In this document: positions 1-64,000 of the stretch, piece after piece
Position numbering within the stretch: the first letter of the stretch is position 1
How the letters are laid out: every line of letters begins with the position of its first letter
Source of the DNA: Nocardiopsis sp. CC223A
Lineage (GTDB): Bacteria; Actinomycetota; Actinomycetes; Streptosporangiales; Streptosporangiaceae
DNA length: 64,000 bases
Direction of reading: 5' to 3'
Assembly: GCF_030766825.1 (NCBI RefSeq)
Contig: NZ_JASFDV010000028.1
Span: 1-64,000 of the forward strand
Made by a program: the position numbers and the translations under genes
The notes under the pieces: generated by a model
Database searches by the model: none
Told to the model about the DNA's origin: nothing
Seen by the model: the letters and a program-made list of their open reading frames with translations, nothing else

Positions 1-1
1 C

Positions 2-235
2 AGTCCGGTCGAGGTGTCGCCGCTGGAGTACTCGGTGGCCCGGCGCACCGATGAGGTGTCGGCGCCCGTCCTGCATGGTCTTTCGGGGGCCGAGGTGCTG
101 CGCCGCCGCAACGACGGTGAACTGCTGGTGTTGGTGCACAACAAGTGGCGGTTGCGGGTCATCGAGCGTGATCATCCGTCGTTGTTCATGGAACCGTTGC
201 TGGCCGGCGGCGTCATCGAGGACGAGGAATACTGA
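2..235 (+). CDS. 3' end of an unknown protein (cut by window edge)
   Basis: The frame is open from base 2 to the TGA at 233-235, giving 77 residues with the codon use of a real gene. A GTG at 14 could be a start, but nothing resembling a ribosome binding site precedes it, so this is more likely the C-terminal part of a longer protein. The tail is charged (KWRLRVIERD, then IEDEEY) and has no membrane segment. I do not recognise a family. It lies on the same strand as the following transporter, with a 91 bp gap. Confidence 0.5.
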   Translation, partial: SPVEVSPLEYSVARRTDEVSAPVLHGLSGAEVLRRRNDGELLVLVHNKWRLRVIERDHPSLFMEPLLAGGVIEDEEY

Positions 236-326
236 CCTGATACCGCGGCCCGTCCCGGGGCGCCGTGTCGCGCCGCGACACGGCCGTGAGCGCGCGCACC
301 GGACCCGCCATCACCGAGGAGCCCCG

Positions 327-1574
327 CTGACCTCCGCGTCCTCCATCACGAACACACCCGCTGCGGACACATCCGCCACCGCCCGGATCGTGGTGGCGTC
401 CGCCCTGGTCCTCGCGCTGAGCGGTCCCGGCCAGACCGCGGGCATCGCCGTCTTCGTCGACCACGTCATCACCGACCTGGGCGTCGGCCGCTCCGCCGTC
501 TCGCTGGCCTACATGGTCGGCACCCTGGCCGGGGCCCTGACCCTGCCGTGGATCGGCAGGGCGGTGGACCGCTTCGGGGTCCGCCGGGTCCTGGCGCTGG
601 TGGCCCTGGGTTTCGGGGCCTTCCTCGGGCTGCTGGCCTGCGCCCAAGAGCTCGTCGGGCTGACGGCCGGGTTCGTCGGTGTGCGGGCCCTGGGCCAGGG
701 CGGTATGAGCATGATCTCGACCACCGCGGTCGCGCTCTCGGTCACCCGCAACCGGGGGGTGCTGCTGGGGTTGACGAGTTCGCTCGGCGCGGCCGGGATC
801 TCGCTCTTCCCGCTGCTCGCCGAGCGGGTGATCACGGTGCTGGGCTGGCGCTACACCTTCCTGGCGGAGGGTCTGCTGATCTGGGCCGTGGTGCTCCCCC
901 TGGCCTGGTGGGGCCTGCGCGGGGTCGCCCGCCCCGCCCGGGAGGAGTCCGGCCCCGCGGACGGGGTGCGGCAGGGGGCGGAGGGACCGTTCCGGCCGTT
1001 GCGGGCCATCGTGCGGACCTCGATGTTCTGGGCGCTGGCAGGTGCCATAGCGTGCAGCGGCCTGGTCGCCACCGCCGTGTTCTTCCACCAGGTCTCGCTG
1101 CTGGGGGAGCAGGGGCTCACCCCGGTCCAGGCCGCGGCGAACTTCCTGCCCCAGACCCTGGCGGGGCTGGCCGCGGCGCTGCTGTTCGGGTCGGCCGCCG
1201 ACCGGTTCTCCCCCAAGGCGCTGATGTGCGCGGCCATGGCGATGCACGGCCTGGCCCTGGCCGCGCTGCCGTTCGTCGCACCGGGCTGGGGGGCGCTCCT
1301 CTACGGCACGGCACTGGGCGCGGCGGCCTCGGGGGCCCGTGCGGTGGAGAGTGCGGCCCTTCCCTTCTACTTCGGGACGGCGAGCCTGGGAACCCTGCGC
1401 GGCCTGACCCAGGCCGTCGCGGTCGCCTCCACCGCGGTCGGCCCCATCCTGCTGTCCCTGGCCCACGGCCGGGCGGGCTCCTACCTGCCCGGCGTCATGG
1501 CCCTGGCACTGCTGTGCACTTGTGTGGCGGTCGCCGTGTGCTTCGCCCGCACACCGCGGTTCCCCGCCGACTGA
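327..1574 (+). CDS. MFS transporter, 12 TM
   Basis: Drug- or metabolite-type major facilitator of about 415 residues. The loop 2-3 signature is visible (GRAVDRFGVRRVL), followed by a full set of Ala/Leu/Val-rich helices, a basic central loop near residues 195-220 (RGVARPAREESG) and a second half beginning SMFWALAGAIACSG. The start is uncertain. No ATG, GTG or TTG fits the region after the upstream gene until the GTG at 390, which lies inside helix 1. A GAGGAG box at 316-321 sits five bases before a CTG at 327 that would give LTSASSITNTPA, so a CTG start is chosen. Substrate unknown. Confidence 0.75.
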   Translation: MTSASSITNTPAADTSATARIVVASALVLALSGPGQTAGIAVFVDHVITDLGVGRSAVSLAYMVGTLAGALTLPWIGRAVDRFGVRRVLALVALGFGAFLGLLACAQELVGLTAGFVGVRALGQGGMSMISTTAVALSVTRNRGVLLGLTSSLGAAGISLFPLLAERVITVLGWRYTFLAEGLLIWAVVLPLAWWGLRGVARPAREESGPADGVRQGAEGPFRPLRAIVRTSMFWALAGAIACSGLVATAVFFHQVSLLGEQGLTPVQAAANFLPQTLAGLAAALLFGSAADRFSPKALMCAAMAMHGLALAALPFVAPGWGALLYGTALGAAASGARAVESAALPFYFGTASLGTLRGLTQAVAVASTAVGPILLSLAHGRAGSYLPGVMALALLCTCVAVAVCFARTPRFPAD

Positions 1575-2014
1575 ACGCCCCAACGCCCACGGCCACCTGG
1601 GACGGACACCGATGTGAACATCCGATGGCCACACCCAAGAAATCACTTTGGGTTATCCGCCGGAAATGCGGCTGTCACCCATACCACACGAATGACCTGG
1701 ATGAATCCCGCGAATGTCCCCGTTGTGATAGTTGCCTCAGTCGCTCTACGTGACTCGAACCCTCACGTAAGGGTAAGTTCGTTCCAGGTCGTTCCCCGCG
1801 CCTGAACGCGGGACGGCCGTCTGCTTCCCGACCTGCCCCAGGGGCACGGTCGGGTCTGCGGCGACGAGGCCGTGCCCGGGGCGCCACGAGCGCCGAACCG
1901 GACCAGGAATCCGAGCACACAGCGGCTGTGCGAGCCGCGGGCGCGTTCGTTCGCGCCGTCGCCGAACACCTGACCCGAACACCGCGGTCCTTGCTGTGGG
2001 CTGCCCGAAACCTG
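1575..2014. other. 440 bp intergenic region, no gene seen
   Basis: No frame here has both gene-like codon use and a start. The region is less GC-rich than its surroundings around 1625-1790. The only recognisable element is the motif CTCACGTAAGGGTAA at 1762-1776, closely matched at 3966-3982 upstream of another gene. It probably contains the promoter of the SulP gene. Confidence 0.5.
1762..1776 (+). promoter_or_regulatory. ACGTAAGGGTAA motif upstream of SulP gene
   Basis: CTCACGTAAGGGTAA lies about 240 bp before the SulP start. A near copy, CTCTTACGTTAGGGTAA, stands at 3966-3982 in front of the methyltransferase-fold gene. The two share the core ACGTWAGGGTAA. Two AT-rich near-identical sites in such GC-rich DNA suggest a common regulator or promoter type (inference). 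Confidence 0.3.
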
Positions 2015-3514
2015 ATGGGTTCCATGAATCTGCCCGTGAAGAATCCCCGGTCGCTGAAGTCCCGGATCCCGGCCGCGGCGCAACTGCGCGCGGACGTGCT
2101 CGCCGGACTCGTCGTCGCGCTGGCACTGATCCCCGAGGCCATCGCGTTCTCCCTCATCGCCGGGGTCGACCCCCGCGTGGGCCTGTACGCGTCCTTCGTC
2201 ATGGCGGTCTCGATCGCCTTCCTGGGCGGGCGTCCGGCGATGATCTCCGCCGCCACCGGCGCCATGGCCCTGGTGGCCGCCCCGCTGTCCATCGAGTACG
2301 GCGTCGACCACCTGATCGCCGCCACCCTGCTGGCCGGGCTGATCCAGATCGGGCTGGGCCTGGCCGGGGTGGCCAAGCTGATGCGGTTCGTGCCGCCCAG
2401 CGTGATGACCGGGTTCATCAACGCCCTGGCCATCCTCATCTTCCTGTCCCAGATGCCCTACCTGGCCGACTTCGACATCCCCGTGTACGTGATGGTCGCC
2501 ATCGGCCTGGGCATCATCTTCGGCCTCCCCTACCTGACCAAGGCCGTGCCCGCGCCGCTGGTCGCGATCGTCGTGCTCACCGTCGCGACGATCTCCATGG
2601 GGATCTCCACCCGCACCGTGGGCGACGAGGGCGAACTGCCCGACGCCTTCCCCGTCCCGCTGATCCCGGACGTGCCCTTCACCCTGGACACCCTGGTCCT
2701 CATCGCACCCTACGCCCTCACCCTGGCCCTGGTCGGCCTCATGGAGTCGCTGATGACCGCCAAGGTCGTCGACGACCGCACCGAGACCACCTCGAACCAC
2801 GGTCGCGAGGCCCGCGGCCAGGGCATGGCCAACATCCTCGTCGGGCTGTTCGGCGGCATGGCGGGCTGCGCGATGATCGGGCAGACCATGATCAACGTCT
2901 CCTCCGGCGCCCGCACCCGCGTCTCCACCTTCCTGGCCGGCCTGTTCCTGATCATCCTGTGCGTGGGGCTGGGCGACATCGTCGGCCTCATCCCCATGGC
3001 CGCCCTGGTCGCGGTGATGATCTTCGTGTCCGCGGTGACCTTCGACTGGCACAGCATCGCCCCGGCCACGCTCAGGCGCATGCCCTGGAGCGAGACCCTG
3101 GTCATGGTCATCACGGTGGTCGTCGTCGTGATCACCCACAACCTCGCGCTGGGTGTGATCGCCGGGGTCGTCGTGTCGATGATGCTGTTCGCCAGCAAGG
3201 CCGCCATGCAGGCCGACATCACCAGCGTCCTGGACCCCGAGGGCGGCACCCGGGTGTACTCGGTCAACGGCGAGGTCTTCTTCGCCTCCAGCGGTGAGCT
3301 GGTCAACCGGTTCGACTACACCGAGCAGGGTCTGAAGAAGGTCGTGGTGGACATGTCCGGCGCCCACGTCTGGGACTCCTCCGCCGTCGCCGCACTGGAC
3401 CGCGTCAGCGAGCACTTCCGCGGGCACGGGGTCGAGGTCGAGGTCACCGGCCTCAACGAGTCCAGCAGCAAGCTCCACAACGAGCTGACGGGCACTCTGA
3501 CCGGCGGTCACTGA
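2015..3514 (+). CDS. SulP family anion transporter with STAS domain
   Basis: Inner-membrane anion transporter of 499 residues. The SulP signature is near the N-terminus (IPEAIAFSLIAGVDP, then GLYASF), followed by about ten hydrophobic helices and a C-terminal cytoplasmic STAS domain from about residue 404 (VYSVNGEVFFASSGEL ... VVVDMSGAHVWDSSAV). The family carries sulfate, bicarbonate or dicarboxylates; the substrate cannot be told here. The ATG at 2015 is chosen because the preceding residues are unlike the family; ATG 2024 is an alternative. It is monocistronic, and the next gene is on the other strand. Confidence 0.9.
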   Translation: MGSMNLPVKNPRSLKSRIPAAAQLRADVLAGLVVALALIPEAIAFSLIAGVDPRVGLYASFVMAVSIAFLGGRPAMISAATGAMALVAAPLSIEYGVDHLIAATLLAGLIQIGLGLAGVAKLMRFVPPSVMTGFINALAILIFLSQMPYLADFDIPVYVMVAIGLGIIFGLPYLTKAVPAPLVAIVVLTVATISMGISTRTVGDEGELPDAFPVPLIPDVPFTLDTLVLIAPYALTLALVGLMESLMTAKVVDDRTETTSNHGREARGQGMANILVGLFGGMAGCAMIGQTMINVSSGARTRVSTFLAGLFLIILCVGLGDIVGLIPMAALVAVMIFVSAVTFDWHSIAPATLRRMPWSETLVMVITVVVVVITHNLALGVIAGVVVSMMLFASKAAMQADITSVLDPEGGTRVYSVNGEVFFASSGELVNRFDYTEQGLKKVVVDMSGAHVWDSSAVAALDRVSEHFRGHGVEVEVTGLNESSSKLHNELTGTLTGGH

Positions 3515-3529
3515 CACCGGGGCATCGCG

Positions 3530-3564
3530 GGCGGGGGTCGTCGGAGGTTCCGGCGGCCCCCGCC
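3530..3564. terminator. Hairpin after SulP gene
   Basis: GGCGGGGG at 3530-3537 pairs with CCCCCGCC at 3557-3564, and the interior can pair further. It lies between convergent genes. There is no T-run, as is common in very GC-rich actinobacteria. Confidence 0.4.
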
Positions 3565-3593
3565 GCTCTGCGGCAACGTGAACGGCGCGGTGT

Positions 3594-3857
3594 TCACGGG
3601 GCGATGGAGCGCAGGACCTCCAGGGTCCGGGACCATTCCTCGATGCAGCGGTTCAGCGCCTCGCGGTCGGTCGCCGCCACCGACCTCTTCCGCTCGCGCA
3701 CGTCGATCACCCGGTCCATCCAGCACTGCTTCTCCTGTTCGTCCCGGGCCTCGTCGTGCAGGGCGACGTAGCGTCCGGTGAGCTCGTCGCCCACGGCGAC
3801 GAACGTCCTCTGGAGCAGTGAGAGGTCCGCGCTGCGGCGGTGGGCCACGGTGGCCAC
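3594..3857 (-). CDS. Small conserved-looking charged protein, unknown function
   Basis: An 87-residue open frame starting at GTG 3857. It is rich in Glu, Arg and Asp (DEARDEQEKQCWMDRVIDV) and looks all-helical and soluble, with no membrane segment. Codon use is gene-like and the product ends near the SulP terminator. No domain is recognised. The start has only a weak purine-rich stretch in front. It could be a small accessory or stress protein, but nothing in the neighbourhood fixes its role. Confidence 0.45.
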   Translation of the reverse strand: MATVAHRRSADLSLLQRTFVAVGDELTGRYVALHDEARDEQEKQCWMDRVIDVRERKRSVAATDREALNRCIEEWSRTLEVLRSIAP

Positions 3858-3965
3858 ATCCCATCGTGTCGGCGGAGTCCGGGCGGCGGTGGCGGCCGAC
3901 CTCTCCGCCGGGACGGGCGCATTCCGACCAGGGGAGGAGAAGGGCGACGGACCGGCACAATATTA

Positions 3966-3982
3966 CTCTTACGTTAGGGTAA
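3966..3982 (+). promoter_or_regulatory. TTACGTTAGGGTAA motif
   Basis: An AT-rich island, CTCTTACGTTAGGGTAA, about 125 bp before the methyltransferase-fold gene. It is the second copy of the motif at 1762-1776. The central ACGT recalls sites of MerR- or TetR-type regulators, but no regulator gene is adjacent (inference). Confidence 0.3.
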
Positions 3983-4105
3983 TCATGTGTTCCGAGGCCG
4001 ACTCCTGTGCGCAGGGGTGCCGAAGAGCCGCCGGTGCCGAGGGAGGGGTCGATACCCGGTCCGGAGGCGGCCGGCCCTTCCCGAAGTCGACGAGTAGGAG
4101 GCGGC

Positions 4106-4825
4106 ATGGCTGCCCGTTTCGAGGAACTGGCCTGGCGCGCGACGCCACTGGGCGAGCTCAGCCTGCGCCGCCGGTACGATCCCCTCGTCCGGAAGGACGT
4201 CTACGAGATCAAACTCGACGACGACTTCCTGATGTCGAGCCTGTTCACCGCGGCCGAGATCGCCCTGGCCCGACTGGCCCTGGCCGAACCGGCCGGGAAG
4301 GAGGGCCTGCGCGTCCTGGTGGGCGGCCTGGGGCTGGGGTACACCGCCCAGGCGGTGCTCGACTCCCCGGACGTGGCCGAACTCGTCGTCGTCGACGCTC
4401 TGGCCGAGGTCATCGACTGGCACCGCGAGGGGCTGATCCCCTCCGGCGCCGCACTGGTCGCCGACTCCCGGTGCCGCCTGGCGCACGGCGACTTCTTCGC
4501 CCTGGTCGGCGGCGGCTCGGCGGCCGGCCCGCAGGTGGGAGCGGAGCCCTTCGACGCCGTCATCGTCGACATCGACCACTCTCCGCGCCACCTGCTCCAT
4601 CCCGGCCACGCGGACCTGTACACCGCCGCCGGACTGCGCCGCCTGTCCGAGCGCCTCCTCGTGCCGGGCGGGGTCTTCGCCCTGTGGTCCAACGACGCGC
4701 CGGACGGGGAGTTCACCTCGCTGCTGGCCGAGGTCTTCCCCGAGGTCCGTGCCGAAGTGGTCCGCTTCCCCAACCCCCTACAGGGGCGCGAGGCCGCCAA
4801 CACGGTCTACCTCGCCACCTCGTGA
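4106..4825 (+). CDS. Spermidine synthase-like SAM-dependent methyltransferase-fold protein
   Basis: 239 residues with a Rossmann methyltransferase fold of spermidine synthase type. The glycine motif I is LVGGLGLGYTAQAVL near residue 72, an acidic residue ends strand 2 (VVVDALAEV), and the catalytic-loop equivalent is DAVIVDIDHSP near 150. ATG 4106 has a clear TAGGAGG box. Actinobacterial homologues of this size are usually annotated spermidine synthase without proof. The aminopropyl-transfer residues cannot be confirmed by eye, so substrate is open. It stands alone between a motif-bearing leader and a non-coding stretch. Confidence 0.7.
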   Translation: MAARFEELAWRATPLGELSLRRRYDPLVRKDVYEIKLDDDFLMSSLFTAAEIALARLALAEPAGKEGLRVLVGGLGLGYTAQAVLDSPDVAELVVVDALAEVIDWHREGLIPSGAALVADSRCRLAHGDFFALVGGGSAAGPQVGAEPFDAVIVDIDHSPRHLLHPGHADLYTAAGLRRLSERLLVPGGVFALWSNDAPDGEFTSLLAEVFPEVRAEVVRFPNPLQGREAANTVYLATS

Positions 4826-4865
4826 CCGGCCGCTCCGGGCGGATGCCTCCCGGCCAACGGGCGGG

Positions 4866-5147
4866 TCAGAGGGCCACGGGCCCGTAGGAGCCGAGCGCGT
4901 CCACGATCCGGGCCTCCACCCGCGCGGCCGGGTGCCCCACCTCCTCGCGCACCGGGCCGGTGCCGGCGTCCCGGCCGGAGACCGGCTCCTGGACGCGGTC
5001 CAGGGCACGGCTGGTCTCGGAGTGCTCGCGGGGCGGCCTGCGCCCCGTACCCGTCGAGGTCGTGTCCGCGCCGGGTGCGGGTGCTCCCCGGCCCGGCGCC
5101 GGACCGGTCCCGTCCGGTCGCGCGAACGGTGATCCGGGTACCGGGTG
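4866..5147 (-). pseudogene. Coding-like open stretch without a start codon
   Basis: In the same minus-strand frame as the TetR gene, and directly after its TGA (5148-5150), the frame stays open for 93 codons to a TGA at 4866-4868. The last 55 codons have almost exclusively G or C in third position and read as a plausible helical C-terminus (PAARVEARIVDALGSYG). No ATG, GTG or TTG lies in its first half. It looks like the tail of a lost gene or of a once-longer TetR protein. Family not recognised. The surrounding 4826-5147 interval has nothing else. Confidence 0.3.
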
Positions 5148-5744
5148 TCAGGCGATTCCCAGCAGCCGTTCGACCCCCGGCCACGCCCCGTCCAGGAGTG
5201 CGGGGTCGTTGCGCACCCGGGCCAGCAGCACCGTGCCCTCGATCTGCGCGACCAGTGTCGCGGCCAGTGCGTGCTCCGCCCCGTCCCCGCCGAGGAGTCC
5301 CGCCCCGCGGCCCTGGGCGATCAGGTCGGCGACCATGGCGATCTGCTCCTCGAACACCGCGGCCAGCCGCTCGCGCACCTCGGGTTCCCGGCCGCTCACC
5401 TCCAGGGCCAGGTTGCCGTACAGGCAGCCGTGGATCGTCCCGGAGTCGCGGTGGTCGGCGCGCTGGACGCCCATCAGGTGCTCGACCAGTGTCCGCAGCC
5501 GCTCCAGGGGGTCGTCGGCGCCGTCCAGCGCCTCCTTCAGGGCCCGCCGCTCCTGCGCCCAGTGCTCCTCCACCGTCTCCACGGTCAGGGCCTGCTTGGA
5601 GTCGAAGAAGTGGTAGAAGCTCCCCTTCTTGACGCCCGCCTCGGAGCAGATCTCGGCCACTCCGAGGGCGGTGTACCCGCGGGTGCGCATGAGCCTTCGG
5701 GAGGAGTCGAGGATCCGGTCCCTGGCGTCGCTGGTACGTCCCAT
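5148..5744 (-). CDS. TetR/AcrR family transcriptional regulator
   Basis: 198 residues. The N-terminal helix-turn-helix is typical (ARDRILDSSRRLM ... YTALGVAEICSEAGVKKGSFYHFF), and the C-terminal ligand domain has a conserved-looking HLMGVQRADHRDSG stretch. It is divergent from the flavodoxin-family gene at 5886. The intervening 141 bp holds an inverted pair of GGTCAACTAT sites, so it probably represses itself and the WrbA/nitronate monooxygenase operon in response to a small electrophile or quinone (inference). ATG 5744 is close to the upstream operator half. Confidence 0.85.
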   Translation of the reverse strand: MGRTSDARDRILDSSRRLMRTRGYTALGVAEICSEAGVKKGSFYHFFDSKQALTVETVEEHWAQERRALKEALDGADDPLERLRTLVEHLMGVQRADHRDSGTIHGCLYGNLALEVSGREPEVRERLAAVFEEQIAMVADLIAQGRGAGLLGGDGAEHALAATLVAQIEGTVLLARVRNDPALLDGAWPGVERLLGIA

Positions 5745-5763
5745 GGGCAGAGGGTATACGAAC

Positions 5764-5818
5764 GGTCAACTATCGGTGGAATCCGCTGGCCCGGCGGGCC
5801 GTTGCAAAATAGTTGACC
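5764..5818. promoter_or_regulatory. Divergent TetR operator/promoter region
   Basis: GGTCAACTAT at 5764-5773 and its exact reverse complement ATAGTTGACC at 5809-5818 form a 10 bp inverted pair 45 bp apart. For the plus strand, TTGCAA (5802-5807) and TATGGT (5826-5831) with an 18 bp spacer fit a promoter overlapped by the right-hand site. One site faces each gene, consistent with control of both directions. Confidence 0.6.
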
Positions 5819-5885
5819 GGTCGTCTATGGTGGTTCCGCCGGGACGCCCCCGGCCCATTAGACCCCGGAGAGGGAACGATTCCCC

Positions 5886-6485
5886 ATGCCCCACGTCCGC
5901 GTCGCCGTCGCCTTCCACAGCGGCTTCGGCCACACCGCCCGCCAGGCCGAGGCCGTCGCCCGCGGAGCCGGTCTCACCGACGGGGCCCAGGCCTCGCTGC
6001 ACGACGTCACCGACCTCGACGACCGGCTCTGGCCCGCGCTCGACACCGCCGACGCCATCGTCTTCGGCGCCCCCACCTACATGGGCGCCCCCTCCGCCGC
6101 CTTCCAGGCCTTCGCCGAGGCCACCTCCCCCATCTGGCAGCGCAGGGGGTGGCAGGACAAGCTCGCCGCCGGGTTCACCAATTCCGCCGGCACCAACGGC
6201 AACAAGGACAACGCCCTCGGCGCGCTCATGGTGCTCGCCGCCCAACACGGCATGGTCTGGGTGCCGCTCGTCCTGCTCCCCGGCGGTGAGTACCTGAGCG
6301 GGGGAGGCCGCGACGACCTCAACCGGCTCGGCGGGTCCACCGGGGCGATGGCCCAGTCCTCCGCCGACCTGGGCGCGGACCGCGCCCCCGCGGACAGCGA
6401 CCTGCGCACCGCCGAGCACCTGGGCGCCAGGGTGGCGCAGGCGGCGCTGCGGTTCGAGCACGGGCGCGCGGCGGTGGCGGTGTGA
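5886..6485 (+). CDS. Flavodoxin family protein / WrbA-like NAD(P)H:quinone oxidoreductase
   Basis: 199 residues with a flavodoxin-like fold. An FMN phosphate-binding loop follows strand 1 (VAVAFHSGFGHTARQAEAV), the isoalloxazine-loop motif is FGAPTYMGAPSAAF, and GFTNSAGTNGNKDNAL precedes the C-terminal half. WrbA-type enzymes reduce quinones by two electrons and limit redox cycling. It is the first gene after the divergent operator and overlaps the next start by four bases (GTGA), so the two are translationally coupled. Confidence 0.85.
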   Translation: MPHVRVAVAFHSGFGHTARQAEAVARGAGLTDGAQASLHDVTDLDDRLWPALDTADAIVFGAPTYMGAPSAAFQAFAEATSPIWQRRGWQDKLAAGFTNSAGTNGNKDNALGALMVLAAQHGMVWVPLVLLPGGEYLSGGGRDDLNRLGGSTGAMAQSSADLGADRAPADSDLRTAEHLGARVAQAALRFEHGRAAVAV

Positions 6486-7585
6486 GGACCGCGCGCAGGC
6501 CCGGGGCCCGCCTCACCGGCGTCCTCGGCATCCGCTATCCCGTCGTCCAGGGCCCCTTCGGCGGCGGTCTGTCCTCGGTCGGGCTGACCGCCGCGGTCTC
6601 CGGGGCCGGCGGCCTGGGATCCTACGGTGTCCACGCCATGGCGCCCGAGGACATCGGCCCCCTGGTGGGGCGGATCAGGGCCGCCACGTCGGAGCCCTTC
6701 GCCGTCAACCTGTGGGTGCCGCGGGCCGAGGAGGAGCGCCCCGTCCCCGACGCCGCGGTCCTGGCCGTCCACACCGACCGCCTGGCCGCCCACTACGCCG
6801 AGTTCGGCCTCACCCCGCCGGATCTCGAAGCGGCCAACGCGCACCCGGACTTCGACGCCCAGCTCGACGCCGTTCTCGCGGCCCGGCCACCGGTGATCAG
6901 TGTCGTCATGGGGCCGCCGCCCCGACGACTGGTCGAGGCCGCCCGGAGCGCCGGGGCGGTCGTCGTCGGCACCGCCACGACGGTGGCCGAGGCGGTGGTG
7001 CTGGAGGAGGCCGGATGCGACGTCGTCGTGGCGTCGGGCAGTGACGCGGGAGGACACCGCGGTTCCTTCCTGGCACCCGTGCGCGAGTCGCTGGTCGGCA
7101 CGTTCTCGCTGGTCCCCCAGGTGCGCGATGCCGTGTCCGCGTCCGTCCCCGTGGTCGCCGCGGGCGGGATCGCCGACGGGCGCGGAGTCGCCGCGGCCCT
7201 GACCCTGGGCGCCGACGGCGTCCAGGTGGGGACCGGCTTCCTCCGGACCCCGGAGTCCGGCGCGAGTCCGGTGCACCGGGAGGCGCTCGCCTCGGAGCAG
7301 GCGCGGACCACCGTGCTGACCCGGCTCTTCTCCGGACGCCCGGCCCGGGGGATCGCCAACGCGCTGGTGCGTGGACTGGCCGACGCGGAGGACCGGGTCC
7401 CGCCCTATCCCGGGCAGAACAACCTGATGCTGCCGATCCGGGCGCGGGCCGCGGACTCGGGGCGGGCGGACCGGCTCAACCTGTGGTCGGGCCAGTCGGC
7501 CCTGCTCGCCTCCGGTGAGGGCGCCGGAGAGTACCTGTCCGCGCTGGTCGCCGGAGCCGGAGAGGTGCTCGGAACCCAGTTGTGA
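6482..7585 (+). CDS. Nitronate monooxygenase (2-nitropropane dioxygenase family)
   Basis: 367 residues, FMN-dependent TIM barrel. Family motifs in order are YPVVQGPFGGG near the start, VVVASGSDAGGHRG with the likely catalytic His near residue 190, and AAGGIADGRGVAAAL followed by GADGVQVGTGF, the FMN phosphate site. The family oxidises alkyl nitronates such as propionate-3-nitronate; FabK-type enoyl reductases are related, but the AGGH motif favours the monooxygenase. GTG 6482 overlaps the WrbA-like stop, so the TetR, WrbA and NMO genes form one detoxification module (inference). Confidence 0.85.
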   Translation: MRTARRPGARLTGVLGIRYPVVQGPFGGGLSSVGLTAAVSGAGGLGSYGVHAMAPEDIGPLVGRIRAATSEPFAVNLWVPRAEEERPVPDAAVLAVHTDRLAAHYAEFGLTPPDLEAANAHPDFDAQLDAVLAARPPVISVVMGPPPRRLVEAARSAGAVVVGTATTVAEAVVLEEAGCDVVVASGSDAGGHRGSFLAPVRESLVGTFSLVPQVRDAVSASVPVVAAGGIADGRGVAAALTLGADGVQVGTGFLRTPESGASPVHREALASEQARTTVLTRLFSGRPARGIANALVRGLADAEDRVPPYPGQNNLMLPIRARAADSGRADRLNLWSGQSALLASGEGAGEYLSALVAGAGEVLGTQL

Positions 7586-7590
7586 GGTCA

Positions 7591-7619
7591 CCGGGCCCGC
7601 CGCTGGGCGGCGGGCCCGG
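7591..7619. terminator. 13 bp perfect hairpin between convergent genes
   Basis: CCGGGCCCGCCGC (7591-7603) pairs perfectly with GCGGCGGGCCCGG (7607-7619) across a three-base loop, six bases after the nitronate monooxygenase stop. It can act for both that gene and the convergent uppP. Confidence 0.7.
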
Positions 7620-7645
7620 GGGCTGCGCACCGGACCGGACCCGGT

Positions 7646-8788
7646 TCAGGGGGTGGGGTCGTACTGCTCGCCGGTCATCGGGTTGGTGGCCAGCCCGGTG
7701 GCGGGGTCGTAGTCGACGTCCATGCCCAGGTCCGGGTCGTGCAGCAGCCCCGTCTCGGGGTTGCGCGGCAGCCCGGAGGCGGCGTCGATCTCCCAGCCGG
7801 TCACCGGGTCGGTCCGCGGGGCCTGCTCCTGCTCCCCGGCCTCCTCGGAAGGAGCGGCCGAGGGGTCCGCGGAGGGCGCGTCCGACGGCGCGGCCTCGGT
7901 CTCCTCCTGCTCCGGCGCCTGCTCCTCGGCGATGACCTCGCCGCGTCCCGCCTGCGACTCCGCGCCGCCCTGCGGGTCGAGCACGCCCCAGCTCACCAGG
8001 GCCAGGATGACGATGCCCAGGCCCACCCGGTAGTAGACGAACGGCATGAAGCTGTGCGTGGAGATGAACTTCATCAGCCAGGCGATCACCGCGAACCCGA
8101 TCACGCCCGCGATGACCGTGCCCACGATGGTGGCACCCCATCCGGCGTACTCGTTGTCGCCGATGTCGGTCAGCTTGTACAGGCCCGCGCCGAACACGGC
8201 GGGCAGGGCCAGCAGGAAGGCGTACTCGGCCGCGTCCTTGCGGTTGAAGCCCATCAGCATCCCGCCGGTGATGGTGCCGCCGGAGCGGGAGACCCCGGGG
8301 ATCAGGGCCAGGGCCTGGAAGAGGCCGAAGCCCAGGCCGCGCGGGATGTTGAGGTCATCCAGCGTGCGGTGCCTACGGGAGTAGCGGTCCGCCACACCCA
8401 GGAAGACGCCGAAGATGATGAGGTTGAGCGCGACCAGGCGCAGGTCCCGGAAGACGCCGTCGATCTGGTCCTCCAGCAGCAGCCCCAGCACCACGATCGG
8501 GATCGAGCCGAGGATGACGTACCAGCCCATGCGGGCGTTGACGTCGCCGCGCAGGCCGCGGTCGAACAGCGACCTGGTCCAGGTGGAAAGGATCGCCCAG
8601 ATCCGTTGGCGGAAGTAGATGACGACGGCCAGTTCGGTCCCGATCTGGCTGACGGCGGTGAAGGCGGCTCCGGGATCGGGCCAGCCGAAGAACGCGGACA
8701 CCACGCGCAGGTGCCCGCTGGAGGAGATCGGGAGGAATTCGGTCAGGCCTTGGACCAGGCCGAGAACGATGGCTTCGAGAATGGACAC
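7646..8788 (-). CDS. uppP: Undecaprenyl-diphosphatase with repeat-bearing C-terminal tail
   Basis: 380 residues. The first about 267 are a complete UppP/BacA membrane enzyme, which dephosphorylates undecaprenyl diphosphate for the cell-wall lipid cycle. The active-site motifs are TEFLPISSSGH (residues 16-26) and GVSRSGG (near 165). The remaining about 113 residues are extra: first an acidic Glu/Ala/Ser/Pro stretch, then a series of about eight-residue units of pattern (D/N)P-x-x-G-x-x-x (DPVTG, DAASG, NPETG, DPDLG, DPATG, NPMTG). Ordinary UppP proteins end near residue 270-290. The gene appears monocistronic. Confidence 0.9.
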   Translation of the reverse strand: MSILEAIVLGLVQGLTEFLPISSSGHLRVVSAFFGWPDPGAAFTAVSQIGTELAVVIYFRQRIWAILSTWTRSLFDRGLRGDVNARMGWYVILGSIPIVVLGLLLEDQIDGVFRDLRLVALNLIIFGVFLGVADRYSRRHRTLDDLNIPRGLGFGLFQALALIPGVSRSGGTITGGMLMGFNRKDAAEYAFLLALPAVFGAGLYKLTDIGDNEYAGWGATIVGTVIAGVIGFAVIAWLMKFISTHSFMPFVYYRVGLGIVILALVSWGVLDPQGGAESQAGRGEVIAEEQAPEQEETEAAPSDAPSADPSAAPSEEAGEQEQAPRTDPVTGWEIDAASGLPRNPETGLLHDPDLGMDVDYDPATGLATNPMTGEQYDPTP

Positions 8789-9206
8789 GGCAGGGTCTGC
8801 TCCGGGTTGTCACGGTGGCGTCGCCGGGTGGGAAACCAGGGGGTGACCGGGGTACACCGGGACGTGTCCCCGGGGGGAACGGGACCGGGAACGGCTCCGG
8901 GGGGTGCGGCGCCGTTCGCGTCCGTGGTGGACCGGGGGCGGCGGGCGAGGACCCGGAGCCCTGGTCAGAGGCAAGAATAGTGTGCCCCGGGAGGGACGGC
9001 GGACACGGGGCGCGGGGAGCCGGGGTGCCGCCCGCCCCGCGGTTCCCGGACCGGGCGGGGGCTCTGCCGTCCGCCCCGGCCGGCACCGTGCTCACCGGGG
9101 CCCGGGCGCGCTCGTTCTGCCGGGGTGGATCGTGCCGGTGGGCTGTGCCGTTGCGGTCCGGTTCGCGCGCGCCGATCCCTGACCGCGGCCCGTCGCCCCC
9201 GCCCCG
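8789..9206. other. 418 bp intergenic region, no gene seen
   Basis: Between two minus-strand genes. Frames here lack starts with ribosome binding sites and consistent codon bias. A single AT-rich spot, AGAATA at 8974-8979 (TATTCT on the minus strand), could be a -10 element for uppP, but no -35 is obvious. Confidence 0.4.
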
Positions 9207-9959
9207 CTACGCGGGGTCCCGGCCGTCCGACCCGGCGGCGGACCCGGCCTCCGGGATGGGGTGTCGGCCGACGAGCCCTTCGCGGGCGTCCTCCGTCACG
9301 ATCCGCTCCGCCGCCTCCGCGTCCCGGTCCCGCAGGGCGCGGACCAGGGCGCGGTGGTAGGTGTAGCGGTCCAGGGCGGACAGGTCCCCGGCGGAGACGT
9401 GCTCCAGCAGGCGGGTGCGGTGCTCGGCCCTGGAGAAGACGCGCGTCTGTTCCACGAGCCCCACCAGGACGGGGTTGTTCGCGCAGGTGTCCACCGTGTC
9501 GTTGAACTGCTGCACGGTGTCGAGCAGGGCGCCGATGTAGTCGTCGACGGAGCGCCCCTGGGAGCTGCGCCGCTGGATGAGGATCAGCAGGTCGTCGGCC
9601 TCGTCGAGGATGCCGTCGAGCCGGTCCAGCTGGGCGTCGGAGGCGTGGCGCGCGGCGAAGCGGGCGACCAGGCCGCGCAGTGCGCCCTCGACTTCGGCCA
9701 GGTCCTGGACCGCGGTGTCCTCCAGGGCCGAGACGATGGTGGTGCGGGGTCCGACGCGGTCGAGCAGACCTTCCCGCTCCAGCCGCCGGATGGCGTCGCG
9801 CACCGGGGTCGGGCTCACGGACAGGCGTTCGGCGAGCCCGCGTTCGGTGATCTTCTCCCCGGGGCCGAGCTCCCCCGACCTGATGGCGTCGCGCACCGCC
9901 CTGTAGGTGCGATCGGCCAGCGTCTCGGTGGTCAAGGTGCGCAACTGCCTGCCGGTCAT
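9207..9959 (-). CDS. GntR family regulator, FadR/FCD subfamily
   Basis: 250 residues from ATG 9959. An N-terminal winged helix (YRAVRDAIRSGELGPGEKITERGLAERLSVSPTPVRDAIRRLEREGLL) precedes an all-helical FCD ligand domain ending near RALVRALRDRDAEAAERIV. FCD regulators usually sense carboxylic acids. A longer frame reaches an ATG-type start at 9992, but that start abuts a palindrome at 9998-10015, so the shorter form is preferred. There is no divergent partner, so targets are unknown; the palindrome suggests autoregulation. Confidence 0.85.
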   Translation of the reverse strand: MTGRQLRTLTTETLADRTYRAVRDAIRSGELGPGEKITERGLAERLSVSPTPVRDAIRRLEREGLLDRVGPRTTIVSALEDTAVQDLAEVEGALRGLVARFAARHASDAQLDRLDGILDEADDLLILIQRRSSQGRSVDDYIGALLDTVQQFNDTVDTCANNPVLVGLVEQTRVFSRAEHRTRLLEHVSAGDLSALDRYTYHRALVRALRDRDAEAAERIVTEDAREGLVGRHPIPEAGSAAGSDGRDPA

Positions 9960-9997
9960 GCCCCGACGATAGCGGACTCCGAATCTCCGCACGCCGT

Positions 9998-10015
9998 TTT
10001 GTCATTTTTGACAAA
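9998..10015. promoter_or_regulatory. Palindromic operator TTTGTCA-N4-TGACAAA
   Basis: TTTGTCA (9998-10004) and TGACAAA (10009-10015) form an exact inverted repeat in an AT-rich island about 40 bp upstream of the GntR gene. TTGTCA on the minus strand could double as a -35 box. It is the likely autoregulatory site. Confidence 0.55.
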
Positions 10016-10219
10016 CTTGAAATATCAAAACTGGAATCGGCGTGGCCGGGCCCCGCCGTCCCGCCGAGCGGATGGGGCGGCGCCGGGCCTGTCGCGCACC
10101 GCCGTGCAGGTCGGCGCGATCGCCGCCGCGGGTGTCATCGGCCCGGTCCTCGGGGGGTGCCCGCCGGTGCCGGGTTCCCCATCCTCGACCGGATCATCGC
10201 GGGACCGGCCGCGGCGGCG

Positions 10220-10918
10220 CTACCGCCGACCGCCCCCGCCCCCGCGCTCGGCCGCCGCCGACCCCCCGTCGGGGTGGAGGGCGCCGAGGATGAGCGAGAG
10301 TCCGAAGGCGAAGTCCTCGTCGGGGTCGTAGTCCCCGGCCCCGGCCTGGGCGGCGATGACCTCGGCCAGGTGGGGGTGGGCCCGGCCCAGGGGGCCGTCC
10401 AGGATGCCACCCGCGACCTCGGCCAGGCCCTCGCGATCGGTGAAGGGCAGGCTCAGCTCCTGCATGACGAACCCGTACACGTAGCTGTCGATCACGGACA
10501 CCGCGCGCATGGCCAGGGTCACGGAGAAGCCCTGGGACCGCAGGATGCCCAGGACGGTGTCGTGGTGGCGCAGCGTCGCCGGGCCGGGGTCGGTACGGGA
10601 GTCCAGCAGGCCGACCGCCCAGGGGTGGCGGCGCAGCGCGGCGCGGGCGGAGGCGGCCCGGTCGCGCACGGCGGACCGCCAGTCCGCGGCGGGGTCGGGG
10701 AGGTCGATCTCGGCGAACACCGCGTCGACCATCCCGTCGAGGAGGGCCTCCCGGTTGGCCACGTGGTTGTAGAGCGACATCGCCTCGACGCCCAGTCGAC
10801 CCGCGACGGCCCGCATGGTGACCCCGGCCTCGCCCTTGTCGTCGGCCAGGGCGATCGCGGCGGTGACCACCCGCTCCCGGCTCAGTTGGGGGCGCTTGGG
10901 GCGTCCGCGTCCGGCCAT
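10220..10918 (-). CDS. TetR family regulator (TetR_C-type ligand domain)
   Basis: 232 residues. The helix-turn-helix is VTMRAVAGRLGVEAMSLYNHVANREALLDGM, typical of the TetR subfamily whose C-terminal domain follows with AVSVIDSYVYGFVMQEL and an acidic DYDPDEDFAFGLSLIL. The last residues are Gly/Arg-rich. It is divergent from the NAD(P)-binding gene at 11010, and two palindromic sites lie between, so it most likely represses both itself and that operon. Confidence 0.87.
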   Translation of the reverse strand: MAGRGRPKRPQLSRERVVTAAIALADDKGEAGVTMRAVAGRLGVEAMSLYNHVANREALLDGMVDAVFAEIDLPDPAADWRSAVRDRAASARAALRRHPWAVGLLDSRTDPGPATLRHHDTVLGILRSQGFSVTLAMRAVSVIDSYVYGFVMQELSLPFTDREGLAEVAGGILDGPLGRAHPHLAEVIAAQAGAGDYDPDEDFAFGLSLILGALHPDGGSAAAERGGGGGRR

Positions 10919-10942
10919 GGTCCTCCTCGGGTCTTGCCGAAA

Positions 10943-10978
10943 CTTACGAGGTAAGTATAACGTTACTTACGTCGTAAG
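10943..10978. promoter_or_regulatory. Twin TetR operators CTTAC-N3-GTAAG
   Basis: CTTACGAGGTAAG at 10943-10955 and CTTACGTCGTAAG at 10966-10978 are perfect palindromes with a three-base centre, spaced 23 bp centre to centre, two DNA turns. They fill the gap between divergent genes, and ATAACGTTA lies between them. Confidence 0.7.
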
Positions 10979-11009
10979 TCAGTGCAGCTGTTCAAAGGAG
11001 TTCAGGACC

Positions 11010-11726
11010 ATGCGGAAGGTGTGCATCATCGGCGCCTCGGGCAAGCTCGGGCGGTACATGGTCGGCCACGCGCTGGACCGCGGATACGAGGTCGTGGGCG
11101 TCTGCCGCGAGCGCAGCGTCCCCAAACTCGCGGACTTCGCCGACCGGATCACGATTGTCCCCGGGGACACGAACGACCGGGAGGTGATCCGGCGGGCGGT
11201 CGCCGGATGCGACGGGGTGCTGACCGTGCTGGTGCCCTGGGGCGTGCGGCAGTACTCGTCGGGCACGGCGCAGGCGGTGCTCGACCTCGCCGAACCCGAC
11301 GCGCGGCTGGTCTTCTCCTGCGGCTGGCACGTCGCCCGGGACGAACACGACCGGTACTCCAGGAAGTTCAGGGCCACCGTGCGCGTGGTCACCGTGCTGG
11401 CCCGCCTCCTGCGCGCCGTCGAGATCGACGACCAGGTGGAGGCCGGCCGCCGGATCTTCGCCAGCGACCGGCGGTGGACCCTGGTCCGGGGGAGCGACCT
11501 GGAGGAGGGCGAGAGCCAGGGGCTGCCCGTGTGGAGCCGCCACGTCGGGGACCCGGTGCTGGAGAGCAACCTGACCCGCCGGGTGGACTTCGCGCTGTTC
11601 ATGGTGGAGGCGCTCACCGACGACACCCTCGTCCGTGAGGCGCCCGCCATCGTCGGCCGCCTGTCGCCCAGCGCCCTGGCGCACGCCGCCGACGGCGGCG
11701 CCTCCGCCGCGGAAGAGACCCCCTAG
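11010..11726 (+). CDS. NAD(P)-binding (NmrA/SDR-like) protein
   Basis: 238 residues. The Rossmann motif is CIIGASGKLGRYMVGHALD at the N-terminus, followed by an atypical-SDR layout (VPGDTNDREVIRRAVAGCDGVLTVLVPWG). The usual SDR Tyr-x-x-x-Lys is replaced by a region reading YSRKFRATVRVV. Such proteins act as NAD(P)-dependent reductases or redox sensors. ATG 11010 has an AAAGGAG box nine bases upstream. It is the first target of the twin TetR operators and is followed 38 bp later by a DUF418 membrane protein. Confidence 0.75.
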   Translation: MRKVCIIGASGKLGRYMVGHALDRGYEVVGVCRERSVPKLADFADRITIVPGDTNDREVIRRAVAGCDGVLTVLVPWGVRQYSSGTAQAVLDLAEPDARLVFSCGWHVARDEHDRYSRKFRATVRVVTVLARLLRAVEIDDQVEAGRRIFASDRRWTLVRGSDLEEGESQGLPVWSRHVGDPVLESNLTRRVDFALFMVEALTDDTLVREAPAIVGRLSPSALAHAADGGASAAEETP

Positions 11727-11764
11727 ATCCCGGCGCCCGCGCCGCACCCACGGGAACGGACACC

Positions 11765-12982
11765 ATGACCGACCAAGCCCTCGCGCCCCGTTCCGGCGGA
11801 CGCGCCCTCGCCCCCGACCTCGCCCGCGGGGTCATGCTCCTGTCCATCGCCCTGGCCAACGTGCCATGGTTCCTCTACGGCGCGGCGACCTCCGGCGTCA
11901 GCGCCCACCGCACCGGCGCCACCGGCCTCGACGCCCTGTGGCAGACCGTCGCGATCGTCGCGATCGACGGGCGGAGCTACCCGTTGTTCGCCTTCCTCTT
12001 CGGATACGGCATCTGGCAGCTCTACACCCGGCAGCGGGAGAGGGCGCCGGACGAGGCGTCGGCGCTCCGCCTGCTCCGGTCGCGCCACCTCTGGATGATC
12101 GCCTTCGGCGCTGTCCATGCCGCGCTGCTCTGGTACGGGGACGTCCTGGGCGCCTACGGCCTCGTCGGACTCCTCGTGGCCTGGCTCTTCCTCCGCCGCG
12201 CGAGCAGGACCCTCGTGGCGTGGGCCGTCGGGCTCGCCTGCCTGCTCGGCCTCGCGGCCGCGGCCGTGACGGCGGCGGGGGCCCTCGTCCCGGGGCAGGG
12301 CTCCGGCCTGCCCTCGGGGGCGGTGCCGCAGCTCGCCGAGATCACGCCGTACGCCGCGTCCGTCCTGCCCCGGCTCCAGACGTGGGCCGTCGTGACCGTG
12401 GGGCAGGGGGTGCTCGGACTCGTGGTGCCGATCGCGGTCCTCGTCGCGATCGTCTGCGCGCGGCACCGGGTGCTGGAGGACCCGGGGGCGCACCGGCCGC
12501 TGCTGGTGCGCACGGCGGTCCTCGGCATCGCCGCCGGGTGGGCCGGGGCCGTCCCGTCCGCCCTGGTCCACCACGGCCTGTGGGACCTGCCCGAGTGGGC
12601 GCCGCTCCTGCTCAACGGGTTCACCGGGCTGTTCGCCGCGCTCGGCTACGCGGCGCTGATCGCCCTCGCCGCGGCACGGATCGCGGCCTTCCGGGGCCCC
12701 GGCCCGCTCGCGTTCGCGCTGACGGCCGTGGGCAAGAGGTCCCTGTCCTGCTACCTGTTCCAGTCGGTGGTCTTCGCGCCCGTGCTGTGCGCCTGGGGCC
12801 TGGGGCTCGGCGGCGTCCTCACGCAGTGGCAGGCCGCACTGCTGGCGGTCGTGACCTGGTCCGTCTCGGTGGGCCTGGCAACGGCCCTGGAACGGGCGGG
12901 GCGGCGCGGCCCTGCGGAGTGGCTGCTGCGTGTCCTGGCCTACCGTGACAGGAACCCGTCCGCGACCCCCATGGCGCCCTGA
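11765..12982 (+). CDS. DUF418 family membrane protein
   Basis: 405 residues with about nine to ten membrane helices. It begins with a short charged tail then RALAPDLARGVMLLSIALANV, the usual start of the family. The C-terminal DUF418 region contains GKRSLSCYLFQSVVFAP. The function is unknown; some relatives sit with transport or antibiotic-resistance genes. It is probably cotranscribed with the preceding gene. Its last 106 bases, including the stop, are part of a 112 bp tandem duplication. Confidence 0.8.
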   Translation: MTDQALAPRSGGRALAPDLARGVMLLSIALANVPWFLYGAATSGVSAHRTGATGLDALWQTVAIVAIDGRSYPLFAFLFGYGIWQLYTRQRERAPDEASALRLLRSRHLWMIAFGAVHAALLWYGDVLGAYGLVGLLVAWLFLRRASRTLVAWAVGLACLLGLAAAAVTAAGALVPGQGSGLPSGAVPQLAEITPYAASVLPRLQTWAVVTVGQGVLGLVVPIAVLVAIVCARHRVLEDPGAHRPLLVRTAVLGIAAGWAGAVPSALVHHGLWDLPEWAPLLLNGFTGLFAALGYAALIALAAARIAAFRGPGPLAFALTAVGKRSLSCYLFQSVVFAPVLCAWGLGLGGVLTQWQAALLAVVTWSVSVGLATALERAGRRGPAEWLLRVLAYRDRNPSATPMAP

Positions 12983-13100
12983 CCTCCCGGCAACGGCCCT
13001 GGAACGGGCGGGGCGGCGCGGCCCTGCGGAGTGGCTGTTGCGTGTCCTGGCCTACCGTGACAGGAACCCGTCCGCGACCCCCATGGCGCCCTGACCTCCC
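12877..13100 (+). repeat. 112 bp tandem duplication at a gene 3' end
   Basis: Unit 1 is 12877-12988 and unit 2 is 12989-13100. They differ at a single base (C at 12926, T at 13038). Unit 1 contains the last 35 codons and stop of the DUF418 gene; unit 2 is a non-coding copy right behind it. The first base pairs after unit 2 complete a hairpin with its end. Confidence 0.95.
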
Positions 13101-13118
13101 ACCGGGGGGAGGTCAGGG
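13090..13118. terminator. Hairpin CCTGACCTCCC / GGGGAGGTCAGG
   Basis: CCTGACCTCCC at the end of the second repeat unit pairs with the following GGGAGGTCAGG across a short loop. It is placed as a terminator for the DUF418 operon, and after the duplication only the distal copy can form it. Confidence 0.6.
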
Positions 13119-13161
13119 CGTGTCCGCCGTCCCCCCGCCGACGGCGAACGCCTCCCCGGAC

Positions 13162-13285
13162 GGTGTCCCACCGAGTGGTGCGACTCCGTTCGGCTCCAGA
13201 GCCCCAGAGGTGACGACGCGCTGGTCGGCGATTCGTTCTTGTGGGAACAACCGCGTTGTTCCCACACCACTCCACGGGACATGAC
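13162..13285. repeat. MITE-like dispersed element, copy 1
   Basis: A 124 bp sequence with a second copy at 26013-26134. The ends are imperfect inverted repeats: TGTCCCACCGAGTGGTGCG on the left against TGTCCCGTGGAGTGGTGTG read from the right. The interior carries a perfect 11 bp hairpin, GTGGGAACAAC-CGC-GTTGTTCCCAC. It lies between convergent genes and encodes nothing convincing. Confidence 0.85.
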
Positions 13286-13345
13286 GCCTCCCCGGCGGCG
13301 TGTACGGCCGCCGGGGAGGACGGACATCCATCCGCCGGTCCCCGC

Positions 13346-14254
13346 CTACCCCTTGGATTCGAGGCGGCCCAGCGGGGAACCCTCCAGGGCCGCGCACTCC
13401 CGCTTCCAGGAGTCGGGCTCCACACCGAGCGCGTCGTGCAGGTAGGCGGTGGTCAGGTGCCGGATCAGGGCGACCCGCTCCGGGGACTCGTCGGTCGTCT
13501 CCGCCGCGCCGTACCCCGACACCCCGCCCAGGGAGTGATGCGCGCCGAACAGCGTCAACAGGCTCTTGCGCCCCGGGCTCAGGTGGTACGCGTCGGTCCA
13601 CCAGTCCGGCCCCCGCACGGAGAGCTGTGAGTGGTCGTCGTCCCCCGCCACGACCAGGGCGGGCGCGGTCATCCCGGTGAAGTCCGGGTTCATGAACGGG
13701 AGGTGCTCGGCGGCGAACGGTGTGAGCGCGTCACCACCGCGTCCGGCCGCGGCGAGCAGCACGCCCGCCTTGACACGCGGGTCGGCCAGGTCCTCTCCCG
13801 GCACGCCGCCGGAGTCCAGTACCCGCGCGCCCAGCAGGGTCCCGACGGTCTGGGCTCCCCAGGAGTGGCCCGCGGCGGCGATGCGGTCGCGGTCCAACCG
13901 CCCGGTCGGGCCGGGGACGGCGGCCTCCAGAACGTCGAGGTGGTCGAGGATCCGGCCGAGGTCGGCCACGCGGATGCGCCAGATCTCCGGTGTGCGGGGG
14001 TCGTCGGGGGCGAGCCCGAGTCTCCGGGAGTCGAGGTGGGTGGGCTGGACCACGGCGAACCCGTTCGCGGCCCAGTGGTCGGCCAGCGGCGCGTAGCCGT
14101 CCATCGACTCCCCGAACCCGTGCGAGAAGACGACGACCGGCAGGGGGCCGGTGCCCGTAGCGGGTGCGGACACGCGGACGTGCAGGTCCGCGCCGCGTTC
14201 GGGGGCGGGCAGGACGACGGGTCGGATGGAGATGACCGGGGTCGGGTCGCTCAT
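13346..14254 (-). CDS. Alpha/beta hydrolase, chlorophyllase/PAF-acetylhydrolase-like
   Basis: 302 residues. The serine-hydrolase elbow is AAAGHSWGAQT near residue 135. The oxyanion region is VVFSHGFGESMDGY, an acid follows strand 7 (VVAGDDDHSQL), and the likely His is in LFGAHHSLGG. ATG 14254 gives MSDPTPVISIRP; a longer frame exists but adds unlikely residues. No signal peptide. It is divergent from the TetR gene at 14388 and shares an operator region with it, so it is the probable regulated target. Confidence 0.8.
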   Translation of the reverse strand: MSDPTPVISIRPVVLPAPERGADLHVRVSAPATGTGPLPVVVFSHGFGESMDGYAPLADHWAANGFAVVQPTHLDSRRLGLAPDDPRTPEIWRIRVADLGRILDHLDVLEAAVPGPTGRLDRDRIAAAGHSWGAQTVGTLLGARVLDSGGVPGEDLADPRVKAGVLLAAAGRGGDALTPFAAEHLPFMNPDFTGMTAPALVVAGDDDHSQLSVRGPDWWTDAYHLSPGRKSLLTLFGAHHSLGGVSGYGAAETTDESPERVALIRHLTTAYLHDALGVEPDSWKRECAALEGSPLGRLESKG

Positions 14255-14312
14255 GGGGATTCCCTTCGGCGGGCACGGCGGAGACGGTGCGGTCCGTGCC
14301 ACAATGAACAAG

Positions 14313-14353
14313 CGGAACGATGCTCCGATTGAATATACGGAACATCGCTCCGT
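14313..14353. promoter_or_regulatory. Twin TetR operators CGGAnC-N3-GnTCCG
   Basis: CGGAACGATGCTCCG at 14313-14327 and CGGAACATCGCTCCG at 14338-14352 are imperfect palindromes 25 bp apart, in an AT-rich gap between the hydrolase and the TetR gene. The same arrangement recurs at three other TetR genes here. Confidence 0.65.
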
Positions 14354-14387
14354 TTAACAAGGCTGCACGGGAAAGGAGCGGGGAACG

Positions 14388-14999
14388 GTGACGGATCAGG
14401 AACAGGGGGGCGGCGCACCGCGCAAGCGGGCCGACGCCCGGCGCAACGAGCAGGTCCTGCTGGACGCCGCGGCCGCCGTCTTCGTCGAGTCCGGCGTCGA
14501 CGCCCCCGTGCGCGCGATCGCCGCCCGCGCGGGCGTCGGCATGGGCACCGTCTACCGCCACTTCCCGACCCGGGCCGACCTGGTCACCGCCGTCTACCGC
14601 CACCAGATCGAGGCCTGCGCCGAGGCCGGGCCCCGACTGCTGGCCACCTCGGACACCCCCTACGACGCGCTGGTGGAGTGGTCCGGGCTCTTCGTGGGGT
14701 TCCTGGTCACCAAGCACGGCCTCGCCGCCGCCATGCAGGGCGACAGCGCCGGATTCCAGGCCCTGCACGCCTCCTTCCTGGACCGGCTCGTGCCCGTCTG
14801 CGGGGAGATCCTCCGCGCCGCGGAGGACGCCGGGCAGATCACCGCCGGGATCGGCGGGTACCAGCTGATGCGCGCCATCGGCAACCTCTGCGCCGGTGCC
14901 GAGTCCGACCCCGGCTACGACGCCGAGCGCATGGTCGGCGTGCTCCTGGCCGGCCTGCGCGGGGACCGGCGGCGGTCCGACCCGGGTGTGCGTGGGTGA
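14388..14999 (+). CDS. TetR family transcriptional regulator
   Basis: 203 residues. The helix-turn-helix is APVRAIAARAGVGMGTVYRHFPTRADLVTAVY, and the C-terminal domain resembles the SbtR-like group (FLVTKHGLAAAMQGD). GTG 14388 follows a GGAGCGGGG stretch. It probably autoregulates through the twin sites just upstream. The last eight codons and the stop are inside a 128 bp tandem duplication. Confidence 0.87.
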   Translation: MTDQEQGGGAPRKRADARRNEQVLLDAAAAVFVESGVDAPVRAIAARAGVGMGTVYRHFPTRADLVTAVYRHQIEACAEAGPRLLATSDTPYDALVEWSGLFVGFLVTKHGLAAAMQGDSAGFQALHASFLDRLVPVCGEILRAAEDAGQITAGIGGYQLMRAIGNLCAGAESDPGYDAERMVGVLLAGLRGDRRRSDPGVRG

Positions 15000-15228
15000 T
15001 GGAGGGTCCGTCGGCCCGCGGTCCGGAGCGCCCCCGGGCGCCGTGGAGCCGCACATCCCGCGCCGCCGAACGCCCCTCGCGGTCGGCCGGGGGAGGTCAG
15101 TGGTCCGACCCGGGTGTGCGTGGGTGATGGAGGGTCCGTCGGCCCGCGGTCCGGAGCGCCCCCGGGCGCCGTGGAGCCGCACATCCCGCGCCGCCGAACG
15201 CCCCTCGCGGTCGGCCGGGGGAGGTCAG
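14974..15228 (+). repeat. 128 bp perfect tandem duplication at a gene 3' end
   Basis: Unit 1 is 14974-15101 and unit 2 is 15102-15228; 127 bases are identical. Unit 1 begins inside the last codons of the TetR gene and carries its stop. The end of unit 2 touches the stop of the convergent phosphodiesterase gene (15225). Both units contain the same GC-rich, partly self-complementary sequence. Confidence 0.95.
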
Positions 15229-16076
15229 CCGTCCGTCTCCGGCACGGGGGCCCACGAGTCCAGCTGCTCGGCGTCGATCTCGTAGAGGGCCCCGGTCCCC
15301 GCCCGCACCAGCGGAACGGAGGAGGCCACCACGGCGTCCGGGTACACGTCGACCCGGGTGAAGGCCGAACCCGCCAACCCGCGGGTGGCGTTCTTCGGGG
15401 CGAGCGTGTCACCGGAGTAGGCGAGCGCCCCCGAGATCCACGCCGGGATCCCGGCGAAGGCCCCGGCGGCCGGGTGGTGGGCGTGCCCGGACAGCACCAT
15501 GCGCACGTCGCTGCCGCGCAGGACGTCGGCGAGCTTCTCGGGGGAGCGCAGCCCCAGCGGGTCCATCAGGGGGAGCGGCGAGGGGATCGGGGAGTGGTGC
15601 AGGCCCAGGACCGTGCCCTCGGGAGCCGGCGAGGCCAGCTCCTCGCGCAGCCACTCCAGCTGTTCCTCCCCGAGTTCGCCGTGGTGGTGGCCGGGCACCG
15701 TGCTGTCCAGGACGACGATCCGCAGACCGCCGATCCGGTGGACGTAGTACAGGGGCGCGTCGGAGCCGGGTTCGTCCAGCAGGCCCGCGCGCAGCGCCCC
15801 GCGTTCGTCGTGGTTGCCCATCATGTACAGGGCCGGGACGCCCAGGCGCTCGGCCACGGGTTCAACCGCCTCGCGCAGGATCTCGTAGGAGCGCGGGTCG
15901 CCCGCGTCGGCGAGGTCGCCGGACAGCAACAGGGCGGAGAGGGGGATCCCCGCCTCCTCGACGGATCGCAGCGCCGTCGCCAGGTGGTCGACCGTGTCCT
16001 GGCCGTGCAGGGGCTCGCCCGCGCCGACGATGTGGACATCGCTGAGCTGGATGATGGTGTGAACGGGAGAGGGCAT
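15225..16076 (-). CDS. Metallophosphoesterase, cyclic-nucleotide phosphodiesterase (CpdA)-like
   Basis: 283 residues. All metallophosphoesterase motifs are in order: LSDVHIVG (residue 11), LSGDLADAG, MMGNHDERG, LGLHHSPI and LSGHAHHPAAG. This spacing matches class III phosphodiesterases that hydrolyse cAMP or other phosphodiesters. It is cytoplasmic with no signal peptide. ATG 16076. It is convergent with the TetR gene, separated only by the tandem repeat, and nothing suggests an operon partner. Confidence 0.85.
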   Translation of the reverse strand: MPSPVHTIIQLSDVHIVGAGEPLHGQDTVDHLATALRSVEEAGIPLSALLLSGDLADAGDPRSYEILREAVEPVAERLGVPALYMMGNHDERGALRAGLLDEPGSDAPLYYVHRIGGLRIVVLDSTVPGHHHGELGEEQLEWLREELASPAPEGTVLGLHHSPIPSPLPLMDPLGLRSPEKLADVLRGSDVRMVLSGHAHHPAAGAFAGIPAWISGALAYSGDTLAPKNATRGLAGSAFTRVDVYPDAVVASSVPLVRAGTGALYEIDAEQLDSWAPVPETDG

Positions 16077-16168
16077 GGGACCACCGCCGTGGATTCTCGT
16101 TCCGTGAGATCAGCCGTTCATGGCATCTCGTTGCACACCTCAGCGTCGGCGACCCCGGTGAACGCCGG

Positions 16169-16612
16169 ATGACGGTGGCCCGGCGGCGGGCGAATGCGCG
16201 TCGACCCCCGTGTGGCCGTTTCCCGGACACCGACGAAGATCACGGGTCCCGGGCCCCGGCGCCGTCGAAGGCGACACCCGGAAGCATCCCGGCGGCGGAT
16301 GCGTCTGCGCAGGTCACGAACCTGGCACCGGAGGTGTTCCGGTGCGGTCGCAGCGGACGGAAGGGAAAACACCTGGAACCGCTGCCGGCACGGGCCCTCC
16401 CCGGCGAGACGGCGCCGGCCGCGTTCGGGCTCACCGCCGCGCTGCCGGTGGCGGTGGCCGCGGTCGTGTTCGTCGTCGCCGCGGTGATCGGCATCATCGC
16501 CTCCCGGACCGACGGCGGCATGAAGGCCGTGTGGCCGGTCTTCGCGGTCATCGCCCCCTTCATCGGGTCCGTCCTGTGGTTCCCCGTGGGCCGCGACCGC
16601 GTCCCCGCGTGA
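16169..16612 (+). CDS. Small membrane protein with PLDc_N-like domain
   Basis: Frame of 147 residues. The recognisable part is the C-terminal 75 residues: two hydrophobic helices (ALPVAVAAVVFVVAAVIGII and VWPVFAVIAPFIGSVLWFPVGRD), the layout of the phospholipase-D N-terminal (PLDc_N) domain found alone in many actinobacteria. The first half looks non-coding. GTG 16334 or a nearby non-ATG start may be the true beginning. Function unknown. Confidence 0.5.
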   Translation: MTVARRRANARRPPCGRFPDTDEDHGSRAPAPSKATPGSIPAADASAQVTNLAPEVFRCGRSGRKGKHLEPLPARALPGETAPAAFGLTAALPVAVAAVVFVVAAVIGIIASRTDGGMKAVWPVFAVIAPFIGSVLWFPVGRDRVPA

Positions 16613-16620
16613 CCGTCCCA

Positions 16621-16674
16621 CGCCGAACGGCCCGGACACGCCCCGCGGGGGCGGCGCGTCCGGGCCGTTCGGCG
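16621..16674. terminator. 17 bp perfect stem, bidirectional terminator
   Basis: CGCCGAACGGCCCGGAC (16621-16637) pairs exactly with GTCCGGGCCGTTCGGCG (16658-16674), and the inner bases pair further. It lies between the stops of two convergent genes at 16612 and 16682. Confidence 0.85.
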
Positions 16675-16681
16675 TCCCGGG

Positions 16682-19132
16682 TCAGCCGCGGTCCGCGGCG
16701 CCGACCGCCGGCTCCCGCGCGGGGCCCGGCTCCTGCCCGTCCGACCGGATGTGCAGGTGGCGGGTCTCCAGGGCGGCGCCCTCCACGTCGATGTCGGGCA
16801 GCAGCCGGTCCAGCCACCCGGGCAGCCACCAGGCGGCGTCACCGGCCAGGTGCATGAGCGCGGGGACCAGCACCATCCGCACCACGAACGCGTCGATGAG
16901 CACACCGAAGGCCAGGGCGAACCCGATCGAGCTGATCATCACCGAGTGCGAGAACACGAACCCGCCGAACACCGAGATCATGATGATCGCCGCGGCCGTC
17001 ACCACCGAGCGCCCCGCCCGGAAGCCCTGCACCACGGCGGTGCGGGAGGGCGCGCCGTGCACGTACGCCTCGCGCATGCCCGTCCCGATGAACAGCATGT
17101 AGTCCATCGCCAGGCCGAACAGGATCCCGGCCAGGATCGTCGGCAGGAAGTTCAGCACCGGCCCGCTGTTCTCCGGGCCGATGAGGCCGCCCAGCCACCC
17201 CCACTGGTAGACGGCCACCACGCCGCCGAGCGAGGCGAAGAACGACAGGATGAACCCGAGTGTGGCCACGACCGGCACGAACACCGATCGGAACACCAGC
17301 AGCAGGATCACCAGGGACATGCCCACGACCACGGTCAGGTAGGTCGGCAGCGCGTCGTTGAGGGTCTCGGAGATGTCGATGTTCCCGCTGGCCACGCCCG
17401 CGACGCCGAGTGTTCCGGTGCCCTTGATCGGCTCCAGTCCGCGCAGGTCGTGGACGAGCTGCTCGGTGGACTCGCTGGTGGGGCCCTCGACCGGGACCAC
17501 CTGGAAGGCGGCGTGGGTGAAGTCGTCGGAGAACGCGATCGGCGCCACGGCCGCCACGTCGTCGAAGGCGTGGATCGCCTCGGCGACCGTGACCTGGTCC
17601 AGCTCGGCGTTCGACTCGGCGGCCTCGTCGTCCGGGCCGCCGGTGAGCTGCGCGATCACCAGCAGGGTGCCGTTGGCGCCCTCGCCGAACTCCTCCTCCA
17701 CGATCGTGTAGGCCCGGTACTGGGTGGAGTCGGTGGACTCCGAGGAGCCGTCGGGCATGCCCAGCCGCAGTTCGAGGGCGGGCAGGGCGACGACCACCAG
17801 GGCGGCCACCGCGACCGCGGCCCGCAGCAGCGCCCGGCCGGTCGACATCGGCCGCACCGGCTCCGCCGCGGTCGCCCCGCCGGAGTCCCGCTCGGCGAGG
17901 CGGGCGCGCTCGCGGCGGGACAGGATGCGCTCGCCCCGCAGCGACAGCAGCGCCGGGACCAGGGTGACCGCGACGACCACCGCGACGGCGATGGCCACGG
18001 CGCCCATGGTGCCCATGAGCCCGAGGAACCCGATACCGGTCAGGTTCAGTCCCAGCAGCGCGATGAGCACGGTCGTCCCGGCGAAGACCACGGCGTTGCC
18101 CGCGGTCCCGTTGGCCAGGCCGATGGACTCCCCGACCTCCACGCCCTGCTTGAGCTGGCGGCGGTGGCGGTTGATGATGAACAGCGCGTAGTCGATGCCC
18201 ACGGCCAGACCCAGCATCAGCCCCAGGATCGGGGTCACCGACGCCATCTCCAGCACCCCCGACAGCGACATCGCGATCAGGGTGGCGATACCGACGCCGA
18301 CCAGCGCGGTCAGCAGCGGCAGGCCCGCGCCGACCAGGGTGCCCAGCATGATCACCAGGACCACGGCGGCCACGACCACGCCGACCACCTCGGCCGGGCC
18401 GAACAGGGCGGGCAGGCTCTGGGCCAGGTCGCTGTTGAAGTCCACGGTGGTACCGGGGACCGGCTCGTCCTCGAAGACCGCCATCACGGCGTCGCGGGTC
18501 TCCTGGGAGACGTCCATCTGCTCCGCGGTGAACGAGACCATGACCTGGGCGGTGTCGCCGTCCTCGGATACCAGGCCGGTGCCGGAGGACATCTCCAGGA
18601 GGGCCTCGCCGCCCTCGATCCTCTCCATACCGGCGTCGATCTCGGCCTGTTGGCCGTCCAGGACCTCCTCGGACTGCTCCAGTGTCCCGGCGGCCTCGGC
18701 CGCCTCCCGGCCCGCGTCGAGTTCCGCCTGGCCGGCCTCGATCTCCTCGCGGTTCTCTTCGAGCTCCCGGACCCCCTCGGCGCGCTCGGCCTCGGTGGCG
18801 AACGGGTCGACCACGTCCGCGACCCCGGGGACCTCGGCGGCCTGCTCGGCGCGGTCGACGATCGCCTCGCGCTGTTCCTGGGTGAACGCCGAGCCGTCAT
18901 CGGTCCGGTAGACGACGGCCCCCGAGCCGCCTGCCAGGTCGGAGAACTCCGCTGCACGGAGCTGATTCACCTCGTCGGTGGGCGTGCCGGGGATGGAGAA
19001 GCCGCCCTCCAGTTCCCCGGAGAAGAGGAGGAAAGCGGCGCCGGACGCCGCGAGCAGTGCCAGCCAGACGGCGATGACGGTGCGGGCGCGGTGCGCGCAC
19101 GCCCGTCCGAGTCTGTAGAGGAGTTCAGCCAT
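16682..19132 (-). CDS. MMPL family RND-type transporter
   Basis: 816 residues. The layout is classic MMPL/HAE2: TM1 (VIAVWLALLAASGAAFLLF), a large external loop, TM2-6, a middle cytoplasmic segment with ARLAERDS, TM7, a second external loop and TM8-12. The helix pair LGLMLGLAVGIDYALFIINRHR and GLAMDYMLFIGTGMREAY carries the Asp-Tyr pairs used for proton coupling. The first loop includes a Glu/Ala-rich coiled-coil-like insertion of about 60 residues (ELEENREEIEAGQAELDAG). It exports lipids or drugs. It is 51 bp downstream of a TetR gene on the same strand, so the operon is likely TetR-controlled. Confidence 0.92.
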   Translation of the reverse strand: MAELLYRLGRACAHRARTVIAVWLALLAASGAAFLLFSGELEGGFSIPGTPTDEVNQLRAAEFSDLAGGSGAVVYRTDDGSAFTQEQREAIVDRAEQAAEVPGVADVVDPFATEAERAEGVRELEENREEIEAGQAELDAGREAAEAAGTLEQSEEVLDGQQAEIDAGMERIEGGEALLEMSSGTGLVSEDGDTAQVMVSFTAEQMDVSQETRDAVMAVFEDEPVPGTTVDFNSDLAQSLPALFGPAEVVGVVVAAVVLVIMLGTLVGAGLPLLTALVGVGIATLIAMSLSGVLEMASVTPILGLMLGLAVGIDYALFIINRHRRQLKQGVEVGESIGLANGTAGNAVVFAGTTVLIALLGLNLTGIGFLGLMGTMGAVAIAVAVVVAVTLVPALLSLRGERILSRRERARLAERDSGGATAAEPVRPMSTGRALLRAAVAVAALVVVALPALELRLGMPDGSSESTDSTQYRAYTIVEEEFGEGANGTLLVIAQLTGGPDDEAAESNAELDQVTVAEAIHAFDDVAAVAPIAFSDDFTHAAFQVVPVEGPTSESTEQLVHDLRGLEPIKGTGTLGVAGVASGNIDISETLNDALPTYLTVVVGMSLVILLLVFRSVFVPVVATLGFILSFFASLGGVVAVYQWGWLGGLIGPENSGPVLNFLPTILAGILFGLAMDYMLFIGTGMREAYVHGAPSRTAVVQGFRAGRSVVTAAAIIMISVFGGFVFSHSVMISSIGFALAFGVLIDAFVVRMVLVPALMHLAGDAAWWLPGWLDRLLPDIDVEGAALETRHLHIRSDGQEPGPAREPAVGAADRG

Positions 19133-19183
19133 GGGTGTGCCTTCACAAAGGGAGAGTGGGGCCGGTGGGGAGCGCGGACGCGC

Positions 19184-19846
19184 TCAGGCCGTGCCGACCG
19201 AGCCGTAGCCGTCACGGGTGACGGTGAGGATGCGCTCCAGGAGTTCGGACCAGACCCGGCGGGAGTCGTCGTCCACGACCCCTCCGGTGATCCGCTCCCA
19301 GTGCTCCACGACGACCGAGCCACCGCCGATGATCGCGCCGCACATGAGGTCGACCGTGAGCGGGTCGGCCTGCGGGTGGCGGCGCATCACGAGTGCCGAC
19401 AACCGCGTGCCCACGTCGGTCATCGCCCGCTCGAACAGGGCGGCCCGGCCGGCCGAGGGCGTGCCGTCCCCCCGTTCGACGAAGTGCTTGAGCCGGGTGA
19501 TGGGGGTGAGCAGGTCGGTGCCGCGGATGGCGTCGGCCATGGAGTCGAAGATGTTGGCCGCGTCGTCGTCGCCGTCCGGCGCCGCGTCGAGGTTGGCGCC
19601 GATCCCGTCGACGATCTCCTCCAGCATGCGGCCGAACACCTCCAGGAGGACGTCGTCCAGGGAGCGGAAGTGGTTGAACACGGTCCGCCTGGAGACGTCG
19701 GCGCGCTCGGCGAGCTGGTCGACGGTGAAGCCGGTGTCCCTGCGCTCGGCCGTCAGCGCGGCCGCGGCGTCGATGATGGCCCGGCGGTGGCGGGACTTCA
19801 GGGCCTCGCGCCGGTCGGTTGCGGGTGGAATGGGCCGATCGTTCAC
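19184..19846 (-). CDS. TetR family regulator of MMPL operon
   Basis: 220 residues. The helix-turn-helix is FTVDQLAERADVSRRTVFNHFRSLDDVLLEVF, and the C-terminal region is acidic with a GAIIGGGSVVVEHWERI helix. It is the first gene of the operon with the MMPL transporter. Two TGCACTGAGTGCA-type palindromes precede it. ATG 19846 has moderate Shine-Dalgarno context. It probably represses its own operon until a transported compound binds. Confidence 0.87.
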   Translation of the reverse strand: MNDRPIPPATDRREALKSRHRRAIIDAAAALTAERRDTGFTVDQLAERADVSRRTVFNHFRSLDDVLLEVFGRMLEEIVDGIGANLDAAPDGDDDAANIFDSMADAIRGTDLLTPITRLKHFVERGDGTPSAGRAALFERAMTDVGTRLSALVMRRHPQADPLTVDLMCGAIIGGGSVVVEHWERITGGVVDDDSRRVWSELLERILTVTRDGYGSVGTA

Positions 19847-19868
19847 GGTTTCACACTAGGCATCTGGG

Positions 19869-19897
19869 TGCACTGAGTGCAACGACGCACTGAGTGC
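19869..19897. promoter_or_regulatory. Twin TetR operators TGCACTGAGTGCA
   Basis: TGCACTGAGTGCA (19869-19881) and GCACTGAGTGC (19887-19897) are perfect odd palindromes, 17 bp centre to centre. The whole block 19867-19900 also reads as one larger inverted repeat (GGTGCACT ... AGTGCACC). It is positioned over the start region of the TetR-MMPL operon. Confidence 0.75.
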
Positions 19898-19975
19898 ACC
19901 ATGTCACATTGCCGCAGCGTCGGTGCCGGGCCCTGGCCTGCGGTGCGAACGGGACGCGAGCCGGAGGAGGGCGCG

Positions 19976-20113
19976 ATGGGGGCCAAGGCGGGCCTGCTGA
20001 TGTACGCGGACGGGGACGCCGCGGAACCGGTGCGGCGCCTGCACCGTTACCGGGTCGGGGGTCCCGCCGACCCGGTAACGCAGAGCGGCAGGACGGGCTC
20101 CACCGGGCCGTGA
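19976..20113 (+). pseudogene. Remnant of a DUF6928-like protein
   Basis: ATG 19976 is preceded by GGAGGAGGG and encodes MGAKAGLLMYADGDAAEPVR, close to the start I remember for a family of about 200-residue actinobacterial proteins (MGAKTxLLxYADGD, DUF6928). It then jumps to RRLHRYRV and ends after 45 residues. Either the interior was deleted or only the start survives. The 45-codon frame includes a 14 bp hairpin. It lies in the 481 bp gap 19847-20327, which otherwise holds operators and a promoter. Confidence 0.4.
20045..20080. other. 14 bp perfect stem-loop
   Basis: CGTTACCGGGTCGG (20045-20058) pairs with CCGACCCGGTAACG (20067-20080) around an eight-base loop, itself partly self-complementary. 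No T-run follows. It is inside the DUF6928-like remnant and could be a terminator, a regulatory RNA hairpin or an operator. Confidence 0.5.
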
Positions 20114-20291
20114 GCCCGACGGGGCCGCCGCGCATCCCCGCAGGGGCCCGGACGGCTCCCCGGTCGAATTCGACGGTCCCTGAACCCGTGACGTGCTTCC
20201 CCTCGTCCTTTTCCGGGTGAATTGATTTCACCGGAAAAGCGTGCCGGAGACATGCATCGCGGATCGCGATGACTCCCATGAAAAGAATGCA

Positions 20292-20321
20292 TTGGACGCC
20301 CGGGATTCGCGCGCCGATTAT
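20292..20321 (+). promoter_or_regulatory. Promoter placing TSS at the MFS start (leaderless)
   Basis: TTGGAC (20292-20297), an 18 bp spacer and GATTAT (20316-20321) put the expected transcription start at or next to ATG 20328. No ribosome binding site precedes that ATG, so a leaderless message is likely (inference). Confidence 0.45.
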
Positions 20322-20327
20322 GAATGC

Positions 20328-21539
20328 ATGACGAATTCCCTGTCCATCCCCCGTGACAAGGCGGACGGTCGCGCATCCCGCCTCTTCCCGGCCCTCCCGG
20401 TCATGGCCGTGGCCGCGGGACTGTCCGTGGCGGGCAACTACTTCGCCCAGCCGCTGCTGGGCCTGCTCCGCGTCGAGCTGGGCATGACGACGACCGCCGC
20501 GGGCCTCACCGTCGCCGCGGCCCAGGTCGGCTACGCGGTCGGCCTGGGTCTGCTGGTCCCCCTCGGCGACCGCTACGCGCGGCGCGGCCTGGCCGCGACG
20601 CTGCTGGCCGCGACCGGCCTGTTGCTGGCCCTGGCGGGCACGGTGCCCACCGGATGGCTGCTCCTGGCCGCCACCGGCCTGGCCGCCGTCACCTCGGTCG
20701 GCGCCCAGGTCCTGGTCCCCTTCGCCGCCGAGCTCGCCCCGCCGCACCGACGGGCCCGCGACATCGGCATCGTCATGGCCGGGGTCCTCGCCGGGGGCCT
20801 GATCGGCCGCGCCGTCTCCGGGGTACTGGCCGAGCTCGCCGGCTGGCGGGCCGTCTACTGGGTCACCGCCGTCCTGCTGCTGGTCGTCGCCGCCGTCGTG
20901 TGGCGGGTCCTGCCCGGAGGCGGGGGCGACCGCGGCGAGGCCACCCGCCCGCTGCGCCTGTGGCGGTCCACCGCCGCGCTGCTCGTCGACCTGCCCGCGC
21001 TGCGCCGCCCCATCACGACCGCCGCGCTGGCGATGGCCTCCTTCACCGTCCACCTGACCGCCGTGACCCTGCTCCTGGCCGACAGCCCCTACGAGTGGAC
21101 GCCCGCGGCCATCGGGCTCGTCGGCCTCATCGGCGTGGTCGGGCCTTTGGCCATGCCGTTGGCCGGGCGCCTGGTCGACCGCGGCCACCCGCGCGCCGTG
21201 CTGGTCACCGGCCTGCTGCTGGCGGCGGCGGGGTGGACCGTGATGCTCCCCGCCCAGAACGGCGGGATCGCCTGGCTGCTCGTGGGCCTGGTCCTGCTCA
21301 ACGCGGGCCAGACGGCGGTGCTCAACGCCTCCCAGACCACCGCCTACGAGCTGCGGCCGCACGCGCGCAGCCGGATCAACGCCGTGTTCATGACGCTGTT
21401 CTTCGCCGGGGGAGCCGTGGGCGGGGCGCTCGTCCCCATGGTCTGGGCGAGCGCCCACTGGACCGGGGCCTGCCTGCTGGGGGTCGGCCTGGTCGCCCTG
21501 GGCCTGCTCACCGCCCTCGCCCCGCGACGCCGGGGCTGA
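20328..21539 (+). CDS. MFS transporter (DHA1-like)
   Basis: 403 residues with 12 helices. FPALPVMAVAAGLSVAGNYFAQPLLGLL opens the protein. The loop signature is LGDRYARRGLAATLL, and RARDIGIVMAGVLAGGLIGRAVSGVLAELAGWRAVYWVTA spans the helix 4-5 antiporter region. It resembles multidrug or sugar-efflux facilitators of the YgaY/YdhP type that sit next to LysR genes. ATG 20328 is preferred over an upstream start because of the promoter overlap. The LysR gene follows 49 bp later on the same strand. Confidence 0.88.
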   Translation: MTNSLSIPRDKADGRASRLFPALPVMAVAAGLSVAGNYFAQPLLGLLRVELGMTTTAAGLTVAAAQVGYAVGLGLLVPLGDRYARRGLAATLLAATGLLLALAGTVPTGWLLLAATGLAAVTSVGAQVLVPFAAELAPPHRRARDIGIVMAGVLAGGLIGRAVSGVLAELAGWRAVYWVTAVLLLVVAAVVWRVLPGGGGDRGEATRPLRLWRSTAALLVDLPALRRPITTAALAMASFTVHLTAVTLLLADSPYEWTPAAIGLVGLIGVVGPLAMPLAGRLVDRGHPRAVLVTGLLLAAAGWTVMLPAQNGGIAWLLVGLVLLNAGQTAVLNASQTTAYELRPHARSRINAVFMTLFFAGGAVGGALVPMVWASAHWTGACLLGVGLVALGLLTALAPRRRG

Positions 21540-21588
21540 GCCCCATGGCCGCCGCAGGCAGGCCCCGCGGCGGCCGTACGCTACCGCC

Positions 21589-22473
21589 ATGGAACTCCAG
21601 CAGATGCGCTATGTGCTCGCCATCGCCGAGACCAACAGCTTCACCCGGGCCGCCGAACGCTGCCTGGTCGCCCAGTCCGCGCTCAGCCACCAGGTCGCGC
21701 GGCTGGAGCGGGAGCTGGGGGCCAGGCTCTTCGAGCGCACCAGCCGCCGGGTGCGGCTGACCGCGGCCGGGGCGGCCTTCCTCCCCGAGGCCCGCCGCTG
21801 CCTGGAGGCCGCCGAGCGCGCGGCGGCGGAGGTCGCCGCCGCCGTCGGCGAGGTGCGCGGTCCGCTGGAGGTGGGCCTCATCCCCACCGTCGCCGCGGTC
21901 GACGTCCCCCGTGCCCTGCGCGACTTCCGCCGCAGGTACCCGCAGGTGCGCATCGGCCTGCGGGTGGGCGCCAGCGACGACCTCGTCGAACAGGTCAAGG
22001 GGGGCGAGATCGAGGTGGCCTTCCTGGGGCTGCCCACCACCGCCCGCCCCCAGGGCGTCAACGTCCGCGAACTCGGCCGGGACCGGCACGTCGCCGTGGT
22101 CGCCCCCGACCACCCGCTGGCCGAGGAGACGGCGGTGAGCCTGGAACGGCTGGTCGACGAGGTCTTCGTGGACATGCCCGCCGGAACGGCCGGGCGGGTC
22201 CAGTCCGACCAGGCCTTCGAGGCCGCGGGCCTGGACCGCGACGTCGCGTTCGAGGTGAGCTCCGCCGAGTTCATGGCCAGGCTGGTCGGGGAGGGCCTGG
22301 GGGTGGCGCTGCTCCCCGCCGCCTACGTGCCGCAGCTGACCGGGGTGACCACCCTGGAGGTCACCGACGCGACCGGCCGCGTGGAGTACGTCGTCTGGGC
22401 GCGGACCGGGACCACACCCGCGGCCCGCGCCTTCCTCGACATCATCGACACCCCCGGTGCGGCCGCGGGCTGA
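21589..22473 (+). CDS. LysR family transcriptional regulator
   Basis: 294 residues. The N-terminal winged helix is MELQQMRYVLAIAETNSFTR, then AAERCLVAQSALSHQVARLE and LGARLFERTSRRVRLT. The two-lobed effector domain starts near residue 88 (LEVGLIPTVAAVDVPRAL). It is close to the CynR/BenM-like group. It probably regulates the MFS gene upstream or the divergent-orientation NmrA gene. The stop codon lies in the loop of a very strong hairpin. Confidence 0.9.
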   Translation: MELQQMRYVLAIAETNSFTRAAERCLVAQSALSHQVARLERELGARLFERTSRRVRLTAAGAAFLPEARRCLEAAERAAAEVAAAVGEVRGPLEVGLIPTVAAVDVPRALRDFRRRYPQVRIGLRVGASDDLVEQVKGGEIEVAFLGLPTTARPQGVNVRELGRDRHVAVVAPDHPLAEETAVSLERLVDEVFVDMPAGTAGRVQSDQAFEAAGLDRDVAFEVSSAEFMARLVGEGLGVALLPAAYVPQLTGVTTLEVTDATGRVEYVVWARTGTTPAARAFLDIIDTPGAAAG

Positions 22474-22492
22474 ACCCGCGGCCGCACCGGGG
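22452..22492. terminator. 18 bp perfect hairpin with the LysR stop in its loop
   Basis: The 18 bases at 22452-22469 pair exactly with 22475-22492, leaving the loop CTGAA that contains the TGA (22471-22473). The left arm encodes the last residues of the LysR protein (PGAAA). It sits before the convergent NmrA gene stop at 22512. Confidence 0.85.
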
Positions 22493-22511
22493 AGGCCCGC
22501 GGCCGCCGGGG

Positions 22512-23354
22512 TCACGCCTCCAGGGTCAGCAGCCCCGGGTGCCGGTCCCGCAGCGCGGCGAGGTCGGCCCGGAACCCCTTGTCGTTGATCCAGGCGTACA
22601 TCTTGGCCACCTCGGGGCTCTGCGCCCGCAGCTCGGCGTCGGGCAGCCGCTCGAAGCGGGTCGGGACGCCGTCGGCCGCGGCGAACAGCTCGGCGATCCG
22701 TCGCACCGGGAGCTCGTCCCCGGCGATGTCGATCCGCCGGCCGTCGAACCCGTCGGGCTCGGCGAACACCGACGCGGTGATCCGCCCGATGTCGGCCAGC
22801 GCGATCAGCTGCATCGGGGTGTCCGCGTCCAGGGCGACCGGCACGACCCGTTCCCCCGCGGCGTCCGGCCCCGGCGCCGGCAGCGCGTACCGCCAGTTCT
22901 CCATGAAGTACACCGGGCGCAGCACCGTGGCCGGGACACCGGCGGACTCCACGTACGCCTCGATCTCCGCCTTGCTGTCGAAGTGCGCCACCCCCGACCC
23001 GTGCCCGGCGGCCGCGGCCGAGCTGTAGACCAGGTGGGCGCCCGCGTCCGTTGCCGCGTCGGCGACGTTGCGGCCCCGCCCGATCTCCGTCGCGGGGTCG
23101 GGGGCGGCCAGGTCGCACGGCTGGACGCTGAAGACCCCGTCCACGCCCCGGGCCGCCGCGCGCAGCGACTCCGGGTCGTCGAGGTCGCCGGTGACCGGTA
23201 CGGCGCCCAGCGCCGCGAGCGCGCGGGCCGCCGGGACCCCCGGATCGCGGACCAGGGCGCGCACCCCCCATCCGCGTTCGAGCAGGGCGCGGGCGACGGC
23301 GCCGCCCTGGCCGCCGGTCGCACCCGTCACCAGAACGGTTCTCTTCTCCTGCAC
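22512..23354 (-). CDS. NmrA/SDR-a5-like NAD(P)-binding protein
   Basis: 280 residues. The glycine motif VLVTGATGGQGGAVARALLE is at the N-terminus, and an RD pair follows strand 2 (ALVRDP), suiting NADPH. Then come VTGDLDDPESLRAAARGVDGVFSVQ and FDSKAEIEAYVESAGVPATVLRPVYFMENW, the family core. The C-terminal half is the NmrA substrate region. GTG 23354 has an AAGGGGA box; an upstream start would add 14 basic residues. Relatives are redox sensors or isoflavone-reductase-like enzymes; the substrate is unknown. Confidence 0.85.
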   Translation of the reverse strand: MQEKRTVLVTGATGGQGGAVARALLERGWGVRALVRDPGVPAARALAALGAVPVTGDLDDPESLRAAARGVDGVFSVQPCDLAAPDPATEIGRGRNVADAATDAGAHLVYSSAAAAGHGSGVAHFDSKAEIEAYVESAGVPATVLRPVYFMENWRYALPAPGPDAAGERVVPVALDADTPMQLIALADIGRITASVFAEPDGFDGRRIDIAGDELPVRRIAELFAAADGVPTRFERLPDAELRAQSPEVAKMYAWINDKGFRADLAALRDRHPGLLTLEA

Positions 23355-23531
23355 GCCGATTCCCCTTCGCCTTTTATGAATTTCCGGAACCAGCATCTCC
23401 GGGTGCGGCGGTGGGCGTCCAATATCCGTTTTTCATTCCAGCGATCGAGAAAACAGATGGCCGGCCGCGGACTCCCCGGGACAGGGTCCGGTTCGGTAGC
23501 GTGGGCCCCCGCCGCACCCCCAGGAGAGCCC

Positions 23532-24791
23532 ATGCCCGCCTCGCCCGCACCGGTCCGCAACTGGGCCGGGAACCTCACCTACGCCAGCCCCCGCATCCAC
23601 CGGCCCGCCGACCTCGACGCCCTGCGCGCCCTGGTCCGCGACACCCCGCGGATTCGGGCGCTGGGCAGCGGCCACTCCTTCAACCGGGTCGCCGACTCCG
23701 ACCACGACCTGGTGCGCCTGGACGGCCTCCCCCAGGAGACCTCGGTGGACCGGGAGACCGCCACCGTCACCGTCTCCGCGGGGACCCGCTACGCCGAACT
23801 CGCCGCGGAGCTGCACCGGCAGGGGTTCGCCCTGGCCAACCTGGCCTCGCTGCCGCACATCTCGGTGGCCGGGTCCTGCGCCACCGGCACCCACGGGTCC
23901 GGTGACCGGCTGCGCTGCTTGGCCGCGGCCGTGTGCGGACTCGAACTCCTGGGGCCGGACGGGGAGACCGTGCGGCTGGGCCGGGTCACCGACCCGGAGG
24001 TGTTCCCGGGCGCGGTGGTGGCCCTGGGCGCCCTCGGCGTCGTCACCCGGCTCACCCTGGAGGTCGAACCGGCCTTCGCGGTGTCCCAGCGGGTCCGGAC
24101 CGACGTGCCGCTCGCGGAGGTCGCCGCCGACTTCGGCGCGGTGTTCGGCTCCGCGTACAGCGTCAGCCTGTTCACCGACTGGAGCGGTGACACCGGCCGG
24201 GTCTGGCTCAAGCACCGCACGGGGGAACCGGAGGGGGCCTGGGCGGGCGGGCTCCCCGCGGACACCCCGCAGCACCCGGTGCCGGGGATGCCCGCCGGGC
24301 CCGCCACCGAGCAGCTGGGCGCGGTCGGCCCCTGGTTCGAGCGGCTGCCGCACTTCCGGCCGGAGTTCGCACCGAGCGCGGGAGAGGAGTTGCAGTCCGA
24401 GTTCTACCTGCCGCGGGCGGCGGCCGCCGAGGGCTTCGCCGCCCTGCGCGGCCTGGGGGCGCGGATCGCCCCGGTGCTGCACATCTCCGAGGTGCGCACG
24501 GTGCGCGCCGACGACCTGTGGCTGAGCCCGGCGCATGGGCGCGACTCGGTGGCCTTCCACTTCACCTGGCGGCGGGACCCGGAGGCGGTGGCCCCGGTGC
24601 TGGCGGCGGTGGAGGAGCGGCTGGCCCCGCTGGGGGCGCGGCCGCACTGGGGCAAGCTCAGCACCCTGCCCCCGGCGGACGTCGCCGCCTCCTACGAACG
24701 GGCCGCGGACTTCGCCGGGCTGTTGGAGCGGTTCGATCCGCGGGGGAAGTTCCGCAGCGCGTTCACGGACGCGTACTTCCCCCGGGGCTGA
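23532..24791 (+). CDS. xyoA: FAD-linked alditol oxidase (AldO/xylitol oxidase-like)
   Basis: 419 residues of the VAO flavoprotein family, closely following remembered Streptomyces AldO. The start is VRNWAGNLTYASPRIHRPAD. RALGSGHSFN carries the His for covalent FAD, and LPHISVAGSCATGTHGSG is the phosphate loop. AAYSVSLFTDW of AldO matches SAYSVSLFTDWSG here, and the C-terminus has RPHWGKLSTLP. These enzymes oxidise xylitol or sorbitol to aldoses with release of H2O2. ATG 23532 has an AGGAGA box. It appears monocistronic, with the next gene convergent 12 bp away. Confidence 0.9.
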   Translation: MPASPAPVRNWAGNLTYASPRIHRPADLDALRALVRDTPRIRALGSGHSFNRVADSDHDLVRLDGLPQETSVDRETATVTVSAGTRYAELAAELHRQGFALANLASLPHISVAGSCATGTHGSGDRLRCLAAAVCGLELLGPDGETVRLGRVTDPEVFPGAVVALGALGVVTRLTLEVEPAFAVSQRVRTDVPLAEVAADFGAVFGSAYSVSLFTDWSGDTGRVWLKHRTGEPEGAWAGGLPADTPQHPVPGMPAGPATEQLGAVGPWFERLPHFRPEFAPSAGEELQSEFYLPRAAAAEGFAALRGLGARIAPVLHISEVRTVRADDLWLSPAHGRDSVAFHFTWRRDPEAVAPVLAAVEERLAPLGARPHWGKLSTLPPADVAASYERAADFAGLLERFDPRGKFRSAFTDAYFPRG

Positions 24792-24803
24792 GCGCGCGGA
24801 CCC

Positions 24804-25895
24804 TCAGCCGCCGATGCGGACGCGGCGGGACTCCCCGTCGGACAGGAACGCCGACAGCTCCTCCGCCCCTTCCGCGACGGCGTCCCGCTCCGCCGCGGTG
24901 AGCGGGCGCAGCGGGGCGACGGACACGGTGTCGTCCCCGTTCGTCCAGGTCGCGGTGACACGGCCGTCCACCAGCACCACGCGCTCACCGGCCACGGACA
25001 GGCCGCGGTGCTCGTCGTCGATGATCCGGCCGCGGTATTGGTAGCCCAGGACGGCGTTGTCGAACGCGGGCAGGAACCGCACCGGCGCGGGGGTGTCGGG
25101 GTCGGGCAGCGGGGCGCCGGGCAGGTCCAGCAGCTCACGGCCGTTCGTGTCGCGGAAGGACACCAGTTCGCCGCGGACCGCGGCCACCGCGGCGGGCAGC
25201 CCGGCCACGCCGCACCAGGCGCGCAGGTCGCTGGATGTGGCGGGGCCGTAGGCGGCGAGGTAGCGCCGGACGAGTTCCCGGCCGACCGGGTCGGTGCCGT
25301 CGGGATCGTGCGGGCCGGGCTCGCGGCCGGTCCAGTCCGACAGCAGGGCGATGCGCACCCCGCCCCTGGTGCGCCACAGCCCGCGCGGCGGGGTCTGCAC
25401 GACCGGGATCAGGGCGGAGACCAGCATCTCGCCCAGCGCCCGGCGGGGCACGCCGGGCCAGCGGCCGGCCACGGCATCGACGAGTTCGGCCGTGGTGCGG
25501 GGTTCGCCGTCGGCCAGCACCGCCCGGCCGGCGGCGTCCAGCTCGTCCAGGTCCACGCCGTCGAGCTCCCGCCGGTAGACCCCGGTGACCTTCTGGCGCA
25601 GCATGGCGTCGAACCGGGAGCGCCAGGCCAGCACGTCCGCGGCGGCCATCAGGTGGACGGTGCGGCGCATGAGGTGGACCCGGACCACACGGCGCTCGGT
25701 CAGCAGGTCCGACAGCGTCGACGCCTCGAAGCCGCGCAGCCGGTTCCACAGGCCGACGAACGGTTCCTGCGGCTCCTGGGCCTGGAGCCCGCACAGGTGG
25801 GAGACCAGGTCCAGGGCGGGCCGGCCGGAGGGTTCGAGCAGGGCCTGCCGGGCGAGCGCGGCGCGGTTGAGCGCCCGGTCGTCCAGAACGGTCAT
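24804..25895 (-). CDS. AlkZ-like winged-helix DNA glycosylase family (HTH_42)
   Basis: 363 residues covering the whole HTH_42 domain. The N-terminal region reads HLCGLQAQEPQEPFVGLWNRL; the QAQ fits the Gln-x-Gln catalytic motif described for AlkZ-type glycosylases that excise interstrand crosslinks and alkylated bases. VVRVHLMRRTVHLMAAAD and RFLPAFDNAVLGYQYR are further family hallmarks. In producers such genes often give self-protection, but no cluster is nearby. GTG or ATG at 25895. The second MITE-like element lies upstream. Confidence 0.82.
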   Translation of the reverse strand: MTVLDDRALNRAALARQALLEPSGRPALDLVSHLCGLQAQEPQEPFVGLWNRLRGFEASTLSDLLTERRVVRVHLMRRTVHLMAAADVLAWRSRFDAMLRQKVTGVYRRELDGVDLDELDAAGRAVLADGEPRTTAELVDAVAGRWPGVPRRALGEMLVSALIPVVQTPPRGLWRTRGGVRIALLSDWTGREPGPHDPDGTDPVGRELVRRYLAAYGPATSSDLRAWCGVAGLPAAVAAVRGELVSFRDTNGRELLDLPGAPLPDPDTPAPVRFLPAFDNAVLGYQYRGRIIDDEHRGLSVAGERVVLVDGRVTATWTNGDDTVSVAPLRPLTAAERDAVAEGAEELSAFLSDGESRRVRIGG

Positions 25896-26206
25896 GACGT
25901 GTACCTCCGTGCGTCCCTCCCGGCCCGCGCCGGGACGCCGCGTCCCCCACGGCCCGGGACCACTCTCGCACCGGAAGAGGCCGGGTTCCGTCCTCTACCC
26001 GCAAGCCTCGATGGTGTCCCCCCGAGTGGTGCGACTCCGTTCGACTCCAGAGCCCCGGAGGCGACGACGCGCTGGTCGGCGATTCGTGTCTGTTCGAACA
26101 ACCGTTGTTCCCACACCACTCCACGGGACATGACCCAAGCCTCTGCTCACAAGAACCAGGGTCCTTGTTCGCGGGGATCGGGCCCGGAGGCGGGACTCGC
26201 CGGGCG
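25896..26206. other. Intergenic gap occupied by the dispersed element
   Basis: This 311 bp gap between two minus-strand genes holds the second MITE-like copy (26013-26134) and otherwise shows no gene. The promoter of the AlkZ-like gene should lie between 25896 and the element. Confidence 0.6.
26013..26134. repeat. MITE-like dispersed element, copy 2
   Basis: 122 bp, nearly identical to 13162-13285. It has the same termini (GGTGTCCC ... GGGACATGAC) and the same interior with GCTGGTCGGCGATTCG. The central hairpin is shortened to GAACAAC-C-GTTGTTC with a two-base deletion and changed left arm. The flanks of the two copies are unrelated, so the homology ends at the element. Confidence 0.85.
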
Positions 26207-27181
26207 TCAGGGCGTGCCGGGGGTCGGGCGGGCGGAGTCCCACCACTCCAGGACGCGCAGGGCGTGGAAGGTGAGCCCCCTGGACGGCTCGCCCGGCGGG
26301 GCGTCCACCTCGAACCACACCCGGCCCTCGTACCGCAGCCGCTGGTGCCAGGTGCCGTCGGCGTCGCGGGCGGCGCGGATCAGCTCCACCGCCTCCGCCA
26401 ACCGCGGGTCGGGCGCAATGCCCTCGTGCAGGGACGCCGCGCGGAAGTGGTCGGCCGCCCTGAGCACGCTGTAGTGCCAGCGGAACGGGTAGGCGAGGTG
26501 CGTCGCCCAGGGCGTGTGCGGCTCGCCGGTGGACAGCCGTCGGAACAGGCGGCGTTCGAGCAGGTACTCCTGTGCCGCGTGCCGGGCCCCGCGCAGGGCT
26601 TCGGTCCCGCCGGTGCGGACCTCGTGGTCGAGGACGCCCTCCAGGGAGTTGAGCGTGGAGTGGAACGAGGAGCGGGTCGCCCCCTCCACCCAGTCGCAGT
26701 TCCAGCCGCCGTCGGCGAGCCGGTGCTCCACGAACCAGTCGGCGATCGGCGACACGTCGGCGCCCAGCCAGGCGCCGTTGGCGAGCGTGTAGCCGTTGAT
26801 GCAGGCGTCGACCTCGCCGCCCCAGTACGGCAGGTCGTCGTACTCCCAGCGGGCGTTGCGCTCCAGCAGGCCCGCGGTGTCCGGCCGCAGCGCGTCGGGC
26901 TCCACACCCCATTCGCGCAGGGCCTTGAGCGACCACGTGGTGGCCGTCCAGGGCTGCCCCGGCTCGTCCGGGGAGACGTCCGCGGGGAAGAAGGCGCCGC
27001 CCGCCCACCGGCCGTCGGGGTCCTGGCGGCCGAGCAGGGCCGCGCCGAAGCCCTCGTGCGGGACCCGGGCGCGGGTGGCCCGCCACACCTCCTCCGGGGC
27101 GTGCGCGAGGTCGCGCTCCACCCGCCAGCGCAGGCTCGGGTCGGAGTCGAGCAGCCATTCCAGGACACGGTTCTCCACCAT
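26207..27181 (-). CDS. Squalene-cyclase-like alpha-toroid protein, unknown function
   Basis: 324 residues. Repeated helical units with QW-like pieces are visible: DPDGRWAGGAFF, DDLPYWGGEVDACINGY, ADGGWNCDWVEGATRSSF, DADGTWHQRLRYEGRVWF. This is the (alpha/alpha)6 fold of prenyltransferases and terpene cyclases. It lacks the length (over 600) and DxDD or DxD motif of true squalene-hopene cyclases. Annotated relatives are hypothetical or squalene cyclase-like proteins. ATG 27181 with no signal peptide. A TetR gene lies 34 bp upstream on the same strand. Confidence 0.65.
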   Translation of the reverse strand: MVENRVLEWLLDSDPSLRWRVERDLAHAPEEVWRATRARVPHEGFGAALLGRQDPDGRWAGGAFFPADVSPDEPGQPWTATTWSLKALREWGVEPDALRPDTAGLLERNARWEYDDLPYWGGEVDACINGYTLANGAWLGADVSPIADWFVEHRLADGGWNCDWVEGATRSSFHSTLNSLEGVLDHEVRTGGTEALRGARHAAQEYLLERRLFRRLSTGEPHTPWATHLAYPFRWHYSVLRAADHFRAASLHEGIAPDPRLAEAVELIRAARDADGTWHQRLRYEGRVWFEVDAPPGEPSRGLTFHALRVLEWWDSARPTPGTP

Positions 27182-27215
27182 GGCGGGAGGTTACCCCGGG
27201 GTGGTGACGGACGGC

Positions 27216-27767
27216 TCAGGGGCGCAGGAGGTGGTCCCCGGCGAGCACGATCGCCTCGTGGTGGGTGCGGCCCGGGTGGTCCACGGCGACGAAGTGGCGG
27301 CCGATCGCGAGCGCGAACGCCAGGGTGCAGCGCGCCTCGACCTCGTCGGGGTCCTCGACGAAGTCCCCGAACATCGAGCGCAGGAAGTCCATCCGCACGT
27401 TGTCGACCCGGCGCAGCCGCTCGGCGACCCCCGGATCCTGGCGGGCCCACTCGCGGACGGCGAGGTCGATCCGGTGCAGCTCGTCGGTGAAGGTCAGCAG
27501 GCCGGCGCGGCGGATCTTCTCGGCGGGGCTCCCGCCCTCGGCCTCGACCCGGGCGAGGACGTCTCCGGTGGACCGGCGCTCCCACTCGTCGAGGAGCTCG
27601 GCGAGCAGTGCGGGCCGGCCGTCGAAGTAACCGTAGAAACCGCCCTTGGTCACGCCGAGCTCGGCGGCCAGGGCCTCGACCCGGACGGCGTCCGGGCCGC
27701 CCCGGGCCAGGGCGTCGAGTCCCGCCTCGATCCAGCGGTTGCGCGGGGTCCTGGCTGAGGGAGGCAT
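27216..27767 (-). CDS. TetR family transcriptional regulator
   Basis: 183 residues. The helix-turn-helix is VRVEALAAELGVTKGGFYGYFDGRPALLAELL. The C-terminal domain has IRRAGLLTFTDELHRIDLAVREWARQDP, typical of a short TetR group. It is divergent from the DUF2867 gene. Two TATACG-N4-CGTATA palindromes lie between, giving a clear regulator-target pair. It may also be cotranscribed with the cyclase-like gene downstream. Confidence 0.87.
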   Translation of the reverse strand: MPPSARTPRNRWIEAGLDALARGGPDAVRVEALAAELGVTKGGFYGYFDGRPALLAELLDEWERRSTGDVLARVEAEGGSPAEKIRRAGLLTFTDELHRIDLAVREWARQDPGVAERLRRVDNVRMDFLRSMFGDFVEDPDEVEARCTLAFALAIGRHFVAVDHPGRTHHEAIVLAGDHLLRP

Positions 27768-27799
27768 TTCACCGGCCCCCGGGTGTCGTGCTCATGTTC

Positions 27800-27838
27800 T
27801 ATACGCTATCGTACAAATGAGATATACGGCTGCGTATA
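27800..27838. promoter_or_regulatory. Twin TetR operators TATACG-N4-CGTATA
   Basis: TATACGCTATCGTACA (27800-27815, one mismatch) and TATACGGCTGCGTATA (27823-27838, perfect) lie 23 bp apart between divergent genes. The block is also flanked by TTCTATACGC and GCGTATAGAA, so the array is symmetric overall. Confidence 0.75.
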
Positions 27839-27853
27839 GAACGGGGGGCCGCC

Positions 27854-28450
27854 ATGGCCCGGCGTACGATCTCCGACTACACCGACCACCCCTGGCGCAT
27901 CCACGACCTGGCCCCGGACTTCGAGGTCGAGGACGTGTGGGCGTTCCGCACCCCCGGTGCCGGCCCCGGTGACTTCCGAGCCGTGGTGAAGGCGATCCGC
28001 GCGTCCGGCGGGATCCAACGGATGCCCCTGGCGGCGCGGTTCCTGTTCGCCGTCCGGTGGCGGCTCGGCGGGCTCCTGGGCTGGGACGACCCGGCGTCGG
28101 GCACGGGAGGGCGGGTCCCCTCGCTGCGCGACCGCCTGCCCGGGGACCTGCTCGCCGCGCCGCGGGAGGAGGACCGGGACGGCGTACCCCTGAAGGCGGT
28201 CTACGAGACCGATACCGAGGCCGTCAGCGAACTGGCGAACCGAACCGTGCACACCTTGATGCACCTGGGCTGGGCGCGCGGGGCCGACGGCGACTTCGAG
28301 CTGCTGATGACCGTCCTCGTCAAACCCAACGGCCGGTTCGGGCGGCTCTACATGGCGGCCATCGCGCCCTTCCGGCACCTCATCGTCTACCCGGCGCTGA
28401 CCCGCGGCTGGGAACGGGCCTGGGCCGACCGGAACGGGGCGTCGGCATGA
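27854..28450 (+). CDS. DUF2867 family protein
   Basis: 198 residues matching the DUF2867 pattern as I recall it: an N-terminal WRIHDLAPDFEVEDVWAF, a middle LKAVYETDTEAVSELANRTVHTLMHLGW and a C-terminal MTVLVKPNGRFGRLYMAAIAPFRHLIVYPAL. The fold is START-like by repute; the role is unknown. ATG 27854 directly follows the twin operators, and its stop overlaps the next start (ATGA), so it is cotranslated with the DUF6463-type membrane protein. Confidence 0.8.
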   Translation: MARRTISDYTDHPWRIHDLAPDFEVEDVWAFRTPGAGPGDFRAVVKAIRASGGIQRMPLAARFLFAVRWRLGGLLGWDDPASGTGGRVPSLRDRLPGDLLAAPREEDRDGVPLKAVYETDTEAVSELANRTVHTLMHLGWARGADGDFELLMTVLVKPNGRFGRLYMAAIAPFRHLIVYPALTRGWERAWADRNGASA

Positions 28451-28929
28451 CCGGGCGGACGGCACAGGGGCAGGGCATGGACGCGGGACGGAACGTGCGG
28501 ACCGGAAGGGCGCCGCTGCGCTGGGGGAGCGGCATCATGATCGTGCTGGGCGTCGGACACCTGACCCTGCTCGCGCTCATGGACGGCGCCGCCATCGCTG
28601 CCTGGGCGGAGCGGGGCCTGTGGGCGGCCGTCCCGCTCGACCTCGCGGGCGGCGCGGAGCCGACGGCGGCGCAGTTGCAGAACTCGCTCACCTTCTGGGC
28701 CGGTCCGGGGAGCTTCTCCGTCCCCCTGGTCCTGCTGGGCGCCCTGGTCTGGCACCTGGCCGGACGCGGGGTGCCGGTCCCCGCCTGGGTGGGCTGGGGG
28801 ACCGCGGCATGGTGCGTCGTCGGCGGCGTCCTGCTCGTGCCGTCCCCCTACTTCCTGGGCGCCGTGGCGGGCCTGCTCATCGTCCTCGGAGCGCGGCGGG
28901 CCCGGCTCAGGGAGTCCGGGACCGTGTGA
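28447..28929 (+). CDS. DUF6463-like four-helix membrane protein
   Basis: 160 residues with four hydrophobic helices: IMIVLGVGHLTLLALM, LTFWAGPGSFSVPLVLLGALVWHLA, VGWGTAAWCVVGGVLLV and FLGAVAGLLIVLGARR. WG-G-xMIVLGxGHL at the start is typical of the DUF6463 family. The function is unknown. It overlaps the DUF2867 gene by four bases and is therefore the second gene of a TetR-controlled operon. Confidence 0.7.
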   Translation: MTGRTAQGQGMDAGRNVRTGRAPLRWGSGIMIVLGVGHLTLLALMDGAAIAAWAERGLWAAVPLDLAGGAEPTAAQLQNSLTFWAGPGSFSVPLVLLGALVWHLAGRGVPVPAWVGWGTAAWCVVGGVLLVPSPYFLGAVAGLLIVLGARRARLRESGTV

Positions 28930-28934
28930 CCAGC

Positions 28935-28969
28935 CCCGGGTCGGCCGCACGGGCGGCGGCCGACCCGGG
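28935..28969. terminator. 13 bp perfect hairpin after DUF6463 gene
   Basis: CCCGGGTCGGCCG (28935-28947) pairs with CGGCCGACCCGGG (28957-28969), beginning six bases after the stop. Confidence 0.7.
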
Positions 28970-29069
28970 CCGTCCGGGAACCGGCTGCGGGTACGACCTC
29001 GTTGATCCTTCCGAGGGAGCCGGGTCCCGGGTCGTGAGGCGGCCCCCGCCGCTCCCCGGGAAGGGCGCG

Positions 29070-29849
29070 ATGGTCTTCAGATACCTCCTCTCGGTGCTCG
29101 GTACCGGATGTCCCAAGGTGGACACCGTGCTGGACGACCCCCACCGGCGGCCCGGCGAACTCCTCCAGGGGCGTCTGGAGCTGGTCGGCGGCGAGTTGGA
29201 CTGGGAGGTCGCCGAGGTGGCGCACGTCCTCGTCGCCCGGTTCGGCGACGGCGAGGAGTCGGAGTTCGCCCGGGTGCCCCTCATCGGCGCGATGACCCTG
29301 GACGCGGAGCGGCGGATGGTCGTGCCGTTCGCCTACCAGGTCCCCTGGGCGGCACCGGTGACCCGCCTGGGCGGCGCCGACCTGGCCGGGGTCGAGTTGG
29401 GCCTGCGCACCGACGTGGTCATCGACGACGCCCTCGACGAGGGCGACCTGGACCCGGTGCACGTCCACCCGCTGCCGCTGCACGAGCGCCTGCTGGAGGG
29501 GATGGACCGCGCCGGGTTCGAGCGGCGCGGCGCGTCCGCCGCCCGGGGCGGCCTGCCCGGCGCCCGCGGTCGGGCGCGGTTCCACCAGGCCCTGCGGTAC
29601 ACGGACGGTGACGTCGACGTGGACCTGCTGCTGTCCACCGCGGAGGAGGGCGTGGCGGTCGCGTTCGCGGTGCCCGGGAAGCTGGCGGAGTACGCGGCGG
29701 GCCGGGCCGAACCCCGCTGGTTCCTGGCCGGCCACGAGGACGCCGACCGGGAGGACTGGCCGCGGCGCGTGCGCGAGTGGGTCGGGTACACCCTGGACCA
29801 CGACGGCGGCGGGGCGGCGTACGTGCGGGAGGGCGGCGCGGGCGGGTGA
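29070..29849 (+). CDS. Spo0M family sporulation-control protein
   Basis: 259 residues. The arrestin-like SpoOM region fills the first two thirds: LGTGCPKVDTVLDD, then GGELDWEVAEVAHVLVARF, FAYQVPWAAPVTRLGG and LGLRTDVVIDDALDEGDLDPVHVHPLP, all characteristic. In Bacillus, Spo0M affects early sporulation control; actinobacterial copies are poorly studied. ATG 29070 follows AAGGGCG. The stop overlaps the next GTG start by four bases, so the downstream unknown protein may act with it. Confidence 0.85.
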   Translation: MVFRYLLSVLGTGCPKVDTVLDDPHRRPGELLQGRLELVGGELDWEVAEVAHVLVARFGDGEESEFARVPLIGAMTLDAERRMVVPFAYQVPWAAPVTRLGGADLAGVELGLRTDVVIDDALDEGDLDPVHVHPLPLHERLLEGMDRAGFERRGASAARGGLPGARGRARFHQALRYTDGDVDVDLLLSTAEEGVAVAFAVPGKLAEYAAGRAEPRWFLAGHEDADREDWPRRVREWVGYTLDHDGGGAAYVREGGAGG

Positions 29850-30433
29850 GCCCGTCGGTGCCCTCCGGCATGACCGCGGACATGGGATACGCGGGCACGG
29901 AAGAGGGCGCCTGCCGGCGGCTGATCGACGAGGGCCGCGCCGCAGCCCCCGGACCGGGCCCCGACGGCGACCACCTGGCGGGCTTCCTCGTCGCGCGGCC
30001 GTCGAACGGCCCGGTGGCCGAGGCCGCCGGATGCGCCGAGCGGCTCTCCGAGGCCCTGTACCGGCTGGACCGGCGCGAGTACGGGGAGGAGCCGTCCTCC
30101 GACGCGTTCCTGTGCACCCGCGCCGCGGTCGTCGCCGCCGACCGGGCGGCCTACGAGGAGGTGCCGGCCGACCCGGTGCTCTTCGGCCCCTGCGCCGAGG
30201 AGCCGATCCGGGCCGAGCCGCTGTTCTACGTTCCGGACCGCGCCTACGGGAACGTCATCGGCCGGGAGCGGCAGCGCGACACCCGGTACCCCGAGGAGCC
30301 GATCTGGGCCGAGCCGCTGCTCTACGTTCCGGACCGCGCCTACGGGAACGTCACCGGCCGGGAGCGGCAGCGCGACACCCGGTACTCCTACGAGTCCCAC
30401 TCCAACCGCGAGGGCCGGGCGGAGAAGGCCTGA
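29846..30433 (+). CDS. Unknown protein with 32-residue tandem repeat
   Basis: 195 residues. It is soluble, acidic-to-neutral, with no membrane segment and no family I recognise. The first 115 residues are Ala/Glu/Arg-rich. Residues 118-181 are two tandem 32-residue units that share RAYGNV and GRERQRDTRY and begin EEPI. The GTG 29846 overlaps the Spo0M stop, suggesting a joint operon and a role linked to sporulation or stress (inference). Confidence 0.6.
   Translation: MSPSVPSGMTADMGYAGTEEGACRRLIDEGRAAAPGPGPDGDHLAGFLVARPSNGPVAEAAGCAERLSEALYRLDRREYGEEPSSDAFLCTRAAVVAADRAAYEEVPADPVLFGPCAEEPIRAEPLFYVPDRAYGNVIGRERQRDTRYPEEPIWAEPLLYVPDRAYGNVTGRERQRDTRYSYESHSNREGRAEKA
30197..30388 (+). repeat. 96 bp in-frame tandem repeat
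   Basis: Units 30197-30292 and 30293-30388 differ at four of 96 bases, all C/T transitions (Arg to Trp, Phe to Leu, Ile to Thr, Pro to Ser). The period is a multiple of three, so the protein gains one 32-residue module. Confidence 0.95.
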
Positions 30434-30502
30434 GGCCGGACCGCCGCGGGGCCGGTGACCAGGGCGACCGCCGTGGTGCCCGGGCTCCCTATCCTGGGGG
30501 CC

Positions 30503-31591
30503 ATGGCAGACAACGCCGGCCGGACGCCGTTGAGCGGGGAACTCGCCCAGCGGGTGGTCGATCTCATCGCACCGACGATCAGCCACAACGTCAACGTGAT
30601 GGACGAGCACGGCACGATCATCGCCTGCCTGGACCCCGAGCGCCGCGGCACCCTGCACCGGGGCGCCCAGCGGGTCATCGCCGAGGGGCGGCCCGTCCTC
30701 ATCACCTCGCCCGAACCCGGCACCTCCGACCGGCCCGGCGCCAACGAGCCGCTGGTCGTCGACGGCGAACTGCGCGGCGTCGTCGGCATCACCGGCGACC
30801 CCCGGGAGGTCGCCCCGCTGGCCCGGGTGGTGGCGCTGACCGTGCAACTGCTCATCGCGCAGGAGGACGAACAGGACGCCGCCACCCGCCGCCACACCGA
30901 GGCCCGCGACCTCATCGCCGCCCTCACCTCGGGCACCGCCTCGGCGGAGTCCGCGCGGGCCCGGTTGGCCGCCGCCGGGCTGGCCCCACCCTGGTCGCTG
31001 GCGCTGTGGACGGCCGGGACGCCCCGGCCGGACGCGGCCGCCGCCCCGCCGCCGCTGGCCGACACCGCCGTGGCCCGGTTCAACACCGATGCCGGCCACC
31101 GGTCCGCGGTGCTGCACGGCGCCCTGTGGCTGGTGGGCTCGGGGGCGGCGCCCGACCTCCCGATGCCCGCGGACGTCCGGCACACCGCCACCGAGCCCAC
31201 CGACGACGTCGAGCTGCTGCTGGCCCACGCCGGGGAGGCGCGGGCACTGTGCCGCTACGCCGGACTCATCCCCGGCCTGGGGGACACCGAGCCGTGGTCG
31301 CGCGACATCGCCGTGGCCGTCGCCCACCTGCCCCGGCGCAGCCTGGCGCACCTGGCCGGGCGGGCGTCGGCGCTGAGCGAGGCGCAGCGGCGCACCCTGC
31401 TGGCGGTGGCGTCGACCACCTCCATGCAGGCGGCGGCGGACTCGGTGTACGTCCACCGCAACACGCTGCTCCAGCGGGTGGAGCGGATCCGCGCGGCCAC
31501 GGGCGCGGACATCCGCCGCGCCGACCACCTGGCCGCGCTGCACATGGCGCTCTACGCGCGTGAAGCCCTGTGCGTTTCGCACACACCCTGA
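30503..31591 (+). CDS. cdaR: CdaR family regulator of sugar-diacid/glycerate use
   Basis: 362 residues. The N-terminal sugar-diacid-recognition domain is clear (LAQRVVDLIAPTISHNVNVMD, then TIIACLDPERRGTLHRGA and GVVGITGDPREV). The C-terminal PucR-type helix-turn-helix reads ASTTSMQAAADSVYVHRNTL. ATG 30503. In E. coli CdaR activates garPLRK and gudPD when glycerate or diacids are present; here the next two genes are a glycerate kinase and a GntP permease, the matching targets. They are 71 bp apart, probably with their own promoter. Confidence 0.88.
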   Translation: MADNAGRTPLSGELAQRVVDLIAPTISHNVNVMDEHGTIIACLDPERRGTLHRGAQRVIAEGRPVLITSPEPGTSDRPGANEPLVVDGELRGVVGITGDPREVAPLARVVALTVQLLIAQEDEQDAATRRHTEARDLIAALTSGTASAESARARLAAAGLAPPWSLALWTAGTPRPDAAAAPPPLADTAVARFNTDAGHRSAVLHGALWLVGSGAAPDLPMPADVRHTATEPTDDVELLLAHAGEARALCRYAGLIPGLGDTEPWSRDIAVAVAHLPRRSLAHLAGRASALSEAQRRTLLAVASTTSMQAAADSVYVHRNTLLQRVERIRAATGADIRRADHLAALHMALYAREALCVSHTP

Positions 31592-31661
31592 ACAAGAACT
31601 CACAGGAAGTCTGGGCGAGACGCCGTCGAATCGCACGGGGTTTCTTCTTAGGCTCTCCGAC

Positions 31662-32858
31662 ATGTCCAACGTGTTGCACGTACATGACCAGGGCCTTCCC
31701 GTCCGTGTCGCCGTCGTCCCGGACTCCTTCAAGGGCAGCGCCCGGGCCGTGGACGTGGCGGCGGCCATGGAGCGGGGCGTCCGCGACGCCTTCGGCGCGG
31801 CGGGCATCGAGGCGACCGTCCACACCCTGCCTTTCGCGGACGGGGGAGAGGGGACCCTCGACGCGCTCCTGGGCGCCTGGGGTGCCGAGGCGCTCACGGT
31901 GGACACCACCGACGCCCTCGGCCGACCGGTGCGGGCCCGCTACGGCCTGTCCCCGGACGGCCGGACCGGGGTCGTCGAGGCGGCCGAGGCCAACGGCCTG
32001 CCCCTGGTCTCCGACGTCCCCCCGCGCCCGCTGACCGCCACCACCCGGGGCATCGGCCCCCTGGTCACCGCACTGCTGGACGCCGGGGTCGAGGAGATCC
32101 TCCTGTGCATCGGGGGCTCGGCCACCACCGACGGCGGCACCGGCCTGCTCCGCGCGCTCGGCGCGCGCCTGCTGGACCGGGACGGCGCGGAGCTCCCCGA
32201 CGGAGGCGGGAGCCTCACCGCACTGGACCGACTGGACACCTCCGGGCTCGATCCGCGCGCCCGGGCCGTGCGCTGGCGCATCGCCTGCGACGTCACCAAC
32301 CCCCTCGTCGGCGACCGGGGGGCCGCCGCGGTCTTCGGCCCGCAGAAGGGCGCCGGCCCCGACGACGTGCGCGTTCTGGACGCCGGACTGGGCCGCCTGG
32401 CCGACGTCCTCGCGCAGGCCACCGGTGAGGACGTCCGCGACCGCCCGGGCCTGGGCGCGGCGGGCGGCCTGCCCGCCCCGCTCACGGCGCTGCTGGGCGC
32501 CGAGGCCGTCCCCGGGTCCCGCATGGTCGCCGACGCCCTGGACGCCGAACGCCTGATGGCCGACGCCGACCTCGTCCTCACCGGGGAGGGCCGGTTCGAC
32601 GGCCAGTCCCTGGGCGGCAAGGTCGTCGACGCGGTCCGCCGCCTCGCCCCGCCCGGGCGCCCCGTCGTGGTCATCGCCGGAGACGTCTCGGTCACCCCCG
32701 AGGAACTCCGGCGGTCGGGCGTCACCGCCGCCTTCTCCACCGCCCGGGGGCCCCGGTCCCTGGAACGGATGAGCGAGGAGGTCCTCGCCGACATCGAGTG
32801 GACGACCTCCAACTGCTGCCGGCTCCTCGCCCACCACTTCGCATCCCCGCACACCTAA
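31662..32858 (+). CDS. glxK: Glycerate kinase
   Basis: 398 residues, glycerate 2-kinase family (GlxK/GarK). The start is RVAVVPDSFKGSARAVDVAAAM, with FADGGEGTLDAL for phosphate/substrate binding, CIGGSATTDGGTGLLRALG and LVLTGEGRFDGQSLGGK. It phosphorylates D-glycerate to 2-phosphoglycerate, feeding lower glycolysis. ATG 31662. It is 12 bp before the permease start, so one operon, expected to be activated by the CdaR protein encoded just upstream. Confidence 0.92.
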   Translation: MSNVLHVHDQGLPVRVAVVPDSFKGSARAVDVAAAMERGVRDAFGAAGIEATVHTLPFADGGEGTLDALLGAWGAEALTVDTTDALGRPVRARYGLSPDGRTGVVEAAEANGLPLVSDVPPRPLTATTRGIGPLVTALLDAGVEEILLCIGGSATTDGGTGLLRALGARLLDRDGAELPDGGGSLTALDRLDTSGLDPRARAVRWRIACDVTNPLVGDRGAAAVFGPQKGAGPDDVRVLDAGLGRLADVLAQATGEDVRDRPGLGAAGGLPAPLTALLGAEAVPGSRMVADALDAERLMADADLVLTGEGRFDGQSLGGKVVDAVRRLAPPGRPVVVIAGDVSVTPEELRRSGVTAAFSTARGPRSLERMSEEVLADIEWTTSNCCRLLAHHFASPHT

Positions 32859-32870
32859 GGAACACCGACC

Positions 32871-34232
32871 TTGACCTCGTTGCTCATCCTCCTCGTCCTG
32901 GTGGCGGCCATCGTGCTCGTCACCGCGCGCTGGAAGGTCAGCCCCTTCCTCGCGCTCACCGGCGCCGCCCTCATCGGGGCCTTCGCCTACCGCATCCCGC
33001 TGGGCGAGGTCGTCACCACCGTGACCACCGCCTTCGGCAACACCCTGGGCAACATCGGCCTGGTGATCCTGTTCGGCACCATGATCGGCGTGATCCTGGA
33101 GCGCTCCGGCGCCGCGATCGCGATGGCCGAGGCACTGATCAAGGTGCTCGGCACCCGCTTCCCGAACCTGACGATGTCCCTCATCGGCTACATCGTCTCC
33201 ATCCCGGTGTTCTGCGACTCCGGCTACGTCATCCTCAACTCGCTGCGCAAGGCCGTGACCCTGCGCACCGGCGTGTCCACCCTGGCCACCTCGATCGCGC
33301 TGATGACCGGCCTGTACGCCACGCACACCCTGGTCCCGCCGACCCCGGGCCCGCTGGCCGCCGCCGAGAACCTCGGCGCCTCCGACGACCTGGGCATGAT
33401 CATCGCCCTCGGCCTGCCGGTGGCCGCCGTCGCCGCCGTCGCCGGCCTGATCTTCGCGAGCACCTTCTCCCGCAAGGAGTTCACGCCGCTGCCCGCGGAG
33501 AGCGACGACGACCTCATCGAGCAGTCCTACGAGGAACTGCGCGCGAGCTACGGCCGACTGCCCGGCGCCTTCGTGTCGTTCCTGCCGATCGTGGTCCCGC
33601 TGGCGCTGATCTGCACCTCCTCGATCGTCAAGCTGCCGGGCCGCCCGATCGGCGAGGGGGCCGCCTTCGACGTCCTCGGCTTCCTGGGCACCCCGGTCGT
33701 CGCGCTCATCATCGGCCTGGCCGTCGCCGTGCCGCTGCTGCGCGGGCACGGCAGGCTGGAGCGCTTCAACGACCACGTCCAGGAGTCGATCCGGGTCTGC
33801 GCCCCGATCCTGCTCATCACCGGCGCGGGCGCCGCCTTCGGCGCGGTGCTGGCCGCCTCCCCGCTGACCGGCTTCCTGTCGGACAACCTCAGCGGCCTGG
33901 GCCTGGGGCTGGCGGTGCCGTTCCTGATCGCCGCCGCGCTCAAGACCGCACAGGGCTCGTCCACGGTGTCGATCGTCAGCACCTCGGCCCTGATCGCGCC
34001 GATGCTGGGCTCCCTCGGACTCGACTCCCCGGAGGGCATGATCCTGAGTGTGCTGGCGACCGGCGCGGGGGCGATGGTCGTCTCGCACGCCAACGACTCC
34101 TACTTCTGGGTGGTCTCCCAACTGAGCCGGATCCCGGTGGCGACCGCCTACCGGACCCTCAGCGTGGCGACCGCCATCGAGGGCACCGCTGCCTTCGCGA
34201 CCATCTGGACGATCGGTCTCTTCCTGCTCTGA
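32871..34232 (+). CDS. GntP family permease (gluconate/glycerate type)
   Basis: 453 residues with about 12 to 14 helices. Family motifs are FGNTLGNIGLVILFGTMIGVILERSGAA (as separate pieces GNIGLVILFGTMIG and LERSGAA), IPVFCDSGYVIL, HTLVPPTPGPLAAAE and SHANDSYFWVVSQ. It is a proton symporter for gluconate-like acids. With glycerate kinase beside it, glycerate is the likely substrate. The start is TTG 32871, ten bases after AAGGA. The C-terminal stop is followed by a strong hairpin. Confidence 0.9.
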   Translation: MTSLLILLVLVAAIVLVTARWKVSPFLALTGAALIGAFAYRIPLGEVVTTVTTAFGNTLGNIGLVILFGTMIGVILERSGAAIAMAEALIKVLGTRFPNLTMSLIGYIVSIPVFCDSGYVILNSLRKAVTLRTGVSTLATSIALMTGLYATHTLVPPTPGPLAAAENLGASDDLGMIIALGLPVAAVAAVAGLIFASTFSRKEFTPLPAESDDDLIEQSYEELRASYGRLPGAFVSFLPIVVPLALICTSSIVKLPGRPIGEGAAFDVLGFLGTPVVALIIGLAVAVPLLRGHGRLERFNDHVQESIRVCAPILLITGAGAAFGAVLAASPLTGFLSDNLSGLGLGLAVPFLIAAALKTAQGSSTVSIVSTSALIAPMLGSLGLDSPEGMILSVLATGAGAMVVSHANDSYFWVVSQLSRIPVATAYRTLSVATAIEGTAAFATIWTIGLFLL

Positions 34233-34255
34233 CCCCCGCGTCCCGGACACGCCGG

Positions 34256-34281
34256 GCCCCGCCCCGCCGCGGGGGCGGGGC
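34256..34281. terminator. GC-rich hairpin between convergent genes
   Basis: GCCCCGCCCC (34256-34265) pairs with GGGGCGGGGC (34272-34281) over a six-base loop, between the GntP stop and the hydrolase stop on the other strand. Confidence 0.7.
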
Positions 34282-34296
34282 GGGACCCGGGAGGGG

Positions 34297-35165
34297 TTAC
34301 GGCTTCGTGGTGACCTCGCCCAGGTCGGACAGGGCGGCGGCGATGTCGGCGCCGCCGCCGTTCAGGGTCGCGTCGAGGAAGGCCAGGCAGGCCGCCTCGG
34401 TGATCCGGGCGGTCTCCTCCCGGCCCGGGGACCCCACCAGGGACGGGAGCGGCGGCAGCAGGAACGGGGAGTCGCTGAATCCCAGGTGCGCCGTCCCCGG
34501 CACGGTGAGCGCGTACCCGGGTCCGGCAGAGGCCGCGAAGGCCGCGTCCAGCTCCCGGGCATAGCGGGTGTCGCCCTGCGCGCCACCGGTCCCGGCCGCG
34601 GCCACCAGGGCCGGCAGCGGCTGCGGCAGGGACGCGTCCGCGGACAGCCGCGGCAGACCGTCCAGGTTCACGACCGCGTGGTGGCGCGGGTCGTCCGCGG
34701 CCGCGAGCAGGGCGGCCGCCCCGCCCGGGGAGTGCCCCGCCACGGCCACCCGCTCGGGGTCGGCCAGTCCGGCCAGCGGGCCGTCGTCCGCCTCCAGCAG
34801 CCGGACCAGCGCCAGGTCCAGGTCGGCGGCGCGGATGTCCGCCCAGCCCCGGGCCAGCCGGTCGTCCTGTGCCGGATCACCGGTGGCCGTCAGTGCCCCG
34901 TGCACCTCGGTACCGTCGTCGAGGACCACCACCGCCGAGTCGCAGGGGTGGTCCAGCGCCACCACCACGTAGCCGTGGGAGGCCAGGCCCTCCGCCCACA
35001 CCGTGTTCTGGGTGCGGACCCCGCCCAGACCGGGGGAGAAGAGCACCACCGGGTGCGGGCCCGCGGCGGGCTCGGCGTCGGGGACCGCACGGGCGCGGGC
35101 GGCGGCAGCAGGACGAGCAGCAGCAGGGCGGTAGCGCCCACGAGCAGGGCCTCCGACCAGGTCAT
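34297..35165 (-). pseudogene. PAF-acetylhydrolase-like alpha/beta hydrolase, apparent frameshift
   Basis: Two frames together make one gene. ATG 35165 has a GGAGG box and encodes a membrane anchor (WSEALLVGATALLLLVLLPP). From about 35100 down, the hydrolase continues in another frame: PVVLFSPGLGG, the nucleophile elbow VAVAGHSPGGAAALL, VVNLDGL and a His in PGTAHLGFSD. The frames differ by one base between about 35050 and 35105. The link is short; relatives usually have about 40 more residues there, so a small deletion may accompany the shift. The 3' frame alone could start at GTG 35049 and give a 250-residue soluble form. Confidence 0.6.
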
Positions 35166-35426
35166 GGACGTCCTCCAGGGCCGTGCCGGACGCGCCGGCG
35201 GCATGGTCGCGATGACACTACGGGCCGGCGCGGGGGGCGGCACATCGCCCGCGAGGAGGTGGTGGGAGACGGCATCCCCGACGAAGGTCGACCGGGCGGC
35301 GGCCCCCGCGCACTCCCGGCGGCCGGTTTCCCGCCCGCGCCGTGGCGTTCCCCGATCCCGGTGCGCGGCACTGGTGTACTCGCAGTCACCGGCCGACCGG
35401 CGGCCGACGACGGAGGAGGAGCGACC

Positions 35427-35813
35427 ATGGAGTTCGCCGAGCACCAGCAGGAGATCCTGCGCAAGCCCGCGTTCGGGCACGTGGCCACCCTGGGACCGGA
35501 CGGGGGGCCGCAGGTCAGCCCGGTATGGATCGACTGGGACGGGGAGTTCCTGAGCTTCAGCCAGACCACCACCCGGCAGAAGCTCAAGAACCTCACCCGG
35601 GACGGGAGGGTGTCGGTCTCCGTCCTCGACCCCGACAACCCCTACCTGTACGTGGAGGTGCGCGGAGTGGTCGACCGGGTGGACGAGGACCCGGACAAGT
35701 CCTTCATCGACCGGCTGGCCCACAAGTACCTCGGTACCCCGTATCCCTGGCACAGTGACGAGGAGAGGCGTGTGGTCGTCCGAGTCCGCCCCGAGCGGTT
35801 CGTCGGACGCTGA
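35427..35813 (+). CDS. PPOX class F420-dependent oxidoreductase-type protein
   Basis: 128 residues, split beta-barrel flavin/F420-binding fold. Signature pieces are KPAFGHVATLGPDGGPQVSP, VWIDWDGEFLSFSQTTTRQK, RVSVSVLDPDNPYLYVEVRG and a C-terminal RVVVRVRPERFVG. Relatives bind F420 and reduce or bind small substrates; some bind biliverdin. ATG 35427 has a strong GGAGGAGG box. The following TetR gene is 91 bp away on the same strand. Confidence 0.85.
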   Translation: MEFAEHQQEILRKPAFGHVATLGPDGGPQVSPVWIDWDGEFLSFSQTTTRQKLKNLTRDGRVSVSVLDPDNPYLYVEVRGVVDRVDEDPDKSFIDRLAHKYLGTPYPWHSDEERRVVVRVRPERFVGR

Positions 35814-35904
35814 CCGGACACGCGGTCCGCTGGACCGCGCGGTGGGCGCCGGACCGGGGAGAGGAGCGCGACAGGTGACCGGGGAACGGAGGGAGGAGGA
35901 GCGG

Positions 35905-36507
35905 ATGGGGCTGCGCGAGCGCAAGAAGGCGGCCACACGGCGCGCCCTCCGGGAGGCCGCCGTGCGGCTCACGCTCGAACACGGTCTTGAGAACGTCACC
36001 GTGGAGGAGATCGCCGCCGCCGTCGGGGTCTCCACCCGGACCTTCTTCAACTACTTCGGGACGAAGGAGGAAGCCCTCTTGGGCGAGCCTCCCGGGACGG
36101 TCGACGAGAGCGCCACCCGGGAGTTCGCCGCGGGCGGCCCCACCGGGGACTTCACCGACGACCTCGTCGGGCTGCTCATCGCGTTCCTCCTCGACACCGA
36201 CGACCTCCCCGCCCAGCGGGAGGAGATGCGGCTGCGCAAGCGGCTGATGGACCGGGAGCCCCAGCTCGTCCCCGGGGTGCTGGCCCGGTTCCACGACATG
36301 GAGCAGGTGGTGGCGGGGGCGATCGCCGAGCGCCTGGGCGAGCCGCCCGAGTCGGACCGGCCCCAGCTGGCCGCCGTGACCGCGATGGCCGTCATGCGGC
36401 ACACCATGCGCCACCTGCGCTACTCCGAGGAGGAGGACGTCGAGGGCATCCGCGCCCGGGTCCGCGCCGCGTTCCGCGTCCTGGGCGAGGTGTACGGGCG
36501 CCGCTGA
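35905..36507 (+). CDS. TetR family transcriptional regulator
   Basis: 200 residues. It opens MGLRERKKAATRRALREAAV, followed by the helix-turn-helix VTVEEIAAAVGVSTRTFFNYF, the common actinobacterial TetR type that precedes an all-helical C-terminal domain (LVGLLIAFLLDTDDLPAQREEM). ATG 35905 is preceded by GGAGGAGGAG; an upstream GTG at 35875 is possible. No divergent partner is present and no palindrome was seen, so targets are unknown. Confidence 0.85.
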   Translation: MGLRERKKAATRRALREAAVRLTLEHGLENVTVEEIAAAVGVSTRTFFNYFGTKEEALLGEPPGTVDESATREFAAGGPTGDFTDDLVGLLIAFLLDTDDLPAQREEMRLRKRLMDREPQLVPGVLARFHDMEQVVAGAIAERLGEPPESDRPQLAAVTAMAVMRHTMRHLRYSEEEDVEGIRARVRAAFRVLGEVYGRR

Positions 36508-36725
36508 GCCGGGCCCGCCGCGGCCGCCGTTCGTCGTACCCGGCCCGTAGTGTGCTCCATGACTCACCGGGTGAGGGGAACGGCGGGAACGCCGGCGGCG
36601 TCGAACTATCGGCGCACCCCACCGGGGTCGCGTCCGGGCCCCGTCAGGGGCGTCGGGGGGATGTCAGGGACGCTCCAGGGCTCTCCCCGATGGGCAACGA
36701 CACCGCGGGCGGGCAGGCTGAGGAC

Positions 36726-36986
36726 ATGAACGAGAAACTCCAGGGCAAGCGCTTCCGACGCAGCAACGACAACCGCTTCCTCGCCGGTGTGTGCGGCGGT
36801 ATCGCCGACTACCTCGGCATCGACGCCAACATCGTCCGCCTCGTGTTCGTGGTCCTCACCGTGCTCGGCTTCAGCGGCGTCTTCGTGTACATCCTCGCGC
36901 TGCTGATCATGCCGGCCGAGGGCGAGCAGTACTCGCTGCTCGAACAGATCATCCGCAACTTCCAGGGAAGGCCGGGACAGAACTGA
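36726..36986 (+). CDS. PspC domain protein
   Basis: 86 residues. It is a single PspC domain: FRRSNDNRFLAGVCGGIADY, LGIDANIVRLVFVVLTVLGF, then a hydrophobic helix SGVFVYILALLIMPAE and a short charged tail. PspC proteins sense or buffer membrane stress. ATG 36726 has a GAGGAC stretch; an upstream ATG at 36690 would add 12 residues. It lies alone in a 700 bp interval. Confidence 0.8.
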   Translation: MNEKLQGKRFRRSNDNRFLAGVCGGIADYLGIDANIVRLVFVVLTVLGFSGVFVYILALLIMPAEGEQYSLLEQIIRNFQGRPGQN

Positions 36987-37212
36987 TGTGGAGCCTCAGA
37001 GCACACCCGGGGTGGGAACGACGCGACCTCCGGACACAGCGACCCGACCACGAGGCCGAGGAGGAGCGTGAGAACTCCGGTGAGCGCTGTGCCGACACCG
37101 CGGGCCGCCGGCCCCGACCCTAGGACGTGTCCGGCGGATCATCCCGGGACGGGGCCGACGGCCCCGTGGACGGCGCGGTGACCGGCGGTGGAGGGTGAGA
37201 CCGGGCCCGTGA

Positions 37213-38523
37213 TCAGGCCGGGGCATCGGTCTCCTGCATCCTGCGCGTGACCTCGTCGCTCATTCGCGACCAGGGCAGGACCAGCAGCAGCGCGAACACG
37301 ATGCCCAGCACACCCGCGCCCACCACGACCGTTCCGGTGCCGAAGAACTCGGCGAAGAAGCCGCCCGCGAGGATGCCCAGCCCCTGGGAGACCTGGAGGC
37401 CTGCGGCGACCAGGCCGAAGGCCCGCGCCCGGCCGTCCGGCGGCACGCACAGCACGAACGCGGCGTTGGCGACGAACTGGTAGGAGGCGGTGGCTCCGGA
37501 CACCGCCAGCGCGACCACCATCAGCCACAGCGGCGGGTCGAACAGCCACACCAGCAGCGGGACCGACGCCAGCACGGCCAGCGGACCCAGCAGCCGGAGC
37601 CGGGTCACCGGCGGCACCAGGCGGGTCAGGACCAGCCCGCCCACGAGGGCGCCGATCGACGAGCCCGCCATGACGACACCGGCCGCGGTCTCGCCGCCGC
37701 CCGCCTCCGCCGCCAGCGGGGTCGCCAACCCGTAGGGGACCATGTAGAGCCCGGCCAGCCAGGCCATCAGTGCGAGCGTGCGCAGCCGGGGGTCGCCGAA
37801 GACCAGCCTGGCCCCTCCGGCGATCAACGCCGCGTAGCCGCCGCCCTCCTCCTTCTCCGCGCGCTCGGGCGCGGGCCGCGCCTTGACCCCGAACCGCACG
37901 ATGAGCGCGGTCACGACGAACAGCGCCCCGTTGCACATCACGGTGGCGTGCGCTCCGAACAGGCCCGAGGTGAAGCCGCCGGCCATGAAGCCCACCAGGA
38001 TCCCGACCTGGGCGGTGAGCTGGATGATGGCCGTGCTGGCGACGTAGCGCTCGCCCTGGATGATCTCCGACAGCATGGCGGCGCGCGCCGCGGCGAAGGG
38101 GAGCGCGGGCAGGACCGAACAGAACAGCAGCGCCCAGACCGCCCACAGCGGCAGTCCCGGGATGCCGATGGAGACGATGAGCACGGCGCGCACCAGGTCG
38201 CAGACGACCATCACCCGGCGGCGGGGGAAGAGGTCGGCCAGTCCGGACAGGAACGGTCCGGCGATGAGCGGGGGAAGGAAGCCGAGGGCGATGGTGAATC
38301 CCGCGGCCAGCGGAGAACCGGTGATCTGGTAGACGAGAATGCTCGCGGCGATGTTGAGAAGGTTGGTGCCGATGGTGGCGATGGTGTGGGCCGACCAGAT
38401 GGCGCGGAACTCCCCGATCGCCATGACCTCGCGGTAGCTACTGCGCCAAGCGTCCTTCTGCGGGGGGGACGGGGGCTCGTGGCCCTCGTTGTCAGGTGTC
38501 TTGTCGAGGCGCGGATTGGCCAT
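37213..38523 (-). CDS. MFS transporter (MFS_3 / enterobactin-exporter-like)
   Basis: 436 residues with 12 helices. A 35-residue charged N-tail precedes FRAIWSAHTIATIGTNLLNIAASILVYQIT, the usual start of the MFS_3 group. It continues GFLPPLIAGPFLSGLADLFPRRRVMVVCDLVRA with the loop 2-3 signature. It ends with a polar tail. ATG 38523 has a GGGAG box. The substrate is unknown; siderophores or drugs are typical. It is isolated from neighbours by non-coding gaps on both sides. Confidence 0.88.
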   Translation of the reverse strand: MANPRLDKTPDNEGHEPPSPPQKDAWRSSYREVMAIGEFRAIWSAHTIATIGTNLLNIAASILVYQITGSPLAAGFTIALGFLPPLIAGPFLSGLADLFPRRRVMVVCDLVRAVLIVSIGIPGLPLWAVWALLFCSVLPALPFAAARAAMLSEIIQGERYVASTAIIQLTAQVGILVGFMAGGFTSGLFGAHATVMCNGALFVVTALIVRFGVKARPAPERAEKEEGGGYAALIAGGARLVFGDPRLRTLALMAWLAGLYMVPYGLATPLAAEAGGGETAAGVVMAGSSIGALVGGLVLTRLVPPVTRLRLLGPLAVLASVPLLVWLFDPPLWLMVVALAVSGATASYQFVANAAFVLCVPPDGRARAFGLVAAGLQVSQGLGILAGGFFAEFFGTGTVVVGAGVLGIVFALLLVLPWSRMSDEVTRRMQETDAPA

Positions 38524-38865
38524 CCGGCACTCCCTTACTGTTACAGGGTTGAAATCACGCTGTGTCGTGTCCCAATGACCAACCGTCCCGGAACGTAGGC
38601 TTTCTCGCAAGGCGCTGCAAGGAATTCGTGTCTGATTCGTTGCTGGGGGTAATGGGTCGTCGGGTCACGGGATCTCGCCCCTATCGGTACTCCGACCCGG
38701 CTGTGCGGTTCACCGTGGAAATGCTGGAGGTGAAAGGGATCCGGGGGCGGGCGCCGGTGGTCCGCGGTCCCGGGCCCGTGTACGAAGAGCCGCGGGGGTG
38801 GGACCCGGTTCCCCGGGGGGTGGGGGTTTCGGGCGGTCGCACAACGCCCATTAGGACGACCGTGA
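38524..38865. other. 342 bp intergenic region, no gene seen
   Basis: It lies upstream of the MFS gene and downstream of the metallopeptidase, both on the minus strand. An AT-rich patch around 38530-38660 (for example CTTACTGTTACAGGGTTGA) likely carries the MFS promoter. No frame has a start with gene-like codon use. Confidence 0.45.
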
Positions 38866-39216
38866 TCAGCCCCAGCCCAGCTCGTGCAGGCGTTCGTCGT
38901 CGATACCGAAATGGTGCGCGATCTCGTGGACCACCGTGATCAGGACTTCCTCCACGACATCCTCCCTGGTCTCACAGATCGCACAGATGCCGAGCCGGTA
39001 GATGAAGATCTGGTCCGGCAGCACGCCGAAGTAGGAATCCCCCCGTTCGGTCAGCGGAATGCCCTCGTAGAGGCCGAGCAGTCCGTCCGGCGACTCGTCC
39101 TGGACGGTGATCACCACGTTGTCCATGAGGCCCGCCAGCTCCGGAGGGATCTCGTCCAGAGCGTCGGCGACCAGTTCCTCGAACTCCCTGCGCGTCAGTT
39201 CCACCACAACCGCCAT
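38866..39216 (-). CDS. Zincin-like metallopeptidase family protein
   Basis: 116 residues, the usual length of the small PF06262-type metallopeptidase family in actinobacteria. The zinc motif is VVHEIAHHFGIDDERLHELG near the C-terminus, with an extended HExxH and a third ligand candidate Asp/His after it. The N-terminal half reads EFEELVADALDEIPPELAGLMDNV. It is cytoplasmic and its physiological substrate unknown. ATG 39216. The divergent metallophosphoesterase gene starts 112 bp away. Confidence 0.88.
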   Translation of the reverse strand: MAVVVELTRREFEELVADALDEIPPELAGLMDNVVITVQDESPDGLLGLYEGIPLTERGDSYFGVLPDQIFIYRLGICAICETREDVVEEVLITVVHEIAHHFGIDDERLHELGWG

Positions 39217-39328
39217 TGTGCCGTCCGGGCGCCGCGCCGCCGACCCGGCGGGGGAGAGCGGGATCGACATAACACTCTGGTCGGGAGGAAACGTTGGGAA
39301 CGGTCCCCGTCGGCGGCATGATGGGGGG

Positions 39329-40864
39329 GTGTTGTCTTGGGAAGCGATCCGCGCGTACGACTTCCGCGGTGCCGCCCGGCGGCTCCGCCAGACCCCGTCC
39401 CGGATACGTGCCGGCCGGGCCTGGCGCTGGAGCTGCGTCGTCGTCGCGGGCCTGGTCGGCGGATGGCTCGGCCTGGCGCTGGCCGGCCAGGTCGTCACCC
39501 CGATCGGCCCCGCCGACGTCACCCTGAGCCTCAGCCCCCAGTGGCGGGGGGAAACCGTCGTCAACGTGGCCCCCCTGGGACAGCTCGCCTTCGACACCCA
39601 CAGCGCGCCGCTGCGGCTGGAGGCGACCATCTCCGACATCCGGCTCTCCGCCGCCCAGGAGATGTTCGCCGACCCCGACGCCATCAACCGGATGGCCGCC
39701 GGGATCGGCTCCGACCTGCGCGAGGGAGTCATCGCCCTGGTGGTCCGGTCGGTGCTCGCCGCGGCACTGGGCGCGGCCGTCATGGGTCTGCTGCTGTTCC
39801 GCAGCGTGTGGCGGGCGCTGGCCGGGTCCGGGGTCTGCCTGGCCGTCCTGGCCGGGTCCGGGGCGGCCGCCGGGTACACCTTCAACCCGAGCGCCATCGC
39901 CGAGCCCCGCTACACCGGCCTCATCGCGGGCGCGCCCCAGGTCGTCGGCAGCGCCGAGGAGGTCGTGGGACGGTTCAACGAGTACCAGGAGCAGCTCGCC
40001 GGACTGGTCGGCAACGTCGCGATGATCTACGAGGCGACCTCGGGCCTGCCGGTGTACGAGGAGGACGAGTCCGTCATCCGGGTGCTGCACGTGTCCGACA
40101 TCCAGCTCAACCCGGCGTCGTGGAGCATCATCCGCACCCTGCGGGAGCAGTACGCCGTCGACTTCATCGTGGACTCGGGCGACCTCACCGACCGGGGCAG
40201 CGCCGCCGAGGACGTGTTCGCCGACGAGATCGGCGGGCTCGACGTCCCCTACGTGTGGGTGCGCGGGCAGCACGACTCCATGGGCACCCAGCGCGCGGTG
40301 GCGGCCCAGCCCAACGCCGTGGTGCTGGACGGGGAGGTCCGCGAGGTCGGCGGGCTCACCCTGTACGGGGCGGGGGACCCCCGGTACACGCCCGACGCGA
40401 CCCGGCTCAACCCGACGGCCGCAGGGGTGGCCGCGCTCGGCGAGGAGCAGGCGGCGGAGGTCGCCGGGGGCCGGGAGGAGGTCGACCTCGCCCTCCTGCA
40501 CACGCGGACGCAGGCGGCGGCGTTCGACGGGGTCGTCCCGCTGGTGCTCACCGGCGGCGACCACCTGCGCTCCACCCGGCTCACCGAACAGGGCACCCGG
40601 TTCCTCGGCCAGGGCTCCACCGGCGGCGCCGGACTGCGTGGCCTTGATCACGGCCAGGGTCGACCGACCCCCTACCAGGCCTCGGTGCTGTACTTCGACT
40701 CCGAGACCGGGCGGCTACAGGCCCGCGACGACATCGATCTGGGCGGGCTCGGGCTGACCTCGGCCCAGGTCGAACGGCATATCGAGGCCGACCCCGACCG
40801 CCCGGTGGGCGAGCCCGAACCGGACGCCGACGAGGAGTCCGAGGGCGGCGGGGGCGACCGCTGA
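39329..40864 (+). CDS. Membrane-anchored metallophosphoesterase family protein
   Basis: 511 residues. A short cytoplasmic start is followed by TM1 (WSCVVVAGLVGGWLGLALAG), an outer segment, two more helices near 140-180 (ALVVRSVLAAALGAAVMGLLL, LAGSGVCLAVLAGSGAAAGY as separate pieces) and an external phosphoesterase domain. Motifs are VLHVSDIQLNP, VDSGDLTDRG and RGQHDSMG. The usual GNHD reads GQHD and the final GHxH reads GGDH, so metal binding may be altered. GTG 39329 is the best start. The substrate is unknown. Confidence 0.75.
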   Translation: MLSWEAIRAYDFRGAARRLRQTPSRIRAGRAWRWSCVVVAGLVGGWLGLALAGQVVTPIGPADVTLSLSPQWRGETVVNVAPLGQLAFDTHSAPLRLEATISDIRLSAAQEMFADPDAINRMAAGIGSDLREGVIALVVRSVLAAALGAAVMGLLLFRSVWRALAGSGVCLAVLAGSGAAAGYTFNPSAIAEPRYTGLIAGAPQVVGSAEEVVGRFNEYQEQLAGLVGNVAMIYEATSGLPVYEEDESVIRVLHVSDIQLNPASWSIIRTLREQYAVDFIVDSGDLTDRGSAAEDVFADEIGGLDVPYVWVRGQHDSMGTQRAVAAQPNAVVLDGEVREVGGLTLYGAGDPRYTPDATRLNPTAAGVAALGEEQAAEVAGGREEVDLALLHTRTQAAAFDGVVPLVLTGGDHLRSTRLTEQGTRFLGQGSTGGAGLRGLDHGQGRPTPYQASVLYFDSETGRLQARDDIDLGGLGLTSAQVERHIEADPDRPVGEPEPDADEESEGGGGDR

Positions 40865-40926
40865 GCGGCCCGGACGGGCGGTGCGGCCGCAGGTCGGGGC
40901 GCTTTCGCCGGAGCGGGCGAATCGCT

Positions 40927-40955
40927 TTGGTGTTGGTGGGAATCTCCCCTATGCT
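40927..40955 (+). promoter_or_regulatory. tRNA operon promoter
   Basis: TTGGTG (40927-40932), a 17 bp spacer and TATGCT (40950-40955) stand 15 bp before the tRNA-Glu gene. Confidence 0.6.
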
Positions 40956-40970
40956 GGACCTGTCACACGG

Positions 40971-41043
40971 GCCCCCATCGTCTAGCGGCCTAGGACGCCG
41001 CCCTTTCAAGGCGGTAGCGCGGGTTCGAATCCCGTTGGGGGTA
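40971..41043 (+). tRNA. tRNA-Glu (TTC)
   Basis: A 73-base cloverleaf. The acceptor GCCCCCA pairs with TGGGGGT, the anticodon loop CTTTCAA carries TTC at 41005-41007 between CCGCC and GGCGG, and the T arm is CGGGTTCGAATCCCG. CCA is not encoded. Confidence 0.97.
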
Positions 41044-41127
41044 CGAGGCGGTTCGACCACTGTCGGATGTCTGGCAGAATGGAACCGCGGACGCGGACCG
41101 GGGAGCCCCGGGAAGCGATCGATATCA

Positions 41128-41202
41128 GGTCCTGTGGAGCAGTTAGGAGTGCTCGCCACCCTGTCAAGGTGGAGGCCGCGGGTTCAAATCCCGTCAGGAC
41201 CG
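41128..41202 (+). tRNA. tRNA-Asp (GTC), copy 1
   Basis: A 75-base cloverleaf with acceptor GGTCCTG/CAGGACC, anticodon loop CTGTCAA with GTC at 41163-41165, and a T arm containing GGGTTCAAATCCC. It is identical to the gene at 53733-53807. Confidence 0.97.
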
Positions 41203-41226
41203 CACTCGCCGAACTCTCGGCGGTAC

Positions 41227-41300
41227 GGCTAGGTAGCTCAGTTGGTACGAGCGTCCGCCTGAAAAGCGGAAGGTCGGCGGTTCGACCCCGCCCCTAGCCA
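41227..41300 (+). tRNA. tRNA-Phe (GAA)
   Basis: A 74-base cloverleaf with acceptor GGCTAGG/CCTAGCC, anticodon loop CTGAAAA with GAA at 41261-41263, and T arm GGCGGTTCGACCCCGCC. No CCA is encoded. It is the last of a Glu-Asp-Phe cluster. Confidence 0.96.
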
Positions 41301-41316
41301 CAATCTCAAGACATGC

Positions 41317-41359
41317 AAAAAGGGCCCGTCACCTGCACAAACAGGTGACGGGCCCTTTT
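41317..41359. terminator. 18 bp perfect hairpin after the tRNA cluster
   Basis: AAAAGGGCCCGTCACCTG (41317-41334) pairs exactly with CAGGTGACGGGCCCTTTT (41342-41359). It is a textbook intrinsic terminator with A and T runs, able to act in both directions. The rest of the gap to 41626 shows no gene. Confidence 0.95.
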
Positions 41360-41626
41360 GGTGCCTCGGTGGGCGGCGGCGGGTGCCGGTGGGCGCCCAC
41401 GGCCAATACACGGCCACGTTCACGAGGGTCATCGCCGACTGCGCTGAATGCGTGCAGAAGTTCCGGAGGGCTCAGTAGCGGCGGCGGGTCCCGGGGTGTT
41501 CGGGTGCGGTCACGGGTCACGATGGTCGGAGCCGGTCCCGGGCGCGGTGGGAAGCGGCCGCCGGCCGGCCGCTTCCGCCCGCCCCTCCACGACCGGGGAC
41601 GCGTCCAGGAGAGCGGGGAACGGTCC

Positions 41627-42283
41627 ATGGCCACGGACGAGGAGCACCGGCGGACCCGGCAAGGGGAGACGGCGCCCGGGGGCGCGAGCGCGGTTCGACG
41701 GCCCCGGCGGCCGGTCCGGCGCCGCGACGACCGGCACCAGTGGGAGAAGGACCGCGCCCGCACCACCCGGGAGGAGCGGCTCGCCACCGGTGCCACCGAA
41801 CGCGATACCGGCCTGGGCAGGGACGACCTCGTGTTCAGCGCGGCCTACCGCCGGGTGGCGGCCGACGCCGGGCTCGCCCGGGCCCTCGGCGTCCCCGAGG
41901 GCACCGATCTCCTGGAGCGCCGGTACCGGACCCGGCACCGGGACGAGCACGCCCCCTTCGACCTGGTGCGCTCCTACCTGGTGGTGGACATGATCAGGGG
42001 CGAACCCGACCTGCTGGACGAGGCGAAGGAGCCGTGGCCGGGCGGCACGCAGAGCCAGCTGCACGCCGTCGGCATCGAACTCGACCGGGTCGAGGAGCGG
42101 GTCACCGCGCGGCCCGCGACGGAGGAGGAGGCCGACGAACTCGGCCTCGGCCCGGGCGTCCCGGTCATGGTGGTACAGAAGACCTCGATCGACACGCGGG
42201 AGCGTGTTGTGGACTGGTCCGAGATCGTCCTTCCCGGGGACCGCGCCGAAGCGGTCTTCACGACCCGATTGGAGCGCTGGTAG
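41627..42283 (+). CDS. UTRA-domain protein lacking the GntR DNA-binding domain
   Basis: 218 residues. The UTRA ligand domain of HutC-type GntR regulators is present: ALGVPEGTDLLERRYRTRH, FDLVRSYLVVDMI, RVEERVTARPATEEEADELG and VMVVQKTSIDTRERVVDWSEIVL. In place of the winged helix there is a very basic disordered start (RRPRRPVRRRDDRHQWEKDR). ATG 41627 has only weak context, and no HTH-like sequence was found upstream in any frame. It lies four bases before a glycosyltransferase gene, so it is probably a ligand-binding partner or accessory (inference). Confidence 0.75.
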   Translation: MATDEEHRRTRQGETAPGGASAVRRPRRPVRRRDDRHQWEKDRARTTREERLATGATERDTGLGRDDLVFSAAYRRVAADAGLARALGVPEGTDLLERRYRTRHRDEHAPFDLVRSYLVVDMIRGEPDLLDEAKEPWPGGTQSQLHAVGIELDRVEERVTARPATEEEADELGLGPGVPVMVVQKTSIDTRERVVDWSEIVLPGDRAEAVFTTRLERW

Positions 42284-42286
42284 CCG

Positions 42287-43048
42287 ATGCCCGGACTGAT
42301 CTCCGTCATCACGGCGGTGCACGCCCCCGGGGCCGGTTTCCTGCCGGACGCCTACCGGTCCCTCGCGGAGCAGCGGCTGCCCGACGGGTGGGACTGGCAG
42401 TGGGTCGTCCAGGAGGACGGGGAGACGGACGCGGTCGGGCCCCGCCTGCCGGACGACGACCGGGTGAGCTTCGGGCAGGGGAGGCGGGGGCGGGCCGGCA
42501 TGGCGCGCACGATGGGGCTCAGCCGCGCGGAGGGCGGTCTCGTCAAGGTCCTGGACGCCGACGACCGGTTGACCCCGGGGGCGCTCGCCCGGGACATCGA
42601 GGCCCTCACGTCGAACGCGGGGATCGCGTGGACCGCCTCGCGTGTGCTCGACCTCCTGCCGGACGGTACGACCAGGGGCTTCGACGACGACCCCGAGGAG
42701 GGGCCGATCGAGCGCGGCGCCGTCCTGGACTACTGGAAGGCGCACGACTTCCGGGCGCAGGTCCATCCGGCCACCCTGTGCGTCCGCCGGGAGCCGTTGC
42801 TCGCCCTGGGCGGCTGGATGGCCCTGCCCGCCTCGGAGGACACCGGGCTCCTGCTCGCCCTCGACGCGGTGAGCCGCGGCTGGTTCACCGCCGAGCCCGG
42901 CCTGCTCTACCGCAAGTGGCCCGGACAGGTGACCGCGGCGCCCGCGCACGAGGACGGGGCCGAACGCGCCGCCCGCATGGCCGTGGTCCGGGCCCGGGCG
43001 GAGGCGCTCGCCCTGACCGGCTGGGAGTACCACCGCCCCGCCGGGTGA
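42287..43048 (+). CDS. Family 2 glycosyltransferase
   Basis: 253 residues with a GT-A fold. SVITAVHAPGAGFLPDAYRS opens the nucleotide-binding domain, WQWVVQEDGETDA follows strand 2, and VKVLDADDRLTPGAL carries the metal-binding DxD. The end includes SEDTGLLLALD, an acceptor-site acid. It is soluble. Start ATG 42287 lies three bases after the UTRA gene stop. No other polysaccharide gene is adjacent, so the acceptor is unknown. Confidence 0.82.
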   Translation: MPGLISVITAVHAPGAGFLPDAYRSLAEQRLPDGWDWQWVVQEDGETDAVGPRLPDDDRVSFGQGRRGRAGMARTMGLSRAEGGLVKVLDADDRLTPGALARDIEALTSNAGIAWTASRVLDLLPDGTTRGFDDDPEEGPIERGAVLDYWKAHDFRAQVHPATLCVRREPLLALGGWMALPASEDTGLLLALDAVSRGWFTAEPGLLYRKWPGQVTAAPAHEDGAERAARMAVVRARAEALALTGWEYHRPAG

Positions 43049-43131
43049 CGGCCGTCCGGGACCGGCTTCGGGGACCGCGCGGGGGTGTGGGATTCTCTCC
43101 CCTTCGCGAGTGGTCGGAGGAAGGGACCGGG

Positions 43132-43686
43132 ATGGGCGAGAGATCGGCCTACGACGAGATCGACGCGCTGCGGGAGCGGCTGAGGAAGCTGGAGGCCAGG
43201 TCCTTCCAGGAGCGGCAGCAGGACAACCGGGCACGGGTGGCCTCCCTTGGGCTGGCGGTCGGGGCGACCGCGGTGTTCCTGTCCCCGGCACTGCCCTGGC
43301 TGCGGGACACCGGTCCCCACGGGCTCCGGATCTCCGACGAGGGGGAGATCTCCCTGGACGCCCTCGGCTCCGCCACCGGGTGGGAGCTGTGGGGCGCCGC
43401 GCTCGACGCGGAGCGCTGGGGGCTGCTGCTCGGGTTCCTGGTCCTGGCGTTCGCCTTCCTGACGGCCGTATGGGCGGTGTTCGCGCTGGGGAGCGACGAG
43501 GCCGCGGTGGGGAACCGGGTACTGCTCACCGCGCAGATCGCCGCGGCCGTGCCGCCCGTGCTGTTCCTCTTCTTCTGGACGTACGCCCCGGAGGACGACG
43601 GCCCCGCCGCCGGGCCCGGGGTGTTCGCGGCCGTCGCCGCCTGCGTCCTGATCATCCTCGCCGCCCGGCGGGGCAAGGACCTCTAG
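43132..43686 (+). CDS. Small membrane protein with N-terminal coiled coil
   Basis: 184 residues. A short coiled coil (YDEIDALRERLRKLEARSFQ) leads to four hydrophobic segments: VASLGLAVGATAVFLSPALPW, GLLLGFLVLAFAFLTAVWAVFAL, VLLTAQIAAAVPPVLFLFFW and VFAAVAACVLIILAA (as separate pieces). No known domain is recognised. ATG 43132 has a GGAGGAAGGG region upstream. Its stop overlaps the end of the tiny remnant on the other strand. Confidence 0.65.
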   Translation: MGERSAYDEIDALRERLRKLEARSFQERQQDNRARVASLGLAVGATAVFLSPALPWLRDTGPHGLRISDEGEISLDALGSATGWELWGAALDAERWGLLLGFLVLAFAFLTAVWAVFALGSDEAAVGNRVLLTAQIAAAVPPVLFLFFWTYAPEDDGPAAGPGVFAAVAACVLIILAARRGKDL

Positions 43687-43790
43687 CCCATCAGGCCGTG
43701 CTCCCGGGCCCAGGCGGCGACCTCCACGCGGTTGCGCAGGCCGTTGCGGATCATCGCCTGGTCGTCGGCCACCGGCGCGCGGATGGTCAT
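43683..43790 (-). pseudogene. Collapsed NarL-type response regulator (N- and C-termini only)
   Basis: A 35-codon frame with a GGAGGAG box and ATG 43790. It reads MTIRAPVADDQAMIRNG, the usual first 17 residues of a NarL/LuxR response regulator, joined in frame to LRNRVEVAAWAREHGLMG, the usual end of such a protein after the helix-turn-helix. About 180 central residues, including the phosphoacceptor Asp and recognition helix, are gone. It is a clean internal deletion remnant of a response regulator gene. It might still be translated, as signals at both ends survive. Confidence 0.7.
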
Positions 43791-43865
43791 CGGCTCCTCC
43801 GGCACGACGGCGACCACGGACCGGCCGCCCCCGCCGCGGGGGAGCGGGGGCGGGAGCGGCGGTCG

Positions 43866-45257
43866 TCAGTCCCGGGCGGGTGCGGCGGCGGGCTCGCCCC
43901 CGTGGCCGATCACACCGTCGTCCTCACCGGAGAAGAACCGGCGGCCGTACACGAGCAGGCACAGGACGATGCCCGCGGCGAAGCCCCAGGCGGCGCCGTT
44001 GAGCGCCAGGACGGCGCCGGTGACACCGGCGATACCGAGGTCGGTCCTGCTGCGCGCTTCGAGGATCCCGACCTTGACGCTCACGAACCCCTGGATGATG
44101 AGGGTGAGGGCGAGCGCCACGCCGAGGACGGGTTCCACGAGCGACACGATCGGCAGCAGCCACAGGCCGGTGTTGGTGCCCCAGCGGAACGAACCGGCAC
44201 CGCTGAAGATCGACTGCATCGCGTCGCGGCCCTTCTTGTACCGCTCGGAGATGGCCACGTGCATCGCGGCCCACAGCGGACCGCACATGGTGACGTCCGG
44301 GCCGATCACGCCCATGACGGCGTTGCGGGCGCCGAAGATCATGTGGGCGCGGTTCGGGTTGTAGCGGACCTTCTCGTCGGTGCGCACCTCGGCGGCCTCG
44401 TCGAGGACGGCGCGCGCCTGGAGCACGTCGCCGAAGACCACGATGTAGGCCGCGGCCACGGTGGGGATCACGGTGACCAGCATCGTCAGCGGGGGCAGGC
44501 CCACACCGAAGACGGTGTACTGCGTCCACAGGGTGACGAAGTCGGGGGTCGCGAAACCCCACTCCAGGGTCGGCCAGGGCGCCTCGCCGAACAGCGGGGC
44601 GATGACGACGGCGAGCAGGATGCACGGCAGGATGCCCAGGCTCCCGATCAGCCGCAGCACCCGGCTGCGCTGCTGTGCCGCGGCGAAGCCCTTGGAGTAG
44701 AGCAGGACGAAGGCCAGCCCCACGGCGATCGAGATGGTCCAGGGGAACGTCTCGAACCGGCCGCCCTCGGCGAACACGCTCTGGACGGCGGCGAAGCCCG
44801 CGCCCACGACGATGCCCGCCCGCAGGGCGTTCGGGATGAACCGGACCACCTTCGCCGCCAGTCCGGTCACCCCCAGGGTGATCGACAGCGCGGCGAGCAC
44901 GAGTTGGAAGGCGATGAGCGCCTGGACCCGTTCGGGGCCCTCGGGGAACTGCTGGCAGTACACCATGAGCAGGGGGATGGCCGGCGTGATCCAGCCCGGG
45001 ACCACGGGGTCGCCCAGCAGGTGGTGGAGCAGGTAGAGCACACCGTTGAGGACGACCACGGCGAGCGCGGCCTCGAAGGGCATCCCGAGCAGCTCGATCA
45101 GCAGCGGGATCGCGGACAGGTCGACCGCGCACATGACCAGGCCCTGTGTGTAGTCCTGCCACTGGAACCTGTAGTGGACGAACGGCAGACGGACCTCGAA
45201 CGGGCCCGCCTTCCAATGGGGGGAGGCCGCGTCCGGGCCGGGGGATCTCTTACTCAT
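43866..45257 (-). CDS. NCS2/SLC23-like permease (putative purine or nucleobase type)
   Basis: 463 residues with about 12 to 14 helices. It opens PFEVRLPFVHYRFQWQDYTQG, and the core includes VVPGWITPAIPLLMVYCQQFPEG, FGARNAVMGVIGPDVTMCGPLW and EPVLGVALALTLIIQGFVSV as separate pieces. This resembles the solute-carrier-23 / xanthine-uracil permease superfamily, in a group often labelled permease of unknown substrate. ATG 45257. It follows the alcohol dehydrogenase gene by 66 bp on the same strand and faces away from a PucR-type regulator. Confidence 0.7.
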   Translation of the reverse strand: MSKRSPGPDAASPHWKAGPFEVRLPFVHYRFQWQDYTQGLVMCAVDLSAIPLLIELLGMPFEAALAVVVLNGVLYLLHHLLGDPVVPGWITPAIPLLMVYCQQFPEGPERVQALIAFQLVLAALSITLGVTGLAAKVVRFIPNALRAGIVVGAGFAAVQSVFAEGGRFETFPWTISIAVGLAFVLLYSKGFAAAQQRSRVLRLIGSLGILPCILLAVVIAPLFGEAPWPTLEWGFATPDFVTLWTQYTVFGVGLPPLTMLVTVIPTVAAAYIVVFGDVLQARAVLDEAAEVRTDEKVRYNPNRAHMIFGARNAVMGVIGPDVTMCGPLWAAMHVAISERYKKGRDAMQSIFSGAGSFRWGTNTGLWLLPIVSLVEPVLGVALALTLIIQGFVSVKVGILEARSRTDLGIAGVTGAVLALNGAAWGFAAGIVLCLLVYGRRFFSGEDDGVIGHGGEPAAAPARD

Positions 45258-45323
45258 GGTTCGGTGCTTTCGTATGGCCCGGGCGCGGCGGTGCCCGGGG
45301 CGTCTTCTACACGGATCGCCGGG

Positions 45324-46433
45324 TCACTCGTCGAAGACGATGACCTGGCGTACGGCCTTTCCGTCGGCGAGCTCGTCCATGGCCTCGTTGATCTCGTCCA
45401 GGCGGATCCGGCGGCTGATGAGCCGTTCCACGGGCAGGCGGCCCTCACGCCACCACTGGGCGAAGGTCGGGATGTCCCGGGCCGGGACGGCCGAGCCCAG
45501 GTAGGAACCGATCACGGTGCGCGCCTCGGCGGTCATGGTGAGCGGGGAGAGCCGCGCCGTCGCGTCCGGGCCGGGGAGGCCGACGGTCACCGTGCGGCCG
45601 CCCGGGGCCGTGGCGGCGAACGCGGTCTCGAAGGCGCTCGGGTGCCCGGCGCACTCGATGACGTGGGAGGCCCTGATGCCCTGCCCGATCACCTCGGCCG
45701 GGGTGTGGGCGCGGGTGGCGCCCAGCTCCCGTGCCAGTGCCAGCTTCTCGGGGACCGTGTCGACGGCGATGACGTCGCCGGTGACCTGTGCCGCGGCGGC
45801 CAGCAGCGCTGCCATGCCGACACCGCCCAGGCCCACGACCATGACGCTCTCGCCCTCCCCGGCACGCACCGCGTTGAGCAGCGCGCCGCCGCCGGTGAGC
45901 ACGGCGCAGCCGAGCACCGCCGCGACCTCGGCGGGGACGTCGTCGTCCACGGGGACGACGGAGGCGCGGTCCACCACGGTGTGCGTCGCGAAGCCGGAGA
46001 CGCCCAGGTGGTGGTGGACGGCCGCGCCGTCGCGGGTGAGGCGTCGGCCGCCGTTCAGCAGTCGTCCCTCGTTGTTGGCCGTGCTGCCCGGCCCGCAGGG
46101 GAGGCGCCCGTCGGTGCGGCAGCCGTCGCAGTCACCGCAGCGGGGGAGGAAGGCCATGACGACGCGGCGGCCCACGGCCAGGTCGGTCACCTCGGAGCCG
46201 ACGGCCTCGACCCGGCCGGCGGCCTCGTGGCCGAGGAGCATCGGGACCGGGCGGACGCGGTTGCCGTCGAGCACCGACAGGTCGGAGTGGCACACCCCGG
46301 CCGCCTCGATCCGCACCCGGACCTCGGTCGGCCCCGGCTCGCCCAGTTCCACCGGGGTCACGCTGATGGGGGCCGAGTCGGCGTACGGCCGCGGCAGCCC
46401 GATCCGCTCCAGCACCGCTCCGGTGATCCGCAT
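45324..46433 (-). CDS. Zinc-dependent alcohol dehydrogenase (class III-like MDR)
   Basis: 369 residues of the medium-chain dehydrogenase family. Catalytic zinc ligands are in AAGVCHSDLSV and MLLGHEAAGRVEA. The structural zinc cluster is CGDCDGCRTDGRLPC with four Cys. The NAD-binding loop is VMVVGLGGVGMAALLAA followed by VIAVDTVPEKL, whose Asp favours NAD. ATG 46433. It is the first gene of an operon with the permease, and divergent from the GAF-PucR regulator at 46591. The substrate is probably an alcohol or hydroxymethyl adduct (inference). Confidence 0.9.
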   Translation of the reverse strand: MRITGAVLERIGLPRPYADSAPISVTPVELGEPGPTEVRVRIEAAGVCHSDLSVLDGNRVRPVPMLLGHEAAGRVEAVGSEVTDLAVGRRVVMAFLPRCGDCDGCRTDGRLPCGPGSTANNEGRLLNGGRRLTRDGAAVHHHLGVSGFATHTVVDRASVVPVDDDVPAEVAAVLGCAVLTGGGALLNAVRAGEGESVMVVGLGGVGMAALLAAAAQVTGDVIAVDTVPEKLALARELGATRAHTPAEVIGQGIRASHVIECAGHPSAFETAFAATAPGGRTVTVGLPGPDATARLSPLTMTAEARTVIGSYLGSAVPARDIPTFAQWWREGRLPVERLISRRIRLDEINEAMDELADGKAVRQVIVFDE

Positions 46434-46510
46434 CCTCGTCCGTCCTCTCTCGTGTGGTCCGCATGCGCCTCAAGACGAGCGGAAGCCCGGTCGGAACCGA
46501 CACATGCGGT

Positions 46511-46539
46511 TTGACCAGGCAACTTACTGAAAGTTAACG
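46511..46539 (+). promoter_or_regulatory. Divergent regulatory region with AACTT palindrome
   Basis: TTGACC (46511-46516) and TTAACG (46534-46539) with a 17 bp spacer form a weak promoter toward the PucR gene. AACTTACTGAAAGTT (46521-46535) is an inverted repeat in the spacer, a likely operator for one or both directions. Confidence 0.4.
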
Positions 46540-46590
46540 TGCCGGTGATGTGGCACACGATGTGCTGGAGACCATTGATCCACCTACCAT

Positions 46591-48297
46591 GTGTGCATGG
46601 AGCACACCATGCGGCGTTCCCGTGAGGACCTTCTGCGGGTCCTCCTCGACACGGCCACCGACCTCACCGCACTGCGCGACGTGGAGGCGGTGCTCCAGGC
46701 GATCGTGCGCCGCACACGCGCCATCGTCGGCGCGGACATGGCGTACATCAGCCTCAACGACCCCGAGCGCGGCGACACCTACATCCGCCAGTCCGACGGC
46801 GTCACCACGCCCGCCTACCGGGCTCTGCGCATACCGCTCGGAGTCGGGGTGCTGGGGCAGGTGGCCACCGGCCTGGCGCCCTTCCAGACCTCCGCCTATC
46901 TGGACGACCCCGCGGTCGTGCACGATCCGGAGGTGGACGAGATCGTGCGGGCCGAGGCGGTCGAGACGATCATGGGCGCGCCGCTCACGGTGGCCGGCCG
47001 GGTGATCGGCGCGCTCATCGTGGCCGAGCGCCGGTCCCGCCGGTTCGAGCCGGAGGAGGTCAGCTGCGTGGAGTCGATCGCCAAGCAGGCGGCGGTCGCG
47101 ATCGACAACTCGCTGCGCTTCGAGGAGGTGGCCCGCCAGGCCGAGCTCCTCAACGTGGAGCACCGGCGCAGCGCCGCCGAGCTGCAACTGGCCACCCGGA
47201 TCGTGGAGCTGGACCGCAGACTCCTGGACGCGGTGATGGTCTCGCCGGACGTCGGGCGCGTCCTCGCCATCGGCCGCGGAGCCCTCGACGACGACCTGTA
47301 CCTGCGGGACGCCTCCGGCGCGCCGTCCGCCGCGACCGCGGACCCGGCCGACCCCGTACCCGAGCCCGGGACCTCCGTCGCCGTCACCGCGGCGGCCGAG
47401 ACCCTGGGCAGTCTGCACACGGCCTCGGTCCTGGGCTCGGACGGCAGGGCGCTGCTGGAGAGGGTCGCCGTCCACGTCGCCCTGGCCCTGCTCTTCAGCC
47501 GGGCGGAGGAGGACGCCGACCTGCGCGGCCAGGACGAGCTGATCGACGACCTCCTCTCCGGAGCCGACCTCCCGCACGACCGGATGGAGCGGCGGATGCG
47601 CCGCTGGGGCCTGCACACCGACGACCGCCTGTGGTGTGTCGCCCTGGACGTGCCCGCCGCGCAGGTGCGGCGGTACCGGCAGGTCCTGCGCTCGGCCGTC
47701 GGCCGGACGGTGATGACCGCGCACTCGGACCACCTGTGCCTGGTGACCGCCTCACCCGACTGGGAGGGCAGGCTGCGCGCGGCGTCCGCCGAACGGGGCC
47801 GACCGCTGCGGGCCGGTGCGGCCGGGCCGGTCACGGCGCTGGGGGACCTGCCCGACGCGCACCGGCGGGCCTCGCTCGCGCTCGGGTCGCTCATCACCCT
47901 CGACCGGGACGGGGTGCTCGACGGCGACCGTCTGGGCATGGTCCACGCGCTCCTCGACCTGGCCCGTACCGGTGGCCTCCCGGAGTCGCTCACCCGCGGC
48001 GTCGACCCACTGCTGGCCTACGACGACGAGCGGGACACCGACCTGACCCGCACCGCCTTCTACTACCTGGAGACCGACGGCAGCGTCGCCCGGGTGGCCG
48101 AGCTGCTGCACCTGCACCGCAACACCGTGAGGCAGCGGCTCACCCGGATCGGCGCCCTCCTCGGACCGGGCTGGGACGCCTCGCCGCGCCGCCTGGAGAC
48201 GCACCTGGCACTCCAGGTGCGCGACGCCCAGGTCGGCCTGCGCCGCCCCGGCGGCCCGGAACGGGGGACGGCTCCGGGGTCCGCGTCGCCCGGCTGA
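46591..48297 (+). CDS. GAF-domain PucR family transcriptional regulator
   Basis: 568 residues. A GAF domain fills about residues 15-175 (LRDVEAVLQAIVRRTRAIVG, AYISLNDPERGDTYIRQSDG, GAPLTVAGRVIGALIVAERR as separate pieces), a linker with a GGDEF-like regulatory part follows, and the C-terminal PucR helix-turn-helix reads YLETDGSVARVAELLHLHRN. GAF-PucR proteins activate catabolic genes. ATG 46591 (or 46609) starts 157 bp from the divergent dehydrogenase-permease operon, its probable target. Confidence 0.87.
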   Translation: MCMEHTMRRSREDLLRVLLDTATDLTALRDVEAVLQAIVRRTRAIVGADMAYISLNDPERGDTYIRQSDGVTTPAYRALRIPLGVGVLGQVATGLAPFQTSAYLDDPAVVHDPEVDEIVRAEAVETIMGAPLTVAGRVIGALIVAERRSRRFEPEEVSCVESIAKQAAVAIDNSLRFEEVARQAELLNVEHRRSAAELQLATRIVELDRRLLDAVMVSPDVGRVLAIGRGALDDDLYLRDASGAPSAATADPADPVPEPGTSVAVTAAAETLGSLHTASVLGSDGRALLERVAVHVALALLFSRAEEDADLRGQDELIDDLLSGADLPHDRMERRMRRWGLHTDDRLWCVALDVPAAQVRRYRQVLRSAVGRTVMTAHSDHLCLVTASPDWEGRLRAASAERGRPLRAGAAGPVTALGDLPDAHRRASLALGSLITLDRDGVLDGDRLGMVHALLDLARTGGLPESLTRGVDPLLAYDDERDTDLTRTAFYYLETDGSVARVAELLHLHRNTVRQRLTRIGALLGPGWDASPRRLETHLALQVRDAQVGLRRPGGPERGTAPGSASPG

Positions 48298-48404
48298 CCC
48301 TGGCCCGTCCCCGTTCCGGCCGCCCTTCCGTCGGCCGGAGACGGCGCGAATCGTGGGGTGCGTGTCGTTGACGCCATCGTGGGCACGGCGGCACGCTTGA
48401 ACGC

Positions 48405-49358
48405 ATGAGACGCGTCGTCTTCGTCGTCTACGACGGCTTCCAATCGCTCGACCTCACCGGCCCCTACGAGGTCCTCCGCCACACGGGCCGGTACGACTGC
48501 CGGGTGGTCGCGCCCGCCGCGGGCCCCGTGCGGACGTCGAGCGGCCTCCCCCTGCACGCCGGGTACGGGCTCGGGGACCTGGACCCGCGGGGCACCGACA
48601 CCCTGTTGGTCGTGGGCGGCGCCGGGGTCGACTCCGCCCGGCTCGACCCCGCACTGGTGGGGTGGATCGCGGCGGCCGCCCCCCAGGCGCGGCGGGTGGC
48701 GTCGGTGTGCAGCGGGGTGTTCCTGTTGGCGGCGGCGGGGCTCGTCCGGGGGCGCCGGGTCACCACCCACTGGAAGCGCCGCGAACAGCTCGTCCGCGAG
48801 CACCCGGAGGCGACCGTGGACTGCGACCCCATCTTCATCGCCGACGGGAACGTGTGGACCTCCGCCGGCGTCACGGCCGGGATGGACCTCGCCCTGGCCC
48901 TGGTGGAGGAGGACCACGGGTCCGAGGCGGCGCACGAGGTGGCACGGGAACTGGTGATGTTCCTGCGCCGTCCGGGAAGCCAGTCGCAGTTCAGCGTCCC
49001 CCTGTGGTCGGTCCGCCCGCGGACCGACCCGATCCGCGAGGCCGTCCACGCGGTCCACGCCGACCCCGGTGCCGACCACTCGGTGGCCCGGCTCGCCGCC
49101 ACCGCCGGGCTCAGCCCGCGCCACCTACAGCGGCGGTTCACCGCTGAGCTGGGGGAGCCGCCGTCCTCCTACGTCGAGCGGGTGCGCATCGAGGCGGTCC
49201 GGCGGGCGCTGGCCGAGGGCGGCGAGCCCGTCGACGCCCTCGCCCGGCGCTTCGGCCTGGGGACCGCGGAGACCCTGCGCCGGGCCTTCCACCGCCGGGT
49301 CGGGGTCGCCCCGTCCGACTACCGCAGCAGGTTCCGAGCAACGAAGGAGTACGCATGA
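48405..49358 (+). CDS. GlxA family regulator (DJ-1/PfpI plus AraC HTH)
   Basis: 317 residues. The first about 195 are a DJ-1/PfpI class I amidotransferase-like domain with the elbow RRVASVCSGVFLLAAAGLVRG and THWKRR. The rest is a double helix-turn-helix of AraC type (ADHSVARLAATAGLSPRHLQ and PSSYVERVRIEAVRRALAEG, then GLGTAETLRRAFHRRVGVAP). The family regulates carnitine, arginine or glycine-betaine use in other bacteria. ATG 48405. Its stop overlaps the next ATG (ATGA), coupling it to a second DJ-1 protein. Confidence 0.9.
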   Translation: MRRVVFVVYDGFQSLDLTGPYEVLRHTGRYDCRVVAPAAGPVRTSSGLPLHAGYGLGDLDPRGTDTLLVVGGAGVDSARLDPALVGWIAAAAPQARRVASVCSGVFLLAAAGLVRGRRVTTHWKRREQLVREHPEATVDCDPIFIADGNVWTSAGVTAGMDLALALVEEDHGSEAAHEVARELVMFLRRPGSQSQFSVPLWSVRPRTDPIREAVHAVHADPGADHSVARLAATAGLSPRHLQRRFTAELGEPPSSYVERVRIEAVRRALAEGGEPVDALARRFGLGTAETLRRAFHRRVGVAPSDYRSRFRATKEYA

Positions 49359-49981
49359 CCACCTACGGCATCCTGGTCTTCGACCGGGTCGAGGAGCTCG
49401 ACTTCGCCGGCCCCTGGGAAGTGCTGGCCACCTCGGCCCTGGTGCGGGACCGCGGCGACCGCGTCCTGCTCATCGGGGAGACCGGAGACGTGGTCCGGTG
49501 CGCCAAGGGCCTGCGGGTCCTGCCGGACCACGCCTTCGGCGAACACCCCCCGCTGGACGTTCTGGTCGTGCCGGGCGGGGAGGGGGCGCGCACGACGGCG
49601 TCGGAGAGCCCCGCCGTGACCGGCTGGGTGGCCCGGACCGCGGCCGCGGCGGACTGGACGGCGTCGGTGTGCACGGGCGCCCACCTCCTGCACGCGGCGG
49701 GCCCCGCGCGCGGGCGGCGTGTGGCCACGCACCGTTCCTGGGAGGACGGGCTGGAGGCCCGCGGTGACGTGACCGTGGTCCGCGACGCCCGGTACGTGGT
49801 CGACGGGAACCTGGTGACGAGCCAGGGCGTGTCCGCCGGGATCGACATGTCGCTGTGGCTGGTGGGAAGGCTGTACGGGCGCGGGCACGCGCGTACGGTG
49901 AGCGGGCTGATCCAGTACGAGCCGGCCCCGCCCTACCTCGCCGACGAGCCCTCGGTCCCCGCCGGGGCGGGCGCCTCCTGA
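49355..49981 (+). CDS. DJ-1/PfpI family protein
   Basis: 208 residues. A single DJ-1/PfpI domain: GILVFDRVEELDFAGPWEVL at the N-terminus, DVLVVPGGEGARTT, and the nucleophile elbow WTASVCTGAHLLHAAGPARG followed by RRVATHRSWED. It is close to ThiJ-type isocyanide-hydratase-like or amidase-like proteins. The four-base overlap with the GlxA gene indicates one operon and a shared substrate (inference). A strong hairpin follows. Confidence 0.87.
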   Translation: MTTYGILVFDRVEELDFAGPWEVLATSALVRDRGDRVLLIGETGDVVRCAKGLRVLPDHAFGEHPPLDVLVVPGGEGARTTASESPAVTGWVARTAAAADWTASVCTGAHLLHAAGPARGRRVATHRSWEDGLEARGDVTVVRDARYVVDGNLVTSQGVSAGIDMSLWLVGRLYGRGHARTVSGLIQYEPAPPYLADEPSVPAGAGAS

Positions 49982-49984
49982 CGT

Positions 49985-50014
49985 CCGCCCCGCCCGGACG
50001 CCCGGGCGGGGCGG
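49985..50014. terminator. 13 bp perfect hairpin after DJ-1 operon
   Basis: CCGCCCCGCCCGG (49985-49997) pairs with CCGGGCGGGGCGG (50002-50014), four bases after the stop. Confidence 0.75.
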
Positions 50015-50059
50015 GAATCGCGTTGCGCGGGCAGCGGCCGTTCCGGCAGGCCGGCCGCC

Positions 50060-50857
50060 ATGGACGAGGACGGCGCGGGCAGGGGGCTGGACCCCGACGG
50101 AACGATCGCCCGTGAGGGCTCCCTCGACCGGGTGGCACCGGTGTTCGCCCCGGTGGTCGCGGCGGCCCGGGAGCAGGTCACCGCGGCCTACGGGGACGCT
50201 CTGCACGGCGCCTACCTGTACGGCAGCATCCCGCGCGGGACGGCCCGGCCGGGCCGCTCCGACCTGGACCTGATGCTGGTGTTCCACGAGGCGCCCACCG
50301 ACGCCGACCGGGCGGCGGCCCGGCGGATCGAGCGGGACCTGGACACCGCCTCCGAGCAGATCGACGGGGCGGGCATCCTGCTGGACGACGCGGCGGCGGT
50401 CCTCGCCGACCCGAACGACTCCGGCTTCTTCGTCGCCTGCCTGTGCACGCCGCTGCCGGGGGCCGACCTCGCCGACGGACTGCCCGCGTACCGCCCCACC
50501 TCCCTGCCGGCCCGGGAGACCAACGGCGACCTGCACCTGTTCCCCGAACGCTGGCGGGCGGCCGCCGACCGCGGCGACGACCTGCGCGCCGTGGTGCGCC
50601 GGGCCGCGCGCAAGACCGTCCGCAGCGCGTTCTGCCCGGTCATGCCGCGCTGGGGCGGCTGGACCAGCGACCTCGTGCGGTCGGCGGAGGTCGTCGCCCG
50701 CTACCACCCGGAGTGGGCCGCCGACCTGCGGCGCACCGCCGCCGCTGCCACGGACCCGGTGCCGGACCGGGAACTGCTGGGGATGATCACCGACGAGCCG
50801 GCACCGCGTGTCGCCGAGGAGTACCGCCGGGCCCACGGGGTGAAGGCGCCGAGGTGA
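50060..50857 (+). CDS. Nucleotidyltransferase-domain protein
   Basis: 265 residues. The polymerase-beta-type catalytic motif is YLYGSIPRGTARPGRSDLDL near residue 54, giving GS-x10-D-x-D. A further acid lies in strand 5. The C-terminal half is helical and unlike known aminoglycoside adenylyltransferases in detail, although the layout is similar. It may transfer a nucleotide to a small molecule or tRNA-like substrate. ATG 50060. The following hydrolase is 55 bp away on the same strand. Confidence 0.75.
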   Translation: MDEDGAGRGLDPDGTIAREGSLDRVAPVFAPVVAAAREQVTAAYGDALHGAYLYGSIPRGTARPGRSDLDLMLVFHEAPTDADRAAARRIERDLDTASEQIDGAGILLDDAAAVLADPNDSGFFVACLCTPLPGADLADGLPAYRPTSLPARETNGDLHLFPERWRAAADRGDDLRAVVRRAARKTVRSAFCPVMPRWGGWTSDLVRSAEVVARYHPEWAADLRRTAAAATDPVPDRELLGMITDEPAPRVAEEYRRAHGVKAPR

Positions 50858-50911
50858 CGAGGTGACCGGGGCCACGGCCGACGGGTGTTTCTTCGAGTAG
50901 TGTCCGGTTCC

Positions 50912-51697
50912 GTGAGCCACGTGACCGTTTCCGACGGAACCCGCATCTGGTACGACGTCCTCGGTGAGGGCGACCCGCTCCTGCTCTTCAACGGCCAGGC
51001 CCTCGACCACGAGATGTGGGACGGGCCGCACGCCGCCCTGGCCGAACGTCACCGGGTGATCCGGACGGACTTCCGCGGCACCGGCGGCAGCGACGCCCCG
51101 CTCGACCCCCCGTACACGCTGGACCTGTTCGTCGAGGACGCCCTGGCGGTGCTGGACGCACTGGGCATCGGGCGCACCCACGTCTACGGGTTCTCGATGG
51201 GCGGCAAGGTCGCCCAGCGGATGGCGGCCACCGCCCCCGAGCGCGTGGGCGCCCTGGTCCTGGGCGCCACCGCCCCGGGCGGCCCGAACGAGGTGGAGCG
51301 GCCCCGCGAGTCCACCCTGGCGCTGCGCCAGGCGAGCACGGCCGCGGGCGCGCAGAAGATTGGCCCGCTGTTCTACACCCCGCAGTGGGCGGACGCGCAC
51401 CCGGACACCGTCGCCCGCATCCTGCCGCGCGGCCCGCTGCGCGCCCAGCGCCTGCACTTCGGGGCGAGCTCGGGCTACGACGGCTGGGACCTGCTCCCGG
51501 ACGTCCAGGCGCCGACGCTGGTCGTGCACGGCGAGGACGACGAGCTCACCCCGGTCGGCAACGCCGCTCTGCTGGCCGGACGCATCCCGGACGCCCGCCT
51601 ACTCGTGTTGCCCGGCCTGCGCCACGGCTACCTGCACGAGGGCGGGTCCAAGGCCACCCGCGAGGTCCTCGACTTCCTCGCCGCGCACCCGCTCTAG
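50912..51697 (+). CDS. Alpha/beta hydrolase
   Basis: 261 residues. The fold is complete: LLLFNGQALDHEMWDG with the oxyanion region, TDFRGTGGSDAP, the nucleophile in THVYGFSMGGKVAQRMAA, an acid in VVHGEDDELTPVGNA, and His in LPGLRHGYLHEGG. It resembles epoxide-hydrolase- or lactonase-like esterases. The start is uncertain: GTG 50912 gives SHVTVSDGTRIWYDV; an upstream GTG 50885 is possible. It is convergent with the DUF2306 gene and overlaps it by four bases. Confidence 0.8.
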   Translation: MSHVTVSDGTRIWYDVLGEGDPLLLFNGQALDHEMWDGPHAALAERHRVIRTDFRGTGGSDAPLDPPYTLDLFVEDALAVLDALGIGRTHVYGFSMGGKVAQRMAATAPERVGALVLGATAPGGPNEVERPRESTLALRQASTAAGAQKIGPLFYTPQWADAHPDTVARILPRGPLRAQRLHFGASSGYDGWDLLPDVQAPTLVVHGEDDELTPVGNAALLAGRIPDARLLVLPGLRHGYLHEGGSKATREVLDFLAAHPL

Positions 51698-52377
51698 CGG
51701 ACCGCCGCAGCGGCGGTCCCGGAGCGGCGGCGCAGGAAGAGCTCGGCGACGACGAGGTTGGGCACCCAGCACAGCCACGCGATCGCCGGGTAGACCATGG
51801 CGAAGAGCTCCTCCCCGTCGGCGTCCGGCCCCGCCAGAGGCGCGAGGGCGACCAGTGACAGGGGGAGCAGCAGCCGCAGTGTCACCCCGGCCAGGGTCAG
51901 GGAGAACACGCGCACCGCCCACGCCCGGTGGTCGGCGACGCGCCCCCGCCGGATCGCCCGCCACCCGGCGGCGGCCGTGGCGAACCACAGCACGGACAGC
52001 AGGGCGAAGCCCGTCTGGGCGACGGGCCCGTACGTGCTCATCACCGCGAGCACCAGTCCGGACGCCGCGCCGGGGAACACCCCCGCGAAGAGGTGGATCC
52101 GGCCGATCACCCGGTGGGCGCCCCGGCGCCGCAGCGCGGGCCACAGCTGGAGCGGCGCGGTGAGCAGCGCCAGTACCGAGGTGCCGACGTGCAGGACCAG
52201 GACCGGGTAGTGCAGGCCGAAGTCGCGCAGCCCGACCCGGGCGTCGGCGGGGTCGAGGCCGACATAGGCGGCGACGGAGACCAGGGCGACCAGCGCGCAC
52301 AGGGCGGTCACGCCGACGAGGGCCGCGGTGCGCGGACGGTGCGCGGGCGCGGAGGGGACGGGGGGTGAGGGCGGCAT
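51694..52377 (-). CDS. DUF2306 family membrane protein
   Basis: 227 residues with about six helices. A Pro-rich N-tail precedes TAALVGVTALCALVALVSVAAY. The family core has HVGTSVLALLTAPLQLWPAL and RRGAHRVIGRIHLFAG, then GWRAIRRGRVADHRAWAVRVF. HxxxGRI and DHRxW histidines suggest a haem- or metal-associated role (inference). ATG 52377. It is convergent with the hydrolase; the two stops overlap, which is tight packing without a terminator. Confidence 0.8.
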   Translation of the reverse strand: MPPSPPVPSAPAHRPRTAALVGVTALCALVALVSVAAYVGLDPADARVGLRDFGLHYPVLVLHVGTSVLALLTAPLQLWPALRRRGAHRVIGRIHLFAGVFPGAASGLVLAVMSTYGPVAQTGFALLSVLWFATAAAGWRAIRRGRVADHRAWAVRVFSLTLAGVTLRLLLPLSLVALAPLAGPDADGEELFAMVYPAIAWLCWVPNLVVAELFLRRRSGTAAAAVR

Positions 52378-52533
52378 CGGGCTCTCCAGGAGTGTGAAGG
52401 ATGCTTCGCCTCCACTGTCGCCGCGGGCGCTCCGCGGCGGTATGGGGATTCACCCGGAGGGACCCGGCCTGTTCAGGACATCCGGCGGCCCCGTCCCCTG
52501 AGAGCCCCTGGGGGTCCTCGGGGACGCCGCGTC

Positions 52534-53199
52534 CTATGGTCGCGCCGCCGTCCGCCCGCGGATCGCGGCGGCGGCCGCGGCCAGGACGGCCTCCTCCTCC
52601 GGCGCCAGGTTGGGGTCGGCCGCGCGCAGGTCCACCGCCGCCTCCAGCAGCCGCGCCGGGTCGCCGCCGGTGTGCTCCAGGAAGGCGGCCAGGCCCGCGC
52701 CGGCCAGGGCGGACACCGGCTCCGGGAACGTGTCCGCCAGCGACACCTGGGCGAGGATCAGCGCCGACATCGCCACGTCCAGGTCGGCCTCGCCCGTCCG
52801 GGCGTTGGTCCAGTCGATGAGCACCGGTCCCGCGCCGGTGAGCACGATGTTGTCCGGGTGCAGGTCCAGGTGCAGCAGCGCTCCCGCGCCGCCGGGCGCG
52901 GGCAGTGAGTGCAGCCGCCCCTGGAGGTCCGCCATGATGCGGGCGGCCTCCTCCGCGGTGACCTCCCCGGCCAACGCCGCGTGCAGCAGGGACGGGCCGT
53001 GCAGCCGCTCCATGACCAGGTCGGGTCCCTCGACGGAGTGCACGCGCGGGGCCGGGAACCCGTGCGCCGCCACATGCTCCATCACCGCGGCCTCGGCCGC
53101 CGGGGAGCGCCCGTCGCGGTTGCGGCGCAGCACCCGCTCCCCGTCCAGGGCGAAGACGTCGGCGTCGCGGCCGGAGGCCAGGGGGGTCGTGCGGTCCAC
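52534..53199 (-). CDS. Aminoglycoside-phosphotransferase-like kinase
   Basis: 221 residues, shorter than typical APH enzymes (about 270-300). The catalytic loop HLDLHPDNIVLT and the metal-binding VLIDWTNARTGEADLD are intact. The N-terminal lobe is brief (LASGRDADVFALDGERVLRR). Such proteins phosphorylate antibiotics, choline or other alcohols. It is 10 bp downstream of the S4 protein gene on the same strand, so the two probably share an operon. The substrate is unknown. Confidence 0.8.
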   Translation of the reverse strand: MDRTTPLASGRDADVFALDGERVLRRNRDGRSPAAEAAVMEHVAAHGFPAPRVHSVEGPDLVMERLHGPSLLHAALAGEVTAEEAARIMADLQGRLHSLPAPGGAGALLHLDLHPDNIVLTGAGPVLIDWTNARTGEADLDVAMSALILAQVSLADTFPEPVSALAGAGLAAFLEHTGGDPARLLEAAVDLRAADPNLAPEEEAVLAAAAAAIRGRTAARP

Positions 53200-53208
53200 G
53201 GGCGGTCC

Positions 53209-53622
53209 TCAGAGGGTGTCGGGGGGCGGCGGCATGTCGCTGCGCAGCCGGTCCAGCAGGCGCCGGTCCTTCTTGGTGGGGCGGCCCGCGCCCCGGTCGC
53301 GGCGGATCACCGGGATCGTCGCCTGCGGCGGGAGCTCGGGGGTGTTGTCCACGTAGCAGCGGGTCGCGATCGGCGCGCCCACCCGCTTCTCCAGCACGTG
53401 CCCCACCTCCACGATCCGGGTGGTGCCGTGCAGCCGCAGCCGCACCTCGTCGCCGGCCTTCACCGGGGAGGCGGGCTTGGCCGGGCGGTCGTTGACCCGT
53501 ACGTGGCCGCCCCGGCAGGCCTGGGCCGCGTCGGAGCGGGTCTTGGTGAGGCGGACGGCCCACAGCCAGCGGTCGACCCGGGTGCTGTCGGGACCGGACG
53601 GAAGGGGTGCTGCGTCGCTCAC
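53209..53622 (-). CDS. S4-domain RNA-binding protein (Hsp15/HslR-like)
   Basis: 137 residues. The S4 domain is VDRWLWAVRLTKTRSDAAQACRGGHVRVN (pieces VDRWLWAVRLTKTR and GHVRVNDRPAKPAS), followed by a basic C-terminal tail (RRDRGAGRPTKKDRRLLDRL) as in Hsp15, which binds stalled 50S-peptidyl-tRNA complexes. GTG 53622 has an AGAGGAG box and is preferred over an upstream ATG. The APH-like gene follows closely; the tRNA-Asp gene is divergent. Confidence 0.87.
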   Translation of the reverse strand: MSDAAPLPSGPDSTRVDRWLWAVRLTKTRSDAAQACRGGHVRVNDRPAKPASPVKAGDEVRLRLHGTTRIVEVGHVLEKRVGAPIATRCYVDNTPELPPQATIPVIRRDRGAGRPTKKDRRLLDRLRSDMPPPPDTL

Positions 53623-53732
53623 GCGCGGGGCTCCTCTGGGCTGTTCGGGGACGTTCGGGGCGTCGTGGATCACTTTACGGGGACGACGGTACGAACCACT
53701 CCGAAGTCACGCTAGAGTTGTACCTGCAACGA

Positions 53733-53807
53733 GGTCCTGTGGAGCAGTTAGGAGTGCTCGCCACCCTGTCAAGGTGGAGGCCGCGGGTTCAAATCCCGTC
53801 AGGACCG
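53733..53807 (+). tRNA. tRNA-Asp (GTC), copy 2
   Basis: Identical over all 75 bases to 41128-41202. Anticodon GTC is at 53768-53770. It is a single-gene transcript; TAGAGT at 53713-53718 is a likely -10. Confidence 0.97.
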
Positions 53808-53813
53808 CACATG

Positions 53814-53843
53814 AAGGCCCGGTGTCCCAGGACGCCGGGCCTT
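53814..53843. terminator. Hairpin after tRNA-Asp
   Basis: AAGGCCCGG (53814-53822) pairs with CCGGGCCTT (53835-53843), with further pairing of TGTCC and GGACG inside. It ends about 25 bp before the methyltransferase start. Confidence 0.75.
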
Positions 53844-53867
53844 CGCCGTTGTCCGGGAGGGAACACG

Positions 53868-54590
53868 ATGACGTACCGGTACGCGACCGAGCGCACCGAC
53901 CACTCGGCGCTGGCGAGCGGCCACGTGCTCCGCTCGGCGCCCGGCTTCCCGGGGTTCCCGGTGCGCCTGGCCGACGAACTCTTCCAGCGGGCCGCGGTGC
54001 ACACCGGCCTCCCGGCCGTGCGGCTGTGGGACCCCTGCTGCGGAAGCGGTTACCTGGCCACCGTCCTGGGCCTGCTGCACCGCGAGCGGATCGCCTCGGT
54101 GCGCGCCACCGACATCGACCCCGATGCGGTGGACCTGGCCGAACGCAACCTGCGGCTGCTGACCGCGGAGGGGTTGGCCGAACGCGAGGAGGAGCTGCGC
54201 CGGTCGGCCCGCGACTTCGGCCGCCCCTCCTTCGTGGAGCGGGCCGAGGACACCCGGGAACTGGCGCGGGGCCTGGCCCGGGCCGGGGGCGACCTGCCGC
54301 ACGAGGCGGCCGTCGCCGACGTGTTCTCCGATCGGGACCCGGTGGCCGCCGACCTGGTCGTCACCGACGTCCCCTACGGCGGGATGACCGACTGGGCGGG
54401 CCGGGTCCCCGGGTCGGACCCGGTGGGCGGCCTGCTCGCCTCCCTCGGCCGGGCCCTGCCCCCCGAAGCCGTCATCGTCGTGACGGCCCGCACGCGCCGG
54501 GTCCCCCTGCCCGAGGGCGTGCGCGCCCTGGAGCGGGTCAGGGTCGGCGTCCGGGCGGCGGCCCTGGTGCGCGCTCGGGATGTCGCCTGA
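53868..54590 (+). CDS. AviRa-like 23S rRNA methyltransferase
   Basis: 240 residues closely following remembered AviRa, the guanine-N1 23S rRNA methyltransferase that protects the avilamycin producer. Matching blocks are YRYATERTDHSALASGHVLR, APGFPGFPVRLADELFQRA, LWDPCCGSGYLATVLGLLHR (SAM motif I), RATDIDPDAVDLAERNLRLL, DLVVTDVPYG (catalytic-site motif) and GVRALERVRVGVRAAALV as separate pieces. ATG 53868 follows GGGAGG. No orthosomycin cluster is visible nearby, so it may be a stand-alone resistance or rRNA-modification gene. It sits between a tRNA and an eroded nitrate locus. Confidence 0.85.
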   Translation: MTYRYATERTDHSALASGHVLRSAPGFPGFPVRLADELFQRAAVHTGLPAVRLWDPCCGSGYLATVLGLLHRERIASVRATDIDPDAVDLAERNLRLLTAEGLAEREEELRRSARDFGRPSFVERAEDTRELARGLARAGGDLPHEAAVADVFSDRDPVAADLVVTDVPYGGMTDWAGRVPGSDPVGGLLASLGRALPPEAVIVVTARTRRVPLPEGVRALERVRVGVRAAALVRARDVA

Positions 54591-54609
54591 GCCCGGGGCG
54601 GTCCGTCGC

Positions 54610-54744
54610 CCGGCAGATCACGCCCGGCACCAGCGGCGGGAGGTACCCGCCCGATCCGCCGGCCGTACCCACCGGGCCGGTCACGGTGCCCGCCCGGGAC
54701 GGCTCCACCGGCTTGGCGACCAGCGCGAACACGCCGCCGTGGCC
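54610..54744 (-). pseudogene. narK: Fragment of narK-like nitrate/nitrite transporter (C-terminal part)
   Basis: A minus-strand frame with NarK character: GHGGVFALVAKPVEPSRAGT, then VTGPVGTAGGSGGYLPPLVP. Full-length NarK has GNGAVFALV ... VGTVTGxVGAAGGLGGYxPPLVMG near its C-terminus (from memory). The match stops after about 45 residues on both sides, and nothing upstream resembles the other helices. It is a short remnant of an eroded nitrate gene set. Confidence 0.55.
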
Positions 54745-54996
54745 GGGGCGAGGCCGTCGCCCGCCGTACCGGAACGCGTCTCCTGCCGCCCGGCTTCCGC
54801 TCGTACGGCGACTTCTCGTCTTCCCGCACCGATCTCGGTGATTCGCATGGATCTGCCGCGATTGTCACCCGGACCGGTGTGGGATACGTGACTTTCCGTG
54901 CGGAACAGGCATATTCATTAACGGAATGTGGTGGCCGCCGGGCGCGGGCTGTCGAACGGGGGTTCATGTTCATGGCGGCAAAGGGCGAAGCCGGTG

Positions 54997-55311
54997 AATC
55001 GCTGTTCCGCGCAGGCCGAGCGGGCGGAGCGGATCGCCCGGGAGTTCACCGACACCGCCGAGGCCGGCGGGGCCGCGCCATGATCATCCCGGGCGCGGGC
55101 ACCGACCGGTGGTTCCACGGTGAGAACGCCTACCGGGCCTTCCCGGGCCTGCTCTGCCCACCGGCTGCCAGGGTGCCGACGGCGGCGGGTGGGCGCACTA
55201 CGCGGGCCGGGAGGAGCGCCGCACCGCCACGGGCCGGGCGGCCTACGCCTCCGGCATGGACCGGTCGCGCCCGCCCCGGTCCACGGCCGGGACCGCCTGG
55301 CCGGCCCGACG
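54997..55311 (+). pseudogene. narG: Fragment of narG (nitrate reductase alpha), three frames
   Basis: Three pieces match consecutive NarG sequence, each in a different frame. Frame A (about 55010-55079) reads ERAERIAREFTDTAEAGG. Frame B (55080-55143) reads MIIPGAGTDRWFHGENAYRA. Frame C (55163-55300) reads GCQGADGGGWAHYAGREERR followed by SGMDRSRPPRSTAGTAW. Real NarG has GAGTNHWFH ... GCQGxNGGGWAHYVGQEK ... RPPR in this order. The molybdenum-site N-terminus and the rest are missing. The decayed piece directly precedes narJ; narH and narI were not found. Confidence 0.75.
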
Positions 55312-55389
55312 GGCCCGTCCCGCCCCGTGCAGGCGACCACGACACCGACGGCGGAGGCGGCCCCGGCCGCCCCGTGTGAGGGGGTTGCG

Positions 55390-56184
55390 ATGAGCACCAC
55401 CACCGACAAGACCGGAACCGGGACCGCCACGGCGCCCGGGCGGGAGGGCGCGGACTGGCTCGGCGCCGACCGGTCCGCCCGGCGGGTGCACCGCAGGGCG
55501 GTCACCCACCAGGCGGCGTCCGTCCTGCTCGGCTACCCCGACCAGGCGTTCTTCGAACGGCTGCCGCTGGTGGCCAGGGCGGTCGCGGAGCTGCCCCGCG
55601 GGACCGTGCGCGAAGCCCTCCAGGAGTTCTGCGACCACGCCTGCCGCACACCCGAACCGGAACTGTGCGCCCACTACGTCGACGTGTTCGACCCGCGCCG
55701 ACACCGGACGCTGCACATGACCTACTACACCGACGGGGACACCCGGCGGCACGGCCGCCCCCTGGCCGAGATCAAGGCGGTCTACCGGGAGGCGGGCCGG
55801 GAGGTCCTGCCCGGTGAGCCGCCCGACCACCTGGCCGTGCTGCTGGAGTTCGCCGCACGCGGCCCGGGTACCCGGGGTGAGGAGCTGCTGCTGCGGTTCC
55901 GTCCGGGGCTGGACCTGCTGGCCCGGGCCCTGGCGGAGTACGGGACGCCGTACGCGCGGGTGGTGGACGCGGTCCGCCTGACCCTGCCGCCGCAGCGTGC
56001 GGCCGACCGCGAGGCGGTGGACCGGCCGATCGTGCAGGGGCCGCCCGTGAAGGACGTCGGGCCGGAGCCCTACGGGGTGTGCGACCCGCTCCCGATGGCG
56101 GGGACGGATTCCGCGGCGGAGGGCTGCGGCTGCGGTCCGGTGCCGCGGCCGCGCGCCGAGGACGCCGGGCGGGAGACCCGGTGA
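55390..56184 (+). CDS. narJ: NarJ nitrate reductase assembly chaperone
   Basis: 264 residues. Hallmarks are AVTHQAASVLLGYPDQAFFE, ALQEFCDHA, YVDVFDPRRHRTLHMTYY, and TDGDTRRHGRPLAEIKAVYR, matching NarJ/NarW chaperones that load Mo-bis-MGD into NarG. The C-terminus is extended with GCGCGPVPRPRAEDAG. ATG 55390. The gene looks intact, but its partners are gone: narG upstream is a wreck, and narH or narI are not seen downstream. It is likely orphan and on the way to loss. Confidence 0.87.
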   Translation: MSTTTDKTGTGTATAPGREGADWLGADRSARRVHRRAVTHQAASVLLGYPDQAFFERLPLVARAVAELPRGTVREALQEFCDHACRTPEPELCAHYVDVFDPRRHRTLHMTYYTDGDTRRHGRPLAEIKAVYREAGREVLPGEPPDHLAVLLEFAARGPGTRGEELLLRFRPGLDLLARALAEYGTPYARVVDAVRLTLPPQRAADREAVDRPIVQGPPVKDVGPEPYGVCDPLPMAGTDSAAEGCGCGPVPRPRAEDAGRETR

Positions 56185-56431
56185 GCGGGTGCGACCGGGC
56201 CGCCCTGGCCGGGTGGGACGTCGCCGGGTCGGCGTGCTCGGAGGGGGCCGCCGATCCCTGCGCGGGCGGGCGCTCCGGGGGCTGATCCGGGGCGCCGGGG
56301 CCGCGGTCGCCGTGGGCGGTCGCGGCCCCGGCGCAGGCCCGGGGGAGAAGCGGGGTGTGTGCGGGGGGTGCGGGTGGGAAAGTGGCATTCGTGAGGTGTG
56401 CGCACCGGGCGCGCACGAACGAGGGAGAGCC

Positions 56432-56713
56432 ATGGACCTGACGGTCGTCGACGTGCCGGACCGTTCGCGGTACGAGGTCAGCGTCGATGGGAAGGTGGTC
56501 GGTTTCTCGGCCTACCACCGCTTGGAGGACGGGGTGCTGGCGCTTCCGCACGTGGAGGTGGACCCCGTCCACCAGGGGCACGGGGTGGCGGCCGAACTCA
56601 TGCGCCGGTCGTTGGACGACGTGCGGGCCAAGGGGCTGAAGGTCATGCCGGTCTGCCCCTACGCGCAGGCGTACATCGCCAAGAACAAGCAGTACGCCGA
56701 CCTCGTGCAGTGA
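56432..56713 (+). CDS. Short GNAT-type acetyltransferase (Gcn5-related, ~93 aa)
   Basis: 93 residues, the length of the small YjdJ-type single-domain GNATs. The strand-helix with acetyl-CoA binding is HVEVDPVHQGHGVAAELM, with the Q/R-x-x-G-x-G/A pattern. VMPVCPYAQAYIAKNKQY closes the fold. ATG 56432 follows GAGGGAGAGC. The substrate is unknown. Its neighbours are unrelated. Confidence 0.85.
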   Translation: MDLTVVDVPDRSRYEVSVDGKVVGFSAYHRLEDGVLALPHVEVDPVHQGHGVAAELMRRSLDDVRAKGLKVMPVCPYAQAYIAKNKQYADLVQ

Positions 56714-56876
56714 GCGGGATCGCCCACTCGGTAGGGGATGCCGGGTGAGGGGGACATGTGTGCGCTTTCGTGATTTTCCGTTCATGTGATTGCATCCGTG
56801 TTCTTTCGGTCACGGCGAATGACCGCTAGTGTTCTGGGTCACAGTGGCGGTCATTGTGTTCGAGAGGGAGCCCCCC

Positions 56877-57476
56877 ATGTCCATCGTCTCCATCGAGCCC
56901 GCCACCGCCGAGCGGTGGGACGACCTGGAGAACCTGTTCGGGCCGACCGGAGCCTACGGGCACTGCTGGTGCACCTTCTTCCGCAGGCGGGCCAAGGACT
57001 ACACGGAGAGCACCACGTGCGAGCGGTCCAAGCGGGGTGCGGACAACAAGGAGGAGCTGCGCAGGCTCACGCTCGACGGCCGGATTCCGGGCCTGCTCGC
57101 CTACGACGAGGAGGGCCCCTGCGGCTGGGTGTCCGTGGCGCCCCGGGGCGACTACATCCGGTTGTCCCGCTCCCGGACGCTGCGTCCCGCCGACCCCGGC
57201 GAACCGGGGGTGTGGTCCCTGGTGTGCTTCTGGCTGCCGCCGCGGCGCCGCCGCCGCGGGATGGGCGGCCGTCTGCTGGACGGGGCGATCGAGTACGCCC
57301 GGGCGCAGGGGGCACGGGTGCTGGAGGCCTACCCGGTGGACACGGCCGGGGGGCGCGCGCCCAGCGCCGAGGTGTACGCCGGGACGGTCGAGATGTTCCG
57401 GCGGGCCGGGTTCGCGCTGACGGACCACCACACCAGTGAGCGGGTCATCGCCCGGTTGGAGCTGAAGCAGGAGTAG
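56877..57476 (+). CDS. GNAT family N-acetyltransferase
   Basis: 199 residues. GNAT motif A is RRRRRGMGGRLLDGAIEYAR near residue 125, preceded by WSLVCFWLPP. The N-terminal half has GHCWCTFFRRRAKDY and ERSKRGADNKEEL, seen in a group of actinobacterial acetyltransferases of unknown substrate. ATG 56877 follows GAGGGAG. A promoter is suggested by TAGTGT near 56829. It is separate from the preceding small GNAT. Confidence 0.85.
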   Translation: MSIVSIEPATAERWDDLENLFGPTGAYGHCWCTFFRRRAKDYTESTTCERSKRGADNKEELRRLTLDGRIPGLLAYDEEGPCGWVSVAPRGDYIRLSRSRTLRPADPGEPGVWSLVCFWLPPRRRRRGMGGRLLDGAIEYARAQGARVLEAYPVDTAGGRAPSAEVYAGTVEMFRRAGFALTDHHTSERVIARLELKQE

Positions 57477-57539
57477 GGCCGGGAGGCCTGCGCGGGGGCT
57501 CACCGTGCCCGGCGGTCCCCGTGTTCCTTGTCCGAGCGG

Positions 57540-57619
57540 TACCCCCCTGGGGTAATGTGCGGGGAGGCGCGTTCATCAGGGGCGGGTCCGCTTGACGGCG
57601 TCATACCCCCTAGGGGTAT
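57540..57619 (+). promoter_or_regulatory. Two CsoR-type operators before copZ
   Basis: TACCCCCCTGGGGTA (57540-57554) and ATACCCCCTAGGGGTAT (57603-57619) match the known CsoR box (TACCCC-N3-GGGGTA). They precede the copper chaperone gene, so it should be induced by Cu(I). No csoR gene lies in this window. Confidence 0.75.
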
Positions 57620-57663
57620 AGTCGGTCGTGTTGGGACAGTCACACGTCACTACAGGAGGCGAA

Positions 57664-57879
57664 ATGGCCACCACGACCACCGCTGTTTACACCGTTGACG
57701 GTATGAGCTGCGGTCACTGCGTCAACTCCGTCACCCAGGAGGTCGGCGCGGTCGCCGGCGTCACCGACGTCCAGGTGGACCTGGGCGCCAAGAAGGTGAC
57801 CGTGACCGGTGAGGGCACCGTGGACGACGCCGCGGTGCGCGCCGCCATCGACGAGGCCGGCTACGAGGTCCGCGGCTGA
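57664..57879 (+). CDS. copZ: CopZ-like copper chaperone (HMA domain)
   Basis: 71 residues, one heavy-metal-associated domain with the Cu(I) site GMSCGHC near residue 17. The remainder (VNSVTQEVGAVAGVTDVQVD, then VRAAIDEAGYEVRG) fits the ferredoxin-like fold. It carries Cu(I) to a copper ATPase. ATG 57664 follows AGGAGG. It is preceded by two CsoR-type boxes and followed 75 bp later by a collapsed copper ATPase gene. Confidence 0.92.
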   Translation: MATTTTAVYTVDGMSCGHCVNSVTQEVGAVAGVTDVQVDLGAKKVTVTGEGTVDDAAVRAAIDEAGYEVRG

Positions 57880-57954
57880 AAGACCGGCGGCGGCCGGGGC
57901 CGGCCCCCGGGTCGGCCCCGAGCTGTTCCGGTGGCGGCGGGAGCGGCACCGAGG

Positions 57955-58548
57955 ATGAGCGCACCCGTTGAGCCGGCGATCGGTGGTATGACCTGCGCCG
58001 CCTGTGCCGACCGCGTCGAGAAGCGCCCCGACGAAAGGGACGGCGTCACCGTCACCGTCGACCACGCCACCGAGAAGGCCGGAGTCTCCTTCTGCGCGCT
58101 GTTCCCGGGCACCGCGGGCGATCCGGGCATGACGCACCCCTTCGAGCTCACCATCGCCCGCACCGACGGCTCCGCCGGCATCTACCTGGAGGTCGCCGCC
58201 GGGGTCACCGCCTTCATCCTGGCCGGACGCTACTTCGAGGCCCGCTCCGAACGGCGGGCGGGCGCCGCCCTGCGCGCGCTCATGGAGTCGGGCGCCAAGG
58301 ACGCCACCGTGCTGCGCGGCGGTGCCGAGCAGCCGACCCCCATCGCCGACCTGGCCGTGTCCGGCGTGTTCGTGGTCACCGACAGCCTACGACTGCGCCG
58401 CTTCGGCCGTTGGACCGCGGCGCCCGCCGTCCGAACCGGCGGCACCGCCGTGGCCGGGACCGGTCACGGCCACATCACTCCAGGTCACCGGGGGAGCAGA
58501 GGGCACAGCAGGGATCAGGTCTCGCACCGGCGGGATCCCGGACGCTAG
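57955..58548 (+). pseudogene. copA: Collapsed copA copper P-type ATPase
   Basis: A 198-codon frame made of three CopA pieces joined in frame. First comes an N-terminal HMA domain with GGMTCAACADRVEK. Then a membrane/actuator block: ALFPGTAGDPGMTHPFELTI and ILAGRYFEARSERRAGAALR. Last come the final residues of a CopA protein, VFVVTDSLRLRRF, near 58367-58405. The phosphorylation (DKTGT) and nucleotide domains and most helices are missing, about 550 residues. The original stop is lost, so the frame runs on 47 codons of non-CopA sequence to 58548. It is non-functional as a pump. Confidence 0.8.
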
Positions 58549-58637
58549 TGTGAGCCCGCACACCCTCAGGGGTTCCGGGCCGGGTACGTCCGGGACCACC
58601 GTGCCCAGGCCGCGTCACCCCACCTCCCGAGGTCGCC

Positions 58638-59960
58638 GTGTCTTCAGGATGCCCCCACGCCGCGCTGTACCAGAGCGAACCGCACCCCGACCCGTACGGC
58701 GCGTACGCGAAGATGCGCGCGGACCACGGGCCGGTGATCCCCGCCGAACTCTCGCCCGGGGTACACGGCTGGGTCGTCACCGACTACACCACCCTGATCT
58801 CCTGGTCGCGGGACACGACCACGTTCACACACGACGCCCGGCTGTGGCGGGACTTCACCGAGGGCCGGGTCGGCCCCGACAACCCGCTGCTGCCGATGAT
58901 GGCGCCCCGCGCCAACGCCCTGTTCGTGGACGGGGCTGAGCACCAGCGGTTGCGCCGGGCGATCACCGACGCCCTGGGCGCGGTCACCTCCGCGAGCCTG
59001 GCCGCCGTCACCACCCGCTACGCCGACCGGCTCATCGACGAGTTCTGCGCACGCGGCCGGGCCGACCTGCTCAACGAGTACGCGCGGATGCTGCCGCTGC
59101 TGGTCATGAACGACCTGTTCGGCATGGACGAGGGCCAGGGGCTGCGGTTCGTCGCCGCCATGCGCAACCTGTGGGCCGGGGTGGACGCCGAGCGCTCCAA
59201 CGCCGAGGCAGAGCGGGCGCTGTCGGAGGTGGTGGACGCCAAGCACCGCGAACCCGGGGACGACCTCACCAGCCGCCTGATCCGGCACCGCGCCGGGCTC
59301 TCGGACGAGGAGGTCATCATGCAGCTCCTCCTCATCATCGCGGCCGCCAACGAGCCCACCGCCGCGCTCATCGACTCCGCCCTGCGGGCCGTCCTGACCG
59401 ACCCGGCCCTGCGCGTCCCCGGCGGTCCCTCCCCGGCGGCGCTGAACGACCTGGTGGAGCGGGTGCTGTGGCGCGATCCGCCGATCACCAACTACCCGGT
59501 GATCTACCCGCGCGTCGACGTCCCGCTGGACGGCGGCCGTGTCATCGAGGCCGGGTCGCCCATCCTGCTCGCCTTCGCCGCCGCCAACCACTTCTTCCAG
59601 AAGGACAACGCGGAGCAGGTGTCCGACGGTGCCAACCGCGCCCACGTGGCGTGGGGCGCGGGCCCCCACCGCTGCCCGGCCCGGGACGAGGCGACCACGA
59701 TCGCCACCATCGCCACCCGCCGGATCCTGGAGCGGCTGTCCGACCCGGCACTGGCCGTCCCCCCGGAACAGCTGCGCTGGAGGCTGGCCACCCTGTCCTG
59801 GGCCCCGGTGTCCCTCCCGGTCCGCTTCACCCCGCAGACACCCGCCGCCCCCGAATCCGAACCCGGACCGGGGCCCGACCCCGCCGCCCCCGAACCCGCC
59901 CGGGGCGGTGCCGTGTCGTCCCTGTCGAACCTCCTGAAGAGGCTGCTGCGCCGGTCATGA
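58638..59960 (+). CDS. Cytochrome P450 lacking ExxR (CYP157-like)
   Basis: 440 residues. The haem-ligand loop is AWGAGPHRCPARDE with Cys346; the usual Phe is Trp and the Gly after Cys is Ala/Pro-like. The K-helix position reads E274-R-V-L-W278, so the ExxR pair normally essential in P450s is replaced by an E-x-x-L-W pattern, as reported for Streptomyces CYP157 enzymes. The I-helix has AAANEPTAAL without the normal AGxxT. The C-terminus has a Pro-rich and basic extension. GTG 58638. It is followed 54 bp later by a CYP154-like gene, the classic partner. Confidence 0.82.
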   Translation: MSSGCPHAALYQSEPHPDPYGAYAKMRADHGPVIPAELSPGVHGWVVTDYTTLISWSRDTTTFTHDARLWRDFTEGRVGPDNPLLPMMAPRANALFVDGAEHQRLRRAITDALGAVTSASLAAVTTRYADRLIDEFCARGRADLLNEYARMLPLLVMNDLFGMDEGQGLRFVAAMRNLWAGVDAERSNAEAERALSEVVDAKHREPGDDLTSRLIRHRAGLSDEEVIMQLLLIIAAANEPTAALIDSALRAVLTDPALRVPGGPSPAALNDLVERVLWRDPPITNYPVIYPRVDVPLDGGRVIEAGSPILLAFAAANHFFQKDNAEQVSDGANRAHVAWGAGPHRCPARDEATTIATIATRRILERLSDPALAVPPEQLRWRLATLSWAPVSLPVRFTPQTPAAPESEPGPGPDPAAPEPARGGAVSSLSNLLKRLLRRS

Positions 59961-60014
59961 CCGGACCCCCGCACCCCGTCCTCCCCCGCCCCGACCCCCG
60001 TGGAAGGATCCGCG

Positions 60015-61220
60015 TTGGAACCCGTCCGTCTCGCGCCCGGAAACCTCAGAGCCCAGACCGCCCACCTGCGTGAACTCGGCCCCGTCGTGCCCGTCGTGCT
60101 GCCCGGCGACGTCACCGCCTGGGCGGCCACCACCCACGCCGCCGTCACCGAGGCCCTGGCCCATCCCGGGGTCCAGAAGGACAAACGGCACTGGCGGGCG
60201 TTCAACGCCGGGGAGATCCCGCCGGACTGGCCGCTGATCTCCTGGATCATCGCCGAGAACATGCTGACCAGCGACGGTGAGCAGCACACCCGGCTGCGCA
60301 AACTGGTCTCCCAGGCCTTCACCCCGCGCCGCGTCGAGCACCTGCGGTCGGGTGTCGTCGGCATCGTCGAGGGCCTGCTGGACGGGATGGCCGCCGAAGC
60401 GGAGCGCACCGGCGGGGTGGTGGACCTCAAACCGCACTTCGCCCAGCCGCTGCCGACGACGGTCATCAGCGACCTGTTCGGGGTGTCCCGGCAGGACCGG
60501 GGCGAGCTGCACCGGCTGGTCGGGGTGTTCTTCGACCAGAGCATCACCCCCGAGGCCGCCATGGCCACGTTCTTCGAGCTGTGGACGCTGTTGACCGCCC
60601 TGGTCGCCGCCAAGCGCGCCGCACCCGGCGACGACCTCACCTCCGCGCTCATCGCCGCCCGCGACGAGCAGGACCGGCTCAGCGAGGACGAGCTGATCTG
60701 GAGCCTGGTGCTCATCATCAGCGCGGGCTACGAGACCACGGTGAACCTCATCACCAACGCCGTCCGCGCCCTGCTCACCCACCGGGACCAGCTCAAGCTG
60801 CTGGACTCGGGCGAGGTCGAGTGGTCCACCGCGGTCGAGGAGGTGATGCGCTGGGACGGGCCGGGCGGGTTCGTGCCGATGCGTTACACCACCGGGGAGG
60901 TCGAACTGGCCGGGGTGCGGATCCCGGCGGGCGAGCCCCTGTTGCTGGGCTACGGGTCCGCGGGCCGCGACCCCGAGCGCCACGGCGACACCGCGCACCT
61001 GTTCGACATCACCCGGGAGGACACCTCCCACCTGGGCTTCTCCCGCGGTAGGCACTACTGCCTGGGGGCGAACCTGGCCCGGATGGAGGTGAACGAGGCG
61101 CTGCCGCGCCTGTTCGAGCGCTTCCCCGGCCTGGAACTCGCGGTCCCGGTGGAGGACCTGCCGCCGCTGCCGTCCATCATCGTCTCGGGGGTGGAGAGCC
61201 TGCCGGTGCGCCTGGGCTGA
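60015..61220 (+). CDS. Cytochrome P450 (CYP154-like)
   Basis: 401 residues. It has all the usual motifs: I-helix LIISAGYETTVNLI, ExxR in VEEVMRWDGPGG, and haem loop LGFSRGRHYCLGANLAR with Cys349. The pairing with an ExxR-less P450 just upstream mirrors the CYP157-CYP154 couple of Streptomyces conservons. The start is TTG 60015, with GGAAGG six bases upstream; GTG 60000 is an alternative. The other conservon genes (cvnA to cvnD) were not found on either side. Confidence 0.88.
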   Translation: MEPVRLAPGNLRAQTAHLRELGPVVPVVLPGDVTAWAATTHAAVTEALAHPGVQKDKRHWRAFNAGEIPPDWPLISWIIAENMLTSDGEQHTRLRKLVSQAFTPRRVEHLRSGVVGIVEGLLDGMAAEAERTGGVVDLKPHFAQPLPTTVISDLFGVSRQDRGELHRLVGVFFDQSITPEAAMATFFELWTLLTALVAAKRAAPGDDLTSALIAARDEQDRLSEDELIWSLVLIISAGYETTVNLITNAVRALLTHRDQLKLLDSGEVEWSTAVEEVMRWDGPGGFVPMRYTTGEVELAGVRIPAGEPLLLGYGSAGRDPERHGDTAHLFDITREDTSHLGFSRGRHYCLGANLARMEVNEALPRLFERFPGLELAVPVEDLPPLPSIIVSGVESLPVRLG

Positions 61221-61465
61221 CACGCCCGGGCCGCGGTCCCGCCGAACCGGCGTCCTGTGGGGCGCCGCGGCGGGATCGTCGCACGTCAGGGCGATTTGCG
61301 AGGTTATGTCACCTCAAGGGGAGGAGACCACTACCCCCGGGAGGAGGGTCGTGCGCCCTTCGGGGAACCTAGAATTCTCTCTCGGTCCCCAGCCACCCGA
61401 CTTTCTCCCACACACGCCCCGCCTTCTCCCCCCGTACGCCCTTCCCCGTAGAGGATCGCGCGCCC

Positions 61466-63166
61466 ATGAACAGTTCGGATGCCGACTCCGGTCGACTCCT
61501 GGCCAACCGGTACCGCCTGGACGAGGTCATCGGCGCAGGCGGCATGGGCCGGGTCTGGAAGGGCAGTGACACCCTCCTGGACCGGCCGGTCGCGGTCAAG
61601 GAGCTGACGACCCCGCCGAACCTGCCCGCGCACGAGGTGGAGGTCCTGCGCACCCGCATGCTCCGCGAGGCGCGCAGCGCCGCCCAGCTCAGCCACCCGT
61701 CGATCATCACCGTGTTCGACGTGGCCGAGGAGGACGGCCGTCCCTGGATCGTCATGCAGCTGGTCAGCGGGTCCTCCCTGGGCGACGTCATCCGCGAGGG
61801 CGGGGTGCTGCCGGTGGCGCGGGTCGCCGACATCGGCGAGCAGATGGCGGCCGGCCTGTCGGAGGCGCACGCGAGCGGCATCGTCCACCGCGACGTCAAA
61901 CCCGGCAACGTGCTCATCGACGACAAGGGCCGGGCGGTGCTCACCGACTTCGGCATCGCCCACCTGGACGGCTCCACCCACCTGACCAGCACCGGGCTGC
62001 TCATCGGCTCGCCCAGCTACCTGGCTCCGGAGATCGCCCACGGGCACTCCGCGACCCCCGCCTCGGACGTGTGGTCCCTGGGCATCACCCTGTTCCAGGC
62101 ATTGGAGGGCACCCTGCCCTTCGACCGGCCCACTCCGGTGGCGACGCTGACCGCGATCGTCACCCAGGAGCTGCCGGCCCCCGTCAACGCCGGACCGCTG
62201 GCCCCGCTGCTGCGGGAGCTGTGCGCCAAGAAGCCGGAGGAGCGGCCCGACATCGACACGGTCCGGGCCCGGCTGCGGGAGGTCCGGGACCGCGCCGGGG
62301 CGGCCGCGGGGGCCGCCCCGGTGGCGCCGACCCTCACCGCCACGGTGCCGACCGAGGAGCCGGAGGCCGAGCAGGCGGTCATGGCGGCCGCACCGGCGCC
62401 CGCCCCGGAACCGGACACCCCGCCTCCCGCGGCCGTCGCGCCCCGCACCGCCGAACGGGACCGGTCCCGGCGGCGCAACCTGCTGGTGGTCGCCGCCGCC
62501 CTGGTCGTCCTGGTGGTCGCCGCCGGGGCGACGCTCTACATCAGCATGAACCGGAACGGCGAACCCGACGCCGGTCTGGTCTCCCAGAACCAGGCCGGGG
62601 CCGCTCCGCCGGAGGAGGAGTCGGAGGCGCCCGCCGACGAGGGCGGCGAGGACGGCGAGGACGGCGGCGGCGCCCCCGAGGAGGAGGCCCCGGAGGAGCC
62701 CGCGGAGCAGGACGAGGACCCCTGGGCGGACGGGCTGGCGGTCCACGAGGACTCCAGCGGCTTCACCGTGGAGTACCCGGACGGCTGGACCCTGCGCAGG
62801 GAGGGGAACATGGTCTACTTCGACAATCCCGACGGCGGCTACCTGCTCGTCGACCAGACCGACGACCCCGGTCCGGACGCCGCACAGGACTGGCGCGACT
62901 TCGCGCCGGTCGGCAGCGGCAACTTCCCCGGCTACGAGCTGATCGGCATCGAGGAGGTCGAGGACGACTGGACCGACGCCTACATCACCGCCGCCGACTG
63001 GGAGTTCACCTACGACGGCCGGGGCGGGCGCATGCACGCCGTCAACCGCGGCTTCCACACCGAGGAGAAGGGCTACGCGCTCTTCCTGGTGGCCGACAAC
63101 GAGCATGCCGACATGAACCGGGAGCTGCTGGACCGGCTCTCGGAGACCTTCGTCCCCGCGGCCTGA
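61466..63166 (+). CDS. PASTA-less membrane Ser/Thr protein kinase
   Basis: 566 residues. The kinase domain (residues 16-275) is complete: GAGGMGRV, the catalytic Lys45 in VAVKEL, HRDVKPGNVLI, DFGIAH and SPSYLAPEIAHG. A Pro/Ala/Glu linker and one membrane helix (LLVVAAALVVLVVAAGATLY) near 335-360 follow. The external part has an acidic, low-complexity stretch, then a folded domain (FTVEYPDGWTLRREG ... WEFTYDGRGGRMHAV) of about 120 residues. There are no PASTA repeats. ATG 61466 has no ribosome binding site. TAGAAT at 61370-61375 may be its -10. Confidence 0.9.
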   Translation: MNSSDADSGRLLANRYRLDEVIGAGGMGRVWKGSDTLLDRPVAVKELTTPPNLPAHEVEVLRTRMLREARSAAQLSHPSIITVFDVAEEDGRPWIVMQLVSGSSLGDVIREGGVLPVARVADIGEQMAAGLSEAHASGIVHRDVKPGNVLIDDKGRAVLTDFGIAHLDGSTHLTSTGLLIGSPSYLAPEIAHGHSATPASDVWSLGITLFQALEGTLPFDRPTPVATLTAIVTQELPAPVNAGPLAPLLRELCAKKPEERPDIDTVRARLREVRDRAGAAAGAAPVAPTLTATVPTEEPEAEQAVMAAAPAPAPEPDTPPPAAVAPRTAERDRSRRRNLLVVAAALVVLVVAAGATLYISMNRNGEPDAGLVSQNQAGAAPPEEESEAPADEGGEDGEDGGGAPEEEAPEEPAEQDEDPWADGLAVHEDSSGFTVEYPDGWTLRREGNMVYFDNPDGGYLLVDQTDDPGPDAAQDWRDFAPVGSGNFPGYELIGIEEVEDDWTDAYITAADWEFTYDGRGGRMHAVNRGFHTEEKGYALFLVADNEHADMNRELLDRLSETFVPAA

Positions 63167-63213
63167 GGCACCGCACGCGCCGCGGTCCGACGGCGGGCGG
63201 GGCGCCGGGGAGG

Positions 63214-63900
63214 CTACCCGTCCTGGACGAGGCGGGCGTCGTGCACCAGCAGCGCCACCTGGACCCGGTTGTTCAGCCCCAGCTTGGTGAGGATGCTCGA
63301 CACGTGCGTCTTGACCGTCGGCACGCTCAGGAACAGCGAGGACGCGATGTCGGCGTTGGACCGGCCCTGGCCCACCGCCACCGCCACCTCCAGCTCCCGG
63401 GCGTTGAGCGAGGCCAGCCGCCCGCGCGCCCGGTCGGCCCGGGCGTCCGCGTCGTTGTCGCCGACCCGCTCCACCAGCCGCTGCGTCACCGTGGGGGACA
63501 GCACCGACATGCCCCGCGCCACCTGGCGCACCGACTCCACGATCTCCGCCGGCGGGGTGTCCTTGAGCAGGAACCCCGCAGCCCCCGCCCGCAGCGCCCG
63601 CAGCACGTGCTCGTCGGCGTCGAACGTGGTCAGCACCAGCACCTCCGGCGGGTCCTCCAGCGCCCGCAGCCGCTCGGTCGCGGTCAGCCCGTCCACCGTC
63701 GGCATCCGGATGTCCATGAGGACCACGTCGGGGGAGTACCGCTCCACCAGGTCCAGGACCCTGCCGCCGTCCTCCGCCTCGGCCAGGACCTTGATGTCCG
63801 GTGCCCCGCCCATCATCATCACCAGCCCCACCCGGACCAGTGCGTCGTCGTCGACGATGACCACGCCGATGTCCCGGGGGTCGCGCTGCGCCTCGCTCAT
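63214..63900 (-). CDS. NarL/LuxR family response regulator
   Basis: 228 residues. The receiver domain has IGVVIVDDDALVRVGLVMMM and the phosphoacceptor Asp in VVLMDIRMPTVDG, then Thr and Lys in VLVLTTFDADEHVLRALRAGAAGFLLKD (pieces). The LuxR helix-turn-helix reads SLNARELEVAVAVGQGRSN and SVPTVKTHVSSILTKLGLNN. ATG 63900 overlaps the sensor kinase stop (ATGA). It is the second gene of a two-component pair and convergent with the Ser/Thr kinase. Confidence 0.92.
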   Translation of the reverse strand: MSEAQRDPRDIGVVIVDDDALVRVGLVMMMGGAPDIKVLAEAEDGGRVLDLVERYSPDVVLMDIRMPTVDGLTATERLRALEDPPEVLVLTTFDADEHVLRALRAGAAGFLLKDTPPAEIVESVRQVARGMSVLSPTVTQRLVERVGDNDADARADRARGRLASLNARELEVAVAVGQGRSNADIASSLFLSVPTVKTHVSSILTKLGLNNRVQVALLVHDARLVQDG

Positions 63901-64000
63901 GTCGGCCACGGTAGCCAAGCGGACAGGCGCCAGCCACCTTCGGGCGTGCGGCCGTGCTCCAGCCGGCCCGACAGCAGCGACACCCGCTCGGTGAGGCCCA
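63897..64000 (-). CDS. 3' end of the sensor histidine kinase (cut by window edge)
   Basis: 34 residues are visible: GLTERVSLLSGRLEHGRTPE, then GGWRLSAWLPWPT. This is the typical C-terminus of a NarX-type (HisKA_3) kinase after the ATP-binding G2 box (GMxERVxLxGGxLExGPxPxGGFRV). Its TGA overlaps the response regulator ATG. Confidence 0.8.
   Translation of the reverse strand, partial: GLTERVSLLSGRLEHGRTPEGGWRLSAWLPWPT

Follow-up and report, generated by a model that had tools for sequence, protein, structure and literature searches.

The ExxR motif of the K-helix was once held to be universal in cytochromes P450, and the CYP157 family is a known exception. In the Streptomyces members of this family, tryptophan stands in place of the ExxR arginine and the cysteine ligand is kept, the motifs given for CYP157C1 and CYP157A being EQSLW and EVLW (available text of PMC3599690). 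In the accessible part of the literature on the family, CYP157 is discussed as conservon-linked and no assigned function was found for it. Among conservon accessory proteins, CvnE proteins of the P450 type occur together with those CvnA kinases that have no sensory domain, and CvnE11 is predicted to contact the HATPase domains of CvnA11 (available text of PMC13343842). In some conservon operons, a CYP157-like P450 is followed by a CYP154. A P450 fold also serves as a helper protein in the P450-derived glycosyltransferase activators (TIGR04515). In the open-licence PMC literature, no paper was found on overlap or overprinting of P450 genes, on a membrane tail of such proteins, or on CYP157, Nocardiopsis and cytochrome P450 treated together.

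The DNA considered here (the window, a stretch of 64,000 nucleotides analysed as a whole) comes from Nocardiopsis sp. CC223A, a soil bacterium. It carries two consecutive P450 genes, CYPA and CYPB, whose coordinates in a first-pass annotation of the sequence agree with the list of open reading frames (Table 1). Judging from motifs and phylogeny, they form a pair of a CYP157-like and a CYP154-like protein. Specifically, in a maximum-likelihood tree (quick mode) of 96 proteins chosen from those collected, with near-copies omitted and no named CYP157 sequence included, CYPA belongs to a CYP157-like clade (68 rows, SH-aLRT 100) that contains all 25 conservon-linked CYP157-like rows used, and CYPB to a CYP154 clade (22 rows, SH-aLRT 98) that contains CYP154C1, so that neither protein falls outside the families first proposed for them. 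The CYPA and the CYPB clades show parallel branching. In the tree, the label 'other_nocvn' is carried by L169, L172 and L176, each the second protein of a tandem in a conservon operon, and the number of label changes is therefore too high. CYPA is 34-45% identical to 28 conservon-linked proteins, four of them above 40%, in a comparison from which named CYP157 sequences were absent; the K-helix motifs of conservon-linked rows (N-E-V-L-W, E-Q-S-L-W and similar) agree with those reported for CYP157. CYPB shares 46% identity with CYP154C1 (1gwi) over 393 columns, which exceeds the 40% criterion for the CYP154 family, and it carries the ExxR and AGxETT motifs of a canonical P450, as had been claimed. 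Its true start is probably the TTG at 60015, preceded by a Shine-Dalgarno-like GGAAGG at 60002-60007. CYPA also matches TIGR04515, weakly (1.8e-16); the 60.5 bits are far under the cut-off of 343, and CYPA, unlike the activators, has kept the cysteine. The neighbouring genes detected in the profile scan encode a GNAT protein, an HMA protein, a kinase and a response regulator.

Table 1. Features of the CYPA-CYPB locus, in positions of the window.
Feature	Positions	Strand	Basis and remarks
copZ-like copper chaperone gene	57628..57879	+	Syntenic comparison; intact, conserved neighbour
copA remnant	57931..58548	+	Matches CopA residues 15-57 and 178-278 of 765; full gene here in most relatives
CYPA, CYP157-like P450 without ExxR, 440 aa	58638..59960	+	ORF list, phmmer, motif alignment, tree; ortholog at the same place in 37/40 Nocardiopsis genomes
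I-helix motif A-A-N-E-P-T of CYPA	59343..59360	+	Motif columns; Pro replaces the Thr after the acid, next Thr retained
K-helix E-R-V-L-W of CYPA, in place of E-x-x-R	59457..59471	+	Residues 274-278; ExxR register R275, W278
Haem loop W-G-A-G-P-H-R-C-P-A of CYPA	59652..59681	+	Ligand Cys346 at 59673-59675
CYPA linker (P/A/E-rich) and basic tail SSLSNLLKRLLRRS	59829..59957	+	Overlaps the CYPB start in relatives; predicted tail helix 59919-59951 (low confidence)
CYPB, canonical CYP154-like P450	60000..61220	+	ORF list, profile search, 46% identity to CYP154C1
CYPB 5' stretch GPVVPVVLPGDVTAWAA	60078..60128	+	One of two descendants of the ancestral overlap, the other being the CYPA tail
Ser/Thr protein kinase gene (STPK)	61466..63166	+	Profile search, syntenic comparison; conserved downstream neighbour

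One difference from the described CYP157 systems is the setting: the neighbours of CYPA are copZ-copA and STPK. The DUF742 (cvnC) profile has eight matches in the genome and none on the contig of the window (C28), which ends at 68264, 4.3 kb beyond the window, in line with the earlier statement that no conservon flanks the pair. Likewise, no cvnB, cvnC or cvnD match was found in the 36 other syntenic stretches of Nocardiopsis (6-17 kb each); judged by DUF742 on C28 and by these queries, the pair adjoins no cvnA-D set. Of the eight DUF742 matches, only that on contig C119 shares its contig with P450 matches, in the order cvnB-cvnC-cvnD-CYP157-CYP154. The two P450s on C119 are 36% and 39% identical to those of the window, and the genome thus carries both a conservon-linked and a conservon-free pair; the CYP157 on C119 is tail-less and directly adjoins the CYP154 start, with no long overlap. 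Three more CYP157-like matches in the genome (L032, L033, L034) have no adjoining CYPB-like gene. Many Nocardiopsis genomes have elsewhere a second pair with no cvn match nearby (L135, L136, L157-L165), and Thermobifida fusca also has one (L056). The first-pass annotation had described the pair of Streptomyces as attached to cvn operons, which holds only in part: in five Streptomyces genomes, reached via loci already matched, a cvn match lies within 500 nt on the same strand at 12 of 15 CYP157-like loci (E up to 1e-40; at the other three, only 1.5 kb on either side was inspected), but a CYP154-like gene stands close behind in only 5 of the 15.

The conservon-free locus is old and conserved, and the pair is not a stray. 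Of 40 Nocardiopsis genomes, 37 have a CYPA ortholog (at least 50% identity) at this position; within the fetched stretches of 6-17 kb, GNAT and copZ matches lie upstream in 36/37 loci, a CopA match adjoins CYPA in 35/37 (the remnant in the window not counted), and 36/37 have an STPK match downstream in the same orientation. The upstream 'copper-gene debris' of the first-pass annotation is debris for copA but not for copZ, and its 'free-standing pair' is right but understated, being part of a syntenic copZ-copA-CYPA-CYPB-STPK locus in the genus and in related genera. Of the three remaining genomes, G017 has the locus with the pair deleted, a scrap of CYPB remaining and copZ-copA kept; G033 breaks off at a contig edge; and in G020 the GNAT match is situated at the edge of a contig. 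L104 lacks a CopA match, yet keeps CYPA and CYPB, and L125, in which several genes give split matches, is likely to be badly assembled. Beyond the genus, ten matches at 49-54% identity were fetched, from four genera that share its GTDB family: CopA lies upstream of CYPA in nine of the ten loci (three genera), CYPB is found in seven, and STPK is inverted in one (L138); no cvn gene was found in this setting in the related genera either.

Tentatively, and with nearly an even chance of being right, CYPA may be read as a subunit that binds haem and assists or regulates CYPB, anchored to the membrane through its tail, with the two genes coupled by overlap. CYPB would be the likely oxygenase, acting on a presumed substrate; CYPA, which keeps the haem-thiolate cysteine and lacks the ExxR residues and the I-helix threonine, would have a helper or regulatory role, its tail perhaps holding the protein at the membrane. 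Coupling of the genes would ensure that the two proteins are produced jointly; in most relatives it takes the form of an out-of-frame overlap of 115 nt (up to 142 nt in others) of the CYPA tail with the CYPB N-terminus; in the lineage of the window, a local duplication would have split the genes, with both products retained.

The partnership is suggested by what happens to CYPA where CYPB is missing. CYPB is absent or broken in 9 of the 37 loci, scattered over the tree (L109 retains a CYPB scrap and the overlap), and no match above 58% to it was found elsewhere in these nine genomes. The pattern of presence requires at least six changes on the tree of the neighbouring genes, loss being the likelier direction because related genera have CYPB. 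The loci were collected through CYPA, and an independent search with CYPB agrees: CYPB orthologs (at least 66%) occur in 28 genomes, with CYPA adjoining in 28/28. Relative to the neighbours STPK, RR, HK and GNAT, the distance ratio of CYPA between closest pairs has a median of 1.43 with CYPB in both (25 pairs), 2.76 with CYPB lacking in one (18 pairs) and 3.23 with CYPB lacking in both (3 pairs), which is a trend rather than a test since the pairs share branches. Nei-Gojobori dN/dS is 0.63-0.92 among the CYPB-less L107, L121 and L126 and mostly 0.04-0.45 in the other close pairs listed, values that are hard to interpret at 95% GC3, for which reason relative protein distances were used. The faster evolution of CYPA without CYPB suggests that the two work together and that CYPA retains some role alone, a role of its own being possible since CYPA survives without CYPB in nine genomes. 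These data also bear on the main rival, namely that CYPA would be a CvnE-like sensor whose haem- or ligand-binding P450 fold tunes a kinase, rewired here to the adjacent Ser/Thr kinase or to a NarL-type two-component pair. The association and predicted contact of CvnE with CvnA (available text of PMC13343842) and the conserved position and strand of STPK speak for such a sensor; however, STPK is inverted in L138, and CYPA evolves faster after the loss of CYPB though STPK stays, which ties CYPA to CYPB. The sensor is considered unlikely.

The anatomy of CYPA is compatible with a helper subunit. The motif E-R-V-L-W noted in the first-pass annotation is present, its leading glutamate lying one residue ahead of the ExxR Glu: registered on the V-E-E-V-M-R of the partner, the ExxR positions are R275 and W278, so that both the Glu and the Arg are replaced. 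The same Trp and Cys occur in 36/36 locus proteins of the genus (from 35 genomes, one of which has two copies; L133 and L134 were excluded for an N gap within the gene), which argues that the loss of ExxR in CYPA is not due to chance. A break near the K-helix in L133 and L134 is likewise explained by N in the assembly and was dismissed as a real break. More broadly, the Cys ligand is retained in 108/108 CYP157-like rows (36/36, 10/10, 11/11, 28/28 and 23/23 across five classes) and Trp replaces the ExxR Arg in 36/36, 10/10, 11/11, 26/28 and 21/23 of the same classes, 4 of the 108 rows being without it. At the I-helix motif, the motif columns show A-G-x-E-T-T in both CYPB and CYP154C1, and the Arg of F-D-x-x-R ahead of the haem loop has no aligned counterpart in CYPA. 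The search with Pfam profile PF00067 did not report CYPA at 1e-3; by phmmer, CYPA matches CYP154C1 at 2.2e-36. Among solved structures, CYP154 enzymes are its nearest relatives in both sequence and predicted fold, with a TM of 0.67 by query length to CYP154C1 for a model of pLDDT 73. The alternative that CYPA and CYPB are ordinary independent monooxygenases or oxidases, performing two steps on one substrate with ExxR dispensable, draws on the cysteine retained in both proteins and on the treatment of ExxR-less CYP157 proteins as P450s (available text of PMC3599690). Against it stand the missing ExxR pair, the Pro in place of the I-helix Thr and the lack of an aligned F-D-x-x-R Arg; it is judged improbable.

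The arrangement of the genes also speaks for a helper subunit coupled to CYPB. In 52 pairs (51 loci, L056 being the same as L177), CYPB begins, out of frame, before CYPA has ended, its start being called as the start codon closest to the aligned start. These comprise 24 pairs of the Nocardiopsis copper locus, 7 of related genera, 11 second pairs and 10 others; the overlap measures 115 nt in 30 pairs, 121 nt in 12 and 95-142 nt in the rest, and the 115-nt form is found in 23/24 Nocardiopsis copper loci and in 7/7 of related genera. This long overlap of the 5' end of the gene distinguishes CYPB from the described CYP154 family, as the C-terminal tail that overlaps the partner gene distinguishes CYPA from CYP157. 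The CYPA stop falls within the CYPB codons V-T in 39/52 pairs and L-T in 12/52, and Shine-Dalgarno-like words precede 48 of the 52 called CYPB starts, against 19% of random 15-mers from the same loci. As CYPA has no earlier stop, the tail must be translated if the gene is; the overlapping stretch of CYPB lies within the match to a solved CYP154, which begins at query residue 15, and thus belongs to the fold. A programmed frameshift yielding a CYPA-CYPB fusion was rejected, since 48/52 overlaps have no in-frame slippery heptamer, none is common to more than two and the window lacks the overlap.

The linker that follows the P450 core of CYPA is variable and the tail is short and basic. Read from the alignment, every protein of the copper-locus and second-pair groups carries the tail (36/36, 10/10 and 11/11; out of frame in L125), as do 11/28 conservon-linked rows, near-copies counted. 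It is absent from conservon-linked CYP157s with a CYP154 following at -4 to +77 nt. The conservon-linked L152 and L154 have both the tail and the long overlap. Several solo CYP157-like proteins without overlap end in a W-[WLT]-R-G tail, such as W-W-R-G; that these are fossils of a lost CYP154 was discarded, as the other-frame reading shows no CYP154 N-terminus. The tail, which may resemble the membrane-targeting tails of FtsA and MinD, is predicted with low confidence to form a helix at residues 428-438 (pLDDT <50), and its hydrophobic moment surpasses that of shuffled sequences (p<0.05) in just 9 of 39 tails, with a median p of 0.146 and p=0.007 for the window; both results count against the tail as a protein feature.

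On the side of CYPB, the overlap leaves a codon signature. In the block around L-P-G-x-V-x-A-W, third-position GC (GC3) is 0.583 against 0.952 in the remaining gene, and the block lies below the gene remainder in 36 of the 37 pairs scored, namely those of the 52 matched by the motif search. When the whole overlap is taken, P for the deficit is 4e-4 to 9e-22 in eight genes tested from Nocardiopsis and related genera, 1e-6 in L150 and 0.002 in L156; the signature is weak in L149 (0.02), L154 (0.02), L152 (0.13) and L148 (0.65). In pairs without overlap, the GC3 of the block averages 0.91 over nine (0.94 in the window, 0.82 in L100), eleven having been listed, of which L133 and L134 truly overlap, with CYPA cut by the N gap. 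Over the same 36 codons, GC3 remains somewhat low in the separated genes (30/36 in the window, 28/36 in L100, P near 0.001); part of the signature may therefore come from a 5'-end effect or be a remnant. In seven comparisons of Nocardiopsis with related genera, third bases of four-fold sites agree at 13/19 to 15/17 sites within the overlap and at a fraction of 0.52-0.61 beyond it, the single-pair p values being 0.03 to 0.62 and mostly not significant; for L102, agreement is only 10/22 with the window and 8/22 with L100.

In the window and in L100, the genes stand apart, by 39 and 61 nt from the called start, a state that is derived, given the overlap in related genera. The tail DNA of CYPA in the window is identical to the overlap of L102 at 42/51 positions (0 of 20000 random window 51-mers as good) and the 5' stretch of CYPB at 33/51 (2 of 20000). 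The two descendants are recognisable only through the ancestor-like L102, as no convincing direct match was found between the end of CYPA and the start of CYPB in the window (best 9 bases, E 0.11). Two adjoining descendants of one segment point to a local duplication, each copy then keeping one frame, by which the overlap was apparently undone; the CYPB codons that hide the CYPA stop in L102, GTG ACC, have become GCC ACC in the window. After the separation, both the tail and the CYPB start survive and the codon bias is largely gone.

Separated genes are also where a further alternative can be weighed, namely that tail and linker are a non-functional read-through, the CYPA stop having been lost once and translation continuing to a stop within CYPB. 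Stop-codon loss is a known route to gene overlap (available text of PMC3887535), the frame of the overlap equals that of tail-less pairs overlapping by 1-4 nt, and the conservation of the tail in overlapping pairs is explained by the constraint on CYPB alone. Eight tails without overlap were set against the consensus of the overlap, not counting L101, L109, L132 and the second copy in L131: seven show the synonymous change from TTG to CTG, and all eight the synonymous change from CGT to CGC. Across four clades, 16/37 base changes in the tail are synonymous (expected 26-31%; p 0.016 or 0.087 by assumption), as are 16/30 codon events (p 0.001 or 0.010 by assumption), so that the synonymous excess after separation is modest, as read-through would have it. 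Conversely, the tail has been kept where the genes came apart, in the window and L100, and also in the nine genomes that lack an intact CYPB, although it is heavily altered in L101 and L132; CYPB pays for the overlap with T-ending codons, and several solo proteins without overlap have the tail. A mere read-through is regarded as doubtful. Lastly, a service of the pair in copper homeostasis with the neighbouring copZ-copA, suggested by the CopA match next to CYPA in 35/37 loci and in 9/10 of related genera, was rejected as the main reading and is very improbable, since the window, with its copA remnant, and L104 keep CYPA and CYPB, and G017 lost the pair and kept copZ-copA.

The reading of CYPA as a helper subunit could extend to the family, a step with a lower chance than that reading itself: CYP157-type proteins would be a class of P450-fold, haem-thiolate helpers for CYP154, tethered to the membrane by a tail that is encoded over the N-terminus of the partner in an overlap that is old, long and selected, and the conservon would be one of several settings. 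Independently of this extension, the pair is seen to live without a conservon across the genus and in related genera, and the odd protein is kept where its canonical partner is missing. Moreover, the long out-of-frame overlap, its codon cost and a lineage that has undone it constitute a natural experiment on dual coding.

A CopA match is present in 35 of the 36 copper loci other than that of the window, with L104 as the sole locus lacking one, and the window genome, which carries a copA remnant at this locus, also encodes a full-length CopA (78% identical). At the copper locus of genome G026 (L131), CYPB is absent and its place is taken by a tandem of two CYPA genes, both ExxR-less.

Coordinates of the copA and P450 features
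Feature	Location	Positions
copA remnant	window, copper locus	57931-58548
CopA, full-length	window genome, C14	82219-84483
Tandem CYPA genes	G026, L131	7470-10295
CYP154-like gene, second-pair type	G017:C74, L197	5762-6931

The usual loss, of CYPB with CYPA kept, is reversed at L197, where the CYP154-like gene is retained but the 9.7 kb stretch retrieved for this locus contains no match to a CYP157-like protein. Solo ExxR-less P450s of Nocardiopsis (L032, L166-L168, L174) have no cvn match nearby and end C-terminally in an acidic linker and an LLxRLLxWWRG-type tail.

In the conservon operons L169, L172, and L176, cvnD is followed by two CYP157-CYP154 pairs in tandem. The long out-of-frame overlap between the paired genes spans 142 nt in L152 and 136 nt in L154, both conservon-linked; overlap and conservon can co-occur and are not mutually exclusive.
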